Source: Microbulbifer harenosus
GTDB lineage: Bacteria > Pseudomonadota > Gammaproteobacteria > Pseudomonadales > Cellvibrionaceae
Direction: 5' to 3'
NCBI RefSeq assembly: GCF_005771435.1
Contig: NZ_VANI01000019.1
Coordinates: forward strand, 1-64,000
DNA length: 64,000 nucleotides
Below are positions 1 through 64,000 of the stretch, piece after piece (the stretch's first letter is position 1; the number at the start of each line of letters is the position of its first letter). The translations under genes were made by a program, and so were the position numbers. The notes below the pieces were generated by a model. It ran no database searches and had not been told where the DNA came from. It saw only the letters and a list, made by a program, of their open reading frames with translations.

Positions 1-56
1 GCTTACTTTGCCATCCCGCCGCGCTTTGAGTTGCCTCGTCAGCGGCGAGGGCGCGA

Positions 57-85
57 ACTATACGAATCCGACCCCGCCGGCGCAA
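57..85 (-). promoter_or_regulatory. Probable rRNA operon promoter, firing leftwards out of the window
   Basis: Read on the minus strand, a -35 TTGCGC (80-85) and a -10 TATAGT (57-62) are separated by exactly 17 bases. An A/T-rich stretch (about 91-107) lies just upstream like an UP element, and GTTCGCGCC follows the -10. Transcription would start near base 50 and leave the window. As I recall, an rRNA operon lies beside pssA-ilvC in Pseudomonas aeruginosa, which fits. The rRNA genes themselves are not in view, so the target is inferred. Bases 120-232 hold no gene that I can recognise. Confidence 0.6.
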
Positions 86-232
86 GCACTTTTCGAAAAA
101 AGTTTTCGGGAGCGCCGCTCCAACCTTGCTGCCGGCAACGCAATCCCTTGGCCACGCGGGTAGCCCTGCCGTTTCATGAGGTGGATTTGTTAAGGCTAGT
201 CTGGCGCTGAGAATTTTCCAAAAGAATAGGAG

Positions 233-251
233 GGAAGTTCGGCCAACTTCC
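233..251 (-). terminator. Weak hairpin downstream of pssA
   Basis: A 7-bp perfect stem (GGAAGTT/AACTTCC, loop CGGCC) lies about 50 bases past the pssA stop. The T-rich run after it on the minus strand is interrupted, so it would be a poor intrinsic terminator. Confidence 0.3.
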
Positions 252-299
252 AGCAGGTTGACCGAACAGATTCAGGAGTGGATACCTAGCTATGCAGGG

Positions 300-1181
300 T
301 CACCTTTTTGGGTCACCATCTCCAGATGATGCATCGCCCGACGAAGCCTCTACCAGCTGCCGGACTTTACGGCGTTCGCGCACTCCTTTCCACGCCCACA
401 TGACCGGTCCGGAGAAAGTGTAAATGACAGCAATCACCAATAGGACCCTAGGGGGGTCTATGGTCACCAGACTGAACACAAGGATAATGACCAGCAACAT
501 TACAAAGGGGACCCGCCCCTTGAAGTCCAGCTTTTTGAAGCTGGTGTAATGGAAGTTAGATACCATGAGCATACCGGCTGCCACGGTAACTAACGCGGCC
601 ACAATCGCGAGGCCCGTACCAACGTCCGCATCGTGCCCCGCCCACACCATGCTGGCAACAATCGCCGCGGCAGTTGGGCTGGCAAGACCGATAAATACGC
701 CTTTGTCGACGGTGTCCACCTGCGTATTGAAACGAGCCAGGCGCAATGCGGCACAAGCGGCGTAGAGAAAGGCCGCCGCCCATCCCAGCTTGCCAAGAGG
801 CCCGAGCCCCCAGCTGAATACAACCAGTGCCGGCGCCAGCCCGAAGGAGACCATATCCGAAAGGGAGTCGTACTGGACTCCAAATGCACTCTGGGTGTCC
901 GTTAAGCGGGCCACCCGACCATCCAGGCCATCCAGGATCATTGCCGCAAAAATCGCAATGGCCGCCGCCTCAAAATTGCCCCCCATCCCCGCAACGATGG
1001 CATAAAAGCCGCTGAACAGCGCGCCTGTGGTGATCAGGTTTGGCAGCAAGTAAATGCCTTTTGCGCGTACTTTCTTGCCGCTGGCCGAAACCTCCTCTTC
1101 GATGTGCTCATCGACGGGAAGGCGGATTTCCTCCTCGGCGCGCGGACCTTCTGACCCCGGAACTTCCGGTTTATCGCTCAT
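300..1181 (-). CDS. pssA: CDP-diacylglycerol--serine O-phosphatidyltransferase
   Basis: Makes phosphatidylserine from CDP-diacylglycerol and L-serine at the inner membrane, the first step to phosphatidylethanolamine. The CDP-alcohol phosphotransferase signature, with its spaced Asp residues (DG..DGR.AR...G...D...D), lies at about residues 84-109, followed by several hydrophobic segments. The protein is 293 aa. A longer reading from a TTG five codons upstream is possible, but a GGAAGGA Shine-Dalgarno lies inside that extension, directly before the ATG at 1181, so the ATG is preferred. The N-terminal ~35 residues are acidic and cytoplasmic. It lies downstream of ilvC in the same direction but behind a strong terminator, so it probably has its own promoter. 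Confidence 0.93.
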   Translation of the reverse strand: MSDKPEVPGSEGPRAEEEIRLPVDEHIEEEVSASGKKVRAKGIYLLPNLITTGALFSGFYAIVAGMGGNFEAAAIAIFAAMILDGLDGRVARLTDTQSAFGVQYDSLSDMVSFGLAPALVVFSWGLGPLGKLGWAAAFLYAACAALRLARFNTQVDTVDKGVFIGLASPTAAAIVASMVWAGHDADVGTGLAIVAALVTVAAGMLMVSNFHYTSFKKLDFKGRVPFVMLLVIILVFSLVTIDPPRVLLVIAVIYTFSGPVMWAWKGVRERRKVRQLVEASSGDASSGDGDPKR

Positions 1182-1243
1182 ACAGCTTCCTTCCAAAACC
1201 CAGTGAGATTGATATGTCTGCGAGTGTACAGTGGCGAGCCGGC

Positions 1244-1280
1244 AAAAAAAAAGGCGGCGGGACCACCTGGTCCCGCCGCC
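1244..1280 (-). terminator. Intrinsic terminator of the ilvBNC operon
   Basis: A 13-bp perfect stem (1253-1265 with 1268-1280, 2-base loop) is followed on the minus strand by nine uninterrupted Ts (1252 down to 1244). It starts about 20 bases past the ilvC stop. Confidence 0.92.
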
Positions 1281-1301
1281 CTTATCAACAAAGTGCAGCG
1301 A

Positions 1302-2330
<1,029 letters not shown>

Positions 2331-2411
2331 TTACTTCCTGCTTAAAGTACATTAAAAGGTCATTTCGTGCTGATTGCTCAGCATTGATGAATTCATTGAC
2401 GGGCTCGACGC

Positions 2412-2903
2412 TCAGATACTGAGAACTTTCTCACCGCGGGCGATTCCTGAAACACCAGTGCGGACCACCTCCATTATGGTGTGCTCGCCCAGCGCCTGTA
2501 AGAAGGCATCCAGTTTTTCACTGGTACCGGCCACCTGTACCGTGTACATGTTGCTGGTGACATCAACGATCTGACCGCGAAAAATATCTACGCTGCGTTT
2601 GACTTCATCCCGCTGCGCGCCGGTCGCACGCACCTTGACAAGCAGCAACTCGCGCTCGATATGTGATCCCTCGGTGAGATCCACCAGCTTCACCACATCG
2701 ATCAACTTGTTCAGATTCTTGGTGATCTGTTCGATCTTGTGATCATCCCCGATGGTGGTCAGCGTCAGGCGCGACAAGGTCGCATCTTCAGTAGGCGCCA
2801 CAGTGAGACTCTCGATGTTATAGCCTCGCTGGGAAAACAGACCCACTACCCGCGACAACGCACCAGGTTCGTTCTCCATCAGAACTGAAATAATTCTGCG
2901 CAT
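2412..2903 (-). CDS. ilvN: Acetolactate synthase small (regulatory) subunit
   Basis: Regulatory subunit of acetohydroxyacid synthase, which stimulates the large subunit and confers valine feedback inhibition. The N-terminal ACT domain begins MRRIISVLMENEPGALSRV and the second half is the typical C-terminal ALS_ss domain. The 163 aa match the IlvN/IlvH length. It lies 15 bases after ilvB, consistent with co-translation as one operon. By sequence it looks closer to the IlvH type; the ilvN/ilvH naming is a matter of convention. Confidence 0.95.
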   Translation of the reverse strand: MRRIISVLMENEPGALSRVVGLFSQRGYNIESLTVAPTEDATLSRLTLTTIGDDHKIEQITKNLNKLIDVVKLVDLTEGSHIERELLLVKVRATGAQRDEVKRSVDIFRGQIVDVTSNMYTVQVAGTSEKLDAFLQALGEHTIMEVVRTGVSGIARGEKVLSI

Positions 2904-2918
2904 TCTGTCTAACTCCCC

Positions 2919-4655
2919 TTACGTCCGTTCCGTCTTGCTGAGCCACATATCCCGCATGGAGCCATTCGGCATCACCTGCATGGGATAGACATGCTCCGAC
3001 GGATCGACGTAAACGTCGATAAACACGGTGCGATCCTTTATCGCGAACGCCTCAGCAAGCTTGCCGTGCAACTCGTCGCGATGCTCGATCTTCATGCCCA
3101 GATGGCCGTAGGCCTCCGCCAGCTTGATGAAGTCCGGCAGGGATTCCTCATACACGCTGTTGGAAAGGCGGCCTTCGTACTGCATTTCCTGCCACTGCTT
3201 CACCATGCCGAGCGCCTGGTTGTTGAGGCACAGAATTTTCACCGGCAGGTGGTACTGAGTCGCTGTGGACAACTCCTGGATACACATCTGGATACTGCCC
3301 TCACCGGTCACGCATACGACTTCGGAGTCAGGAAATGCCATCTTCACCCCCAGCGCCGCGGGCAGGCCAAAGCCCATGGTGCCGAGACCACCGGAGTTGA
3401 TCCAGCGACGGGGTTTGTCAAACAGATAATACTGGGCAGCAAACATCTGGTGTTGACCCACGTCGGAGGTCACATACGCGTCCCCTTTGGTGATCTCATG
3501 CACCGCCCGAATCACCTCCTGCGGCATGATCATGTCACCGTCGGTGCGGTAGCGAGGCGCCGTGTACAGACCGTGGCGCTCACGCCAGTCGTCGATCTGG
3601 CGCCACCAGTCGACGATCGCGGACTGATCCGGCATTTCCCGAGAAGCCTTGAGCATCTCCAGCATTTCTTTCAAAACAGACTGCACCGTGCCTACGATGG
3701 GCACGTCGGCAGTGATGGTTTTGGAAATGGACGCCGGATCCACATCGATGTGGATAACCTTGGCCCCCGGGCAGAACTTATTCGGGGTGTTGGTAACCCG
3801 ATCGTCGAAGCGCGCCCCCACAGCAAGGATCACATCCGCATGGTGCATCGCGGTATTGGCCTCGAAGGTCCCGTGCATGCCGAGCATACCGAGGAAACGC
3901 CTGTCCGTTCCCGGGTAGGCACCAAGCCCCATCAGGGTATTCGTTACCGGGAAATTCAGATGCTGCGCGAGTTCCGTCAGTAGATCCGCGCCATCCCCCT
4001 GCACGACGCCGCCGCCGGCATAAATAACCGGGCGCCGGGCGGAGAGCAACAGCGCAACCGCCTTGCGAATCTGGCCGGTGTGCCCCTTACCCGCCGGGGT
4101 GTAGGAGCGCATGCGCAGCTTTTCCGGATATTTGTACGGAAAGCGATCCACTGGATTGGTGACATCTTTGGGGATATCAATCACGACCGGGCCGGGGCGA
4201 CCGGTGGAAGCAATGTAGAACGCCTTTTTGACAACCTCGGGGATTTCTTCCGCGTTTTTCACCAGGAAGCTGTGTTTCACGATCGGCCGCGAGCAGCCGA
4301 CCATGTCGGTTTCCTGGAAGGCATCTTCACCAATTTTGTCGGTTGGCACCTGACCGGAGATCACCACCATCGGGATGGAATCCATGTAGGCCGTGGCAAT
4401 ACCGGTAATGGCATTGGTGGCACCGGGGCCCGAAGTCACCAGCACCACCCCCGTCTTGCCGGTGGCGCGGGCGTAGCCGTCCGCGGCGTGCGTAGCCCCC
4501 TGTTCGTGGCGCACCAGCACATGCTTGATGCCCTTCTGCCGGAAGATGGCATCGTAAATGTGCAGTGCCGAACCGCCGGGGTAACCGAATATCAGGTCCA
4601 CCCCTTCATCCTGCAGCGCGCGAACCAACATATCGCCGCCGGAGAGTAATTCCAC
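2919..4655 (-). CDS. ilvB: Acetolactate synthase large (catalytic) subunit
   Basis: ThDP-dependent enzyme that condenses two pyruvates, or pyruvate with 2-ketobutyrate, at the entry to branched-chain amino-acid synthesis. The N-terminal pyrimidine-binding domain carries the catalytic Glu in [18 protein letters not shown]. The C-terminal ThDP domain has GEGSIQM...LNNQ. The frame extends to a TTG at 4679, but a GAGGGGG Shine-Dalgarno sits just before the GTG at 4655. That GTG gives a 578-aa protein starting [10 protein letters not shown], as in known homologues. First gene of the operon. I saw no leader peptide rich in Ile/Leu/Val codons upstream. Confidence 0.95.
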
Positions 4656-4743
4656 TTGAGCCCCCTCAAAATTTCCCAATTCTTAGGACCTGCATCATCC
4701 ACAGGCCACAGAAAACCACATGGCGCGAAAGCCAGATGGCGAT

Positions 4744-4773
4744 TCTAAAGGAAAAGCGTGATAAATATCAGCC
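4744..4773 (-). promoter_or_regulatory. Candidate promoter of the ilvBNC operon
   Basis: On the minus strand CTGATA is followed after 18 bases by TAGAAT, about 90 bases before the ilvB GTG. The -10 is good (5/6) and the -35 mediocre. Confidence 0.4.
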
Positions 4774-4859
4774 TTAAACGCAGATTTAGCCCGTTTTTTA
4801 GGATAGCTTCACGGCAATGCCAAACTTGCGCGGAACCCGGCCAGTAATGAAACTGGTTT

Positions 4860-5050
4860 TGGGCTCCAAGGCCTCCAGATGGGGAGGGCCTCCTCGACAG
4901 GAGGTGGTGGGCGCTTAACCCACCGGAGAGCGTATGCGGACCACAGGGTGTTGTGGTGACATCTACTTCGCCGAGTGAACGCTAAATTGTCCAGCTTGAG
5001 ACCCGGGTGTCAATAGAAGAAGGCTGTTTTGCTCCATTGTGGAGCAAGGT
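4860..5050. other. Hairpin-rich intergenic region, possible structured RNA
   Basis: The 562-base gap between ilvB and the DUF4124 gene holds no credible ORF. Within about 170 bases it has four short perfect hairpins: CCTCC/GGAGG (4889-4904), GGTGGG/CCCACC (4906-4924), CCACA/TGTGG (4941-4956) and TTGCTCC/GGAGCAA (5029-5047). There is also a near-palindrome, GACCCGGGTGTC. Several GGA triplets occur. I do not recognise an RNA family. It could be a non-coding RNA or a leader of the downstream gene. Confidence 0.3.
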
Positions 5051-5217
5051 CTATCGCATAGTTCACCCGGCCACCGCACATCCGGAGGACAAACTGTTAA
5101 CCCTGTCGCAGGTTCTCAACTGTGGCCCGCTACAATCGGGCCTTACAAGCGGCCCGCAATACGGTAGTGTTAGCCACTGCGGGCAAAATGCAAAAACAAC
5201 ACAAGGCAGTCCCTTAC

Positions 5218-5703
5218 ATGCGCAACTTCATCACCCCCCTCATCCTCGGTATGGGATTGGCGGTATCGGCTCAGGCAGACGGCATCTACAAATGGGTGGA
5301 TGAGAACGGGGTTGTGCACTTTGGCTCACAACCGCCGAAGCAGGAACAGGTGGAAGTGGTCAAGGCGCCCAAATCCGATCGTTTCAAGCAGTGGCAACAG
5401 GAACAGAACGCTCTGACTGCCCAGCGCAAACTGACCACAGCATCGGACGCCAGCTCCACAGACACACCCGAAGCCCAACCGCAAACCCAAGAAGAGCAGC
5501 AGCCCGCGCAGGCCGATACCAGCGATGCGGAAAAGGCAGCCCGCGCGCAACGCTGTCGCAGTGCCCAGCAGCGGCTGCAGGAGCTCCAGTCTCGCCCGCG
5601 CGTACGCGAAGTGGATGCCAGCGGCAATTACCGGGTACTCCCGGAAGAGGAGCGCCAGCAGCGAATCCAGCAAACAAAAGATGTACTGCAGAACAACTGC
5701 TAA
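5218..5703 (+). CDS. Secreted DUF4124-domain protein
   Basis: Small exported protein of unknown function. The start at 5218 gives a clean signal peptide with a hydrophobic core and an AQA|DG signal peptidase I site at about residue 20. It is followed by the DUF4124 motif (GIYKWVDENGVVHFG) that begins nearly all members. The rest is Gln/Glu/Ala-rich and probably disordered or coiled coil. It contains two Cys, near residue 109 and at the C-terminus, that could form a disulfide in the periplasm. An in-frame extension upstream to 5122 is possible but would bury the signal peptide. A TACAAT -10-like box lies at 5131-5136. It converges on the RND pump gene. Confidence 0.75.
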   Translation: MRNFITPLILGMGLAVSAQADGIYKWVDENGVVHFGSQPPKQEQVEVVKAPKSDRFKQWQQEQNALTAQRKLTTASDASSTDTPEAQPQTQEEQQPAQADTSDAEKAARAQRCRSAQQRLQELQSRPRVREVDASGNYRVLPEEERQQRIQQTKDVLQNNC

Positions 5704-5711
5704 CGCTTGAA

Positions 5712-8700
5712 TTAGTTGGCTGCCGGCGGGTTCTCATCTGAACCCGCCGCCGTCGCTAAGTAGTCCCGCCCCAGTAACAGATACATCGCCGGCACCACAA
5801 ACAAAGTGAACAAGGTGCCGATCGTCATTCCCGAGGCCACCACCAACCCCATGGCGAAACGCGCCCCACCGCCGGGACCGGCCGCGATCAACAATGGAAC
5901 CATCGCCAGCACCAGCGAAGCCGTTGTCATCAGGATTGGGCGCAGTCGGATGCTGGACGCTTCTTCGATAGCTTCGCGCTTGCTCCTGCCCTGCAGCTGC
6001 AGCTTGTTGGCAAACTCCACGATCAGAATACCGTGTTTGGAAATAACCCCGATCAGGGTGACAAGCCCGACCTGCGTGTAGATATTGAGGGTTGTGAGCC
6101 CGAGGCTCACAAAGATCATCGCCCCGCACACACTCATGGGTACGGTCACCAACATAATCAGGGGATCGCGCCAGGATTCAAACTGTGCCGCCAGCACCAG
6201 GTAAATCACGATCAGCGCAAAGAAGAATGTTACCAGAAGGTCCGAGCCCTCATTTTTGAACTGCCGTGACTGGCCCGAATAATCCGTTGAATACTCCCGA
6301 GGCAGAACCTCCTCCGCCGCACTTTCGAGAATGCCCAGCGCCTCACCGAGAGGCACTCCCGGGCGCGGCACCCCCGAGATGGTCACGGCGTTCAGCTGCT
6401 GAAAGCGTTTCAACTGCTGGGGTTCGACCGTTTCTTCCAATCGCACCAGTGTGGACAGCGGCACCAGAGTGCCATCACCAGCGCGGATGTAATACTGCTT
6501 CAGCTGATCGCCAGTAAGGCGCTCTGCACGCACAACCTGTGGAATCACCTTGTAACTGCGATTCTCCAGTGAAAAGCGATTGGTGTACGCGCCAGACATC
6601 ATCCCCCCCAGCTCCCGCGCCAGGTCCGCCATGGTGACACCGATGGAGGCGGCTTTGTCGCGGTCTATCGCGACCGTCAGTCTCGGCTTGTCGAGCTTCA
6701 GATCTGCATCGAGAAAGATAAAGCGCTTACTGGCCAGCGCCCGCTCCATGATGTCGTCGGCGAATCCCGCGAGAGTGGAAATCGGCTCGGTAGTCCCAAT
6801 GACAAATTCCACAGGCAGGGTGCCGCCGGCGGTGGGCAGACTGGGTGGCACAAACGTCGCGATTTTCAGGCCCGCAATCTGCGAGACCTCTCCATTGATC
6901 AGCTCCTGCATCTCCTGGGTATCTTTATCACGCTTGTTCCAGGACGAGAGCACGAAGCCGGCAATTGCACTGTTGGGACTGTTACCCGACCCACCGACGC
7001 CGTTCAGCAGGAACAGATTTTCCACTTCCGGGTGTCGGTCGCGTACAGCGTTTATCTCGCGGGTGTACTGCTCCATGTAATCCAGGGTGGCGAAGGAATC
7101 ACCGCTGGCGATGCCCAGAACAAAACCTCGGTCTTCTTTGGGTTCCAGTTCACTGGGCGAGGTGACAAACAGAAAATAGCAACTGCCGAGAACAATCAGG
7201 CCAAACACCAGAATGACCAGCCTCTCGTCCAGGGCGCGATGCAGCCTGCGTCGATAACCAGACTCCAAACGGTTGAGCCGGGCTTCAAGCCAGGCTTCAA
7301 AACGGTTACTGCGCTCACCATCTTCCGCTCTCAACACCTTTGCCGCCATCATCGGCGACAAGGTGAGCGCCACCACGCCGGATAGCAGCACAGCCCCCGC
7401 CAGAGAAAAGGCAAACTCCACAAACAGGGTACCGGTGAGGCCTCCGAGAAAACCGATGGGTAGATACACCGCAATTAGTGTGGTGGTCATGGCGACAATA
7501 GGCCAAGCCAGTTCGCGCGCACCTTTCAATGCGGCATCCTGCGGTGTCATTCCCTCCTCGATATGCCGGTGCACGTTTTCCAGCACGATAATGGCGTCGT
7601 CCACCACTATGCCGATGGCGAGCACCATAGCGAGCAACGTCAGCAGGTTGATGGAAAAACCCATCAGCAACATCAGGAAAAGCGCCCCAACCATAGAGAG
7701 AGGCACGGCAACCGCCGGAATGATTACGCTACGCAATGAACCGAGAAACAGGTAGATGACCACAATCACGATCAGTACCGCCTCAACGATTGTTTTCACC
7801 ACCTCGTTAATGGAGTCCTGAATATATTCGGTGCTGTCGTAGGGGATTTCTCCCAACATACCCTCCGGCAACTGCGGGAAAATTTCGCGGTGCAGTTTTT
7901 CACGTACATCGGCAATCACATCCAGTGCATTCGCATCCGGCGCCACTTCCACCGCGACGAAGGTTGCCGAGCGCCCGTTGAATGTCACAGAGGTATCATA
8001 GGACTCCGACCCCAACTCCACTTCCGCCACATCCTCAAGACGCACCAGCTGATCGCCATCCGCGCGCACCACCAGTTTGCGAAACGCCTCCTCGGAGGCG
8101 ATATCGGTATCTGCCCGTATGTCCATCGCCACTCGCATGCCCTTAGTACTACCCACCGCCGCCAACACATTGTTCTGGCGCAGCGCACTGGCTACGTCTC
8201 CGGCAGTCACGCCCTGCGCTGCCATCTCCGCGGGCTTCAGCCAGATACGCATGGCGAAGGTACGGTTGCCCAGTAGCTCCGCGCGCTGCACACCGGGCAC
8301 AGTAGACAGCTTGGGCTGTACCACACGGGTGATGTAATCGGTGATCTGGTTGTTGTCGAGTATTTCCGACGAGAAGGAAAGGTACATGGCGGCAATGGTC
8401 TCCCCTACCGCCAGGTCCACAACAGAATCCTCCGATTCCAGCGGCAGCTCATTGCGCAGTTTGTTGACCTTAGCCACCACCTGGGTGAGCACCTCATTGG
8501 GATCGTAATCGAGGCGAACGTATGCCTGGATGACAGAGATCCCCTGGATGGAGGTGGAGACGATGTAATCCAGGCCGTCGGCGCTGGCAATTTCCTGCTC
8601 CAACGGTGTGGTAATAAACCCCTGCACCAGGTCCGCATCCGCGCCCACATACACCGTGCTCACGGTGATCACAGCATTTTCCAGCTCGGGATACTGGCGC

Positions 8701-8801
8701 ACATTGAGTTCAGAGACCGAGCGCAACCCCAGCAGGAAAATAAACAGGCTGACCACACAGGCCAGAACCGGCTTGCGGATGAAGATATCGGTAAAATTCA
8801 C
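5712..8801 (-). CDS. RND multidrug efflux permease (HAE1 family)
   Basis: Proton-driven inner-membrane pump of the AcrB/MexB/MexI class. At 1029 aa it has the full family length, with 12 predicted membrane segments and two large periplasmic loops after TM1 and TM7. The TM4 proton-relay Asp pair is present in IGIVVDDAIIVLENV at about residue 400. The start is GTG, with GGGACG upstream. It follows a membrane fusion protein by 29 bases, so the two are one transcription unit. No outer-membrane channel gene is present, so it probably uses a TolC-like protein encoded elsewhere. The substrate cannot be told from sequence. Confidence 0.93.
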   Translation of the reverse strand: MNFTDIFIRKPVLACVVSLFIFLLGLRSVSELNVRQYPELENAVITVSTVYVGADADLVQGFITTPLEQEIASADGLDYIVSTSIQGISVIQAYVRLDYDPNEVLTQVVAKVNKLRNELPLESEDSVVDLAVGETIAAMYLSFSSEILDNNQITDYITRVVQPKLSTVPGVQRAELLGNRTFAMRIWLKPAEMAAQGVTAGDVASALRQNNVLAAVGSTKGMRVAMDIRADTDIASEEAFRKLVVRADGDQLVRLEDVAEVELGSESYDTSVTFNGRSATFVAVEVAPDANALDVIADVREKLHREIFPQLPEGMLGEIPYDSTEYIQDSINEVVKTIVEAVLIVIVVIYLFLGSLRSVIIPAVAVPLSMVGALFLMLLMGFSINLLTLLAMVLAIGIVVDDAIIVLENVHRHIEEGMTPQDAALKGARELAWPIVAMTTTLIAVYLPIGFLGGLTGTLFVEFAFSLAGAVLLSGVVALTLSPMMAAKVLRAEDGERSNRFEAWLEARLNRLESGYRRRLHRALDERLVILVFGLIVLGSCYFLFVTSPSELEPKEDRGFVLGIASGDSFATLDYMEQYTREINAVRDRHPEVENLFLLNGVGGSGNSPNSAIAGFVLSSWNKRDKDTQEMQELINGEVSQIAGLKIATFVPPSLPTAGGTLPVEFVIGTTEPISTLAGFADDIMERALASKRFIFLDADLKLDKPRLTVAIDRDKAASIGVTMADLARELGGMMSGAYTNRFSLENRSYKVIPQVVRAERLTGDQLKQYYIRAGDGTLVPLSTLVRLEETVEPQQLKRFQQLNAVTISGVPRPGVPLGEALGILESAAEEVLPREYSTDYSGQSRQFKNEGSDLLVTFFFALIVIYLVLAAQFESWRDPLIMLVTVPMSVCGAMIFVSLGLTTLNIYTQVGLVTLIGVISKHGILIVEFANKLQLQGRSKREAIEEASSIRLRPILMTTASLVLAMVPLLIAAGPGGGARFAMGLVVASGMTIGTLFTLFVVPAMYLLLGRDYLATAAGSDENPPAAN

Positions 8802-8830
8802 ACGGCGTCCCTGCCTGCGATAATCATGGC

Positions 8831-10015
8831 TCAGCTATTGTCCGGTTTGGGATTCAGCTGATCCGGCGGCGGGTTTTCATTGTTGATGATGACCCCGCCT
8901 TCGTTACGCAGTTTCAACAATCCCGTAGTCGCCACCTGCTCACCGGCCTCCACGCCTTCGGTAATTTCGATCAGGTCGCCGCGCTCCTCACCGGTTTTCA
9001 CAAAACGCTTTACCGCCACCCACTCAGGCGGCGCGGCCTCCCCCATTGGACTTTTCTGAGGGGCAACGTCCGGCTGTTTTTTTGCCTTGCGGATTACAAA
9101 CACGGCATTGCCATAGGGTGCAAAGCTGATGGCGGTGCGCGGCACGACCAGCACATTGCGAAACTTTTCCACTTTTACCGCCACATCCGCAAACATGCCG
9201 GGGCGCAGCTTGCGCTCGGCATTTTCCAATGTGGCCTGTAGCAGGAAGGTGCGGTTGCGTGGGTCTATAGCGGGGTCGATGGCCGTGATGCGCCCCGAAA
9301 AAATCTGCCCGGGAATGGCCGCGGCGGTAAGCTCGATCCCCTGCCCCTCGCGCACCCGGGAAAAGTCCCGTTCAGACAGGGAAAAATCCACAAAGATGGG
9401 GTGCAGTTGCTGCAGGGATACCACCGCATCCCCCGGCGCCACATTCTGCCCGAGGTCGATCTGGCGGATACCGAGCTGACCGGAAAATGGCGCGGTGATG
9501 GTGCGCTCGCTGATGGTGGCGCGTTGCACGCTGAGATTGGCGAGTACCTGATCGAGAGTAGCCTGAGCCTGATCCAGTTCGCGCAGGGTGGCCACGCCTT
9601 TTTTGTACAGCTCCGAGATCCGTTTGTAATCGCGCTCCGCCAACCGGCGTTCGGCTTCCAGCACTTCGATCTGTGCGGTTTCAGGGTCGGCGGTTAATTC
9701 AGCCAATACGGCCCCCTTGTCCACCGGCTGACCGGATTCAAAGTAAATGGCTTTAACTTCACCCTGGGCCTGGGTGGTGACGTTAACGCCGTTGACGGCG
9801 CGCAGGCTTCCCACGGCGCTGAGGCGAGTCTGCCAGCGCTGCTGTTCGACACGGGCGGTGGTGACGGTGGCGGGCGGCAGCGACATGTTGTCCATAAACT
9901 GGTTCATCATGTACAGGCCGAAAAACTTGAAGCCGAAGATGCCGCCAAACACAACAAGGCAGCCCAGCAGCATCCACACCATGCGCCGGTTAAACAGCTG
10001 CCTTGCCAGTGTCAT
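8831..10015 (-). CDS. RND efflux periplasmic adaptor (membrane fusion protein)
   Basis: Links the RND permease to the outer-membrane channel. It has an N-terminal membrane anchor (about residues 13-33, no lipobox), then a barrel-sandwich/lipoyl half-motif, a helical hairpin and the return half-motif. The beta-barrel and membrane-proximal domains follow. The RRLAERDYKRISELYKKGVA segment is typical of the helical hairpin. The 394 aa are normal for the family. The C-terminal tail is Asn/Pro-rich. It sits directly upstream of its permease and 65 bases after clpB. Confidence 0.9.
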   Translation of the reverse strand: MTLARQLFNRRMVWMLLGCLVVFGGIFGFKFFGLYMMNQFMDNMSLPPATVTTARVEQQRWQTRLSAVGSLRAVNGVNVTTQAQGEVKAIYFESGQPVDKGAVLAELTADPETAQIEVLEAERRLAERDYKRISELYKKGVATLRELDQAQATLDQVLANLSVQRATISERTITAPFSGQLGIRQIDLGQNVAPGDAVVSLQQLHPIFVDFSLSERDFSRVREGQGIELTAAAIPGQIFSGRITAIDPAIDPRNRTFLLQATLENAERKLRPGMFADVAVKVEKFRNVLVVPRTAISFAPYGNAVFVIRKAKKQPDVAPQKSPMGEAAPPEWVAVKRFVKTGEERGDLIEITEGVEAGEQVATTGLLKLRNEGGVIINNENPPPDQLNPKPDNS

Positions 10016-10080
10016 ACATCAGGTCCATTGGCGCGCTCCTACGTCGTTGGAAAGCCCGTGGCGGTGTCGCTACCGGGTAT

Positions 10081-12687
<2,607 letters not shown>

Positions 12688-12782
12688 TGTGTTTTTCCCT
12701 CTCCTGATCATTGGCGCGCCGGAAAGAAAGTTAGACGACGCGCGGTAACGCAATGACGAATACAGTCTAGTGCTGATCAGTA

Positions 12783-12810
12783 ATTTGCGGGCTCGTGGCG
12801 GGTTTTCAAG
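12783..12810 (-). promoter_or_regulatory. Sigma32 (heat-shock) type promoter of clpB
   Basis: On the minus strand CTTGAAA (12804-12810) is followed after 13 bases by CCGCAAAT (12783-12790). This matches the RpoH consensus CTTGAAA-N(11-16)-CCCCATNT, with a perfect -35 and 6/8 in the -10. The predicted start lies about 90 bases before the clpB ATG. Confidence 0.6.
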
Positions 12811-12865
12811 CTTCCGTGCTTCGTAGCTATGAATTCGTTCTGAAGCTGGTTTCGTGGCGGCCCGA

Positions 12866-12963
12866 TGCTGGGTGTTGGGTTTCAGGACCGCTGTGAATAC
12901 ATCCCTGTACGCTCCGTCGCAAACGTCCCTGTTTGCGACGGTCCTGAAACCCAACACCCAGCA
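12866..12963 (-). repeat. Nested-hairpin repeat, copy A
   Basis: The outer arms are a perfect 24-bp inverted repeat (12866-12889 / 12940-12963). An inner 10-bp hairpin (12915-12940, CGTCGCAAAC arms) abuts the right arm. A 25-base unpaired linker (12890-12914) reads GTACAGGGATGTATTCAC on the minus strand. Orientation is minus (arm, inner hairpin, linker, arm). The flank GTGGCGG (12854-12860) is mirrored by CCGCCAC beyond copy B. It lies between pgeF and clpB, upstream of the clpB promoter. Confidence 0.9.
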
Positions 12964-13047
12964 CCGAGCCTTAGCATTAAACCTCAATGCTTCGTATTTG
13001 GTGGGTGCAGGAGAGCTTACTGAGAGACGAGGGGAAAATTGAAGGGG

Positions 13048-13151
13048 AAGTGCTGGGTATCTGTTTTCGAAAGCGTCGGCAACAGGGATGTTGCCGACGC
13101 AGCGTACAGGGACGTATTCAAAGCGGTTTCGAAAACAGGTACCCAGTGCTT
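13048..13151 (+). repeat. Nested-hairpin repeat, copy B
   Basis: 25-bp outer arms (13048-13072 / 13127-13151, three mismatches, each a possible G-T or equivalent pair). There is a perfect 12-bp inner hairpin (13073-13100) with loop GGGA, and a linker (13101-13126) with TACAGGGACGTATTCA. Orientation is plus, opposite to copy A 84 bases away. The spacer between them holds a small AGCATT/AATGCT hairpin. Confidence 0.9.
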
Positions 13152-13189
13152 ACCCGCCACCGGACCTGCTTAAGAAGGAAACCTGAAGC

Positions 13190-13951
13190 TCACTCGAACC
13201 AAATTAAGGACGCCATGCGCCCAGTATCCTTGTCACGGCGATAAGAAAAGAACTCCGACGCCTCGGTAACGGTACACCGGTCACCACCAAAAACCTGCGC
13301 CACCCCCAACTCCGCAAGCTCGGCACGCCCGAGGGCATAGATATCCGCCAGAAAATGCAGTGGCTTTTTAGAGTGCGGCACAAAGCATTTTGCAATAGCC
13401 TCCGCGTGAGACTCACTCATGGAAGACTCAAACGCCGCCTCCAGCACCTCCACCCCGCACTCAAATGCCTCAGGCCCGATGGCCGGGCCGAGCCATACCA
13501 GCAGGTCTTCCGGGGCACTTGCCATGGCATGGATGGTCTCGCGGATCACTCCACCGGTCAGCCCGCGCCAACCCGCGTGGATCGCGGCCACTTCGGAACC
13601 GTCGCGATTACACACCAACAGCGGGAGGCAATCGGCGGTGAGCACCGCGCAGACAATGCCCGCTTCCGCGGTGTAACTCGCATCCGCCGTGCGCACCATG
13701 CCATCGTTGTGGGCCGCCACCGCCCTGTCACTGTGGATCTGCTCCAGCCACTGGGGCTCATTGGGCAGATTCAGCTCCTGCTTCAACTGGGCGCGGTTGG
13801 CCCTCACGGCATCTGGCGCGTCGCCCACATGATCCGCCAGATTGAACGCCGCGTAACCGCCGGCACTGTGGCCGTTGTGACGCAGGGTGACAAAGGCACG
13901 CACATTGGTCGGGGCGGGCCAATCGGGCTTCAAGTAGTGGTCGGCAGCCAT
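13190..13951 (-). CDS. pgeF: Peptidoglycan editing factor PgeF (YfiH/laccase-domain family)
   Basis: Cytoplasmic YfiH-family enzyme. Work on the E. coli protein links it to removal of wrong muropeptides, while others report purine nucleoside phosphorylase activity. The metal-binding signatures are visible: TADCLPLLVCN (Cys), AAIHAGWRGL (His) and GPAIGPEAFECG (Cys). The start at 13951 (MAADHYLKPDW) has GAAGGA seven to eight bases upstream and gives 253 aa, the family length. The frame runs open to 14347 only because it overlaps rluD. It lies 49 bases after rluD, the same pairing as in many gammaproteobacteria. Confidence 0.92.
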   Translation of the reverse strand: MAADHYLKPDWPAPTNVRAFVTLRHNGHSAGGYAAFNLADHVGDAPDAVRANRAQLKQELNLPNEPQWLEQIHSDRAVAAHNDGMVRTADASYTAEAGIVCAVLTADCLPLLVCNRDGSEVAAIHAGWRGLTGGVIRETIHAMASAPEDLLVWLGPAIGPEAFECGVEVLEAAFESSMSESHAEAIAKCFVPHSKKPLHFLADIYALGRAELAELGVAQVFGGDRCTVTEASEFFSYRRDKDTGRMASLIWFE

Positions 13952-14000
13952 GGGATGTCCTTCGCAAAACGCGGAGTAGTAAAAAGTAGTATCGGCATGA

Positions 14001-14954
14001 TCAGCGGTTGTCTGCGCGCAGCAGTGCGAGCAGTTGCAGCATATCCTCCGGCATCGGCACCACCCAGTGCATGGGCTCGCCGGTTTCCGGGTGGAACAGT
14101 GCCAGTTCCGCCGCGTGCAACGCCTGGCGGGGGAACTTCTGTAGCGCGGTGACGAGCTCCGGGTCCGCACCGGTGGGCAATTTGCCGCGGGTGCAGTACA
14201 GGCTGTCGCCCACCAGCGGATGGCGGATATGGGCCATGTGCACGCGGATCTGATGGGTGCGGCCGGTTTCCAGCTGGCAACGCAGCAGGCTGTGGACGCG
14301 GAAACGCTCCTGCAGGCGATAGTGTGTGATTGCTTCTTTGCCGCCATTGGGAAGCACGGCCATCTTCAGGCGGTTGGTACGGTGTCGGCCCATGGGCGCA
14401 TCCACCTTGCCACCACCGCTAAGATTGCCGTGCACGATCGCGTCATACAGGCGAGTCACGGTGCGCTCCTTGAGCTGGTCCACCAGGTCGGCCTGGGCCT
14501 GTAGAGTCTTGGCCACCACCATCAGGCCGCTGGTGTCCTTATCCAGGCGGTGCACGATGCCGGCGCGGGGAATGTTCTGCTGCCCGGGGCAGTGGGCCAG
14601 CAGGCCGTTCAGCAGGGTACCGTCCGGGTTACCGGCGGCCGGATGGACCACCAGTCCGGCAGGCTTGTTGATGACCAGGATAGCGTCATCCTCATAGACG
14701 ATATCCAGCGCCATATCTTGCGCCAGCCACTCGCCCTGGGGCTCCAGCTCCGCGCGCAGGCGCAGCTGCTCACCGCCATACAGCTTGTCCTTGGGCTTAG
14801 CGGTGCGACCATCTGCGGTGAGTTGACCGCCTTTTATCCAGGCCTGCAGGCGCGCGCGGGAATATTCAGGGATCAAATCCGCTGCGACCTGGTCAAACCT
14901 CTGCCCGGCGTACTCCGCGGGCACTTCGATATCGAGATGTATTTGATTGCTCAT
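14001..14954 (-). CDS. rluD: 23S rRNA pseudouridine synthase RluD
   Basis: Isomerises uridines in helix 69 of 23S rRNA (1911, 1915 and 1917 in E. coli). It has an N-terminal S4 RNA-binding domain (residues ~15-75) and then the RluA-family catalytic domain with GIVHRLDKDTSGLMV, which carries the catalytic Asp. The QLETGRTHQIRVHMAHIRHP motif is also present. Length 317 aa, close to the E. coli protein. It is divergent from bamD, as in Pseudomonas and E. coli, and is followed by pgeF. Confidence 0.95.
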   Translation of the reverse strand: MSNQIHLDIEVPAEYAGQRFDQVAADLIPEYSRARLQAWIKGGQLTADGRTAKPKDKLYGGEQLRLRAELEPQGEWLAQDMALDIVYEDDAILVINKPAGLVVHPAAGNPDGTLLNGLLAHCPGQQNIPRAGIVHRLDKDTSGLMVVAKTLQAQADLVDQLKERTVTRLYDAIVHGNLSGGGKVDAPMGRHRTNRLKMAVLPNGGKEAITHYRLQERFRVHSLLRCQLETGRTHQIRVHMAHIRHPLVGDSLYCTRGKLPTGADPELVTALQKFPRQALHAAELALFHPETGEPMHWVVPMPEDMLQLLALLRADNR

Positions 14955-15079
14955 CCGAGTGGGTCTAATACTTTGGGCTGGCGGGGGCGCTGTGGTTAAA
15001 TAGCTGCCCTTCGGCCCCCGGTGAATTTTGGGCGGCTAGTTTAATAAGGTTGAGACAAATAATGATAGAGCGAGGGGCA

Positions 15080-16024
15080 ATGCAGTCCTGGAATAGGCAG
15101 TCATGGAAAGTGCTGTTGCTGGCATTGCTGGCGGTTTTGGTAGCCTCCTGCGCCAGCACGGACGAAGAAGAAGAGGGTCTTCCCTCCGGTAGCCGCACCG
15201 AACAGGCGTTCTACGAGGCGGCACAGCGCCAGCTCCGGTCCAGCCAGTGGGAGCTGGCGATCAAGAACCTGAGGGCGCTGGAAGACAATTTTCCCTTCGG
15301 CAACTACGCGGAACAGGCCCAGCTGGAACTGATTTACGCCTACTACCGCGACTACCAGAACGATGCGGCCATTTCCGCAGCAGACCGCTTTATACGCCTG
15401 CATCCGCAACATCGCAATGTGGATTACGCCTATTACATGAAGGGGCTGGCCTCCTTCACCGAAGGCAGTGGCCTGTTCGAGCGCTTTCTGCCCACCGACA
15501 TGACCCGTCGCGACCCGGGCTCCGCCCGTGAGTCTTTCGCCTATTTCGCCCAGTTGATGGCGCGCTACCCGGAAAGCCGCTACGCCCCGGATGCGCAGAA
15601 GCGCATGATCCACCTGCGCAACCTGCTGGCGCGCTATGAGATCCACGTGGCCAACTACTATTTCAAGCGCGGCGCCTACCTCGCTTCCGCCAACCGCGGT
15701 CGCTTTGTGGTGGAAAACTTCCAACAGACCCCGGCGGTACCGGACGCGCTGGCGGTGATGGTGCAGTCCTACCACCTGCTCGATATGTCGCAGCTGGAGA
15801 ACACCTCGCTCGAAGTGTTGCGCACCAACTACCCGGATCATCCCGCGTTCAACAAGGACGGCAGCTTCAACTACAAATACTACGCCGGCGCCAAGGGCCG
15901 CAGCCTGGCCCACCGTATGACCCTCGGCCTGTTTGAGAAGTCCGACCCGCGCGGATTCGACAGTCGCGAGATTTACAATGCCGAGTACCGGCCGGAGAAC
16001 GCGCCGCTGCCGCCGGAGTTGTAA
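15080..16024 (+). CDS. bamD: Outer membrane protein assembly lipoprotein BamD (ComL)
   Basis: Essential lipoprotein of the BAM complex that inserts beta-barrel proteins into the outer membrane. It has a lipoprotein signal peptide ending VASC, with Cys the lipidated residue, then about five TPR-like helix pairs (for example [20 protein letters not shown]). The ATG at 15080 has GAGGGG upstream. In-frame starts at 15050 (TTG) and 15062 (ATG) would add a few residues only. From 15080 it is 314 aa, somewhat longer than the E. coli 245 aa. The C-terminal extension ends in a Pro/Glu-rich tail. Confidence 0.93.
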
Positions 16025-16045
16025 GCGGTCGCGAAAGCGCTATGA

Positions 16046-16085
16046 AAAAGGCCCCGCTGCGGAAGCAGCGGGGCCTTTTCTTTTG
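16046..16085. terminator. Strong intrinsic terminator between bamD and nadE
   Basis: A 15-bp perfect stem (16046-16060 / 16065-16079) with a GGAA tetraloop has A and T runs on the two sides. It can therefore act for bamD (+) and for the convergent nadE (-). Confidence 0.9.
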
Positions 16086-16086
16086 C

Positions 16087-16151
16087 GTAGGAGCCTGCCT
16101 GCAGGCGAACAGTCCAGAACTCAGGCGCTTCGCCTGCAGGCAGGCTCCTAC
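16087..16151. repeat. REPIN (inverted pair of GTAG-type REP sequences)
   Basis: A perfect 23-bp inverted repeat begins GTAGGAGCCTGCCTGCAGG (16087-16109) and ends with the reverse complement at 16129-16151, with a 19-base loop. Each half has its own GCCTG/CAGGC mini-palindrome after the GTAG head. This is the layout of REP doublets mobilised by RAYT (IS200-like) transposases in pseudomonads. It sits just past the bamD terminator in a convergent gap, a usual place for them. No RAYT gene is in the window. Confidence 0.85.
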
Positions 16152-16178
16152 AATGATACGTCAAAAGGCCCAGCGCAT

Positions 16179-17807
16179 TTACTCACCAGCCTTCCACCCA
16201 TTGGTAATCGGATAACGGCGGTCGCGGCCAAACCCGCGCTCGGAAATTCGCACGCCCACCGCTGCCTGGCGGCGCTTGTACTCGTTGCGATCCACCATGC
16301 GCACCACCCGCATCACCGTTTCCCGGTCAAAGCCCATGGCGATAATGTCCGCGGCACTGTGGTCACAGTCGATGTACTGCCGCAGAATTTCATCGAGAAT
16401 TTCATAGGGCGGCAGACTGTCGGAATCCACCTGCCCCGGCGCCAGCTCCGCACTGGGCTCGCGGGTGATGACCGTCTCAGGGATCACCTCCGACACGGTA
16501 TTGCGATAGCGGGACAGCTCGTATACCAGAATTTTCGGCACATCCTTGAGAGCGTTGTACCCCCCCACCATGTCACCGTAGAGGGTTGCATATCCCACCG
16601 ACAGCTCGCTCTTGTTACCCGTGGTCAGCACCATAAAGCCCTTTTTGTTGGAAATGGCCATCAGCAACATACCCCGGGAGCGCGCCTGCAGGTTTTCCTC
16701 GGTGGTGTCGCGCGCGCTGCCAGCGAATTCGCTCTCCAGCGCTTTCATCGCCGCGTCGAAGATGCCTTCAATACTGATAATGCGGTAGTGGATTCCCATG
16801 CGTTTGGCCTGGTCCGCGGCATCGTTCTTCGACAGGTCCGACGTATAGCGAAACGGCATCATCACCGCTTCCACACGATCAGGGCCGAGGGCATCCACCG
16901 CAATCGCCAGGGTAAGCGCGGAGTCGATGCCGCCGGACAACCCCAGAACGACGCCCTTGAAGCCATTTTTGTTTACATAATCGCGCACGCCGAGTACCAG
17001 TGCCTGGTACACCGAGGCCAGCGCCTCCAGCGGAGCCGCGTCGTTGCCCTGCACCAGCGAGACATCGTCGCCGTCCGCCTGGACAGTGACCGGCAACAGA
17101 CTCTCCACAAACTCCGGCGCGCGTGCCCGCAGCTCGCCATTCTTGTCTACCGCAAATGAGCCGCCGTCGAACACCAGTTCGTCCTGCCCACCGACCGTAT
17201 TGACGTACACAATCGGCATATTGCCCGCCTGCGCCTGGCGCGCCAGCAGTGCCAGACGTTCCCCCGCCTTGCCGCGATGGAAAGGAGAAGCATTGATATT
17301 GAGCATCAATCGGGCACCCGCGCGCTCAGCCTGGGCCACCGGCTCAGGATGCCAGATGTCTTCGCAGATAGTGATGGCTGTCGGGATACCCTTGATGTCG
17401 ATGACACAGGGTTTGTCGCCCGGGACGAAATACCGCAGCTCGTCAAACACCTGGTAATTGGGCAGCTTCTGCTTTGCGTACTCCGCCACCAGCCGGCCAT
17501 CCTGGATCAGGCCGGCCATGTTGAGCACGGTGCCCGCAATCACCCGTGGGTAGCCCACCAGCACAGCGCAGGGCAGGCTTGCCTGTTGGAGTTTCGCCAA
17601 GGCAGTATCTATGCGTTTCTGCATACTGGGGCGAAACAACAGATCCTCCGGTGGATAACCGCACAGGGTCAGCTCCGGAAACAGCACCAAATCGGCGCCG
17701 TGCTCGCGATGGGCGCGGCGGGCGACCTCGACTATTTGGTCGGTATTGCCGGGGATATCCCCCACCAGCAGATTGATTTGCGCCAGCACTAGCTGCAAAG
17801 TAGACAT
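16179..17807 (-). CDS. nadE: Glutamine-dependent NAD+ synthetase
   Basis: Amidates nicotinic acid adenine dinucleotide to NAD+, using ammonia released from glutamine. The N-terminal nitrilase-type glutaminase domain shows its Glu (LVLFPELTLCGYPPEDLL), Lys (KQKLPNY) and Cys (TICEDIW). The C-terminal synthetase domain begins near residue 265 with the PP-loop GLSGGIDSALTLAI. The start at 17807 (MSTLQLVLAQIN) gives 542 aa. An upstream in-frame start at 17846 adds residues not expected in the family. It is convergent with bamD and divergent from pilS. Confidence 0.95.
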   Translation of the reverse strand: MSTLQLVLAQINLLVGDIPGNTDQIVEVARRAHREHGADLVLFPELTLCGYPPEDLLFRPSMQKRIDTALAKLQQASLPCAVLVGYPRVIAGTVLNMAGLIQDGRLVAEYAKQKLPNYQVFDELRYFVPGDKPCVIDIKGIPTAITICEDIWHPEPVAQAERAGARLMLNINASPFHRGKAGERLALLARQAQAGNMPIVYVNTVGGQDELVFDGGSFAVDKNGELRARAPEFVESLLPVTVQADGDDVSLVQGNDAAPLEALASVYQALVLGVRDYVNKNGFKGVVLGLSGGIDSALTLAIAVDALGPDRVEAVMMPFRYTSDLSKNDAADQAKRMGIHYRIISIEGIFDAAMKALESEFAGSARDTTEENLQARSRGMLLMAISNKKGFMVLTTGNKSELSVGYATLYGDMVGGYNALKDVPKILVYELSRYRNTVSEVIPETVITREPSAELAPGQVDSDSLPPYEILDEILRQYIDCDHSAADIIAMGFDRETVMRVVRMVDRNEYKRRQAAVGVRISERGFGRDRRYPITNGWKAGE

Positions 17808-17909
17808 CTTTTTACCCCATTGGACTGAGGCGGCTATTGTAGCCACGCTACCCGGGGGTACAACATCTGCCCGAAATCAGCTCCCCTCACCCGCAAACGA
17901 GAATAAAAA

Positions 17910-19568
17910 GTGAGCAGTACTTTCCAGGCCGGCACAGCGTCACAGGGCGCTGTCGCACACAACGATGAAACCGCACGGCACTCACCCGCCACCGGTATCA
18001 GCAGCCCGCGAATGCGTCAGCGCGACCTGCTAAAAATTTATGCCTGGTATCGGGTTGTCATCGCGCTGGTGCTGCTTGGACTCTTTGCCTCCGGAATCAG
18101 CCGCGGCGCGGTAGGTACACTGCACCCGGCGCTCTACTTGAACACCGCCATTACCTATGCCGTTCTGAATGTCGTCTGGCTTCTTTTCCTGTACGCGATC
18201 AGCTTCCAGACCACGCCGCTGCGCATCGGCAGCATTCTCGGCAGCGACATCCTCGCCTTTCTACTATTGATCCAGGCCAGCGGCGGGCTCGACTCCGGTG
18301 TCGGCTACCTGATGCTCACCACCTGTGCCGTTGGCTCGCTGCTGCTGGACCGGCGCATGGGTGCGTTCCTCGCCGCTATTGCCAGCATCGCGGTTATTGC
18401 GCAACAGCTGTTCGGGATACTGACCGGGCGTGCGGACACCCAGGATATCGTCTCCGCGGGCAGCCTGGGTATTCTGCTGTTTACCTGTGTCACCGCCCTG
18501 CAGTATCTCTCCACCCATATCCGCCTCGCCAATCAGAAAGCCGAGCAGGAGCGCCGGCAGGCACAACATCTGCAGCGACTCACCCAGCAGATCGTTGCGC
18601 AGATGCGCACCGGCGTTCTGGTGCTGGACGGTAAAGGCCGCCCCGAGCTGATCAACCGCGCGGCACAGCAATTGCTGGGAATGAAACGGGGAACTGCGGA
18701 CGAGCTGAGCCCGGAACTGCTAAAGGCGCTGGATACACTCAATGCCCAGGTCGACAAGAACAGCAGCGTTATTCAGGGCGCCGGCCACAGCGAACTGCGG
18801 GTAGGCCTCGCCCCCCTGTCGAATAACAACCGTGTCAGTTCACTGGTTTTTCTGGAGGACAACCGCAAACTGGCGCAGCAGGCCCAGCAATTGAAGCTCG
18901 CCTCTCTCGGACGGCTCACCGCCTCCATTGCCCACGAAATTCGCAACCCGTTATCGGCAATTCATCACGCGGCAGAGCTACTGGCAGAATCCGCCGGCAT
19001 CTCCGACGAGGACCGGCAACTGACCGAGATCATTTGTCGACACAGCCAACGCGTTAATCAAATCGTCGAAAATGTCATGCAGCTTTCACGCCGCCGCACG
19101 ACGGAGCCGCAGCGGCTTGAGCTGCGGCAGTGGGCCGAGGAATTTCTGCAGGATTATCAGATCGGCAATCCACAAAGTAACATTGTGCTTACGCTGCCTG
19201 CCGTATCAGTACATGCGCGTTTTGATCCACATCAGATTACACAGGTTGTCACAAATCTCTGTAACAATGCCTTGCGGCACTCCCAGCTCAGCACCGGGCG
19301 CGCCAGCGCAGAGCTCGCGATAAGCGTCAATACTGAACGCGAGTGTGCCCAGCTCGATGTACTCGACCTCGGCCCTGGGGTACCTGACGAACACAGAGAA
19401 CAGATTTTCGAACCCTTCTTCACAACAGAAGCGTCCGGTGCGGGCCTTGGCCTGTATATCGCCAGAGAGCTGTGTGAGTCCAACCGCGCGAGTCTTTATT
19501 ACTGCCGCAGCCGAGACAGCCGCAGTTGCTTCAGAGTAGAATTCGCCAACGCAGAACAAATTTTCTAA
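17910..19568 (+). CDS. pilS: Sensor histidine kinase PilS
   Basis: Membrane kinase partner of PilR in type IV pilus control. About six membrane segments lie in residues ~45-210. A short coiled coil and a PAS domain follow (~220-320). The HisKA box has the phospho-accepting His in SIAHEIRNPLSAIHHA, and the HATPase domain has VTNLCNNALRHS and GAGLGLYIARELC. The start is GTG at 17910 with a weak ribosome site. The ATG at 18012 (MRQRDLLKIYAWYR) is where many homologues begin and is a real alternative. pilR starts about 30 bases after the stop. Confidence 0.92.
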   Translation: MSSTFQAGTASQGAVAHNDETARHSPATGISSPRMRQRDLLKIYAWYRVVIALVLLGLFASGISRGAVGTLHPALYLNTAITYAVLNVVWLLFLYAISFQTTPLRIGSILGSDILAFLLLIQASGGLDSGVGYLMLTTCAVGSLLLDRRMGAFLAAIASIAVIAQQLFGILTGRADTQDIVSAGSLGILLFTCVTALQYLSTHIRLANQKAEQERRQAQHLQRLTQQIVAQMRTGVLVLDGKGRPELINRAAQQLLGMKRGTADELSPELLKALDTLNAQVDKNSSVIQGAGHSELRVGLAPLSNNNRVSSLVFLEDNRKLAQQAQQLKLASLGRLTASIAHEIRNPLSAIHHAAELLAESAGISDEDRQLTEIICRHSQRVNQIVENVMQLSRRRTTEPQRLELRQWAEEFLQDYQIGNPQSNIVLTLPAVSVHARFDPHQITQVVTNLCNNALRHSQLSTGRASAELAISVNTERECAQLDVLDLGPGVPDEHREQIFEPFFTTEASGAGLGLYIARELCESNRASLYYCRSRDSRSCFRVEFANAEQIF

Positions 19569-19597
19569 TAGCCACAACAACAATAAACTCGATCGCC

Positions 19598-21022
19598 ATG
19601 CCCGACCGACAACCCATTGCCTTGGTAGTGGATGACGAACCTGACATCTGCAATCTGATTTCCATGACACTGCAGCGCATGAATGTACGCGCGGATATCG
19701 CCATGTCTGTTGCAGAAGCGCGACGTCGCCTCGCAGAAAAACAATACCATTTTTGCCTCACCGACATGCGCCTGCCGGATGGCGACGGCCTACAGATTGT
19801 CGAAACGATCCAGGACCTGCCTGCCGACCGTGCGCTACCGGTCGCCGTCATAACTGCCCATGGCAATATGGATAGCGCGATTACCGCCCTCAAACTCGGC
19901 GCCTTCGATTTCGTCAGCAAGCCGGTCAACCTCGAGCGCCTGCGCAGTCTTGTACAGCTGGCTCTGCGCCTGACTGAAGGGCGTTTTCTGGAAAGCCAGG
20001 AGTTTCCCGCCCTGTTCCAGGGGCAGTCCGAGGCTATCCAGACACTGCGGGCGCAAATCGAAAAAATTGCCCGCAGTGATGCACCCGTACATATCACGGG
20101 TGAGCCCGGCTCGGGCAAGGAGCTCGCCGCGCGGTGTATCCATGAACAGGGGCCGCGCAGCAACCGGGCCTTTATTACTCTGCACTGCGAAAGTATCGCC
20201 GCCGAGCAACTGGAACGGCATCTGTTTGGCGACGAATACGACAGGGGACAATTGCATGCCGCAAATGGCGGCACCCTGTATCTCGATGAAGTGAACGCAT
20301 TGCCGCAAGAGCTACAGACCAAACTGCTGAACACCTTGCAGGAAGAGAGTTTTTCGAATTCGGCTACTGGTGAAAAGATCAAACTGGATATCCGGATCAT
20401 CACCGGGTCGCGCAAACGTCTCGCCGACGAAGCGCGCAGGGGCGCATTCCGCAGCGACCTCTACTATCGCCTCAATGTCATTGAACTGGCGATACCGCCA
20501 CTGCGCCAGCGTCAGGAAGATATCCCACTACTCACCAGAAACCTGCTGCGCCGCATCAGCGCCGAATCCAGAGGCGCCACACCGAAGGCATCACAGGATG
20601 CTATTCAGGCTTTGCAGGCCTATCCATTCCCGGGCAATCTCCGCGAGCTGGAAAACATTCTGGAGCGCGCTGTCACGCTTGGTGAAAGCAGCACGCTCTA
20701 TGCCTCGGACCTCATCATTCCCGCCGCGTCCCCGATTCCGGGTGACCAGATTGGCGACAGTGTCCTTCCCGGGAACGCAAAACCTATTTCTGACGTCGTG
20801 TTACAACTCCCGGCGTATGGACATCAAACCGGCTACCCGGGTCAGTTTGCCACCTCCGAATTTGAAACGTTGGATGACTTTCTTCAGTCCATAGAGCGGG
20901 AGGCTATCGAAAGTGCGCTGAATGAGACCGGCTGGAACAGGACAGCAGCGGCAGAAAAGTTGGGGATCAGCTTTCGCTCTTTACGTTACCGCTTGAAAAA
21001 ACTGGGGCTGGAAAGCGAATGA
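19598..21022 (+). CDS. pilR: NtrC-family response regulator PilR, lacking the GAFTGA loop
   Basis: Two-component regulator paired with PilS, which in Pseudomonas activates pilin transcription with sigma54. The receiver domain carries the phosphorylated Asp in CLTDMRLPDGDG. The AAA+ domain has Walker A GEPGSGKE, Walker B GGTLYLDEV, and the arginine-finger region FRSDLYYRLNVIEL. A Fis-type HTH closes the protein (WNRTAAAEKLGISFRSLRYR). Odd: where the family has LFGhekGAFTGA..., this protein reads HLFGDEYDRGQLHAANGG, so about a dozen residues including the sigma54-binding loop L1 are missing. Bases 20220-20280 read cleanly in frame. Start at 19598 (MPDRQPIALVVDDE) gives 474 aa. Confidence 0.88.
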   Translation: MPDRQPIALVVDDEPDICNLISMTLQRMNVRADIAMSVAEARRRLAEKQYHFCLTDMRLPDGDGLQIVETIQDLPADRALPVAVITAHGNMDSAITALKLGAFDFVSKPVNLERLRSLVQLALRLTEGRFLESQEFPALFQGQSEAIQTLRAQIEKIARSDAPVHITGEPGSGKELAARCIHEQGPRSNRAFITLHCESIAAEQLERHLFGDEYDRGQLHAANGGTLYLDEVNALPQELQTKLLNTLQEESFSNSATGEKIKLDIRIITGSRKRLADEARRGAFRSDLYYRLNVIELAIPPLRQRQEDIPLLTRNLLRRISAESRGATPKASQDAIQALQAYPFPGNLRELENILERAVTLGESSTLYASDLIIPAASPIPGDQIGDSVLPGNAKPISDVVLQLPAYGHQTGYPGQFATSEFETLDDFLQSIEREAIESALNETGWNRTAAAEKLGISFRSLRYRLKKLGLESE

Positions 21023-21049
21023 CCCGGCGAGTGCCGGGTCATTCGCTTT
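21012..21049. terminator. 17-bp perfect hairpin overlapping the pilR stop codon
   Basis: Arms 21012-21028 and 21033-21049 pair perfectly around a GAGT loop. The pilR TGA (21020-21022) lies inside the left arm. Only three Ts follow on either strand. It lies between the convergent pilR and pilE genes and probably ends both transcripts. Confidence 0.6.
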
Positions 21050-21071
21050 GGCTGGGTATATAAGTTCCAAA

Positions 21072-21488
21072 TTACCAACAGTCTGCACCCAGGGTGCCGG
21101 TAGCGTTGCGTACTCCCGTGTTCGTCAGCGTCAGGCTGGCACACTTGCTATCCGCCGCCTGAGACTTTCCGCTGACCGGCGCGGCGGTCAATGTGTATGT
21201 CGTTGCACCTATTACCGCGGAAATCGCATAAAAGCGCTCTCCAGAATTCAGAGTAGCACCGTCTTTCAATGACTCCGCCACCGCACAGTTCGCATTGTTG
21301 TACGCGTTGTAAGTGGTGAAGCAACGTTGCAGTCGCTGTGCCACATCATTCAGAGAAGCTTTGGCATCAGCCCGGTTGCTTTTCCTCACCGATTCCATAT
21401 AAGACGGGTAAGCAATACCAGCAATGATGCCGATGATCGCTACCACGATCATCATTTCTATCAGGGTAAACCCTTTCTGATTAGTCAT
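21072..21488 (-). CDS. pilE: Type IV minor pilin PilE
   Basis: Prepilin with the class III leader MTNQKG cleaved before FTLIEMMIVVAIIGIIAG, the conserved hydrophobic helix with Glu5. The globular part holds four Cys, able to form disulfides such as the C-terminal loop (CASL...ADCW). The 138 aa and position after pilY1 match PilE of Pseudomonas. It is the last gene of the fimU-pilV-pilW-pilX-pilY1-pilE operon, 24 bases after pilY1. It could be confused with a major pilin, but the operon context favours the minor pilin. Confidence 0.88.
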   Translation of the reverse strand: MTNQKGFTLIEMMIVVAIIGIIAGIAYPSYMESVRKSNRADAKASLNDVAQRLQRCFTTYNAYNNANCAVAESLKDGATLNSGERFYAISAVIGATTYTLTAAPVSGKSQAADSKCASLTLTNTGVRNATGTLGADCW

Positions 21489-21512
21489 ATATTCAATCTC
21501 TTGCTAAATCTA

Positions 21513-24500
21513 TTAGCGCAACTGTCGCCACGACATCCGACCGATTGCATCTTCCGGAAATTCACCCTCGGTGACATCCAGTTCACCTTTGATATTACTG
21601 GTCGGCAGGTAGGCCTTTTCGCCAGCGCGAATCACTTCGGAGTAACTGATCACCGCGTAATCCACCTCTTTCCCATCTTCTCCAAAAATGGAATGCCCCT
21701 GGTAGCGATCACCAACAGCCACCAGCTCCATCATCCAGCCGCTGCCACCGAAAGAACAGGGGTCTGAGGACGTTATCAGGGTCGGGAACAACAGCCGGTC
21801 GTAGATCAACAGCGGTTTGCTGGTAATCCGTTCGCCGCTGACCACACCTCCGAAGGTAAGGTCCAAATACCATCCTTTTTTCGTTGTCCACCAACTGGTG
21901 TCGGTATTATTGCTTACATCCCGCAGGCCATTGGCCTGAGTGGAAATGGTTTTCTGGAACAGTTGATCGCGCCCGGTAACCGGAGCGCCCTGGTCGGCGA
22001 TGGCATAAACACTGTTGATCACCCTGCCGGCCCCATTATCGCTACTTGTCAGGTAACTACCTGTACCGAAATAAACCATCACCGCATTATCCATCTTGGC
22101 GTTCAGGCCCAGAGTCGGAGTAGCGGTGATTTTCTGGGAATTGCCATCCGCATCCAGTGCGCGGAACAGTGGCGCATCAAGCGCACCAGCGCCCTTGCCG
22201 TCCTGATAGGCGATGCCCCACTTGGAGGTCTGAGTATCGCCAAGATCAAATTTCCACATATTGCCGAGCAGATCACCGGCATAGGCAGTAACAACCTCGC
22301 CATCGCCATTGGAAAGCAAAGCCGGGCCGGCGAGGCCATTGGCACCAGCCGTGCCAGCCGCGATAACTTTCGTGTTGGAAGCCGCATTGTTGAGATCAAC
22401 CACAAACAGATTTGCCGTGCCAGCAGTAGAGTTATAACCGTTCCCCAGGAAGATCTTCCAGCCGTTCTTGGTCGGCGCGACCACCGGCTCGCTGATGATA
22501 TTGCCAAGGTTGTTGAAAGTTGTACCAAAGAGATCAGGATCCGTCATATCCAGCAGCACATTACTTTCATCAAAGCTGGTAGGGTTTGTGACATCCAGGA
22601 CAAAGAACCCTTTGCCTCCAGCCCCGAGGGTGCCGACAAGGATATTTTTCCAGCTGCCGTTGATATAGGCATCACCCACGAACAGCTTGCCGTCCACACT
22701 ATAGGCGTGAGAATTGTTGCTAGTGCCATAATCCGGCGCACTCAGATTCTTCAGCTTGTCGTAGACACCTGCCGGCACATAGGAAAAAAGTTCTGTTCCA
22801 TTGGCCGCATCGAACGCGTGCAACATACCGTCGTTGGCACCTACGTAGAGCACTTCGCTACGAGTCTTCTTGTACGTGTTGTAGTAGGTTTCGTAGGTCA
22901 ACCCACCAAGCGCGTCCGACAGCAAATGAAAATTGTACTTCTTGGTACCGGCATATACCGGGCTAGAGTTGACGATATCACCCAACAGATGCTCGCGATC
23001 TCTCAAACCGGCAACGGCTTCGCCCCGCACCCAGGCCAGACGTTTTACACCCTCCACTACCGTATCGTCGCCAATCAGCGTGTTCTGCTGAGCTGTACTC
23101 AGCTGATCCCAATTGAACACCTTCCCTGTAGAACCATCGTGCGTGAACACGTCACGTGTGAGGGCGGCTTCAAATTTCGAGTTATCAGATTTCCATTTGA
23201 CGGAACCGACGGAACCATCGCTATTCAGGCTGAGCGCCTTGATTTCACCACTCCAATCGGCGCTATTGAACAGTGCCTGATAGATAACCGTATCGGTACC
23301 CAAGCGGGTGGAGTTGGTAGCGACGGACGATGCGGAACCAGCACTCGCCGCAACCTGCTCCAGCGCCTTACCGAGACTTTTTTCTAATTCAGCCGGATCA
23401 ATCGCATAGAAGTAGGTTTTCGGTGTAGCGGCAGCTATTTCTGCGTCGGTGGGTGGATTGCCGTTTTCATCGTCACTAAAGCCGCCCCACTTGGCCGCAT
23501 AGTAAAGTGGCTGCTCCAAGGTACTAGCCGAGGAGGAGCCCACCACAAATGTCTTGGAGGTAGCGCCATCCCATACCTGACAATTGTTACAACCTCCATC
23601 AGTAAATCCTTCTATACCCGAATGCACATGGAATCCGTCATTGGTTGTACCGGCGATTACATAACCAAAACCCATTTCATCAACAGTCGACTCGGCAATT
23701 ACATTTGTGGTTACTGTCAGCTCGATACCACTGAGTGAGTAGTCGATGACGCCCCACATATCCTGGTCAAAGTCACCTCCCTGCTCACTGTCCTCCCAGT
23801 TCACGTAGAGCTTGCCGGAAGTACCATCTTTGGACTGGCTTACCACTTTGAAATCCACGATGGCACAATTACCACCCACATCCTTATTGCGGCACGCTGG
23901 CAACAGAGTCACCTTATTATCCGCAGACACGGGAATAGTCACCTTGGGAACAGCCGGGGCAAGCGCAACACCATACGTGGTAACGTTGCCGACATTGTAG
24001 TCGGTGCGAATCTTTGAGCTGCGCGCATAGTATGCGAGGCCCGCGATATCATAGGTTCCGCCAAGACGCGGTGCATCAGGGCAAGTGCCCGCGACATCCG
24101 ACAAGTTTGCAACAGTTTTGGGAGTACACAGCTGGTTTACAACGGAGCCATTCTCTCCGACAAAGAAATCCTTGCCGTGAATAGCTTCCGCAGCCCCAAT
24201 TTTATTGGTCCATGTATCGACACTGCCAATTGCGTTCAGATCGGAAGCACCGGAAAAATCATCATCGTACGAACTGCTCGACGCGTTGAATTGAATAATG
24301 TTCAATGCAGCGCAATAGTTACTACTGCCAATGGGACTGACCCAGTCGGGAGAACTCAGCCCCGAGATATAGCTCGAGTCACTGGAATCAAACGCTGCTG
24401 TCTTTGATTTACCAGCCAGATAACGCAATGATTCAAGGTAGATTTCAGACTGGGGGTTACCCCAGTTGGAACAGTTACCATCGGTAAAAGTACTCCTTCC

Positions 24501-25682
24501 CCAGTTACAGTTATCACCTCTGGCATGATTGTAGACACCATCGTCACTTGGACCGCTATACTGATACCCGTAGATACGCAACTTATCCAAGGTACTAACT
24601 ATTCCCGCAGCACCGGTGAACCGGCCATCGGTGTCAGCAAAAATTTCACCACTGAGGTCGCCAATATTCTTCCTTAGTACACCACCGGATTTGTTCTTTC
24701 CGTAAGAACCGGTCATCAGACCAAACAGGATTTCACCTTTTTCTCCATACTTCTGCAGCAAACCCGCCGGCTTAGAGTTACCGTCGGGATAAGAGCGACA
24801 GTTTTCTTCCAGTAGTCCAGCCTTACACACCTCTACTCGGGCTACATATGTAGTGCCAGAACTCGGTGCATTGGAGTGCGCATTGATGCCGCTACTTGTA
24901 GCGCTATTTCCATTACTGCCATTGCCCCAGCGACATTGCCAACGCTCATTACTTGCCCACAGGGAGTAGTTCCCCTGGACCACCATGATTTTGGGTGCAC
25001 GGGTGTTGTTCTGCGACAATACTGTAGTTTCGTCGTTATACGTTGCACTATCAGTTGTATTGCACAAGGTAATGCCCGCGGTGTTTGTCGTTCCGCTGGA
25101 AAAGGCGTGCGCGGTCAGTTTAGCAATGTCGGTGCCGTTGTAATATTTGGCAAAAGCATGCGCGTCCTGCGGCAGGAAAGCGCGTTCAAGCACGGTAATT
25201 CCGCTTTCATCCTCATCGGTAGAACGGTAACCACCGTAGAGAATTTTACGCACGGCATCCATACGGGTCATAGTGGCCCAGTTCAGAAAGTTGCCGCTCC
25301 ATTCGCCATCTACTTCATCGCAGAAATGGTTTATCGCAAGTGCCTTTGGCACAAAGCGGCTGGATTCATAGCTGTAACATTTTTTGCTGTCAAAGTAACC
25401 ATAGTAATCATATGTATTTTTATAGGTAGTATCCGCCACCCCATCCTCATCGAGATCGGTATAGTCGTCATAGGCCTTAAAGTAAAGCTGATGATCATTG
25501 GACATATTCAGCATTACCAGCGGCTTTACCGGCTGTGCCAAAAACAACGGTGATTGCGCCAACACCAATTCCTGGGAATACACTGCATGGCTAAACAGAA
25601 CGCTTGCAATGGCCGCCGAGGCACCGGTAAGAAACTTCGATTTGATTCTTTTAAGTAACATTTTCTTCAGCCCAGTCGTCAT
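21513..25682 (-). CDS. pilY1: Type IV pilus tip-associated adhesin PilY1
   Basis: Large exported protein needed for pilus assembly and surface attachment. A signal peptide (KFLTGASAAIASVLFSHAVY) is followed by PLVMLNMSNDHQLYFKAYDD, then an EF-hand-like loop (DLDEDGVAD). The NWATMTRMDAVRKILYGGYR block is typical of PilY1. The C-terminal half is the PilC/PilY1 beta-propeller (residues ~900-1330). No DxSxS metal site of a von Willebrand A domain is visible where some PilY1 proteins have one. The start ATG at 25682 shares a base with the pilX stop (TAATG). An ATG seven codons later is an alternative. Confidence 0.92.
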   Translation of the reverse strand: MTTGLKKMLLKRIKSKFLTGASAAIASVLFSHAVYSQELVLAQSPLFLAQPVKPLVMLNMSNDHQLYFKAYDDYTDLDEDGVADTTYKNTYDYYGYFDSKKCYSYESSRFVPKALAINHFCDEVDGEWSGNFLNWATMTRMDAVRKILYGGYRSTDEDESGITVLERAFLPQDAHAFAKYYNGTDIAKLTAHAFSSGTTNTAGITLCNTTDSATYNDETTVLSQNNTRAPKIMVVQGNYSLWASNERWQCRWGNGSNGNSATSSGINAHSNAPSSGTTYVARVEVCKAGLLEENCRSYPDGNSKPAGLLQKYGEKGEILFGLMTGSYGKNKSGGVLRKNIGDLSGEIFADTDGRFTGAAGIVSTLDKLRIYGYQYSGPSDDGVYNHARGDNCNWGRSTFTDGNCSNWGNPQSEIYLESLRYLAGKSKTAAFDSSDSSYISGLSSPDWVSPIGSSNYCAALNIIQFNASSSSYDDDFSGASDLNAIGSVDTWTNKIGAAEAIHGKDFFVGENGSVVNQLCTPKTVANLSDVAGTCPDAPRLGGTYDIAGLAYYARSSKIRTDYNVGNVTTYGVALAPAVPKVTIPVSADNKVTLLPACRNKDVGGNCAIVDFKVVSQSKDGTSGKLYVNWEDSEQGGDFDQDMWGVIDYSLSGIELTVTTNVIAESTVDEMGFGYVIAGTTNDGFHVHSGIEGFTDGGCNNCQVWDGATSKTFVVGSSSASTLEQPLYYAAKWGGFSDDENGNPPTDAEIAAATPKTYFYAIDPAELEKSLGKALEQVAASAGSASSVATNSTRLGTDTVIYQALFNSADWSGEIKALSLNSDGSVGSVKWKSDNSKFEAALTRDVFTHDGSTGKVFNWDQLSTAQQNTLIGDDTVVEGVKRLAWVRGEAVAGLRDREHLLGDIVNSSPVYAGTKKYNFHLLSDALGGLTYETYYNTYKKTRSEVLYVGANDGMLHAFDAANGTELFSYVPAGVYDKLKNLSAPDYGTSNNSHAYSVDGKLFVGDAYINGSWKNILVGTLGAGGKGFFVLDVTNPTSFDESNVLLDMTDPDLFGTTFNNLGNIISEPVVAPTKNGWKIFLGNGYNSTAGTANLFVVDLNNAASNTKVIAAGTAGANGLAGPALLSNGDGEVVTAYAGDLLGNMWKFDLGDTQTSKWGIAYQDGKGAGALDAPLFRALDADGNSQKITATPTLGLNAKMDNAVMVYFGTGSYLTSSDNGAGRVINSVYAIADQGAPVTGRDQLFQKTISTQANGLRDVSNNTDTSWWTTKKGWYLDLTFGGVVSGERITSKPLLIYDRLLFPTLITSSDPCSFGGSGWMMELVAVGDRYQGHSIFGEDGKEVDYAVISYSEVIRAGEKAYLPTSNIKGELDVTEGEFPEDAIGRMSWRQLR

Positions 25683-26221
25683 TATCGCTTGTAGGTTGAC
25701 TGCAGTATGACCACCGCATCGGCGGTACCTCCCTCAGCACGACTGGTCACACGATAAAACACGGTATCCTCGGTTTTCAGCGTACTGGCAAAATCAACCG
25801 CGCTGCCATCCGCCGCGTTGGCGGTGGTGGTGCTGACAACCTCTTCAATCACGTATTGCGGCTGACTCGATACCAGCTGGATTCCCATCGCCGTGCGTAC
25901 CGAACCGGTATCCCACGCGTACCTATCCCAGAAGCCGGTACTGGTTGAGCCAGTTATCGCCTGCACATATCCCGCCGGAGTGCCATTGAAGGCCGGGATG
26001 GTGGCACCAGTGAGCACTTCTTCCCCCTCTCTCAATGCCGCTTCCGCTGACTGGAATGCCAAATTGCGATCGCGCATATTACCGGCCATCAATTCCTGCA
26101 TGCCGCTGCCGCGAATGGCCGCCATACCCACCAGTGTCATCAGCAAGACCATGATCAGGCCAACGATCAATGTCATCCCGCGCTGGCGCTGCACTGAGTT
26201 TGAAAATATCTGCTTATTCAT
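25682..26221 (-). CDS. pilX: Type IV minor pilin PilX
   Basis: Minor pilin required for pilus priming with PilV, PilW, FimU and PilE. The leader ends QRG, and MTLIVGLIMVLLMTLVGMAA follows. Here position 5 after cleavage is Val (M-T-L-I-V), not Glu, as is usual in PilX/GspK-like pilins that cap the tip. Then comes the conserved MQELMAGNMRDRNLAFQSAEAA segment. 179 aa. It is translationally coupled to pilY1 by a one-base overlap and starts 24 bases after pilW. Confidence 0.9.
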   Translation of the reverse strand: MNKQIFSNSVQRQRGMTLIVGLIMVLLMTLVGMAAIRGSGMQELMAGNMRDRNLAFQSAEAALREGEEVLTGATIPAFNGTPAGYVQAITGSTSTGFWDRYAWDTGSVRTAMGIQLVSSQPQYVIEEVVSTTTANAADGSAVDFASTLKTEDTVFYRVTSRAEGGTADAVVILQSTYKR

Positions 26222-26245
26222 AGAGCGTTATCGAATGCATTTGAT

Positions 26246-27316
26246 TTATGGAAGACGGCTGCGAATGCCGACGGTATTGATAAACACCTGGCGCAAGCGA
26301 CGGTCACCGGGAGTATTATTGGTGACTCCGTTAAAGGTATAGGGCTGATCTTCCTGTAATAGATTGTCTTCGGTGCTTTGAACCAGTAACTGCACCCGTA
26401 CACTGGAGACGTCATCCCAGGCATTCGCTGCGGTCACTGCTGCGGCGGTCTGGTAATCATCCGGTACGCCATCAGCATTGGTGTCTCGCCCGTACAACAA
26501 CTGCATATCTTCAATGCCCTCGAGGAGTTCCTGCGAGGTACCACCATTTACTTGTTGCCATAGGCCCGGTTGCCCGGATACATCGCTGCTGCGAATGTAA
26601 TACACAGTGGTGTTCATCTTTATGATTTCAGAATCCGGGCCAAAGTTTTCCTCCGGATTACTGCTTCCGCCCCAGGATGTGATGGCATTACCGGGCTCTG
26701 CGGTGTTATCGCCGGAGTGCACCACGTTCACTTCAACGCTGCCACCAGTAGTCTGCAAGTTGGTCGCCTGAAACACACGAGCCTTGGTGCAGTCGGAAAC
26801 CACCAGGATGTCGTTTTCACACAGGCCACTGAAACTGTCCTCCCCATCATCGCAGCTCGCCTCAACTCCAGTGTCTTCCGCAAAAAGTTGTGCACTGTTG
26901 TTATTTTGGGTGACGTCTACACCATTACCGTTGGCACTGCGAACAACCAGAACATCGGTTCCGGCGACAATATCCGAGGGATAGCCGGTAGTAGCTGCCG
27001 TCACATTATCAAGCCCCTCGATACCGACCTCGAAGTTGTAAGCGAGGTCGCTGGCGTTATTTAGGGTATTGGTAAAGTTGATATTGCGACTCATACAGCC
27101 CATGTAGCCCGCCATGCGGATATCCTGGGCGAGGAACTCCGTTGCCAGGCGCCCGCTCTCCTGCACCCGCGCCAGTGCCTGCTGGGTGGAAAACGTGGTG
27201 CGACTGGAGAGAAACAACTGCACCACACCCGTCATCAGAATCAGGCCAATGGTGATGGAGATCATCAGTTCTACCAGGGAAATACCCTGCTGACTGTGCA
27301 TTGTTCTGTTTTTCAT
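26246..27316 (-). CDS. pilW: Type IV minor pilin PilW
   Basis: Minor pilin. The prepilin cleavage site lies before ISLVELMISITIGLILMTGV, with Glu at +5, in a 356-aa protein. That length is typical of PilW, the largest minor pilin. It contains the family motif LATEFLAQDIRMAGYMGC after the helix. The C-terminal half is beta-rich. The gap to pilV is 10 bases. An alternative ATG six codons in (MHSQQG) would give a shorter leader. Confidence 0.9.
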   Translation of the reverse strand: MKNRTMHSQQGISLVELMISITIGLILMTGVVQLFLSSRTTFSTQQALARVQESGRLATEFLAQDIRMAGYMGCMSRNINFTNTLNNASDLAYNFEVGIEGLDNVTAATTGYPSDIVAGTDVLVVRSANGNGVDVTQNNNSAQLFAEDTGVEASCDDGEDSFSGLCENDILVVSDCTKARVFQATNLQTTGGSVEVNVVHSGDNTAEPGNAITSWGGSSNPEENFGPDSEIIKMNTTVYYIRSSDVSGQPGLWQQVNGGTSQELLEGIEDMQLLYGRDTNADGVPDDYQTAAAVTAANAWDDVSSVRVQLLVQSTEDNLLQEDQPYTFNGVTNNTPGDRRLRQVFINTVGIRSRLP

Positions 27317-27326
27317 TAACTATTTC

Positions 27327-27752
27327 TCACAGCCGGGTGGTGTACACAAACTGGCTCTGGTCCTCGGAGGCCTCACCAGAACTGTTCTGCTCCGCCCACT
27401 GAATGGTCACGGTGCAGAAATCCGTTGCGGCGACACACTCCACGCCACCATCGGCGCCTGGCAGCATGGTCTCGATGTTGGTGAGCCACTCGATCATGTC
27501 TTTCTGGGCCACAGTCGTGCCGGTGGGCTTGTCGGCACTGACCGCCAGCGAATAGCTGGCAACATTGGTCCGGTTGATCCGAATCCGGTCGAGGATGTCA
27601 TAAGCGAGGATATTCGCCTGCGATCGCAGATAGGCGCTGTGATTGTATTGAAGGGATTTGCTTTGCAGAGCCGCCAATGCCAGCAGAGAGGTGCCGAGAA
27701 TCAGAACCGTTACCAACACTTCAATCAGGCCCGCGCCCTGTTGTTTACGCAT
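27327..27752 (-). CDS. pilV: Type IV minor pilin PilV
   Basis: Minor pilin of the priming complex. A short leader MRKQQG is followed by AGLIEVLVTVLILGTSLLAL, with Glu at +5. PilV is recognised by the LQYNHSAYLRSQANILAYDI segment and its small size (141 aa). It sits between fimU and pilW with gaps of 16 and 10 bases, in operon order. Confidence 0.9.
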   Translation of the reverse strand: MRKQQGAGLIEVLVTVLILGTSLLALAALQSKSLQYNHSAYLRSQANILAYDILDRIRINRTNVASYSLAVSADKPTGTTVAQKDMIEWLTNIETMLPGADGGVECVAATDFCTVTIQWAEQNSSGEASEDQSQFVYTTRL

Positions 27753-27768
27753 TTTCTATCCTCTCTGA

Positions 27769-28320
27769 TCAGGAGCAGCCGGTGCTGCTGCGGGACATAT
27801 TCAACATTCCCGCGATACCTACGGAAATCTGCCGAGCCGAGTTGCTACTGCAGCCGTTGAAACTGACATTCATGGCAACGTCACCATTGCTTGAGCGACC
27901 GAGCGTACCCCGGCGGGTAAATCGTACAAAAGTGGGATTGGTACCGCCCTGAGTGACGGTAATGGCGGCATTGCTTTCTGGCGCCTCCCAGACACGAAGT
28001 ACCGCGGCCGCATTGGCAACAACGGGAGAGGCGGCATCATCGGTTGCGGCCGTATCAACCACTACGATCCAGCTGTTGGTCCAGTTGCCATTACATGTAG
28101 TGCCATTTGTGGTGCCGCATAAAGTCACGCGCGCCCCCCGCTTGATCGCCTCGCTGCGCGCAAAATTGAGCGCGCTGGCAAGCTCATCACCAAGGGCGAG
28201 TGATCGGTTGTTCTGAATCATGGTGTTGAAGCTCGGAACGGCGATACCGACGATTACCGCCAGTACTGCCAGCGTTATCATCAGCTCTATGAGGGTGAGC
28301 CCCCCCTGTTTGATTCTCAT
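27769..28320 (-). CDS. fimU: GspH/FimT-family minor pilin (FimU-like)
   Basis: First gene of the minor-pilin operon. The leader MRIKQGG is followed by LTLIELMITLAVLAVIVGIA, and the GspH-type body has the FARSEAIKRGARVTLC motif. Four Cys lie in pairs, including a C-terminal one (STGCS). Position ahead of pilV matches fimU of Pseudomonas; homologues are also called fimT. It faces a second GspH/FimT gene on the other strand (28652). A GGGGGAG stretch lies about 12 bases before the ATG. Confidence 0.82.
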   Translation of the reverse strand: MRIKQGGLTLIELMITLAVLAVIVGIAVPSFNTMIQNNRSLALGDELASALNFARSEAIKRGARVTLCGTTNGTTCNGNWTNSWIVVVDTAATDDAASPVVANAAAVLRVWEAPESNAAITVTQGGTNPTFVRFTRRGTLGRSSNGDVAMNVSFNGCSSNSARQISVGIAGMLNMSRSSTGCS

Positions 28321-28651
28321 GCTTGCATCACTCCCCCACAGAAAACCGTTTCAGCAATGGTGAATATTTTTTGTTCGAATCGCACACTCTGCGCAGACTG
28401 CCCGATGTTCGCACCACCGATATCGAATACTTGGTACGGAAAGGCTGTAAATACTGGCGCCGATTTTACTTTATCTCGCTGGAGAACAGCGCACCTACTG
28501 GATGCGTAGTTATCACGATGGTAATTTTTTGAGCACCGTATCACGACGTCGCAGGTCACTGGAGCAACAGACGACAGGCGGCTTTGGGAGGGGAGTAAAC
28601 GGTCGCCAGGAAGGCATCCGCTCAAATAACATTCATATTCAGGGAAGATAC
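28321..28651. other. Divergent control region of the two FimT/FimU pilin genes
   Basis: 331 bases with no credible gene. It must hold the promoters for the minor-pilin operon (leftward) and the second FimT gene (rightward). I looked for the sigma54 pattern TGGCAC-N5-TTGCA on both strands and found no convincing match. The closest, CTGGCGCCGATTTTAC near 28458, has a wrong -12. An SD-like AGGGAAG precedes the right-hand gene. Confidence 0.4.
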
Positions 28652-29170
28652 ATGAAAGCCAGCGGTCTCACATTAATTGAGCTATTGATCACCCTCACCA
28701 TTCTCGCGATTTTGCTCGCCATTGGCGTGCCCGGTTTTCAGCACCATCTCGAAGCCAGTCGTACCCGCACCGCCGCCGACGACCTGTTGCAGGCCATTCA
28801 TCTGACCCGCACCAAAGCGGTCAGCAGCAACCGCCGTGCCACATTGCGCAAGCTGGGCGAATGGCAATCAGGCTGGGAAATTTTCTACGATCAGGATTTC
28901 GACGGGCAAAGAGATGCGAACGAAGAACAGATTACTACAGGAGAGGCGCTCGAAGGGGTAACCATCAGCGCAAACGGCCCCCTGTCCAATTACATTTCTT
29001 TTATAGGGACGGGACATAGCCGCTACGCCGGCACGGCCACTGGCGGCGCCTTTCAGGCGGGAAGATTTACCATTTGCCCTATGAACGCTGGGGAAGGATA
29101 CCAATTGGTGCTTTCCCCCAGCGGCAGGGCAAGGATCGAGAAGATTTCCGAAGCAGGCTGCGGAAACTGA
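28652..29170 (+). CDS. fimT: GspH/FimT-family pseudopilin
   Basis: A second, divergent FimT-like minor pilin. The leader MKASG is followed by LTLIELLITLTILAILLAIG, with Glu at +5. The body has TAADDLLQAIHLTRTKAVSS, the GspH signature region, and ends with a paired Cys (EAGCGN). 172 aa. The ATG at 28652 has AGGGAAG 6-7 bases upstream; the frame is open further upstream without support. Its TGA (29168-29170) directly abuts the ispH stop on the opposite strand. FimT proteins of other bacteria have been linked to DNA binding in uptake, but nothing in this sequence decides that. Confidence 0.82.
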   Translation: MKASGLTLIELLITLTILAILLAIGVPGFQHHLEASRTRTAADDLLQAIHLTRTKAVSSNRRATLRKLGEWQSGWEIFYDQDFDGQRDANEEQITTGEALEGVTISANGPLSNYISFIGTGHSRYAGTATGGAFQAGRFTICPMNAGEGYQLVLSPSGRARIEKISEAGCGN

Positions 29171-30106
29171 TCAACCGCGCAACTCTTTTGGCAAACTGAA
29201 ACTGATATTTTCCGGAATACCCGCAATCTCATTAGGCGTTTCTGCGCCGAGCTCACGCAGTTTCTGAATCACCCGCTCCACCAGTACTTCCGGCGCGGAG
29301 GCTCCAGCCGTGATACCGATGATTTTTTTGTCAGTCAGCCATGTGGGATCAACGCAATCGGGGCCGTCGATCAGATATGCATTGGTACCACAGCGCTCCG
29401 CCAGCTCCCGCAGGCGGTTGGAGTTAGAGCTGTTGGGGCTGCCTACCACCAGCACCAGATCGCACTCCAGCGCCAATTGGCGCACGGCGTCCTGACGGTT
29501 CTGGGTGGCGTAACAGATGTCGTCTTTGCGCGGACCGCGGATGTTGGGGAATTTGGTGCGCAGGGCGTCGATCACGCGGGAGGTGTCGTCCACGGAAAGA
29601 GTGGTCTGGGTGACGAAGGTGAGGTTGTCCGGATCTTTGACCTGGAGCTTCGCCACATCCTGCTCGTCTTCCACCAGATAAATGGCACCGCCATTGCTGG
29701 TGTCGTACTGCCCCATGGTGCCTTCCACTTCCGGGTGGCCTTCGTGGCCGATGAGTATACACTCGGCGCCGTCGCTGCTGAATTTACTGACTTCCATGTG
29801 CACCTTGGTGACCAGCGGGCAGGTGGCATCGAAGACCTTGAGGCCGCGGTTGGCAGCCTCATCCTGCACGGCCTTGGACACGCCGTGGGCGCTGAAAATG
29901 ACGATCACATCGTCCGGGACTTCATCCAGCTCGTCTACAAATACCGCACCGCGCTCGCGCAGGGTGTCGACCACAAATTTGTTGTGCACCACTTCGTGAC
30001 GCACATAGATTGGGGCACCGAATACGTCGAGGGCGCGGTTGACGATGTCGATGGCGCGGTCGACGCCGGCACAAAAGCCGCGGGGATTGGCGAGGCGAAT
30101 CTGCAT
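29171..30106 (-). CDS. ispH: 4-hydroxy-3-methylbut-2-enyl diphosphate reductase
   Basis: Last enzyme of the MEP pathway, an iron-sulfur enzyme yielding IPP and DMAPP. The three cluster-binding Cys are in [25 protein letters not shown] and [10 protein letters not shown]. The 311 aa match the family. It is the last gene of the ileS-lspA-fkpB-ispH string, 17 bases after fkpB. No terminator separates its stop from the abutting stop of the convergent fimT gene. Confidence 0.96.
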
Positions 30107-30123
30107 GCTGTTCTGTCCTTGAC

Positions 30124-30564
30124 CTAGTTAATGGAGGCCACTTCGAGAATTTTTACGTGGAAGAACACGGTCTGCCCGGCGAGCGGGTGGTTGAAATCCA
30201 CTTCCACTTCGTCTTCACCGATGTCGCGGATGATGCCCGGGAGCTCGCCACTGCCGTTGTCGAAAGACACCACCAGCCCTTCCTCCAGCTGCATATCCGG
30301 GGAGAACATGTCCCGGCGTACCTTTTGGATATTCGCGGGGTTGCGCTGCCCGAACGCGCCTTCCGGTGGGATCTCGATTTCCGCTTCATCACCGGTTTTA
30401 AGCCCGAACAGGGCCTGTTCAAAACCCGGCAGCAGGTTGCCGTCGCCGACAATAAAAGTGGCTGGGTCACCTTCGAAGTTGGAATCCACTTCGGAACCGT
30501 CATCCAGCTTGAGACTGAAGTGCAGGGTGACACGGCTGTGCTCACCGATAACGTTATTGCTCAT
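30124..30564 (-). CDS. fkpB: FKBP-type peptidyl-prolyl isomerase (SlpA family)
   Basis: Cytoplasmic prolyl isomerase/chaperone of the SlpA/FkpB class. It has a short FKBP domain interrupted by an IF (insert-in-flap) domain in the middle (about residues 70-125). The [20 protein letters not shown] segment and the [18 protein letters not shown]-terminal strand are diagnostic. 146 aa. It lies 31 bases after lspA and 17 before ispH, the widespread lspA-fkpB-ispH order. Confidence 0.93.
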
Positions 30565-30595
30565 AGATGTCTCTAAATGCTACTGCTCTGGAACC

Positions 30596-31114
30596 TTACA
30601 CTTCCGCGCTGTTTTTGCTGGATGCTTCGCCTTTGTCTTTAAAAAACAGCAGCTCGATCACCAGCATGGCAGCGCCGACAGAGATGGCCATATCGGCCAC
30701 GTTGAATACAGGGAAATGCCAGCTGCCGTAATACACAGAAATAAAATCGCGCACATATCCGAGCAGCATGCGGTCCCATAGGTTGCCCAGCGCGCCGCCG
30801 AGAATCAGCGCCAGCGCAGTGGGCTCCCAGCGCCTGGCGGCGGGCAACCGTTTGATCCACAGTACAACCACGGTGCTGAAAACCACCGCGATAGCGCCGA
30901 AGAACCAGCGCTGCCAGCCGCCGGCATCGGCGAGAAAGCTGAAAGCGGCCCCGTAGTTTTCCGCATAGGTGAACTGCAGGAAACCCGGGATGATCTGCAG
31001 CGCAGGGCCATACATAAAGCGCTCAACCGCCCACACCTTGGTGGCGATATCCACCACAATCACCAGCAGTGCCAGCAGATACCAGCGCAGTGGCGAAGAC
31101 AGCAGTTTAGGCAT
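30596..31114 (-). CDS. lspA: Lipoprotein signal peptidase II
   Basis: Inner-membrane aspartyl protease that removes signal peptides from lipidated prolipoproteins such as BamD. It has four membrane segments and two catalytic Asp, in [11 protein letters not shown]...VRDF and [14 protein letters not shown]. The ATG at 31114 ([12 protein letters not shown]) lies eight bases inside the end of ileS (ATGCCTAA), so the two are translationally coupled. A GTG at 31138 is less likely. 172 aa, normal length. Confidence 0.95.
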
Positions 31115-33911
31115 AGTGGCGTTCCTCACCGGAACCACTCACGTTCTCAACACAGCGGCCACAGAGTTCCGGATGCTCGCTGTTGCTGCCCACATCTTCG
31201 CGGTAGTGCCAACAGCGGCCACATTTGGGTGCGTCCACCTTATGCACCGCCACCCGCAGGCCGGCGAGTTCGGTTTTCTCGGCACCGGCAGCATCGGTAA
31301 GCGCCTGTACGGAAGTGGAGGAGCAGATCAGCACAAAGCGCAGCTCGTCTTTGAGCGCATCCAGTTTCTGTTGCAGGGCCTCGTCGGCAAACAGCGTCAC
31401 GGACGCCTGCAGGGAACCACCGATCTTGCCCGCCGCGCGCTGCTCTTCAAGCACTTTGTTCACCGCAGTCTTCACATCGGCGATAGCATCCCAGAATTCT
31501 GCGTCCATCGCATTGTCCTGCGGCAACTCCGGGAACTGGTGCCACTCTGCCAGCATCACGCTGTCTTCGCGGTTGCCGGGGATAAACTGCCACAGCTCTT
31601 CCGCGGTAAAGCTGAGGATCGGCGCCACCCAGCGCACGAAGGCCTGCACGATGTGGTACAGCGCGGTCTGCGCGGAGCGACGGGCGACGCTATCGGCCTG
31701 GGTGGTGTACTGGCGGTCCTTGATGATGTCGAGATAGAAACCGCCCATCTCCACCACACAGAAGTTGTGCAGTTTTTGATAGATCTGGTGGAACTGGTAG
31801 CGGTCGTACGCCGCTACGATTTCACCCTGCAGCTTCGCCGCCTGCTCGATGGCCCAGCGGTCCAGCGCCAGCAGATCATCCGTCGGCAACAGATCTTTCG
31901 CGGGATCAAAACCGGCCAGGTTGGACAGGAAGAAACGCGCGGTATTGCGCAGGCGGCGATAGGAGTCCGCGGTACGCTTCAGGATCTCGTCGGAAACGCC
32001 CATCTCGCCACTGAAGTCGGTGGCCGCTACCCACAGGCGCAGCACGTCCGCACCCATTTTGTTGATCACATCCTGCGGCGCCACCACGTTGCCGATGGAC
32101 TTGGACATCTTGCGACCCTGGGCGTCCACGGTGAAACCGTGGGTGAGCACCTGCTTGTACGGCGCGCAGTCGTTGATGGCGATGGAGGTTTTCAGGGAGG
32201 ACTGGAACCAGCCACGGTGCTGGTCGGAACCTTCCAGGTACAGGTCCGCCGGGAAGCGCAGGGCTTCACGACGCTTCAGCACCGCGTGATGGGTCACGCC
32301 GGAATCGAACCACACATCCAGGGTATCGGTAACTTTCTGGTAGTTGTCCGCGTCGTCACCCAGCAGTTCTTTTGCATCCAGCTCGAACCACACGTCCATG
32401 CCCGCCTTTTCCACCTGCTGCGCGACTTTTTCCATCAGCGCCGGGGTGTCGGGGTGAATTTCGTGGGTCTCTTTGTGCACGAACAGCGCGATGGGCACAC
32501 CCCAGGTGCGTTGACGGGAGATACACCAGTCTGGGCTCGCGTTCAGCATGGAATCGATGCGCGCCTTGCCCCAGCCGGGGATCCACTGCACTTCATCAGC
32601 CGCTTTCTGCGCGTGATCCAGCAGGTCGTTCTGCTGCATGCTGATAAACCACTGCGGCGTGGCGCGGTAGATCAGCGGGGTCTTGGTGCGCCAGCAGTGC
32701 GGATAGCTGTGGACCAGTTTGCCCTGATACAACAGTGCATCGTTTTCTTTCAGCAGTTCGACAATCTTGTCGTCAACCTTGTACACGTGTTCGCCCGCGA
32801 CCAGCGGTGTGCTGTCGCGGTAGACGCCGTTGTCGTCGACATAATTCAGGGTGTCGATACCGTAGCGCTTGCCCACGTTGAAGTCGTCCGGACCGTGATC
32901 GGGCGCGGTGTGCACGCAGCCGGTACCGGCGTCGGTGGTGACGTGGTCGCCGAGAATGATCGGCAGTTCCTTATCGTAGAAGGGATGCTTGATTTTCAGG
33001 TGTTCCAGCGCGGCGCCGCGGATGCGGCCAACCACACTGCCCTCGAGACCAGCCTGTGCCAGTACCGCGTCTTTCAACGCTTCTGCCAGCAGCAGGCGCT
33101 TGCCGCCGGCCTGTACCACCACGTATTCCAGCTCGCCGTTGACAGACACGGCCTGGGAAGACGGCAGGGTCCAGGGGGTGGTGGTCCAGATCACTACGGA
33201 CAGCGGGCCTTCGCCGGCGTGGCCGCCAGCGGCGTCGGCGATGGCGAGCGCGGTTTCTTCGGTGACCGGGTAATTGACGTAGATGGAGTAGGACGTTTTG
33301 TCCTGGTACTCCACTTCCGCTTCCGCCAGCGCAGAGCCGCCCACCACACTCCAGTACACGGGTTTGAAGCCGCGGGACAGGTGGCCGTTTTTCACCACAC
33401 CGGCGAGAGCGCGAATGATGTCGGCTTCAAATTCGAAGTCCATGGTGCGGTAGGGATTTTCCCAGTCGCCGAACACGCCGAGGCGGATAAAGTCTTTCTT
33501 CTGACCTTCGACCTGTTTTGCGGCGTATTCGCGGCATTTCTGGCGGAAGGTTTTGTGGTCGACCTTGGTGCCGGCCTTGCCGACTTTCTGCTCCACCTTG
33601 TGTTCGATGGGCAGGCCGTGGCAGTCCCAGCCGGGCACGTAGGGGGCATCCAGTCCGCTCAGGGTTTTCGATTTGACGATGATGTCTTTGAGAATTTTGT
33701 TGACCGAGTGACCGATATGAATATCACCGTTGGCGTAGGGGGGGCCATCGTGCAGGATAAACTGTTCGCGACCGGCGCGGGCCTCGCGAATTTTTTCGTA
33801 GAGCTTGCCTTCTTGCCATTGCTTCAGAATTTCCGGTTCCCGGCTCGGCAGATTGCCGCGCATGGGAAAGTCGGTTTCGGGCAGGTTCAGGGTCGCTTTG
33901 TAGTCGGTCAT
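31107..33911 (-). CDS. ileS: Isoleucyl-tRNA synthetase
   Basis: Class I aminoacyl-tRNA synthetase of the bacterial zinc type. It has the HIGH motif in [13 protein letters not shown], the large CP1 editing insertion, KMSKS in [10 protein letters not shown], and a C-terminal zinc finger with CGRCWHY and CGRC pairs. 934 aa, as in E. coli (938). It overlaps lspA by eight bases. A 431-base gap holding two structured repeats separates it from ribF, whereas these genes are close together in Pseudomonas. Confidence 0.97.
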
Positions 33912-34007
33912 TGGTTATCTACTTCGGTTGTAGCGCTAAAACAAATTCTTTCGTTCAACTGAACTTCAGCGATAACTGGCTTACGAAGTTCAGAACTAAA
34001 AATCGAA

Positions 34008-34119
34008 GCGGAAGTGATGGGGATCAGGTTTCAAAACCGTCGGCGACATGGACGTCGCCGACGGAGCGTACAGGGACGTATTCACAGCGTTTTTGAAACC
34101 TGATACCCATTGCTTCCGC
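34008..34119 (+). repeat. Nested-hairpin repeat, copy C
   Basis: 29-bp outer arms (34008-34036 / 34091-34119, three mismatches). A perfect 11-bp inner hairpin (34037-34047 / 34054-34064) has loop ATGGAC. The linker (34065-34090) contains TACAGGGACGTATTCAC. Orientation is plus. The arm-side flank GCCACCGGAC is shared with copy B. Confidence 0.9.
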
Positions 34120-34185
34120 GCCACCGGACGTAGAACAGAGCTCTAATATCGGACCCCGGGGTCCCAGCTCGGCCAGTTCGGTGGC

Positions 34186-34296
34186 GGCAGAGCACCGGGG
34201 ACAGGTTTTCAGGACCGCGGTGAACCCATCCCTGGGCGCTGCGGCGCAAACATCCTGTTTGCGACGCTCCTGAAAACCTGTCCCCGGTGCTCTGCC
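34186..34296 (-). repeat. Nested-hairpin repeat, copy D
   Basis: Perfect 29-bp outer arms (34186-34214 / 34268-34296), an inner hairpin (about 34241-34265, one mismatch), and a linker reading CCCAGGGATGGGTTCAC on the minus strand. Orientation is minus, facing copy C. The 66-base spacer to copy C is itself palindromic (GCCACCG 34120-34126 with CGGTGGC 34179-34185; 14-bp palindrome GGACCCCGGGGTCC at 34151-34164). A further hairpin, CTTCGCATC/GATGCGAAG, follows at about 34296-34332. Confidence 0.9.
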
Positions 34297-34342
34297 TTCG
34301 CATCTGAGTGTTGGAGTATTCTGATGCGAAGGGGTAATTTCT

Positions 34343-35320
34343 TTACTTTTGTTTGCCGCTGGCAAACCACGCTTTCGCGTTGGCAATGTCTTCGGCAATT
34401 TTCTGTTTGAGGATTTCCAGGGACTCAAACTTTTCTTCATCGCGTAATTTGTGGTGGAAGGCGACGGCAATTTCGCGGCCGTACAGGTCGCCGCTGAAAT
34501 CGAACAGGTGCACTTCCAGCAGCGGTTTTGCACCCTCGCCTTCCACCGTCGGGCGAAAGCCCACATTGGCCACGCCGGCCACTTCCATACAGCTGCCACT
34601 CATCGGGCTGCCGTTGGTGCGCTTTGCGGTTACCGTGTACACGCCCACCAGCGGCGAGCGATAGCGATGCAGGCGCACATTCGCCGTGGGCGCACCCAGC
34701 TGACGCCCGAGGGCGCGGCCGCGGGCGACCAGGCCGGTAATCCGGTAGGGCTTGCCCAGCAGCTGTTCTGCCAGGGCAAAGTCCGCATTCTGCAGGGCCT
34801 CGCGGATGCGGGTGCTGCTTACGCGCTCACCGGCAATTTCCAGGGTCGCGGTGTCTTCCACGGTAAAACCCGCTTCCGCACCCACCGTTTGCAACAGCGC
34901 GTAGTCACCACTGCGGTCGCAGCCGAAGCGGAAATCATCGCCCACCACAAGGTGGCACACGCCGAGGCCATCCACCAGCACCTGTTGGATAAACGCTTTC
35001 GCGCTCAGGTGGCGCAACCGCTCGTTGAACTGCAGGCACAGCACGCGATCCACCCCCGCGGCAAACAGCGCAAGCACCTTTTCCTTGAAGCGCATCAGCC
35101 GCGCCGGCGCCTTTTCGCCGGAGAAGAATTCATGGGGCTGGGGCTCGAAGATGATCGCTACCGAGGGCAGTTTGCGCTCGGCGGCCCGCGCCCGCAGTTG
35201 GGTAATGATGGCCTGGTGCCCCAGGTGCACGCCATCGAATGAACCGATGGTCGCCACGCATCCGTGGTGGCGCGGCCGCAGGTTGTGCAACCCGCGAATC
35301 AGCTCCCGTTGCTCGGTCAC
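34343..35320 (-). CDS. ribF: Bifunctional riboflavin kinase / FMN adenylyltransferase
   Basis: Converts riboflavin to FMN and FMN to FAD. The N-terminal adenylyltransferase domain has the HIGH-like GSFDGVHLGHQ (residues ~26-36). The C-terminal flavokinase domain has the GAPTANVRL motif and ends about residue 310. 325 aa. The start codon is GTG at 35320, with no other candidate nearby. It lies between murJ and ileS as in most gammaproteobacteria. Confidence 0.95.
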   Translation of the reverse strand: MTEQRELIRGLHNLRPRHHGCVATIGSFDGVHLGHQAIITQLRARAAERKLPSVAIIFEPQPHEFFSGEKAPARLMRFKEKVLALFAAGVDRVLCLQFNERLRHLSAKAFIQQVLVDGLGVCHLVVGDDFRFGCDRSGDYALLQTVGAEAGFTVEDTATLEIAGERVSSTRIREALQNADFALAEQLLGKPYRITGLVARGRALGRQLGAPTANVRLHRYRSPLVGVYTVTAKRTNGSPMSGSCMEVAGVANVGFRPTVEGEGAKPLLEVHLFDFSGDLYGREIAVAFHHKLRDEEKFESLEILKQKIAEDIANAKAWFASGKQK

Positions 35321-35417
35321 AGTGCTTCACTCACCCTACTAGTCACTCTTGATCGGCCTTGCAAAATCAAGCGGCGCAGTATAACGGATTTGGCCGCTCT
35401 CTGGGGATTTCGGTCAC

Positions 35418-37091
35418 TCATGAGGTGGCCCGGAAATGGCGCGGGCGCAGGCCGCTGGCCAGTAACACCCCCAGGTAGGTGGCGCCGCCGGCCACTACCA
35501 GCGCGCCGATGCGCCAGGCACGCTGCCACCAGGGCCAGTCGTTCCAGTCGGGCCAGTAGTGCAATACGCCAAGCAATACCGCTGCCATGGCCAGATTAGC
35601 CAGCAGCAGCCGCGCCAGAAACGAGCGCCAGCCGGCTTCCGGTGCGTAGACCCCGCCCTGGCGCAGCCCGCGGTACAACAGCCAGGCGTTGATCGCCGCC
35701 TGGCCGGCGGTGGCCATGGCAAGCCCCATATGGCCGAGCTGAAAATACAGGTGCAGCGGCACCACAAACAACAGGCTCAGTATCATCTTGGAGGCAATAG
35801 CGATAAGACCAAAGCGCACCGGGGTGGTGGTGTCCTGGCGGGCGAAGTAGCCGGGCGCCAGCACTTTGATCAGCATGAAAGCGAGCAGCCCGAAGGTGTA
35901 GGCGCGCAGCGACCAGGCCGCCATCTGCATATCCCGAGCGGTCATGTTGCCGTACTGAAACAGTGAAGTAAGTAGCGGCTCTGCGAGCACAAACAGCGCC
36001 ACAGCTGCCGGCAGCGCGATCAGAGTGACGCAGCGCAGCGCCCAGTCGATGGTGTGACGAAAGCGCCGCGGGTCGCCGCCGGCGTGCTGGCGCGACAGGT
36101 TCGGCAGGATCACCGTGGCCACCGCAACGCCGAACACCCCCAGCGGCAACTCGGTCAGGCGGTCGGAAAAATACAGCCAGGTCACCGATCCGGTGGGCAG
36201 GAAGGAAGCCAGCACCGTGTCCAGAACCAGGCTGATCTGGGTGACCGACACACCGAAGATCGCCGGTGCCATCAGCCGCAGGATCTTGCGCACGCCAGGA
36301 TATTGCCAGTCCCATTTTGGGCGCGGCAGCAACCCCTCGCGCATCAGAAACGGGATCTGGAACAGCAGCTGCGCCACGCCGGCCACCAGTACCCCCCAGG
36401 CGAGCGCCATGACCGAGGGATCGAACCAGCCGGCGGCCACAGTGGCGGCGGCAATCAGCACCAGATTGAGCAAGATCGGGGTCAGGGCCGGGATGGCGAA
36501 ACGGTCAAAGCTGTTGAGAATGGCCCCGGCGAAGCCGGTGAGCGAGATCAGCATCAGATAGGGGAAGGTGATACGCAACATGTCCGTGGCCATCGCGAAC
36601 TTGGCCGGCTCATTGCCGCCCCACCACCAGCCAAAGGCGAAGATGCCTGTTACCAGCGGCGCGCCCAACACCCCAAAAAGCGTGACCAGCAACAGTGTGC
36701 CCCCAAGCGCCCCGGCCACCCGGTCATTGAGTTCTTTTGCCGCGGCCAGGCCGCCGTTTTGGCGGTATTCCGCCAGCACCGGTACAAACGCTTGGGCGAA
36801 TGCGCCCTCGGCGAACAGACGGCGGAAGAAATTGGGGATTTTGAAGGCCACAAAGAAAGCATCGGCGGCTTCACCGGCACCGGTGAGTCGCGCAAATACC
36901 ACATCCCGCGCCAATCCCATGATCCGCGACAACAGTGTGGCGCCGCCGACCACAGAGGTTCCGCGCAGCAACCCCCGCTGAGGGCTATCTTTTTTTTCCT
37001 GCAACCCGGCACCTTGTGCCCCGTGCGATTGCAGTGCCGGGTCATCCGGGCTCGGTTTGGGCGGTTCCTGTTCGGGCGAAGGTGCTGCCAC
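35418..37091 (-). CDS. murJ: Lipid II flippase MurJ (MviN)
   Basis: Essential membrane flippase carrying lipid II across the inner membrane. About 14 hydrophobic segments. The conserved N-terminal block GGATLLSRIMGLARDVVFAR is followed by PNFFRRLFAEGAFAQAFVPV. From the GTG at 37091 the protein is 557 aa, with a Pro/Glu/Gln-rich tail of about 40 residues before the first membrane helix, which most family members lack. A TTG in RGLLRGTSVVG preceded by G-rich sequence could be the true start and would remove the tail. Confidence 0.93.
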   Translation of the reverse strand: MAAPSPEQEPPKPSPDDPALQSHGAQGAGLQEKKDSPQRGLLRGTSVVGGATLLSRIMGLARDVVFARLTGAGEAADAFFVAFKIPNFFRRLFAEGAFAQAFVPVLAEYRQNGGLAAAKELNDRVAGALGGTLLLVTLFGVLGAPLVTGIFAFGWWWGGNEPAKFAMATDMLRITFPYLMLISLTGFAGAILNSFDRFAIPALTPILLNLVLIAAATVAAGWFDPSVMALAWGVLVAGVAQLLFQIPFLMREGLLPRPKWDWQYPGVRKILRLMAPAIFGVSVTQISLVLDTVLASFLPTGSVTWLYFSDRLTELPLGVFGVAVATVILPNLSRQHAGGDPRRFRHTIDWALRCVTLIALPAAVALFVLAEPLLTSLFQYGNMTARDMQMAAWSLRAYTFGLLAFMLIKVLAPGYFARQDTTTPVRFGLIAIASKMILSLLFVVPLHLYFQLGHMGLAMATAGQAAINAWLLYRGLRQGGVYAPEAGWRSFLARLLLANLAMAAVLLGVLHYWPDWNDWPWWQRAWRIGALVVAGGATYLGVLLASGLRPRHFRATS

Positions 37092-37311
37092 GTCCCTGAT
37101 TCCTGAAGGTCAATGCCGGATTCCGGCCAGAAGTTTAAATGCAGAAGGAAATAATGGGCGGCAAGTCTACCGCAAAGCACCGCCGCGGCCACCCGATCCG
37201 CTCGCAAACCCTCTGCAGCGCAGCCGCGCTACGGTTGGCGCAATACGAAACTATACTCAGTGTAAGCCGTTGGCGAACCGCAGGGATTGGCGGCAACAGA
37301 GGAGAAAAGGA

Positions 37312-37452
37312 ATGACCATTAACGCATTGATGATTGCACTGCTCCTGGCGATCCTGTTGTACGCCATTGTCGCCATGGGCCCACGACCTCAACGGGTGCG
37401 GGTGCGGATCGACCAGTCCCGCGGCAGCCGCTTTCGGCGGCGCGTGGAGTGA
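37312..37452 (+). CDS. Small single-pass membrane protein, unknown
   Basis: 46-aa ORF with a strong ribosome site (AGAGGAGAAAAGGA just before the ATG). One hydrophobic helix (residues ~3-22) is followed by a strongly basic tail (about nine Arg), so it would sit in the inner membrane with the tail in the cytoplasm. I know no family for it. It lies divergent from murJ and 200 bases before pdsO. The frame is open upstream, but only this ATG has a good ribosome site. Confidence 0.55.
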   Translation: MTINALMIALLLAILLYAIVAMGPRPQRVRVRIDQSRGSRFRRRVE

Positions 37453-37654
37453 TTGCAGCGCAATCTTTGCGGAGGCTGAACTGAATCACAGGGCGCCTCG
37501 CCACAATTCGCCATAATTGCTGAGCAATTTGCCCCACTGGCGCCACGCCAGTGCCTCCTTGCGGGGTTTAAATGACTATCAACCGAGACGGAAACACCAA
37601 CCCGATCGGCACCGAAGAGCAGTCATATAAACTCAAATCGCAAGGAACACGATC

Positions 37655-38365
37655 ATGAAAAAGATGTTGTTGGCAGTAACCCTGAGCAGTCTGGCCCTGA
37701 ACAGCTTCGCCGCGCCCGAGGCCGCCAAAAACACCGAGACAAAATTTCAGGGCTCAGCCCTGACCCCGGCCAAACAGGCCACTGTATTTACCGGCGCCGC
37801 AGTTGCGGGCGCCGCCGTAGGTGGCCCGGTCGGTTTCATTGCCGGTGCCCTCGGTGGTGCCTGGCTGGGCGAACAGATCAAGCAAGCAGAAGAGGCCGAC
37901 ATGCTCGCAACACAACTGACCGAAAGCCGCGCAGAACTGGGTAACCTCGCACAACAACTGGACATGGCGCAATTGTCGGCCAACGACGCCCGCACGCTGG
38001 CACTGGAAAGCCTTGAGTTCCAGATGCTGTTCACCACCGGCGACGACCAGCTGCAGGAAGCACAGGAGCGCCAGGTTGCCGCGATGGCCGATTTCCTCAC
38101 CCGTCACCCGCAACTGCAGGTATTGCTCGAAGGTCATTCCGACCCCCGCGGCAGTGACGGCTACAACAATGTACTCTCCGACCAGCGCGCCCTCAGTGTG
38201 CAGCGCGCCCTGGAAGCCTACGGTGTAGCACCTGAACGTATCGAACGCCGCGCTCTCGGCGCCAGTCGCTCCAAAGCTGGCAAGGGCGATCTGGACGCCT
38301 ACGCGCTCGAGCGCCGGGTCGATATTCACTTCGGCCTGCCGGAGTCCACAGCCGGCAACTTCTGA
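37655..38365 (+). CDS. pdsO: OmpA-family protein of the dedicated sortase system (PdsO-like)
   Basis: Outer-membrane/periplasmic protein. A signal peptide (cut after SFA, residue ~19) is followed by a Gly/Ala-rich hydrophobic segment (AGAAVGGPVGFIAGALGGAW). A coiled-coil stretch and a C-terminal OmpA peptidoglycan-binding domain follow (LLEGHSDPRGSDGYNNVLSD). 236 aa. This layout and the two following genes match what I know of the PdsO/PdsR/PdsS set linked to a marine proteobacterial sortase. The assignment rests on recall of the family; a generic OmpA-like lipoprotein is the alternative. AAGGA precedes the ATG. Confidence 0.75.
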   Translation: MKKMLLAVTLSSLALNSFAAPEAAKNTETKFQGSALTPAKQATVFTGAAVAGAAVGGPVGFIAGALGGAWLGEQIKQAEEADMLATQLTESRAELGNLAQQLDMAQLSANDARTLALESLEFQMLFTTGDDQLQEAQERQVAAMADFLTRHPQLQVLLEGHSDPRGSDGYNNVLSDQRALSVQRALEAYGVAPERIERRALGASRSKAGKGDLDAYALERRVDIHFGLPESTAGNF

Positions 38366-38577
38366 ACATCAACCCATCGGCCCCCGTTCCGCAAAAACGG
38401 TGGCCGATAGTTCACAACAGTCCCGCGCAACCCGACTTCCAAAGCCCTGTAAAACCTGACCTTGTGTGCCGCTAAAACGTGGCACGCTTTTTTGTGCGCA
38501 TCATTTTTTGCCAGCGGCCCCAATGTTCGGGCATGATTTTCCGCCACATGCCAGCAGATATCAGTGCCAAAGCCCGT

Positions 38578-39270
38578 ATGAACAGCCCGACCATCGCCAT
38601 TGTCGAAGACGAAATTGCCATCGCCGAGAACTACCGCGATGCCCTGCGCCGCACCGGTTATCAGGTACAGCTCTACCATACCCGCCCGGAAGCACTGGCC
38701 GCATTTCAACAGCGGCTGCCGGATCTTGCGGTTATCGATGTTGGCCTCGGGGCGGAAATCGAGGGCGGATTCGATCTGTGCCGGGAGCTGCGCGCCATGG
38801 CGCCCACCCTGCCCATTCTGTTCCTGACCGCGCGGGACTCGGAACTGGACATTATCTCCGGCCTGCGCCTGGGCGCGGACGACTATCTCACCAAGGACAT
38901 CTCCCTGCCGCACATGCAGGCCCGTATCAGCGCCCTTCTGCGCCGGGTGAGCATCATGCAGTCCAAAAGCGATGACAACGAAACACTCACCCAGGGCGAC
39001 CTGGCGCTGGATGTATCGCGCCTGCACTGCCACTGGCAGGGAACGGCCGTGGACCTCACCGTGACCGAGTTCTGGATTGTGCACGCCCTGGCCAAGCGCC
39101 CCGGGCATGTGAAATCCCGCACCCAGTTGATGGAAGCCGCGCGGGTGGTGCTGGACGACAACACCATCACCTCCCATGTGAAGCGCATCCGCCGCAAATT
39201 CCAGGCCATCGACGGAAGTTTTGATGCCATCGGCACGGCCTATGGCATGGGCTACCGCTGGCAGGTGTAA
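38578..39270 (+). CDS. pdsR: Response regulator of the dedicated sortase system (PdsR-like)
   Basis: OmpR-type regulator. The receiver domain (TIAIVEDEIAIAENYRDALR) has its phosphorylated Asp in LAVIDVGLG and a conserved LTARDSELD. Instead of the usual KP after the switch Lys it reads YLTKDISLPHMQARISALLR, a feature I associate with the sortase-linked regulators. The C-terminal winged helix ends IGTAYGMGYRW. 230 aa from the ATG at 38578, which has a weak ribosome site. ATGs at 38548 and upstream are possible. Its kinase follows 32 bases later. Confidence 0.8.
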   Translation: MNSPTIAIVEDEIAIAENYRDALRRTGYQVQLYHTRPEALAAFQQRLPDLAVIDVGLGAEIEGGFDLCRELRAMAPTLPILFLTARDSELDIISGLRLGADDYLTKDISLPHMQARISALLRRVSIMQSKSDDNETLTQGDLALDVSRLHCHWQGTAVDLTVTEFWIVHALAKRPGHVKSRTQLMEAARVVLDDNTITSHVKRIRRKFQAIDGSFDAIGTAYGMGYRWQV

Positions 39271-39302
39271 CCGCCGCCAGCCCGAACCCCGACCCGACTG
39301 TC

Positions 39303-41369
39303 ATGAACCTGCGTCGCCAACTGGTCCTGCTGAGCCTCTGCACCCTGGCCCTTCCCTGGGCCGGCTGCCAATACCTGCGCCAGGTGGACCAGGCCCTCAC
39401 CCAGGGGCAGATGCAGACACTGGAAGCCACCGGCAACGCCATCGCGGCACGCCTCGCCAGTGCCCCCGAACTCATAGCACCGGATCCCCGCCGCAACGGC
39501 CGCCCACCCGGTGCCCAGCTCTACCTGAACCCTCTTGCGCAAACGCCGGTGCTGGATGGCTACGGCGAGGAGTGGCGCGCGCTGCGCCTGCGGCCACGAC
39601 AGCTGCTCGATCAGGCAGGCGACCCCTTCGCGCAAATCACCCTCGGCCGGCGTGGCAGCCAGATCTATATGCTGCTCACCGCCCGCGACCGCAGCCCCAG
39701 CTATCACGACCCGCGCAGCAGCGGCATATCCAGCGGTGACACGGTGGAAATCTATACCGCGCGCCAACAATACACCCTGCCCGTGGCGAGCCAGGGACCG
39801 GTGCACGCCATGTGGTACAACCCCCGCCGCGGCCGGTACGAGCGCGAACTGCGTATCCGCGGCCGCTGGACCGCCTCCCCGCGCGGCTATCAGCTGGAGC
39901 TGACACTGCCCGCCGCCCTGAGCGACGGCGAACTGGCGGTCCGCGTGCTGGACCGCACACACAGCGACGGAGGCACCCCCGCGCGCGTCGCCGGCACCCT
40001 GCCGAACGACGGCCGCCCCGGAGTACTGGTGGAACCACTGCCGCAACTGCAGCGGGAACTGGAACACTTCGCGCGCCCGGAGCTGCAGCTCACCGTGGTG
40101 GATCAGGAGGGCTTCGTGCTTGCCCGCACCGGTATTGACTGGCACGCCACCGGGGACGACCAACCGCCCGCGGGCGAGGCGCAACCCTGGCTGCGGGATT
40201 GGCTCTACCGGCAGATACTAGCCACCGCTGCGCTATCGCCGCTGCCCCGGGACCGGTTTCCGGACAACCTGACCCAAAACCGGGAAACTGCCAGCCAGTG
40301 GTTCGGCGCCCCGGACAGCGATCCCGACAGTACCCCTGGCGATGAGCGTATTGGCGCCGTCAGCGTGCCGGTGGTAACCCGCGCTGACGATATTATCGAG
40401 CGCCCATTGCTGGGGCGGGTGATCACCGCCCAGTCCGCCAGTGCCCTGCGGTCCCTCACCGAATCCGCCGCCCGCCGCCTGTGGCTCACCACCGCCGCCG
40501 CTGCCGGCCTGGTTCTGCTGCTGCTGTTAGGCTACGCCAGCTGGCTGTCCTGGCGCATTCGCCAGCTCCACCGCGCCGCCAGCAATGCCGTGGATGCCAG
40601 CGGTCGCCTGCGGGGGGATTTCCCGCGCCCTCTTATCAATGATGAACTCGGCGCCCTCAACCGCGCCTTTGCCAGTCTGCTCGCCGAGCTGGACCACTAT
40701 CACCAGTACCTGCGCAGCCTCGCGAGCAAGCTCTCACACGAGTTGCGCACCCCACTGGCGGTGGTGCGCTCGTCCCTCGACAACCTTGCCGCCGGCGACC
40801 TCGACAGCGACAGCCGCCGCTATGCCGAGCGCGCCGCCGACGGCGGCGCCCGCCTGTCGTCGATCCTCAATGCCCTGTCCGCCGCCAATCACCTGGAAGC
40901 GAGCATCCGCCAGGCCGACCGCGAAGATTTCGATCTCGCGGACCTGGTACAGGCACTCAACCAGAGCTACGCCGACGCCCACCCCGAACACCACTTCGAA
41001 CTGCAGTGCCCCGACACGCCACAACCCTGCAACGGCGCTCCAGAGCTGCTCGCGCAACTACTGGACAAGTTGGTGGACAACGCGGTGAGCTTCGCCCCGG
41101 AGGGCAGCACAATCCATATGGCACTGACACCCGAGCGCAGGGAATACGTGCTGAGCGTCAGCAACAGCGGACCGCTGCTGCCCAGCGGTTTTGGCCAGAA
41201 GCTGTTCGACTCCCTCGTTTCGGTGCGCGACGACGGCGGCAAGGCCGGACACCTGGGGCTTGGCCTGCATATCGCGCGACTGATCGCCGACTTTCATCAC
41301 GGCGAGCTCAGTGCCGCCAATCGCGAAGATGGTAGTGGCGTCGTGTTTACACTAGCCCTGCCCCGTTGA
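39303..41369 (+). CDS. pdsS: Sensor histidine kinase of the dedicated sortase system (PdsS-like)
   Basis: 688-aa membrane kinase. An N-terminal hydrophobic segment (QLVLLSLCTLALPWAGCQYL) is followed by a long periplasmic part (~residues 35-395), whose first half resembles a carbohydrate-binding-like beta domain (GDTVEIYTARQQYTLPVASQ). A second membrane segment (~400-420), HAMP, HisKA with the phospho-His in ASKLSHELRTPLAVVR, and an HATPase domain follow. Length and the PWAGCQY start fit the marine sortase-associated kinase family as I remember it. What it senses is unknown. Neither sortase nor sortase substrate is adjacent. Confidence 0.8.
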   Translation: MNLRRQLVLLSLCTLALPWAGCQYLRQVDQALTQGQMQTLEATGNAIAARLASAPELIAPDPRRNGRPPGAQLYLNPLAQTPVLDGYGEEWRALRLRPRQLLDQAGDPFAQITLGRRGSQIYMLLTARDRSPSYHDPRSSGISSGDTVEIYTARQQYTLPVASQGPVHAMWYNPRRGRYERELRIRGRWTASPRGYQLELTLPAALSDGELAVRVLDRTHSDGGTPARVAGTLPNDGRPGVLVEPLPQLQRELEHFARPELQLTVVDQEGFVLARTGIDWHATGDDQPPAGEAQPWLRDWLYRQILATAALSPLPRDRFPDNLTQNRETASQWFGAPDSDPDSTPGDERIGAVSVPVVTRADDIIERPLLGRVITAQSASALRSLTESAARRLWLTTAAAAGLVLLLLLGYASWLSWRIRQLHRAASNAVDASGRLRGDFPRPLINDELGALNRAFASLLAELDHYHQYLRSLASKLSHELRTPLAVVRSSLDNLAAGDLDSDSRRYAERAADGGARLSSILNALSAANHLEASIRQADREDFDLADLVQALNQSYADAHPEHHFELQCPDTPQPCNGAPELLAQLLDKLVDNAVSFAPEGSTIHMALTPERREYVLSVSNSGPLLPSGFGQKLFDSLVSVRDDGGKAGHLGLGLHIARLIADFHHGELSAANREDGSGVVFTLALPR

Positions 41370-41398
41370 GACGGCAGGAACTACCCTGGACAACCGCC

Positions 41399-41464
41399 AT
41401 TCCGGGCCTGACCCGGAATCCAGTGCTACGAAGCTGGATGCCGGATCAAGTCCGGCATAACTGT
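41399..41464. repeat. Dispersed double-hairpin repeat
   Basis: Two adjacent hairpins, ATTCCGGG/CCCGGAAT and GATGCCGGA/TCCGGCAT, are joined by CCAGTGCTACGAAGCTG, with CCAG/CTGG pairing in between. This resembles the widespread 'ATTCCGG...CCGGAATCCAG' class of intergenic repeats found in many proteobacteria. It follows the pdsS stop by 30 bases and precedes the rpsT promoter. Confidence 0.7.
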
Positions 41465-41521
41465 GTTGCCGGGATTAAGCAGCGCGCAGCCCCCGCAGTC
41501 ACAAACTCACCGCGCCGGCGG

Positions 41522-41549
41522 TTGACAAACAAACAACGCTGGGGATAAT
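41522..41549 (+). promoter_or_regulatory. Sigma70 promoter of rpsT
   Basis: A perfect -35 TTGACA (41522-41527) and -10 GATAAT (41544-41549) with a 16-base spacer lie about 60 bases before the rpsT start. Confidence 0.8.
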
Positions 41550-41614
41550 GTCGCGTCCCAAACGGGCCCCCGGCCCGATTGTTCGAGTTATCAAGATCCA
41601 GACAGGAGCAACCG

Positions 41615-41881
41615 GTGGCCAACTCACCTCAAGCGAAGAAACGCGCGCGCCAGAATGACAAGCGCCGCAATCACAACGCCAGTCTGCGCTCCATGGTGCG
41701 CACCTACATCAAAAAGGTAGTTGCAGCCATCGATGCAGGTGACGCTGATAAAGCCAAAACCGCTTACGCGGCTGCTGTGCCGGTCATCGACCGCATGGCC
41801 GACAAAGGCATCATTCACAAGAACAAGGCAGCTCGCCATAAGAGCCGCCTGAACGCCCAGATCAAGAAGCTGGCCGCCTGA
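41615..41881 (+). CDS. rpsT: 30S ribosomal protein S20
   Basis: Primary 16S rRNA-binding protein of the small subunit. 88 aa, very basic, beginning [20 protein letters not shown] and ending NAQIKKLAA, as in known S20. The start is GTG at 41615 with CAGGAG eight bases upstream; S20 genes often use non-ATG starts, which tie into autoregulation. It has its own promoter and terminator, so it is monocistronic. In Pseudomonas it lies next to murJ; here the sortase-type set and a small ORF intervene. Confidence 0.97.
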
Positions 41882-41901
41882 GCCAATTTCTGACTGAGCA
41901 C

Positions 41902-41931
41902 AAAAAACCCCGCGATAGCGGGGTTTTTTAT
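41902..41931. terminator. Intrinsic terminator of rpsT
   Basis: A 12-bp perfect stem (41902-41913 / 41918-41929) with a GATA loop has six As and six Ts at its edges. It can also serve proB on the other strand. Confidence 0.92.
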
Positions 41932-41998
41932 TGCCTCAATTTAGCGTAACGACCCTTCCGAGAAGGGCCCGCCACTCAGGGCTCCACGACCAACCCAG

Positions 41999-43132
41999 TC
42001 ACAGCAGGATCAGATTGTCGCGATGGATCAACTCATCGTCGTCGCGATAGCCGAGCAACTCCACAATCCGCTCTGACGACTGACCGCAGATCCTGGACGC
42101 CTCACCACTGCCGTAATTCACCAGCCCGCGCGCGATCTCCTCGCCGCCGGCATTGACACAGCTCACCAGCTCGCCGCGATGAAAGCGCCCGTCAACACCC
42201 ACCACGCCCACCGGCAGTAAACTCTTGCCCTGGTTGCGCAATGCGCGCTCCGCGCCGGCATCCAAATAGAGCTTGCCGCGCACCTGCAGCTGCCCAGCCA
42301 GCCAGCGCTTGCGCGCCGTCAGCGGGTCCGCCTCGGGCATCAACAATGTGCCCAGCGCCTCTCCCGCCGCCACACGCTCGATCACCGCCTCCGCACCACC
42401 GCCAACGATTACCGTGCGCGCACCGGAGCGCGCCGCCAGCTGAGCCGCGCGCACCTTGGTAGCCATGCCGCCACGGCCGAGGCCGCTGCGAGAGCCGCCC
42501 GCCATTGCCACCAGACGCGGGTCTGTGGCCACCGCTTCGCGCACCAGTTCTGCCGCCGGGTTGTCGCGCGGGTCCTCGGTAAACAAACCCTCTGCGTCGG
42601 TGAGAATCAGCAGCACATCCGCCTCCACCAGATTGGCCACCAGGGCCCCCAGAGTGTCGTTGTCGCCGAAGCGGATCTCATCGGTCACTACCGTGTCATT
42701 CTCATTGATGATCGGCACCGCACCCAGCGACAACAGGGTGCGCAGGGTGCTGCGGGCATTGAGATAACGGGTGCGGTTGGAGAGATCGTCATGATCCAGC
42801 AGGATCTGCGCCGTGCGGCAGTCGTACTGTCCAAACGCGTGCTCATACACCTGCACCAGATGGCTCTGCCCTACAGCGGCGGCGGCCTGCAGCTGGTGGA
42901 TGGATTCGGGGCGTTTGCGCCAACCCAGGCGGTCCATGCCCGCCGCCACGGCACCGGAGGATACCAGCAGCACCTCAATACCCTGACGGCGCAGGGCACT
43001 GATCTGCCCCGCCCAGTTGTGGATCGCGGCGCGATTGACGCCGCGACCATTGTCGGTGAGCAGGGCGCTGCCAATTTTGATTACCCAGCGCTTGCTGGCG
43101 GAGAGTTGCTGACGCGACGAAGTGGAGTCCAT
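41999..43132 (-). CDS. proB: Glutamate 5-kinase
   Basis: First enzyme of proline synthesis, phosphorylating glutamate. The amino-acid kinase domain begins [17 protein letters not shown] and has [17 protein letters not shown] and [20 protein letters not shown]-terminal PUA domain (residues ~285-365) follows. 377 aa. It lies 73 bases downstream of obgE in the same direction, the usual obgE-proB pair, and converges on rpsT. Confidence 0.96.
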
Positions 43133-43205
43133 TTATTCCTCATATCAGGACACGCCCCTGCAGGCCATCCCTGAGTCGGGACAATCCTCTGGAAGGGCAG
43201 AAAAC

Positions 43206-44426
<1,221 letters not shown>

Positions 44427-44483
44427 TTACCCGGTCTTCAGTGTAATTTGCCCGGGATCAATACAAAAAAGTGGGCAAGATAC

Positions 44484-44513
44484 AAAAAAGCCCCGCAATT
44501 GCGGGGCTTTTTA
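44484..44513 (-). terminator. Intrinsic terminator after rplU-rpmA
   Basis: GCCCCGC/GCGGGGC stem (44490-44496 / 44501-44507) with an AATT loop. It is extended by A/T pairing and followed by a T run on the minus strand. It lies between rpmA and obgE. Confidence 0.88.
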
Positions 44514-44530
44514 TCGGGCGCTGTGACCGC

Positions 44531-44788
44531 TTAGGCAGTTTCGATAGAAACAAACTTCCGGTTATTCGCACCTTTCACCTCAAACTTCACCACGCCATCG
44601 GCGGTAGCGAACAGGGTGTGATCTTTGCCCATACCAACATTCACACCAGCGTGGAACTTGGTACCGCGCTGACGCACGATGATGCTGCCTGCGGAGACAG
44701 CTTGACCGCCAAAGCGCTTCACGCCCAGGCGTTTACTTTCGGAATCGCGACCGTTGCGCGTACTACCGCCAGCTTTCTTGTGTGCCAT
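44531..44788 (-). CDS. rpmA: 50S ribosomal protein L27
   Basis: L27, whose flexible N-terminus reaches the peptidyl-transferase centre. 85 aa starting [20 protein letters not shown], with the standard core [20 protein letters not shown]. No N-terminal extension of the Firmicute type is present. Cotranscribed with rplU, 18 bases away. Confidence 0.97.
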
Positions 44789-44806
44789 GAGTCGTTACTC
44801 CTCTGC

Positions 44807-45118
44807 TTATGCCTTGATGCCAGTGATCTTAACTTCGGTGTACCACTGACGGTGACCTTGACGCTTCATGGAGTGCTTACGACGACGGAACTTGATGATT
44901 TTCACCTTGTCGCCGCGGCCGTGGCTCAGCACTTCTGCAGTCACCTTGGCACCTTCCACTACAGGCGCACCGATGTTGATGGCGTCGCCGTTTACTACCA
45001 TCAGAACCTTGTCAAAATCGACAGATTCACCGGTAGCAGCTTCAATTTTTTCCAGGCGCAGAACTTCGCCTTCTACAACACGGTGTTGTTTGCCACCGCT
45101 TTCAATAACTGCGTACAT
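44807..45118 (-). CDS. rplU: 50S ribosomal protein L21
   Basis: L21 of the large subunit, 103 aa, starting [20 protein letters not shown] and ending [12 protein letters not shown]. The frame runs open to 45178, but the ATG at 45118 has GGAG upstream and gives the standard protein. First gene of rplU-rpmA. Confidence 0.97.
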
Positions 45119-45297
45119 ATTTCTATGCTCCAACAAAATGGACGACACGAAGCAGCGACAGGGTCTAATCACCAACAATCGGTGACCACTCAGCCAGCAT
45201 TTTGGGAGCTTGCGCCGTGTGTTTAAAACGTCTTCCCGGCCCAGAGGTCACCCCATGAACTAACATGACAGGCGAACCCGGTGCGAGCGGGGCGCAG

Positions 45298-45326
45298 ATT
45301 CTAATCAATTAGGCCGCACGGCACAA
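45298..45326 (-). promoter_or_regulatory. Promoter of rplU-rpmA
   Basis: On the minus strand TTGTGC (45321-45326) and TAGAAT (45298-45303) are separated by 17 bases. The predicted start lies about 170 bases before the rplU ATG, so the mRNA has a long leader, possibly regulatory. Confidence 0.65.
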
Positions 45327-45430
45327 TAGCGCGCTTTTCGGGCAACAGCCTGCCCGCGCCTTTCCGCCCGCGTCCAAAACCGCTAGTCTTGCCGCCGACA
45401 GAATACCAAAGCGATGTATAAGGAACCCGC

Positions 45431-46393
45431 ATGTTGCCTTTCCACCAGGTAGCCGCCGACGATTTTGCGGCGGTCAATCAGACCATCATTGATCAACTGC
45501 ACTCAGACGTTCCCCTGGTGGAAAACATTGGCCACTATCTGGTTGAGGCCGGCGGCAAGCGCCTGCGCCCGCTGCTGGTGCTGCTGTGCGCCCGTGCGGC
45601 GGGCTACCGGGGCGAGGATCATATCCCGCTGGCGGCGATTATTGAGTTCATCCACACGGCGACGCTGCTGCATGACGATGTGGTGGACACCTCGGACATG
45701 CGCCGCGGCCGCATCACCGCCAACGCCCAGTGGGGCAATGCGCCGGCGGTGCTGGTGGGCGACTTCCTTTACTCCCGCGCCTTCCAGATGATGGTGGCAC
45801 TGAAGGACATGGACATCATGGCGATCCTGTCTGACACCACCAACACCATTGCCGAGGGCGAGGTGCAGCAGCTGGTGAATGCGGGCGATCCTGCGGTCAC
45901 CGAAGCCAATTACCTGAACGTTATCCATAAGAAGACCGGCGCGCTGTTCGAAGCGGCCTGTGAAACCGCAGCGGTTCTGGCCGGCTGCAGCGCGGATGAG
46001 CGCGAATCCCTGAAGCTCTACGGTCGCCATCTGGGCTCTGCCTTCCAGCTGGTGGACGATGCACTGGATTACCGCGGTAATTCGGAAGAGCTCGGTAAGA
46101 ATGTGGGCGACGACCTGGCCGAAGGCAAGCCGACCCTGCCGCTGATTTACGCGATGGCGAATGGCACTGAAGAACAGGCAGCTTTAGTGCGGGAGGCAAT
46201 TGAACAGAAATCCGCGGATAAACTTCCTGAGATTGTTGCGACTATCGAGTCTTGTGGTGCGCTGGATTACACCTTTGATCGCGCCAGAAAAGAAGTCGAA
46301 CTCGCCCTGGAGAAACTGGAGTTTTTGCCGGACGGGGAGCACAAGACTGCGCTTCGACAGTTAGCGGAATTTTCGATTCAGCGGACCACTTAA
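45431..46393 (+). CDS. ispB: Octaprenyl (polyprenyl) diphosphate synthase
   Basis: Trans-prenyltransferase making the ubiquinone side chain from FPP and IPP. The first Asp-rich motif is in LLHDDVVDTSDMRRG, the second in FQLVDDALDYRGN. 320 aa. AAGGA precedes the ATG. Product length (C40, C45 or other) cannot be read safely. It is divergent from rplU, as in E. coli and Pseudomonas. Confidence 0.95.
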   Translation: MLPFHQVAADDFAAVNQTIIDQLHSDVPLVENIGHYLVEAGGKRLRPLLVLLCARAAGYRGEDHIPLAAIIEFIHTATLLHDDVVDTSDMRRGRITANAQWGNAPAVLVGDFLYSRAFQMMVALKDMDIMAILSDTTNTIAEGEVQQLVNAGDPAVTEANYLNVIHKKTGALFEAACETAAVLAGCSADERESLKLYGRHLGSAFQLVDDALDYRGNSEELGKNVGDDLAEGKPTLPLIYAMANGTEEQAALVREAIEQKSADKLPEIVATIESCGALDYTFDRARKEVELALEKLEFLPDGEHKTALRQLAEFSIQRTT

Positions 46394-46394
46394 C

Positions 46395-46427
46395 AAAAAG
46401 CCCCGGAGTATCTTCGGGGCTTTTTGT
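46395..46427 (+). terminator. Intrinsic terminator of ispB
   Basis: A stem of AAAAAGCCCCGGAG with CTTCGGGGCTTTTT (one G-T pair) and a 3-base loop starts just after the ispB stop and ends in a T run. Confidence 0.9.
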
Positions 46428-46499
46428 TTGCGGCTCTGAAGCTGGCGTGGAGGCGGCTGATAGACTTTTGAAGCGTGGTTCTAAATCAGGTCCGCTGGC

Positions 46500-46610
46500 G
46501 GCGCGGCACCGGGTGCGGGTTTTCCGGACCGCTGTGAACCCATCCCTGGGCGCTGCGGCGCAAACATCCTGTTTGCGACGCTCCTGAAAACCCGCACCCG
46601 GCACCCCGCC
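46500..46610 (-). repeat. Nested-hairpin repeat, copy E
   Basis: 29-bp outer arms (46500-46528 / 46582-46610) with a few mismatches, an inner hairpin (46555-46579), and a linker reading CCCAGGGATGGGTTCAC on the minus strand. The internal ~55 bases are almost identical to copy D, while the outer arms differ. Orientation is minus. Confidence 0.9.
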
Positions 46611-46673
46611 TTCGCATCGCACTTTTGAACTTCGACTCTATTGCCAAAAACGAAGTCGAAAATTCAAAGCTAA

Positions 46674-46787
46674 GGCCCTGCTACCGGGTACTGCCTTGCG
46701 AGACCTTCTAAAACAGGGATGTTTTAGAAGAGCCCCCATGGATGGGTTCACGGCGTGTCTCGCAAGGCAGTACCCGGTAGCAGGGCC
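46674..46787 (+). repeat. Nested-hairpin repeat, copy F
   Basis: Perfect 31-bp outer arms (46674-46704 / 46757-46787). A perfect 11-bp inner hairpin (46705-46730) has loop GGGA, and the linker contains CATGGATGGGTTCAC. Orientation is plus, opposite to copy E. The spacer to E is palindromic (TTCGACT 46631-46637 with AGTCGAA 46654-46660, and flanking TTTGAA/TTCAAA). Confidence 0.9.
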
Positions 46788-46838
46788 GCCATTGAACTCC
46801 ACTACGAAGTGCAACAGTGCCCACAACGAAGTAAAAAA

Positions 46839-48188
46839 CTATCCGCGAATCAGAACCAGCAACTCTTCGGTCTTGGCCTTCATCAACGCCTCATCCCCAC
46901 GGGACTCGACATTCAAACGCACAACCGGCTCAGTGTTGGACATGCGCAGGTTGAAACGCCAATCGTCAAAGGCAACGCTCAGACCATCCACATGCTCGAC
47001 GCTGTTGGCACCGGCCGCGTACTTCTCTTCCGCCGCCTGCAACAGGGCTTTCGGGTCGGCGACCTTGGAATTGATCTCACCACTGCACGGGAAGGCTTTC
47101 ATGCGCTCGCCCACCAGCTGCGACAAAGGTTTGCCACTGCGGCTCACCAGCTCCGCCACCAGTAGCCACGGAATCATACCGCTGTCGCAGTAGGCGAAAT
47201 CACGGAAGTAATGGTGCGCACTCATCTCGCCGCCGTAAATGGCGTCTTCCTTGCGCATACGCTCCTTGATAAAGGCGTGGCCGGTTTTGCTCTGCACCGG
47301 CTCGCCGCCCGCCGCTTTCACGATATCCTCGGTATTCCAGGTCAGGCGCGGGTCGTGTACCACCTTGGCACCCGGGTGCTTGGCCAGGAAGGCTTCCGCC
47401 AACAGGCCGACGACGTAATAGCCCTCGATGAATTCACCGCGCTCATCGAAGAAGAAACAGCGATCGAAGTCACCGTCCCAGGCAATACCGAAATCCGCAC
47501 CACTCTCGCGTACGGCAGTAGCGGTGGACTCGCGGTTTTCCGGCAGGATCGGGTTGGGAATGCCATTGGGGAAGGTGCCATCGGGCTCGTGGTGCACGCG
47601 CACGAATTCAAACGGCAGGTGCGGAGCCAGGGCATCCACCACCGCACCGGCGCCACCGTTGCCCGCGTTAACCACCAGTTTCAGCGGTTTCAGTGTGGAA
47701 ACGTCGACGTAACCCAACAGATGTTTTACGAAATCGTCGCGGTGCGCAAAGGTGTGCAACTCACCACGCTTTTCCACTGCGGGGAAATTGTTGTCTTCCG
47801 CGAGCTTTTTAATGTCCAGCAGGCCAGTGTCACCACTGATCGGGCGGGAGCCTGCACGCACGAATTTCATGCCGTTGTAGTCCATGGGGTTGTGACTCGC
47901 GGTAACGCAGATTCCGCCATCGAAGTCGCCATGGAAGGTGGAGAAATAGATTTCCTCGGTACCGCATTCGCCGATGTGATAAACATCGGCCCCGGCGTCG
48001 CGCAGGCCGTTGGCCAGGGCGTCGGTCAGCTCGCCACTGGTGAGGCGGATATCGTGCCCCACCACCACGCGGCGCGCCCCCAGAAACTGGGCGAAGGCGC
48101 GACCTACACGGTAGGCCACATCGGTGTTCAGCTCGTCCGGCACGCGGCCGCGCAGATCGTACGCTTTAAAACAGGTCAATTCAGACAT
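46839..48188 (-). CDS. manB: Phosphomannomutase (ManB/CpsG type)
   Basis: Alpha-D-phosphohexomutase interconverting mannose-6-P and mannose-1-P, feeding GDP-mannose synthesis with ManC. The phosphoserine loop is [15 protein letters not shown]; the metal loop DGDFDRC and the substrate loops [13 protein letters not shown] and [12 protein letters not shown] are present. The ATG at 48188 ([17 protein letters not shown]) gives 449 aa. The frame stays open to 48305 inside galU. It starts one base after the galU stop, so they are co-translated. Phosphoglucomutase activity (AlgC-like) is possible. Confidence 0.85.
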
Positions 48189-48189
48189 T

Positions 48190-49026
48190 TCAGCCCTTTC
48201 CCCCCGGTAAATACATTGTTTTGTAGACGTGATTGGTGGCTTCGATAAAGCCGTCGACGGAGCCGCAATCGAAGCGGCGTCCCTTGAATTTATACGCGAG
48301 AACACAACCGCGCTGCGCCTGCGTCAGCAGCGCATCGGTGATCTGCACCTCACCGTTTTTCCCCGGCGGGGTCTCGCGGATCAATTCAAAAATATCTGGC
48401 GTGAGAATGTAGCGGCCGATGATGGCCATATTGCTCGGCGCGTCTTCCGCCGCCGGTTTTTCCACCATGTCGGTGACTTGATAGAGGTCCGGTTTGATTT
48501 CGTTGCCGGCAATAACACCGAACTTGTGAATCTGGTCCGCTGGCACTTCCTCTACCGCGACAATGCTGCAGCGGAATTGCTTGTACAGTAGCACCATCTG
48601 CTCGAGTACACCGGGACCATCATTGAGGCAAAGGTCGTCTGCCAGCACCACGGCGAAGGCTTCGTCGCCGATGAGGCGCTGCCCCTGCAAAATGGCGTCG
48701 CCGAGACCGCGCATCTCGCCCTGGCGAGTGTAAGAAAAGCTGGCGCGGTCGATTACCTTGCGCACGCTGTCGAGGTAGCGCTCTTTGCCCGTGCCGGCGA
48801 TCTGATGCTCAAGCTCGAAGTTGGTATCGAAATGGTCTTCAATGGCGCGCTTGCCGCGCCCGGTGACAAAGCCGATTTCAGTCAGGCCCGCCTCAATGGC
48901 CTCTTCCACGCCGTATTGCACCAGAGGTTTGTTGACCAGCGGCAACATCTCCTTGGGCATGGCCTTGGTCGCCGGCAGGAAGCGGGTTCCGTAACCGGCC
49001 ACGGGAAAAAGACATTTTTTGAGCAT
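48190..49026 (-). CDS. galU: UTP--glucose-1-phosphate uridylyltransferase
   Basis: Makes UDP-glucose for LPS and exopolysaccharides. The nucleotidyltransferase signature ([20 protein letters not shown]) is at the N-terminus. Later motifs are [20 protein letters not shown] and [18 protein letters not shown]. The ATG at 49026 has GAGGG upstream and gives 278 aa. It is in an operon with the phosphomannomutase, so two nucleotide-sugar routes are made together. Confidence 0.95.
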
Positions 49027-49229
49027 CACACCCTCGCTGAAATTCTTCCACCAGCGCTCTCCTGCGCCGAGTGGCCGCAAGTTATCACAAAACCATGATA
49101 ATGATCAGGCAAGAATCAGACCGCCCATGACCCGGGGCAAACTGGCAAGATGTCCGGAGTTTCCCGCCACAAGCCGCGGGTCAAGGGCTATTTGAGACAG
49201 TTCCGGTCACAAAAAGGGTTATGACCGAC

Positions 49230-49257
49230 TGGACAAGCTATCCTTAGCCCTTAGAAT
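49230..49257 (+). promoter_or_regulatory. Sigma70 promoter of fabA-fabB
   Basis: TGGACA (49230-49235) and TAGAAT (49252-49257) with a 16-base spacer lie about 40 bases before the fabA ATG. Each box matches consensus at 5/6. Confidence 0.6.
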
Positions 49258-49295
49258 GCCGGCTCGTGTAAAGAATGCCCAAAATCGGGGACCCA

Positions 49296-49820
49296 ATGAG
49301 TAATTTCGTTCAAAAAAGCAGCTACACCCGCGAAGAGCTCCTGGCCTGCAGCCGCGGAGAAATGTTCGGCCCGGGCAACGCCCAGCTGCCCGCCCCCAAT
49401 ATGCTGATGCTCGACCGCATCACCCATGTCTCCAAAGACGGCGGTGAATTTGGCAAAGGCGAGCTGATTGCCGAGCTGGATATCACCCCCGACCTGTGGT
49501 TCTTTGACTGCCATTTCCCCGGTGACCCGGTCATGCCCGGCTGCCTCGGCCTGGATGCCATGTGGCAGCTTCTGGGGTATTTTCTCGCGTGGAAAGGCAA
49601 CCCCGGTCGCGGCCGCGCCCTCGGCTGCGGCGAAGTGAAATTCACCGGCCAGATCCTACCGACCAATAAGAAGGTTACTTACCATATTCAGATGAGCCGG
49701 CTGGTGGAACGCAAGCTGGTGATGGGCATCGGCAATGGCTCCGTGTCTGTCGACGGGCGCGAAATCTACACTGCCACGGATCTGCGTGTCGGCCTGTTTA
49801 CCCGCACAGACAACTTTTGA
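49296..49820 (+). CDS. fabA: 3-hydroxydecanoyl-ACP dehydratase/isomerase
   Basis: Introduces the cis double bond of unsaturated fatty acids by dehydrating 3-hydroxydecanoyl-ACP and isomerising the product. The catalytic His is in [20 protein letters not shown] and the Asp in the same block. The ATG at 49296 ([15 protein letters not shown]) follows GGGGA and gives 174 aa. An ATG seven codons upstream is in frame but has no ribosome site. fabB follows 61 bases later, the standard pair. Confidence 0.96.
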
Positions 49821-49881
49821 TCTGTCGGTCTGTCACACAAAACAATAACAATTCACACAACAAGTTTTATTGGAGATCACT

Positions 49882-51105
49882 ATGCGCCGGGTAGTCATTA
49901 CCGGAATGGGCATCACTTCCTGCATCGGTAACAATACGCAGGAAGTGCTGGCCTCCCTGAAGGCCGGCCGCAGCGGCATCCGCTTTATGGACGAATACGC
50001 CGAGCTGGGTCTGCGCAGCCAGGTCGCCGGTGTGGTCGACATCGATTTCAAGGAATACATCGACCGCAAGCACCTGCGTTTCATGGGCGACTCCGCCGCC
50101 TATGCGTACATCGCCATGGCCGAGGCCATTGGCATGGCGGGCCTGGAAGAGTCCGACATTTCGAATCCCCGCACCGGCCTGGTGATGGGTTCCGGTGGTA
50201 CGTCCACCGCGGCCATCATCGAGTCCGCCGAGATCACCAAGACCCGAGGTGTACGTAAAGTCGGCGCCTTCCGTGTGCCACAGGTCATGGGCAGCACGGT
50301 ATCCGCGTGTCTCGCCACTCCCTTCAAGATCAAAGGCGTGAACTACTCCATCTCCTCTGCCTGTGCCACCTCCGCGCACTGTATTGGCAACGGCGCAGAG
50401 TTGATCCAGATGGGCAAGCAGGACATCGTGTTTGCCGGCGGCGGTGAGGAACTGGCCTGGAGCCTGACCCATCTGTTCGACGCCATGGGCGCGCTGTCGT
50501 CCAAATACAACGACACCCCCACCAAGGCCTCCCGCCCCTACGACGCCAACCGCGACGGCTTCGTGATCGCCGGCGGTGGCGGTTGTGTGGTGTTGGAAGA
50601 ATATGAACACGCAAAAGCCCGCGGCGCCAACATCATCGCCGAGCTGGTGGGCTATGGCGCCACCTCCGACGGCTACGACATGGTCGCCCCTAGCGGCGAG
50701 GGTGCGGCGCGCTGCATGCAGCAGGCGCTGGCCGGCATGGACGGCAAGGGCCTGGAAGGCGGCGTGGATTACATCAACACCCACGGCACCTCCACCCCGG
50801 TGGGCGACGTAGCCGAGCTGCGCGCGATGAAAGAAGTGTTTGGCGATAAGGTGCCGGCATTCGCCTCCACCAAGTCCCTCACCGGTCACTCCCTGGGTGC
50901 CGCCGGTGTGCAGGAAGCCATTTACTCCCTGCTGATGATGCAGAACGGCTTTATCGCCGCCTCCGCCAATGTGGAGACGCTGGACGAAGCGGCGGCGGGC
51001 CTCGACCTGGTTACCGAGCTGCGCGAGACCCAGATCCGCCGGGCGCTGTCCAACAGCTTCGGCTTCGGCGGCACCAACGCCAGTCTGATCTTCGACAAGA
51101 TCTGA
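49882..51105 (+). CDS. fabB: 3-oxoacyl-ACP synthase I
   Basis: Condensing enzyme that elongates the FabA cis-3-decenoyl product. The catalytic Cys is in [17 protein letters not shown], and the two His in [12 protein letters not shown] and [13 protein letters not shown]. 407 aa from the ATG at 49882. The TTG four codons earlier contains the TTGGAG ribosome site and is rejected as the start. Operon with fabA. Confidence 0.96.
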
Positions 51106-51123
51106 CCTCGGGCTTTCCGCCAA

Positions 51124-51162
51124 ACAAAAAGGGCGAGCCGCGCAGCGGCTCGCCCTTTTTGT
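51124..51162. terminator. Strong bidirectional terminator after fabB
   Basis: An 18-bp perfect stem (51124-51141 / 51145-51162) with a GCA loop is bounded by A5 and T5 runs. It lies in the convergent gap between fabB and the RmlD-like gene. Confidence 0.93.
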
Positions 51163-51193
51163 TGTTGATCCAGCACCCTGATCAACGTCGCAG

Positions 51194-52054
51194 TCAGCTT
51201 TCCGCTTTCTGCAGCCGCTCCAGCCACAGCTCCACCTGACGGGTCAGCCCCTGACGCCAGCTGCGCTGCTGGATACCAAACACGTCGCGCAGCCGCTCAC
51301 AGCTCAGCACCGAGGAACGGTCCTCCGGCGCGGGCTCAACCGGCCGCAAATCCGCGGCGTAATCCTCGCCATACAGGGAGCGCACCCGGTCGACCACTTC
51401 ACGGCCAAATTCCATGGCACTGCAGTTGTCCGCCGCGCCGTAGTGGTAAATGCCGGACTTCGGCGCGCCGCTCGCCAACTGCTGGGCCATGGCAACAGCC
51501 ACCCGCACCAGGTCCGCCACCGTGACTGGATTGCCGCGGCTCACGTCGTCAAGCGTAACCGGCTTGTGATTCAGCAGGCCGCGGATGACCCGCGCCAGCA
51601 ACGCACGCTCGCTGCGGTCCACCTGCCAGCCGAGACGCAGGATGCTGACACCGTATTCGGCCGGGCTGCTTCCGGTAAGAATCCGCTCACAGTCCAGCCA
51701 GTGCCGCCCGATTTCCGAGCTGGGCTCTGGCGCGGTTTCCTCGTCGATTTTCCGGCTGCGGGCGCGCCCGAATACCCCGTAGGAGGACAGGTGCAGCAAC
51801 GCCGCACAGGGCTGGTTCCGCAGGGCCTCACACACCGCGCGGGCCTCGTGCATGCGCGCGCTGCCAGCACAGCTGGCGGCGTTGATCACAAGGCTACCCT
51901 CGCGAATACCGAGAGGTGCCGCCGCGATCTGCTCAAGCCCCAACAACTGCACCCGGAAACCTACCCTCTGCAACCCCTTCTGCAGGGGTCCGTCGATGGC
52001 ATTGCCGGCACCGATAAGCACGGCGGTGTCAGGCTGATAACCCGTGTGATGCAT
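51194..52054 (-). CDS. RmlD-like sugar-nucleotide-binding protein, catalytic pair missing
   Basis: Extended short-chain dehydrogenase/RmlD fold of 286 aa. The N-terminal nucleotide-binding strand-turn is AVLIGAGNAIDGPLQKGL, and HLSSYGVFG corresponds to the usual 'STDYVFDG' block. Where active RmlD/epimerases have YGRTKLxxE (Tyr-xxx-Lys), this protein reads SEIGRHWLDCERIL, so Tyr is Ile and Lys is Trp. It is therefore probably a non-catalytic binder, or uses other residues. It lies 17 bases after ssb, and its role there is unknown. No clear ribosome site precedes the ATG. Confidence 0.7.
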   Translation of the reverse strand: MHHTGYQPDTAVLIGAGNAIDGPLQKGLQRVGFRVQLLGLEQIAAAPLGIREGSLVINAASCAGSARMHEARAVCEALRNQPCAALLHLSSYGVFGRARSRKIDEETAPEPSSEIGRHWLDCERILTGSSPAEYGVSILRLGWQVDRSERALLARVIRGLLNHKPVTLDDVSRGNPVTVADLVRVAVAMAQQLASGAPKSGIYHYGAADNCSAMEFGREVVDRVRSLYGEDYAADLRPVEPAPEDRSSVLSCERLRDVFGIQQRSWRQGLTRQVELWLERLQKAES

Positions 52055-52071
52055 GGAGGAGACGGCCCGCG

Positions 52072-52644
52072 TTAGAAGGGAATGTCGTCGTCGAAGCTGT
52101 TATCAAAGCCACCCATGGGTGCCTGGTTGCCGGCGGGGCGATTTTGCGGCTGGTTTGAAGAAGGATTGGACGGCGCCATGGGAGAAGGTGCGGAGCGGCC
52201 CTGAGCGTATTCGTCCTGGTAACCGCCCTGGTTATAATCGCCGCCCTGCTGCTGGTAGCCACCGCCCTGGCCGCCCTGCTGCTGATAGCCGCCGCTCTGC
52301 TCACCGCGGCCGTCGAGCATCTGCATTTCGCTGGCGACGATTTCGGTGGTGTAGCGGTCCTGACCGGTCTGCTTGTCCTGCCACTTGCGCGTGCGCAGAG
52401 AACCCTCAAGGTAGACCTTGCTGCCTTTGCGCAGGTACTCGCCGGCAATCTCTGCCAGACGATTGAAGAACACCACACGGTGCCACTCGGTGCGCTCCTG
52501 CTGCTGGCCGGTCTGCTTGTCTTTCCAGGTTTCAGACGTCGCCAGGGTGACATTGGTAACGGCGCCGCCGCTGGGCAGATAGCGGGTTTCCGGGTCGCCG
52601 CCCAGATTGCCAATCAGAATCACTTTATTAACGCCCCTGGCCAT
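52072..52644 (-). CDS. ssb: Single-stranded DNA-binding protein
   Basis: Tetrameric SSB for replication and repair. The OB-fold (residues ~1-110, [19 protein letters not shown]) is followed by a long Gln/Gly/Tyr-rich linker with repeated GGYQQQGG units and the protein-docking tip FDDDIPF. 190 aa. AGAGGAGAGG just before the ATG is a strong ribosome site. I saw no LexA-type box upstream. Confidence 0.97.
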
Positions 52645-52859
52645 AAGCCTCTCCTCTCAGTGTGCCCTCTGGCGGGCCCATTTCATTGTTCAAAGGTTCA
52701 GAGTTCAAAAATTCAGATTCGGGAAACCGGCGCCGCGGTCCATGATCCGCCAGCTGCCGGCCTCGCCAACAGTGTATTTTTATCCAGCAGCATACAACAC
52801 TCGGGCGGGGGCCGTCACCGCTACCCGGGCGAGCCGGCGCCAGCGGAAAAAGATCCTTC

Positions 52860-54032
52860 TCAGCGGCCTGCAAGGGGTACGCGGGTGCCGCGCATCTGCC
52901 ACCAGGCGATGGACCACAGCAGCAGAACTCCCAGCGCGAGGGTGGCCACAGCCCCGGCACCGCCCTGGCCGTACACTACCCCGCCGAGGCTGCCACCGGC
53001 AAAGGCACCGAGAAACTGCAGGGTCGCATAGAGACCGGTGGCGGCACCGCGGCACTCCGCCGGCGCCACCCGGGTCAGCTGCGCAGGCAGCAATGCCTCC
53101 AGTAGATTAAAAGCGAGGAAGAATACCCCAAGGCACAACACTATCCAGTTACCCCGCACCTCCGGCATCAGCGCCACCCCGCCGAACACCAACCCAAGCA
53201 GGGCCAGGCGCATGGCACCGGGAACCTGTTGGCGTTTTTCTGCCGCGCGCATCAGCGGCAGCATCAGTACAAAGGCGCCCAGCATCAGCGGGCCATAAAG
53301 TTTCCAGTGCTGGTCGCTGGCCAGGTGCAACTGATCCACCAGCAGGTGCGGAAGCGGCACGAACATCATGGTCAGCAGCAGGTGCAGGAAAAACACTCCA
53401 CTCACCAGCCGCCACACATCCCCCTGTCGCAACAGCCGGGAGAAATCCCCCTGGCGCGGGCCGCGCGGGGCCAGTTGTTGCGGATTAGGCACCAGCCGCC
53501 ACACCAGCAGCATGCCCACCAGCGCCAGTAGCGCGGTGAGCCAGAATATGGCCGAAAGACCACCGAGGCCCGCCACCAGCGGCCCCAGCACCACTGCAAG
53601 CACAAACGCCACGCCGATGGAGGCGCCAATCACCGCCATCGCCTTGCCGCGGTTTTCGTCCCGGGTCAGGTCCGCCGCCAGTGCCATAGTGGCCGCGGCG
53701 ATAGCGCCAGCGCCCTGCAGTATGCGTCCGGCAATCAGCCCGTATACCGAGTCCGTCAGTGCCGCCACCACACTCCCCATGGCAAATACCGCCAGCCCGA
53801 GAAAAATCACCGGCTTGCGCCCCCAGCGGTCGCTCAGCATTCCCAGGGGGATCTGCAGCAGCGCCTGGCTCAGGCCGTAGGCGCCCAGCGCCAGCCCCAG
53901 CAGCGCGGGAGTACTGCCGCGGTAGTCGGCGCCGTACAGAGACAGCACCGGCAGCACCATAAACAGGCCCAGCATGCGGAAGACATAGAGGGAGGCGAGG
54001 CCGGCGAGTGCGCGGCGTTCAGTGGAATTCAT
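52860..54032 (-). CDS. MFS transporter
   Basis: Twelve-segment major facilitator, 390 aa, with the motif-A loop MLSDRWGRKPVIFLG between TM2 and TM3. It resembles the drug-efflux group lying between uvrA and ssb in Pseudomonas and relatives. The substrate is unknown. The ATG at 54032 (MNSTERRALAGLASLYVFR) is chosen; the upstream in-frame extension to 54080 is not expected. The 215 bases between it and ssb hold nothing I recognise. Confidence 0.88.
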   Translation of the reverse strand: MNSTERRALAGLASLYVFRMLGLFMVLPVLSLYGADYRGSTPALLGLALGAYGLSQALLQIPLGMLSDRWGRKPVIFLGLAVFAMGSVVAALTDSVYGLIAGRILQGAGAIAAATMALAADLTRDENRGKAMAVIGASIGVAFVLAVVLGPLVAGLGGLSAIFWLTALLALVGMLLVWRLVPNPQQLAPRGPRQGDFSRLLRQGDVWRLVSGVFFLHLLLTMMFVPLPHLLVDQLHLASDQHWKLYGPLMLGAFVLMLPLMRAAEKRQQVPGAMRLALLGLVFGGVALMPEVRGNWIVLCLGVFFLAFNLLEALLPAQLTRVAPAECRGAATGLYATLQFLGAFAGGSLGGVVYGQGGAGAVATLALGVLLLWSIAWWQMRGTRVPLAGR

Positions 54033-54158
54033 GCAGAGGTTCCGGACACGGCAAAAAACGGGGCGCATTGTAGCAGCCACAGCAGCGGAGATAGGACTCC
54101 CCGCTGCCTAACGAGCGGATAGCGCAGATTTATCGACGCAATCCCGCCGTTTGCGCCC

Positions 54159-55562
54159 TCACTCTCTCCCGTATTTGTCTTCGAGACGGACGATATCGTC
54201 CTCGCCGAGGTAGCTGCCGGACTGCACCTCAATCAACTCCAGGGGGATACTGCCGGGATTTTCCAGGCGGTGGACCACGCCGAGGGGAATGAAGGTGGAT
54301 TCGTTCTCGGTCAGCAGCAGTTGATCGTCCCCGCGGGTCACCCTGGCCGTGCCGCGCACCACAATCCAGTGCTCGGCGCGGTGATGGTGCATCTGCAGGG
54401 ACAACTGGCAACCGGGTTTGACCACGATGCGCTTCACCTGAAAGCGCGGACCGGCGTCGATGGAATCGTAGTAACCCCAGGGGCGGAACACCTTGCGGTG
54501 ATTTTCCGCTTCACTGCGCTCGTTCTGCTTGAGCCGCTGCACCAGTTTTTTCACGTCCTGCACGCGGCTCTTGTGCGCCACCATCAGGGCGTCATCGGTG
54601 TCTACCACCACCAGGTCCTGCACGCCGAGGATGCCCACAAGGCGATCGGCACCGTGCACCAGGCAACCACGGGAATCCTCTGCCAGTACGTCGCCGCGCA
54701 GCAGGTTGTCGTTCGCATCCCGCTCAGCCAGCTCCCACAGCGCGGACCAGGAACCCACATCGCTCCAGCCCGCCTGCATCGGTACTACGGCGGCGGATTC
54801 GGTTTTCTCCATTACCGCGTAGTCCACGGAATCGGACGGACAGCGGCGGAAGGCATCTGCATCAACGCGGGTAAAATCCAGGTCGCGCGCGGCGCCGGCC
54901 AGTGCGGCGCGGCAGGCGTCAAGTATTGCGGGATTTTGCTGGGCCAGCTCCTCGATATAGCGCGAGGCGCGAAACAGGAACATACCGCTGTTCCAGTTGT
55001 AGTCGCCGTTGGCGAGGTATTTTTCGGCGGTGGCGAGATCGGGCTTCTCCACAAACTCCGCCACCTTCCAGCCGCCGGCCAGCGCGTCGCCGCTGCGGAT
55101 GTAGCCGTAGCCGGTCTCGGCGCAGGTGGGCACGATGCCGAAGGTGACCAGCAGGCCATCTTCCGCCAGCTTCTTCGCCGCACTTACCGACTGCTGAAAA
55201 GCCGCGGTATCCGCCACCACGTGATCTGCCGGCAGCACCAGCAACAGCGGGTCCTGCCCCTGCTCCACCGCGCGAAGTGCCGCCAGCGCGATGGCCGGGG
55301 CGGTATTGCGGGCACAGGGCTCCAGCAAAATCGACTGGGCCGCGCGCCCCACTTCCTGCAATTGCTCGGCCGCGGCAAAGCGGTGGGATTCGTTGCACAC
55401 CAGGATCGGCGCTTCCACTTCTGGCAGTCCGTCGAGTCGCAAGGCCGTGGCCTGGAGCATGGTCTGACTGCCGGCGAGAGCGAGAAATTGCTTGGGGTAG
55501 GCATCCCGGGAAAGCGGCCACAGACGCGAACCGGTACCGCCGCAGAGAATGACGGGGATCAT
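54159..55562 (-). CDS. manC: Mannose-1-phosphate guanylyltransferase / mannose-6-phosphate isomerase
   Basis: Bifunctional type II PMI-GMP enzyme making GDP-mannose. The N-terminal guanylyltransferase has [34 protein letters not shown] and NSGMFLF. The C-terminal cupin isomerase domain has [19 protein letters not shown]. The ATG at 55562 (MIPVILCGG) gives 467 aa. A GTG five codons upstream is an alternative. It sits between the MFS gene and the divergent uvrA, a place where Pseudomonas has no such gene. It complements manB about 7 kb away. Confidence 0.93.
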
Positions 55563-55614
55563 GATTTCCGTATCCACACAGGGTTATTCAATGGAAAAGA
55601 GCGCGGCAGGCATT

Positions 55615-55642
55615 TTGGCACAATCGCCCGCCGGATTATACT
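55615..55642 (+). promoter_or_regulatory. Sigma70 promoter of uvrA
   Basis: TTGGCA (55615-55620) and TATACT (55637-55642) with a 16-base spacer lie about 70 bases before the uvrA GTG. No CTGT-N8-ACAG LexA box was found nearby. Confidence 0.6.
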
Positions 55643-55713
55643 TGACCGTTTCCTTCCGCCCGGTTCTTACCCCCGGGCGCCCTCATAGCAGCAAAGCAAA
55701 TACAGGACGCCGA

Positions 55714-58542
<2,829 letters not shown>

Positions 58543-58546
58543 ATAC

Positions 58547-58577
58547 GCAGCCCGATCACGGATGATGGTCGGGCTGC
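58547..58577. terminator. Hairpin after uvrA
   Basis: A 9-bp stem GCAGCCCGA/TCGGGCTGC lies between uvrA and pxpA, with no T run. It may weaken readthrough rather than end transcription. Confidence 0.35.
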
Positions 58578-58610
58578 TCCACTGCTTCAGGGAGAGCGAA
58601 AGGTGGTGAA

Positions 58611-59363
58611 ATGACAACCGTCGACATCAACTGCGATCTGGGCGAAGGCAACACTGCGGCGGATTGCACCCGCGACGCTCTGCTCATGCCATTTATTTCC
58701 CGCTGCAATATTGCCTGCGGAGGTCACGCCGGCAACGACGATACCATGGCATTGTCCATAGACAACGCCATGGCCAACGGCCTCGCCATCGGTGCCCACC
58801 CAAGCTATCCGGATCGGGACAACTTCGGCCGCCACTCGCTCGCCATCGCCAGGCCACAATTGCTCGATGCGGTCGCCGCGCAGATTGAGCGACTCTCCAC
58901 CATTGCCGCACATCGCCATGCAACACTGGACCATATAAAACTGCACGGCGCCCTGTACAACGACGCCGAGGCCGACCCCGCACTCGCTATTTCCCTGCTG
59001 GAAATGCTCAAGAGCCGCTTCCCGACACTGAAAATTCTCGGGCTCGCCAATGCCGCCACGGAACAAGCCGCGCATACGGTTGGCATCCCCTTTCTTCGCG
59101 AAGGTTTTATGGACCGGCGCTATCTGAACAATCACCAGCTATCTCCCCGCAGCATGCAGGGTGCGGTGATTGACGATTTCACCCAGTGCCTGCAGCAGAC
59201 TCTGGCACTGATTCGCGGCGAGACATTCCTGTCCATTCACGGCGAACCACTGCGCTTTACCGCGGACAGTATCTGCCTGCACGGCGACAATATCCACGCG
59301 CCAGAAATCGCCACTCGGCTGCATCGCGCGCTGCAGCGAGCCGGGGTGGACGTCCGCGCATGA
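58611..59363 (+). CDS. pxpA: 5-oxoprolinase subunit PxpA (LamB/YcsF family)
   Basis: Part of the three-subunit bacterial 5-oxoprolinase that hydrolyses pyroglutamate to glutamate with ATP. It starts MTTVDINCDLGEGNTAADC and has CNIACGGHAGN and GAHPSYPDRDNFGR, all diagnostic of the family. 250 aa. AAAGGTGG lies just before the ATG. Its stop overlaps the pxpB start (ATGA). Confidence 0.94.
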   Translation: MTTVDINCDLGEGNTAADCTRDALLMPFISRCNIACGGHAGNDDTMALSIDNAMANGLAIGAHPSYPDRDNFGRHSLAIARPQLLDAVAAQIERLSTIAAHRHATLDHIKLHGALYNDAEADPALAISLLEMLKSRFPTLKILGLANAATEQAAHTVGIPFLREGFMDRRYLNNHQLSPRSMQGAVIDDFTQCLQQTLALIRGETFLSIHGEPLRFTADSICLHGDNIHAPEIATRLHRALQRAGVDVRA

Positions 59364-60133
59364 GCCTTTCTTTCCAACTGATCCAGAACGGCGATTCCGC
59401 GCTGGATATCTGCTTCCAGGGAACACCCGGCGAGGCCTTGAGCAAGGTCATCATCGCCCTGCAACGGTTGCTGCAGCAGGAGATGGCGCTGGGGTGCTGG
59501 CCCGGTTTGCAGGAGCTGATTCCCGCCTACCAGTGCCTCACTATCGTGTACGATCCGGTGCAAATCACAGGGGGCGGGCCAACCTTTGGAGAACTGCATG
59601 CACAGCTGCAGGCGTTCATTGCGAAAACGCTGGCATCCAGCAGCTTCCCGGAAGCGCTGCTGCGGACACAGCCATCGGCATTGATCGAGATTCCAGTGTG
59701 CTATGCGGAGCCCTTCGCGATTGACATGGACGTGGTGTGCGCCCATACCGGACTCGCCCGCAACGAGGTCATTGCCCGCCACCACAAGCCCGAATATCTC
59801 GTGCATATGCTCGGCTTCAGCCCAGGTTTTCTGTATCTCGGCGGACTCGACCCCAGCATCAGCTGCCCGCGCAAGGAAAAGCCGGCGCTTCGAGTTGACG
59901 CGGGCTCCGTCGGCATTGGCGGCGCGCAGACCGGAATTTACCCGCAGGCGACCCCCGGGGGTTGGCAGATCATCGGCCGCACGCCGCTGCCGCTGTTTGA
60001 TCCGCAGCAGGAGTATCCGTTTGTGGCACGGCCGCTGGACCGCATCCGCTTCGTGCCGATCAGTGTGCAGGAGTTCGAATCCATGACAAGGAATGCTGCG
60101 GTGGCCATGCACGCGGGAAGTGAGGAAATCTGA
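59360..60133 (+). CDS. pxpB: 5-oxoprolinase subunit PxpB
   Basis: KipI-like subunit, 257 aa, with the C-terminal cyclophilin-like domain containing MLGFSPGFLYLGGLDPSISC and GIGGAQTGIYPQATPGGW. It overlaps pxpA by four bases (ATGA) and pxpC by one (TGATG), so the three are translationally coupled and made in step. Confidence 0.94.
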   Translation: MSLSFQLIQNGDSALDICFQGTPGEALSKVIIALQRLLQQEMALGCWPGLQELIPAYQCLTIVYDPVQITGGGPTFGELHAQLQAFIAKTLASSSFPEALLRTQPSALIEIPVCYAEPFAIDMDVVCAHTGLARNEVIARHHKPEYLVHMLGFSPGFLYLGGLDPSISCPRKEKPALRVDAGSVGIGGAQTGIYPQATPGGWQIIGRTPLPLFDPQQEYPFVARPLDRIRFVPISVQEFESMTRNAAVAMHAGSEEI

Positions 60134-61062
60134 TGCTGCGTATTCTCAAGCCCGGCCTGCAGACCAGCCTTCAGGATGGCGGGCGCATGGGTTGGATGCA
60201 GTACGGCATTGCCCGGGGCGGCGCTGCCGATCCCGTAGCGATGCGACTCGCCAACAGCCTGCTGCGCAATCCCGCCGGCCATCCCTGCCTGGAAGTCACC
60301 CTGACCGGCCCGGAACTCGAATTTACAGCTGACCTTTCCATTGCCATCTGCGGTGCGCGCTTCGCCCTGACCCACAACGGGTGCAGCGTTGACAACAATT
60401 GCGTAATACAGATCAGAAAAGGGGACGTGCTGCAGTTCGGGCCACTGCAGTCTGGTGCACGCGCTTACCTGGCGTTTGCCGCGGAACCGCAATTAGCCGC
60501 GGTATTTGACAGCTTCTCGACGTACCTGCAAGCAGGCTTTGGCGGTGTGCGCGGACGCTCGCTGCGCGCCGGTGACCAGATACCACTGCAGAATTGCCGG
60601 CGGGAAAAAAGCCGGCAACTGGCGGATGGATACCAACTGAAATATACGGGTCGCCCGCAACTGCGGGTAATTGATGGCGCCGAAGCGGGATTGTTTGCCC
60701 GCGATCAGCGTGAGCTTTTCTATCGCACGGCCTACCGCGTTTCACCGCAGAGTAACCGGATGGGAATTCGCTTGCAGGGTGACACGCTGAACACCGAAGG
60801 ACTGCCGCAAATGACATCCTCGGGGCTTTGCCCGGGGACCGTACAGATACCACCGGATGGCCAACCCATCATTTCGTTTGTTGAAGGCCAGACAATTGGA
60901 GGCTACCCGCGTCTCGCCCATGTCATATCAGCAGACCAGCATCTGCTCGCGCAACTCAAGCCCCGCGATAAGCTCGACTTCCAGCGGGTCGATCTCGAAA
61001 CGGCGGTGCGCATTTTGTGCGACAAAACCGCCCTGCTTGCACGACTCGATACACAGTCATAA
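60133..61062 (+). CDS. pxpC: 5-oxoprolinase subunit PxpC
   Basis: KipA-like biotin-dependent-carboxylase-related subunit, 309 aa, beginning MLRILKPGLQTSLQDGGRMG. It contains NSLLRNPAGHPCLEVTLTGP, SPQSNRMGIRLQG and the end motif VEGQTIGGYPRLAHV. Last gene of the pxpABC operon. It converges on the DUF1315 gene 13 bases away with no clear terminator. Confidence 0.94.
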   Translation: MLRILKPGLQTSLQDGGRMGWMQYGIARGGAADPVAMRLANSLLRNPAGHPCLEVTLTGPELEFTADLSIAICGARFALTHNGCSVDNNCVIQIRKGDVLQFGPLQSGARAYLAFAAEPQLAAVFDSFSTYLQAGFGGVRGRSLRAGDQIPLQNCRREKSRQLADGYQLKYTGRPQLRVIDGAEAGLFARDQRELFYRTAYRVSPQSNRMGIRLQGDTLNTEGLPQMTSSGLCPGTVQIPPDGQPIISFVEGQTIGGYPRLAHVISADQHLLAQLKPRDKLDFQRVDLETAVRILCDKTALLARLDTQS

Positions 61063-61075
61063 GCCCCGGCGCGAC

Positions 61076-61342
61076 TCAGGAAGCGACCCAGGTAACCGTC
61101 TCTTCGTAGTCGTGGTCGTGCTTGTCTGCGCAGGGGGTAGCTTTGGGCGGCACATAACCAACCCGATCAGCGGGCGCCGTGTGCGTCTGTTCCCAGTAGG
61201 CAACGGCTTCTGCGCACAACATTTTCTGTTGCGCGGATAACGCGACACCGTTGGGCCACTTGCCCAGCTCGATCGCCCGTTTCAGGCTACCGACGATTTG
61301 CGGATTGAGGATCTGCAGCAATTCATCCAGGGACTGGAACAT
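61076..61342 (-). CDS. DUF1315 (YeaC-like) protein
   Basis: Small cytoplasmic protein of unknown function, 88 aa. The core VGSLKRAIELGKWPNGVALS followed by AQQKMLCAEAVAYWE is the DUF1315/YeaC signature. The C-terminal tail has HDHDYEET, which could bind metal. It lies downstream of rplQ in the same direction but beyond that operon's terminator. Confidence 0.8.
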   Translation of the reverse strand: MFQSLDELLQILNPQIVGSLKRAIELGKWPNGVALSAQQKMLCAEAVAYWEQTHTAPADRVGYVPPKATPCADKHDHDYEETVTWVAS

Positions 61343-61386
61343 CGGGTCTCCCCTTCACAATACTTACGTCGAAAACTCTGCATCGG

Positions 61387-61418
61387 AAAAAAAGAAAGCC
61401 GGTCGATGACCGGCTTTC
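61387..61418 (-). terminator. Intrinsic terminator of the alpha ribosomal operon
   Basis: An 11-bp perfect stem (61394-61404 / 61408-61418) with a GAT loop is followed on the minus strand by a T-rich run, about 50 bases past the rplQ stop. Confidence 0.92.
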
Positions 61419-61465
61419 CTTCGCTCGGCACAGATAACGTACCGATCAACCTAAAGCACAGGGCC

Positions 61466-61858
61466 TCAGGCTTCCGCAGCTTCCACGGCTTCGCCCGCTA
61501 CCGGACGATCAACCAGCTCCACGTAAGCCATCGGAGCCTTGTCACCGGCGCGGAAACCGCATTTCAGAATGCGGATGTATCCGCCCGGACGGGCTTCGTA
61601 ACGGGGACCCAGTTCGTCGAACAGCTTGCGTACGGCATCCTTGTCGCGGATACGGGCAAAAGCCAGACGGCGGTTGGCAACACTGTCTTTCTTGGCCAGG
61701 GTGATCAGCGGCTCGGCAACGCGACGCAGCTCCTTGGCTTTCGGCAGTGTGGTTTTGATCAGTTCGTGCTCTACCAGAGAAGCGGTCATGTTCTTGAACA
61801 TGGCCTTGCGGTGAGAGCTGGTACGACTGAATTTACGGCCACTATAGCGATGACGCAT
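61466..61858 (-). CDS. rplQ: 50S ribosomal protein L17
   Basis: L17, 130 aa, starting [20 protein letters not shown] with the [20 protein letters not shown] block. It has a short Ala/Glu-rich tail. Last gene of the alpha operon after rpoA. Confidence 0.97.
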
Positions 61859-61979
61859 AACTCAATTCCTCACGACTTTCATTGCTTTCTCAGCAAGTCG
61901 TCTGGGAGTGGTGATAGCCTGCGGCGCACACCACTCGGTTTTCTTCACAAGGCCGGGCAGTACCCGCGCCACAAATGCT

Positions 61980-62984
61980 TTACAGGGAGCTCAGCTTGCT
62001 GTCGCCTTTGAGGCTGGCCGGCGGCCAGTTCTCGAGGCGCATACCCAAGGAGAGGCCGCGGGAGGCCAGAACATCCTTGATCTCGGTCAGGGATTTCTTG
62101 CCCAGGTTCGGCGTCTTCAGCAGCTCTACTTCGGTGCGCTGAATCAGGTCGCCGATGTAGTAGATGTTTTCCGCTTTCAGACAGTTGGCCGAACGCACGG
62201 TCAGCTCCAGGTCGTCTACCGGGCGCAACAGCACCGGATCGACTTCCTCTTCCTTCGCTTCCGGCTGGGAATCCTTCTCGCCTTCGAGGTCCACAAACAC
62301 TGCCAGCTGTTGCTGCAGGATGGTGGCGGCGCGACGGATCGCTTCTTCCGGGTCCAGAGTACCGTTGGTTTCCAGATCCAGAACCAGCTTGTCCAGGTCG
62401 GTGCGCTGCTCAACACGCGCGGATTCCACGCTGTAAGATACGCGACGAACCGGGCCAAAGGAGGCATCCAGCTGCAGACGGCCGATAGAACGGGTCTCAT
62501 CTTCGTCTTCGCGGCGGGCGTCGGCGGGCTGATAGCCACGGCCGCGCGCAACGGTCAGACGCAGATTGAGTTGCACATCGCCGGTAATGTTGGCGATAAC
62601 ATGTTCGGGGTTCACGATTTCAATGTCGTGATCCACCTGGATGTCGCCAGCGGTCACCGGACCCGGGCCCTTCTTGCTCAGACCCAGCACTGCCTGGTCC
62701 TTGCCGTGCATCACCACCGCAATTTCCTTCAGGTTGAGCAGGATTTCGATAACATCTTCCTGCACACCTTCGATGGCACTGTACTCATGCTCCACACCAT
62801 CGATTTCCACTTCGGTGACAGCGCAACCGGGCATGGAAGACAGCAGGATGCGGCGCAGTGCGTTGCCGAGAGTGTGGCCGAAACCACGCTCCAGCGGTTC
62901 CAGAACCACTTTGGCGTGATTCTGGTTGTACTCGGTGACGTCAATACGACGAGGTGTCAAAAACTCGTTGACAGCAGTCTGCAT
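61980..62984 (-). CDS. rpoA: RNA polymerase alpha subunit
   Basis: Alpha subunit. The N-terminal assembly domain has [19 protein letters not shown]. An acidic linker follows, then the C-terminal UP-element/activator domain ([20 protein letters not shown] ... [20 protein letters not shown]). The ATG at 62984 ([14 protein letters not shown]) is at a good distance from the AGG ribosome site. The ATG two codons upstream (62990) sits too close to it. 334 aa. Between rpsD and rplQ as usual. Confidence 0.96.
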
Positions 62985-63029
62985 AGCCATACCTGTATTA
63001 CAGTTTTATTCCTTAAATGGAACAGAGCC

Positions 63030-63650
63030 TTACTTGGAGTAGAGTTCCACAATAAGGTTTTCATTGATTTCTGCCGGCAGATCCACGCGGTCCGGAACAC
63101 GCTTGAAGGTACCTTCCAGCTTGCTCGCGTTCACGTCTACCCACTCAACGTCACCGCGCTGTGCAGCGAGGGCAACGGAGTTCTGGATACGCATCTGCTT
63201 CTTGGCCTTCTCGCGAATGGAGATCACGTCGCCTTCCTGAACCTGGTAGGAAGGAACGTTAACCGCAGCGCCATTCACCAAAATCGCCTTGTGGGAAACC
63301 AACTGACGCGCTTCAGAGCGAGTTGAGCCGAAGCCCATGCGGTAAACCACGTTGTCGAGACGTTTTTCGAGAAGTTGCAGCAGGTTCTCACCAGTTGCAC
63401 CTTTCAGACGCGCAGCTTGCTTATAGTAGTTGCGGAACTGCTTTTCCAGCACGCCGTAGATACGACGCACTTTTTGTTTTTCACGCAGCTGAACACCGTA
63501 GTCGGAAAGACGACCGCGGCCGGCGCCATGAACACCGGGTTTGGTTTCCGCGCGGCACTTTGACTCGTGCGGGCGAACGCCAGATTTCAGCTGAAGATCA
63601 GTACCTTCCCGGCGGGAAAGTTTACATTTTGGTCCAATATAACGTGCCAT
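63030..63650 (-). CDS. rpsD: 30S ribosomal protein S4
   Basis: Primary assembly protein of the small subunit, and in E. coli the autogenous translational repressor of the alpha operon. 206 aa, starting [20 protein letters not shown]. It includes the S4 RNA-binding domain ([20 protein letters not shown]). It is the form without zinc-binding Cys clusters. It lies 15 bases after rpsK. Confidence 0.97.
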
Positions 63651-63665
63651 TTCGTCAACCCCCTC

Positions 63666-64000
63666 TTACACGCGACGTTTCTTGGGCGGACGACATCCGT
63701 TATGCGGAATTGGCGTCACGTCGGTGATGTTGGTGATCTTGTAGCCGCAGTTATTCAGGGCGCGAACAGCAGATTCGCGACCGGGGCCCGGGCCCTTCAC
63801 TTCGACATCAAGGTTTTTCAGGCCGTACTCCTGAGCGGCAGTACCTGCGCGCTCAGCGGCAACCTGGGCTGCGAAAGGGGTGCTCTTGCGAGAACCGCGG
63901 AAACCGGAACCACCAGCGGTAGCCCAGCTCAGAGTGTTGCCCTGACGGTCAGTGATCGTCACGATCGTGTTGTTGAACGATGCGTGGATGTGGGCAACAC
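63666..64000 (-). CDS. rpsK: 30S ribosomal protein S11 (5' end outside the window)
   Basis: S11 of the platform of the 30S subunit. The visible 111 codons run from [20 protein letters not shown] to the invariant C-terminus [11 protein letters not shown]. About 18 residues at the N-terminus lie beyond the window edge. The apparent start at 63962 is an internal Val GTG, not a real start. First visible gene of the alpha operon segment. Confidence 0.96.

Follow-up and report, generated by a model that had tools for sequence, protein, structure and literature searches.

Six copies of a folded repeat lie in the window (the whole 64,000-nt stretch of Microbulbifer harenosus DNA analysed here), and we give about an even chance to the reading that this repeat is a REP-like mobile element, non-autonomous and carried on the chromosome, whose body has an unusual, branched form. 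The reading draws on a fold revealed by covariation, a strand bias among stem mismatches, intergenic positions behind stop codons, single-copy moves into terminators by one sub-line, and neighbours that lie inverted. The mobile unit would be one copy, namely a folded body of ~130 nt with some 15–30 nt of flank on each side. The repeat is class-wide and REP-like and, as far as the literature and databases were searched, structurally new.

With copies oriented so that the GTGGCGG box lies at the 5' end, we found three loci in the window, each with two copies in opposite orientation. Copies A (12849–12978, +) and B (13036–13165, −) share the clpB/pgeF(yfiH) gap, copies C (34000–34129, −) and D (34176–34304, +) the ileS–ribF gap, and copies E (46490–46618, +) and F (46666–46797, −) the gap between ispB and a phosphomannomutase gene; A to E are of core type 1 and F is of core type 2. 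The sequence-only reading had described the same opposed pairs, with every sign reversed owing to a different reference orientation. Both searches, R1 and R2, matched copies A to D, and also E (144.5 bits in R1, 69.6 in R2) and F (110.5 bits in R1, 104.3 in R2). R2 is a covariance model built from the loci of the named-genome scan alone, with own-genome copies left out, and it found all six window copies at 64.6–104.3 bits, which is more than chance. The window gave no Rfam match at the cut-offs; four loci gave sub-threshold matches to unrelated families only.

Across the own genome (G000; 4.67 Mb, 67 contigs), R1 returned 148 matches representing 145 separate places, the three lower-scoring antiparallel matches at the same places being left out; a search of the surrounding stretches added three partners, giving 148 copies. 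Since R1 scored 150 first-look candidates, the own-genome total is at least 148, with R2 pointing to further places at C42:224507, C21:188302 and C42:105051. Four of the 148 copies scored below 50 bits in R1 (C3:62696, C42:127999, C42:313319 and C42:420517). When neighbours less than 400 nt apart are counted as a pair, the copies fall at 111 places, comprising 37 pairs (33 '+−', 4 '−+', none direct) and 74 singles.

One copy spans ~110–130 nt and consists of a GTGGCGG box, a long arm, hairpin 1, hairpin 2, a returning arm and a CCTTCG box, which fold into a Y, or three-way junction, of a copy-specific ~29-bp stem and two short hairpins sharing the loop CATCC(C)TG. In copy E, the long stem arms (46500–46531 / 46579–46610) and the two hairpins lie between the 5' and 3' boxes, and in copy F, the stem is a perfect 31 bp (46674–46704 / 46757–46787). 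The core exists as type 1 (...GGACCGCTGTGAA..., e.g. copy E) and type 2 (...GAGACACGCCGTGAA..., e.g. copy F), to which a motif rule assigned 99 and 49 of the 148 own copies, respectively. In the mechanism we propose, a single strand would adopt this junction, with the ~29-bp stem nearly perfect and the two CATCC(C)TG-loop hairpins beside it.

RNAalifold applied to 33 own copies gave 41 pairs, 27 of them compensatory. We retested the fold on an alignment of 53 copies from other genomes (53 of 60 references), using a structure named by the analyst. In this alignment, 90.1% of all cells were paired, compared with 54.7% after shuffling and 33.8–43.1% after sliding, and covariation over all 35 pairs was 0.839 versus 0.185 for the shuffled control. 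Within the long stem, 93.6% of cells pair, 21 of the 22 pairs showed change on both sides, and 17 of the 22 showed all four Watson–Crick types; hairpin 2 was weaker (77.9%). R2 was derived from this alignment. The fold of the repeat is genuine, and its core is constant while the long stem differs from copy to copy. Stem-arm identity within the own genus still averages 0.63. According to the proposed mechanism, the stem need only pair, so its letters would be free to drift. GTGG stood at the expected 5' position in 123 of the 148 own copies, and by eye, the copies of other genomes showed no common GTRG foot.

An extra small hairpin (about GGGCTAGGCGCCCCCC) adjoins hairpin 1 in 18 of the 148 own copies (e.g. 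C42:388722, C2:83360), and five of the same set contain a different GC-rich hairpin (GGCCCGGCCGCT...) within the body. These extra hairpins are small palindromes nested within the repeat.

Recent insertions and empty sites

Three single copies (C42:189532, C67:144797 and C6:169413) are 98.5–99.2% identical to one another. Their similarity ends at GTAATGGTGTTCACTTA... and ...TAAGTGAACAGCATTAC, which are imperfect inverted ends, and the copies are accompanied by target duplications: GGAAAACGCC (C67, 10 bp), GCCATTGGC (C42, 9 bp) and AGCCWAAGCT (C6, 10 bp, one mismatch). By eye, the flanks of all three are the two halves of an intrinsic terminator, and the relative G001 has an unoccupied terminator at the place of C42:189532. 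A similar unit with like ends sits in a terminator in G015, and the own genome contains truncated pieces, at C67:228711 and C11:19838, that retain one end or both (all by eye).

Over all 111 places, the best-TIR score was 6.87 compared with 6.76 for shuffled flanks, and a score of at least 10 was reached in 6 of 111 versus 7 of 220. Since inverted ends do not in general exceed the level of shuffled flanks, the copies that have them represent one recent sub-line, which may be special; inverted ends on every copy were rejected as a general rule, and this counts against the REP-like reading.

Another source of the ends and duplications could be a cut-and-paste (DDE) transposase acting on a unit bounded by the inverted ends GTAATGsTGTTCACTTA; the repeat would then be a MITE passenger whose hairpin body has another role or none. 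We regard this as rather unlikely, and it is compatible with the explanation we prefer. The three recent copies resemble MITEs in their inverted ends, their target duplications and the lack of a gene, and the G015 copy has the ends, whereas nearly all other copies of the repeat are without them. No long autonomous element with these ends turned up in a pattern search covering 29 genomes, the own one included, and the strand-specific pairing and class-wide fixed core would be left unexplained.

Of 31 places on C42 and C10 set against G001 and G046, two dropped out of the comparison for lack of flank, and a further two were absent from G001. In the nine site alignments viewed, several places were empty in one or both relatives with no clear duplication, the cleanest being C42:266222. 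By eye, the first copy at C42:429257 had the same outer stem in G000 and G046 and both hairpins of the other kind, and the second copy at C42:342897 had both arms changed yet still pairing.

Gene context and strand bias of the long stem

Genes were called with a home-made codon-usage gene caller, and 110 of the 111 places proved intergenic: 82 between same-direction genes, 24 convergent and 4 divergent, compared with 313, 58 and 82, respectively, for baseline gaps of 40–700 nt in the window and relatives (p = 4.6 × 10^−5). At the 82 same-direction places, the upstream stop codon was a median of 37 nt away. Replichore bias was absent in G001 (p = 0.81 for all copies, 0.57 for singles; skew from 8–20 kb stretches), which argues against use of lagging-strand single-stranded DNA and is a further point against the REP-like reading.

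Among the 4227 long-stem cells of the 148 own copies, 362 were non-Watson–Crick. On the + strand, these were 213 A-C, 87 C-T, 27 C-C, 5 A-A, 3 T-T, 5 G-T, 2 G-A and 20 gaps; the minus strand correspondingly has G-T, G-A and G-G, with almost no A-C, C-T or C-C. Many of the A-C cells fall at stem positions 7 and 8, and when these are left out, the bias is still 93 versus 5. In 92 copies from other genomes, A-C exceeded G-T by 134 to 18 (p = 4 × 10^−23), and the G-U:G-A:G-G ratios were alike (213:87:27 in own copies, 134:54:14 in the others). The orthologous ileS site gave 49 A-C, no G-T and 17 other cells. Copies oriented with the host gene (80:2) and against it (75:3) showed the same bias, and read-through RNA of the host gene was rejected as its cause on this ground. 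Because copies lie both ways, an orientation-blind mutation process should not produce such a bias, whereas a strand that folds by itself would. The mismatches are strongly strand-biased regardless of neighbouring genes, so one strand is probably read in the folded state, and the bias provides a handle, from sequence only, on which strand that is.

Relative to a Poisson expectation, perfect stems were rarer among own copies (8 versus 12.8) and commoner in other genomes (15 versus 6.6). The bias might alternatively reflect the need for a bulge in the GTGG strand; passages of PMC8266576 describe E. coli REP as needing a bulge.

The strand that is read could be RNA, with the minus strand transcribed and the folded product acting in place as a 3'-end stabiliser, terminator or regulatory RNA. 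We consider this unlikely. Minus-strand wobble is tolerated in place at orthologous ileS sites, copies sit behind stop codons and avoid divergent gaps, and computed RNA folding, in agreement with the bias, gives the minus strand the greater stability for 115 of the 148 own copies and for 74 of the 92 from other genomes; the corresponding counts for DNA folding are 136 of 148 and 74 of 92. However, a bias that is independent of host-gene orientation cannot be explained by host read-through, and the inner stem is almost without G-U though all pair types are present there. G-A and G-G are tolerated beside G-U, which, judged by the mismatch stability order and the mutation spectrum, fits DNA better. 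No promoter-like site was found at locus 3, a result of little weight since shuffles averaged only 0.1. If the elements are RNAs, they constitute a large missed RNA family.

From the G-A and G-G tolerance, we infer that the strand read is more likely DNA than RNA. Within the REP-like reading, a putative structure-reading enzyme would bind the minus strand at its constant core (5'-CGAAGG...CCGCCAC-3').

Inverted pairs and their spacers

All 37 own pairs were inverted (p about 1.5 × 10^−11 versus 1:1), with gaps of 41–110 nt in 35 of them and of 22 and 353 nt in the remaining two. Two of the four copies below 50 bits sit in pairs, so that 35 of the 37 rest on stronger copies. Random placement of 148 copies (500 trials, with intergenic space assumed to be 12% of the genome) gave a mean of 14.8 and a maximum of 25 near neighbours, compared with the 37 observed. 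In relatives, 9 of 9 pairs were inverted in G001 (70 pooled places), as were 10 of 10 in the stretches of G046 examined (by eye). A fuzzy core search of 80 loci from named genomes found 96 copies in 65 loci; here, 24 neighbours less than 400 nt apart comprised 18 '+−', 3 '−+' and 3 direct (21 of 24 inverted), the direct ones counting against the REP-like reading. The opposite-orientation rule for neighbours is real and strong. It had been claimed from the window that no copy is alone and no pair is in tandem: the genome-wide copy list bears out the absence of tandem pairs in the own genome (0 direct of 37), whereas half of the listed copies (74 of 148) are single. Passages of PMC3733652, PMC3116915 and PMC8266576 describe REP dimers as mostly inverted, with tandem dimers negligible, and as lying near stop codons, with TnpA-REP reading one strand; the orientation rule is thus a known REP trait.

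For the 74 singles, neither R1 and R2, run on the surrounding stretches, nor a scan for any palindrome within 160 nt brought up a partner, with the exception of C12:39273, where the neighbouring partner is a hairpin with another core type. As a control, the palindrome scan recovered 67 of 74 known partners, indicating that it may overlook a few partners and would overlook heavily decayed ones. The hairpins beside C12:39273 and at C42:420517 have a different core (about TCCACAACCTCATCGGCAATCGTTCC) and likewise adjoin a normal copy.

The majority sequence of the type-1 3' flank is gAAtTTtTg.aCTTCGTAag; CTTCGTA is exact at +10/+11 of this flank in 31 of 99 type-1 copies, and 11 of all 148 copies have it in the 5' flank, at −10 to −12. 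When copies lie tail to tail, CTTCGT...ACGAAG arises by itself, and when they lie head to head, GCCACC...GGTGGC does; gaps of 41–50 nt equal two such 3' flanks end to end. The palindromic motifs pointed out earlier are all in place: GTGGCGG at 12854 with CCGCCAC at 13154, the 14-bp palindrome GGACCCCGGGGTCC at 34151–34164, and TTCGACT at 46631 with AGTCGAA at 46654. The spacers had been taken as self-complementary in themselves; the sequences exist, but not as separate features. GCCACC/GGTGGC in the C/D spacer (34130–34175), which holds the 14-bp palindrome as well, is the 5' box, and in the E/F spacer (46619–46665), CTTCGACT at 46630 and AGTCGAA at 46654 are two 3' flank motifs in inverted order (consensus CTTCGTA). 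For the most part, what makes the spacers palindromic is the end boxes of the copies themselves, mirrored through the inversion. The orthologous spacers of G046 and G001 lack the 14-bp palindrome. Elsewhere, the 3' flank of C11:51573 holds CATTCCGGCGCAGGCCGGAATCCAG, which we take to resemble an ordinary CGTC-1/dRS3-type REP, so that at least three families of palindromes seem to be present in the own genome.

The ileS–ribF site was examined at 30 loci (of 48 genus genomes, own included), and the pgm site likewise at 30 loci. At ileS–ribF, both copies were present in 15 of 30 and neither in 14 (among them L136, where a remnant of D can be seen), one contig ended there, and one copy alone was never seen; the gap in L137 is of intermediate length. 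Over 15 genomes, at least two Watson–Crick types occurred at 16 stem positions in copy D and at 3 in copy C. At the third locus (the pgm site, E/F), both copies were present in 7 of 30 and one only in at least 4 of 30 (L168, L171, L173 and L176), with L162, L156 and L175 ambiguous owing to distance, contig edge and weak score, respectively. Partners were no more alike in their stem arms than random copies (identity 0.61 versus 0.63), and a pair as the inverted duplication of one copy was rejected on this basis. By eye, one copy of the pair C1:163994 is 93.8% like one of the pair C67:288083, and their partners differ.

These data bear on whether the inverted pair itself moves and is selected, as a REPIN would be, with singles as its remnants. 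The uniform opposition and narrow spacing of the 37 pairs are in line with such a unit, and the SBW25 strain of P. fluorescens is described in passages of PMC3116915 as having mostly inverted REP doublets and more diverged singlets. The ileS–ribF pair, wholly present or absent in the 29 genomes with an uncut site, behaves as a unit, favouring this explanation and counting against the REP-like reading. We nevertheless hold the REPIN-like explanation to be quite unlikely: the recent moves are of single copies, only one palindromic partner was found beside singles, the stems of partners are unrelated, and one-copy states occur at locus 3 in relatives. The sequence-only reading had suggested that function or mobility belongs to the pair rather than to the single copy, a suggestion that is not supported here, with half of the copies single, the three clearest transpositions single and partner stems unrelated. 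Ends and 9–10-bp duplications were defined for those three single copies; the ileS–ribF pair speaks in favour of the suggestion. A dimer as replicative unit, which distinguishes REPINs, was not encountered apart from this contrary case. In the REP-like reading, pairs would arise when an incoming copy inserts tail to tail beside one already present, the two ends abutting, and direct neighbours would be either not made or lost.

Distribution and relation to known systems

The repeat was found in 27 of 38 genomes, own included, with a patchy distribution in the genus (0 to at least 90 matches; G000, G001, G017, G020 and G024 being rich in copies and G002, G003, G008 and G009 poor), and order-wide sampling found it in 48 of 145 genomes (34 of 91 genera). 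A pattern scan of genome contigs gave at least 118 stretches; among the 80 matches listed were Xanthomonas, Stenotrophomonas, Marinobacter, Rheinheimera, Arsukibacterium, Halopseudomonas, Marinimicrobium, Haliea and Lysobacteraceae, and the family also reaches Pseudomonas. Counted as R2 hits in 15 named genomes and G000, where both-strand hits of one place may count twice, there were 121 in S. maltophilia PC315, at least 150 in each of two Xanthomonas genomes, 146 in Marinimicrobium agarilyticum, 23 in Marinobacter algicola, 1 in Pseudoxanthomonas jiangsuensis, 11–50 in nine others and 141 in G000. The repeat is thus large and abundant in well-studied genera, yet has no Rfam match at the cut-offs (window) and no description that we recognised among the open PMC papers searched. 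Metagenome bins named Klebsiella pneumoniae (L306, L307, L312 and L322) carry the repeat, the E. coli set being without it, and these bins may be misnamed.

No match was found in 72,556 plasmid records, nor in IMG/VR (exact pattern), the phage set or the E. coli set. Static chromosome sites for a structural protein, spread by recombination only, would agree with the plasmid, IMG/VR and E. coli results and with core modules that differ between orthologous copies as if exchanged, but the empty sites in close relatives and the recent copies with target duplications make them very unlikely.

Returning to the REP-like reading, the repeat shares with REP/BIME/REPIN elements, as portrayed in the published passages, its many chromosomal palindromes near stop codons between same-direction or convergent genes, its inverted dimers with tandem dimers rare, and, in part, spacers whose ends are complementary. 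A further likeness would be the recognition of one particular strand in its folded, single-stranded state, which those passages describe for TnpA-REP/RAYT. REPs are described there as simple hairpins of 20–40 bp with a shared family sequence and a RAYT gene flanked by REPs, whereas the present repeat is ~110–130 nt long and branched, with three helices, a variable stem and no adjoining RAYT in the own genome. REPs are said to bind several proteins (passages of PMC2817692).

Another likeness is with the CGTC-1 REP dimers of Halothiobacillus neapolitanus in PMC3733652 (2013), where passages describe two hairpins inside a longer (41-bp) palindrome and 'attcacgGGT' beside the 3' arm (compare ATTCAC/TTCAC in the repeat). 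Compared by printed consensus alone, the CGTC-1 palindrome differs from the repeat in having one consensus; these palindromes may be an early sighting of a relative.

We found no partner enzyme, which counts against the REP-like reading. The own genome has three PF01797 genes, none with the element within 260–300 nt on either side and one flanked by ordinary GTAG REPs, and seven further RAYT loci in other genomes were likewise without it (by eye). Among copy-rich genomes, PF01797 was absent from G011 and G021 and represented by one gene below the cut-off in G001. An ordinary RAYT–REP system built on this element was therefore rejected for the own genome, its PF01797 genes not being flanked by the element.

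Integron attC sites are sequence-variable hairpins with a kept structure, of which one strand is read, and they lie behind genes. The repeat resembles them in its variable sequence and kept structure and differs in that its constant part is the inner core. A more far-reaching reading, to which we give rather less than an even chance, is that the repeat is an uncatalogued, class-wide family of DNA sites that fold and are recognised strand-specifically. The core would be fixed and the long stem would drift freely in each copy, representing the attC/REP principle in a third, branched form, not seen on plasmids or phages, that would be kept in place and copied by a putative structure-reading enzyme of gammaproteobacterial chromosomes. 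The fixed core could serve as bait for finding this enzyme, which, if it exists, may have a new structure-specific DNA-handling activity.

Two minor observations concern the RAYT-like genes themselves. At L253 (C11:126500–131000), a 152-aa RAYT-like gene has ordinary GTAG REPs inverted on both sides. In relatives (L256, L257 and L258), what lies ahead of each PF01797 gene is a truncated repeat of the gene's own beginning together with its upstream region, which looks like a duplication of the gene start.
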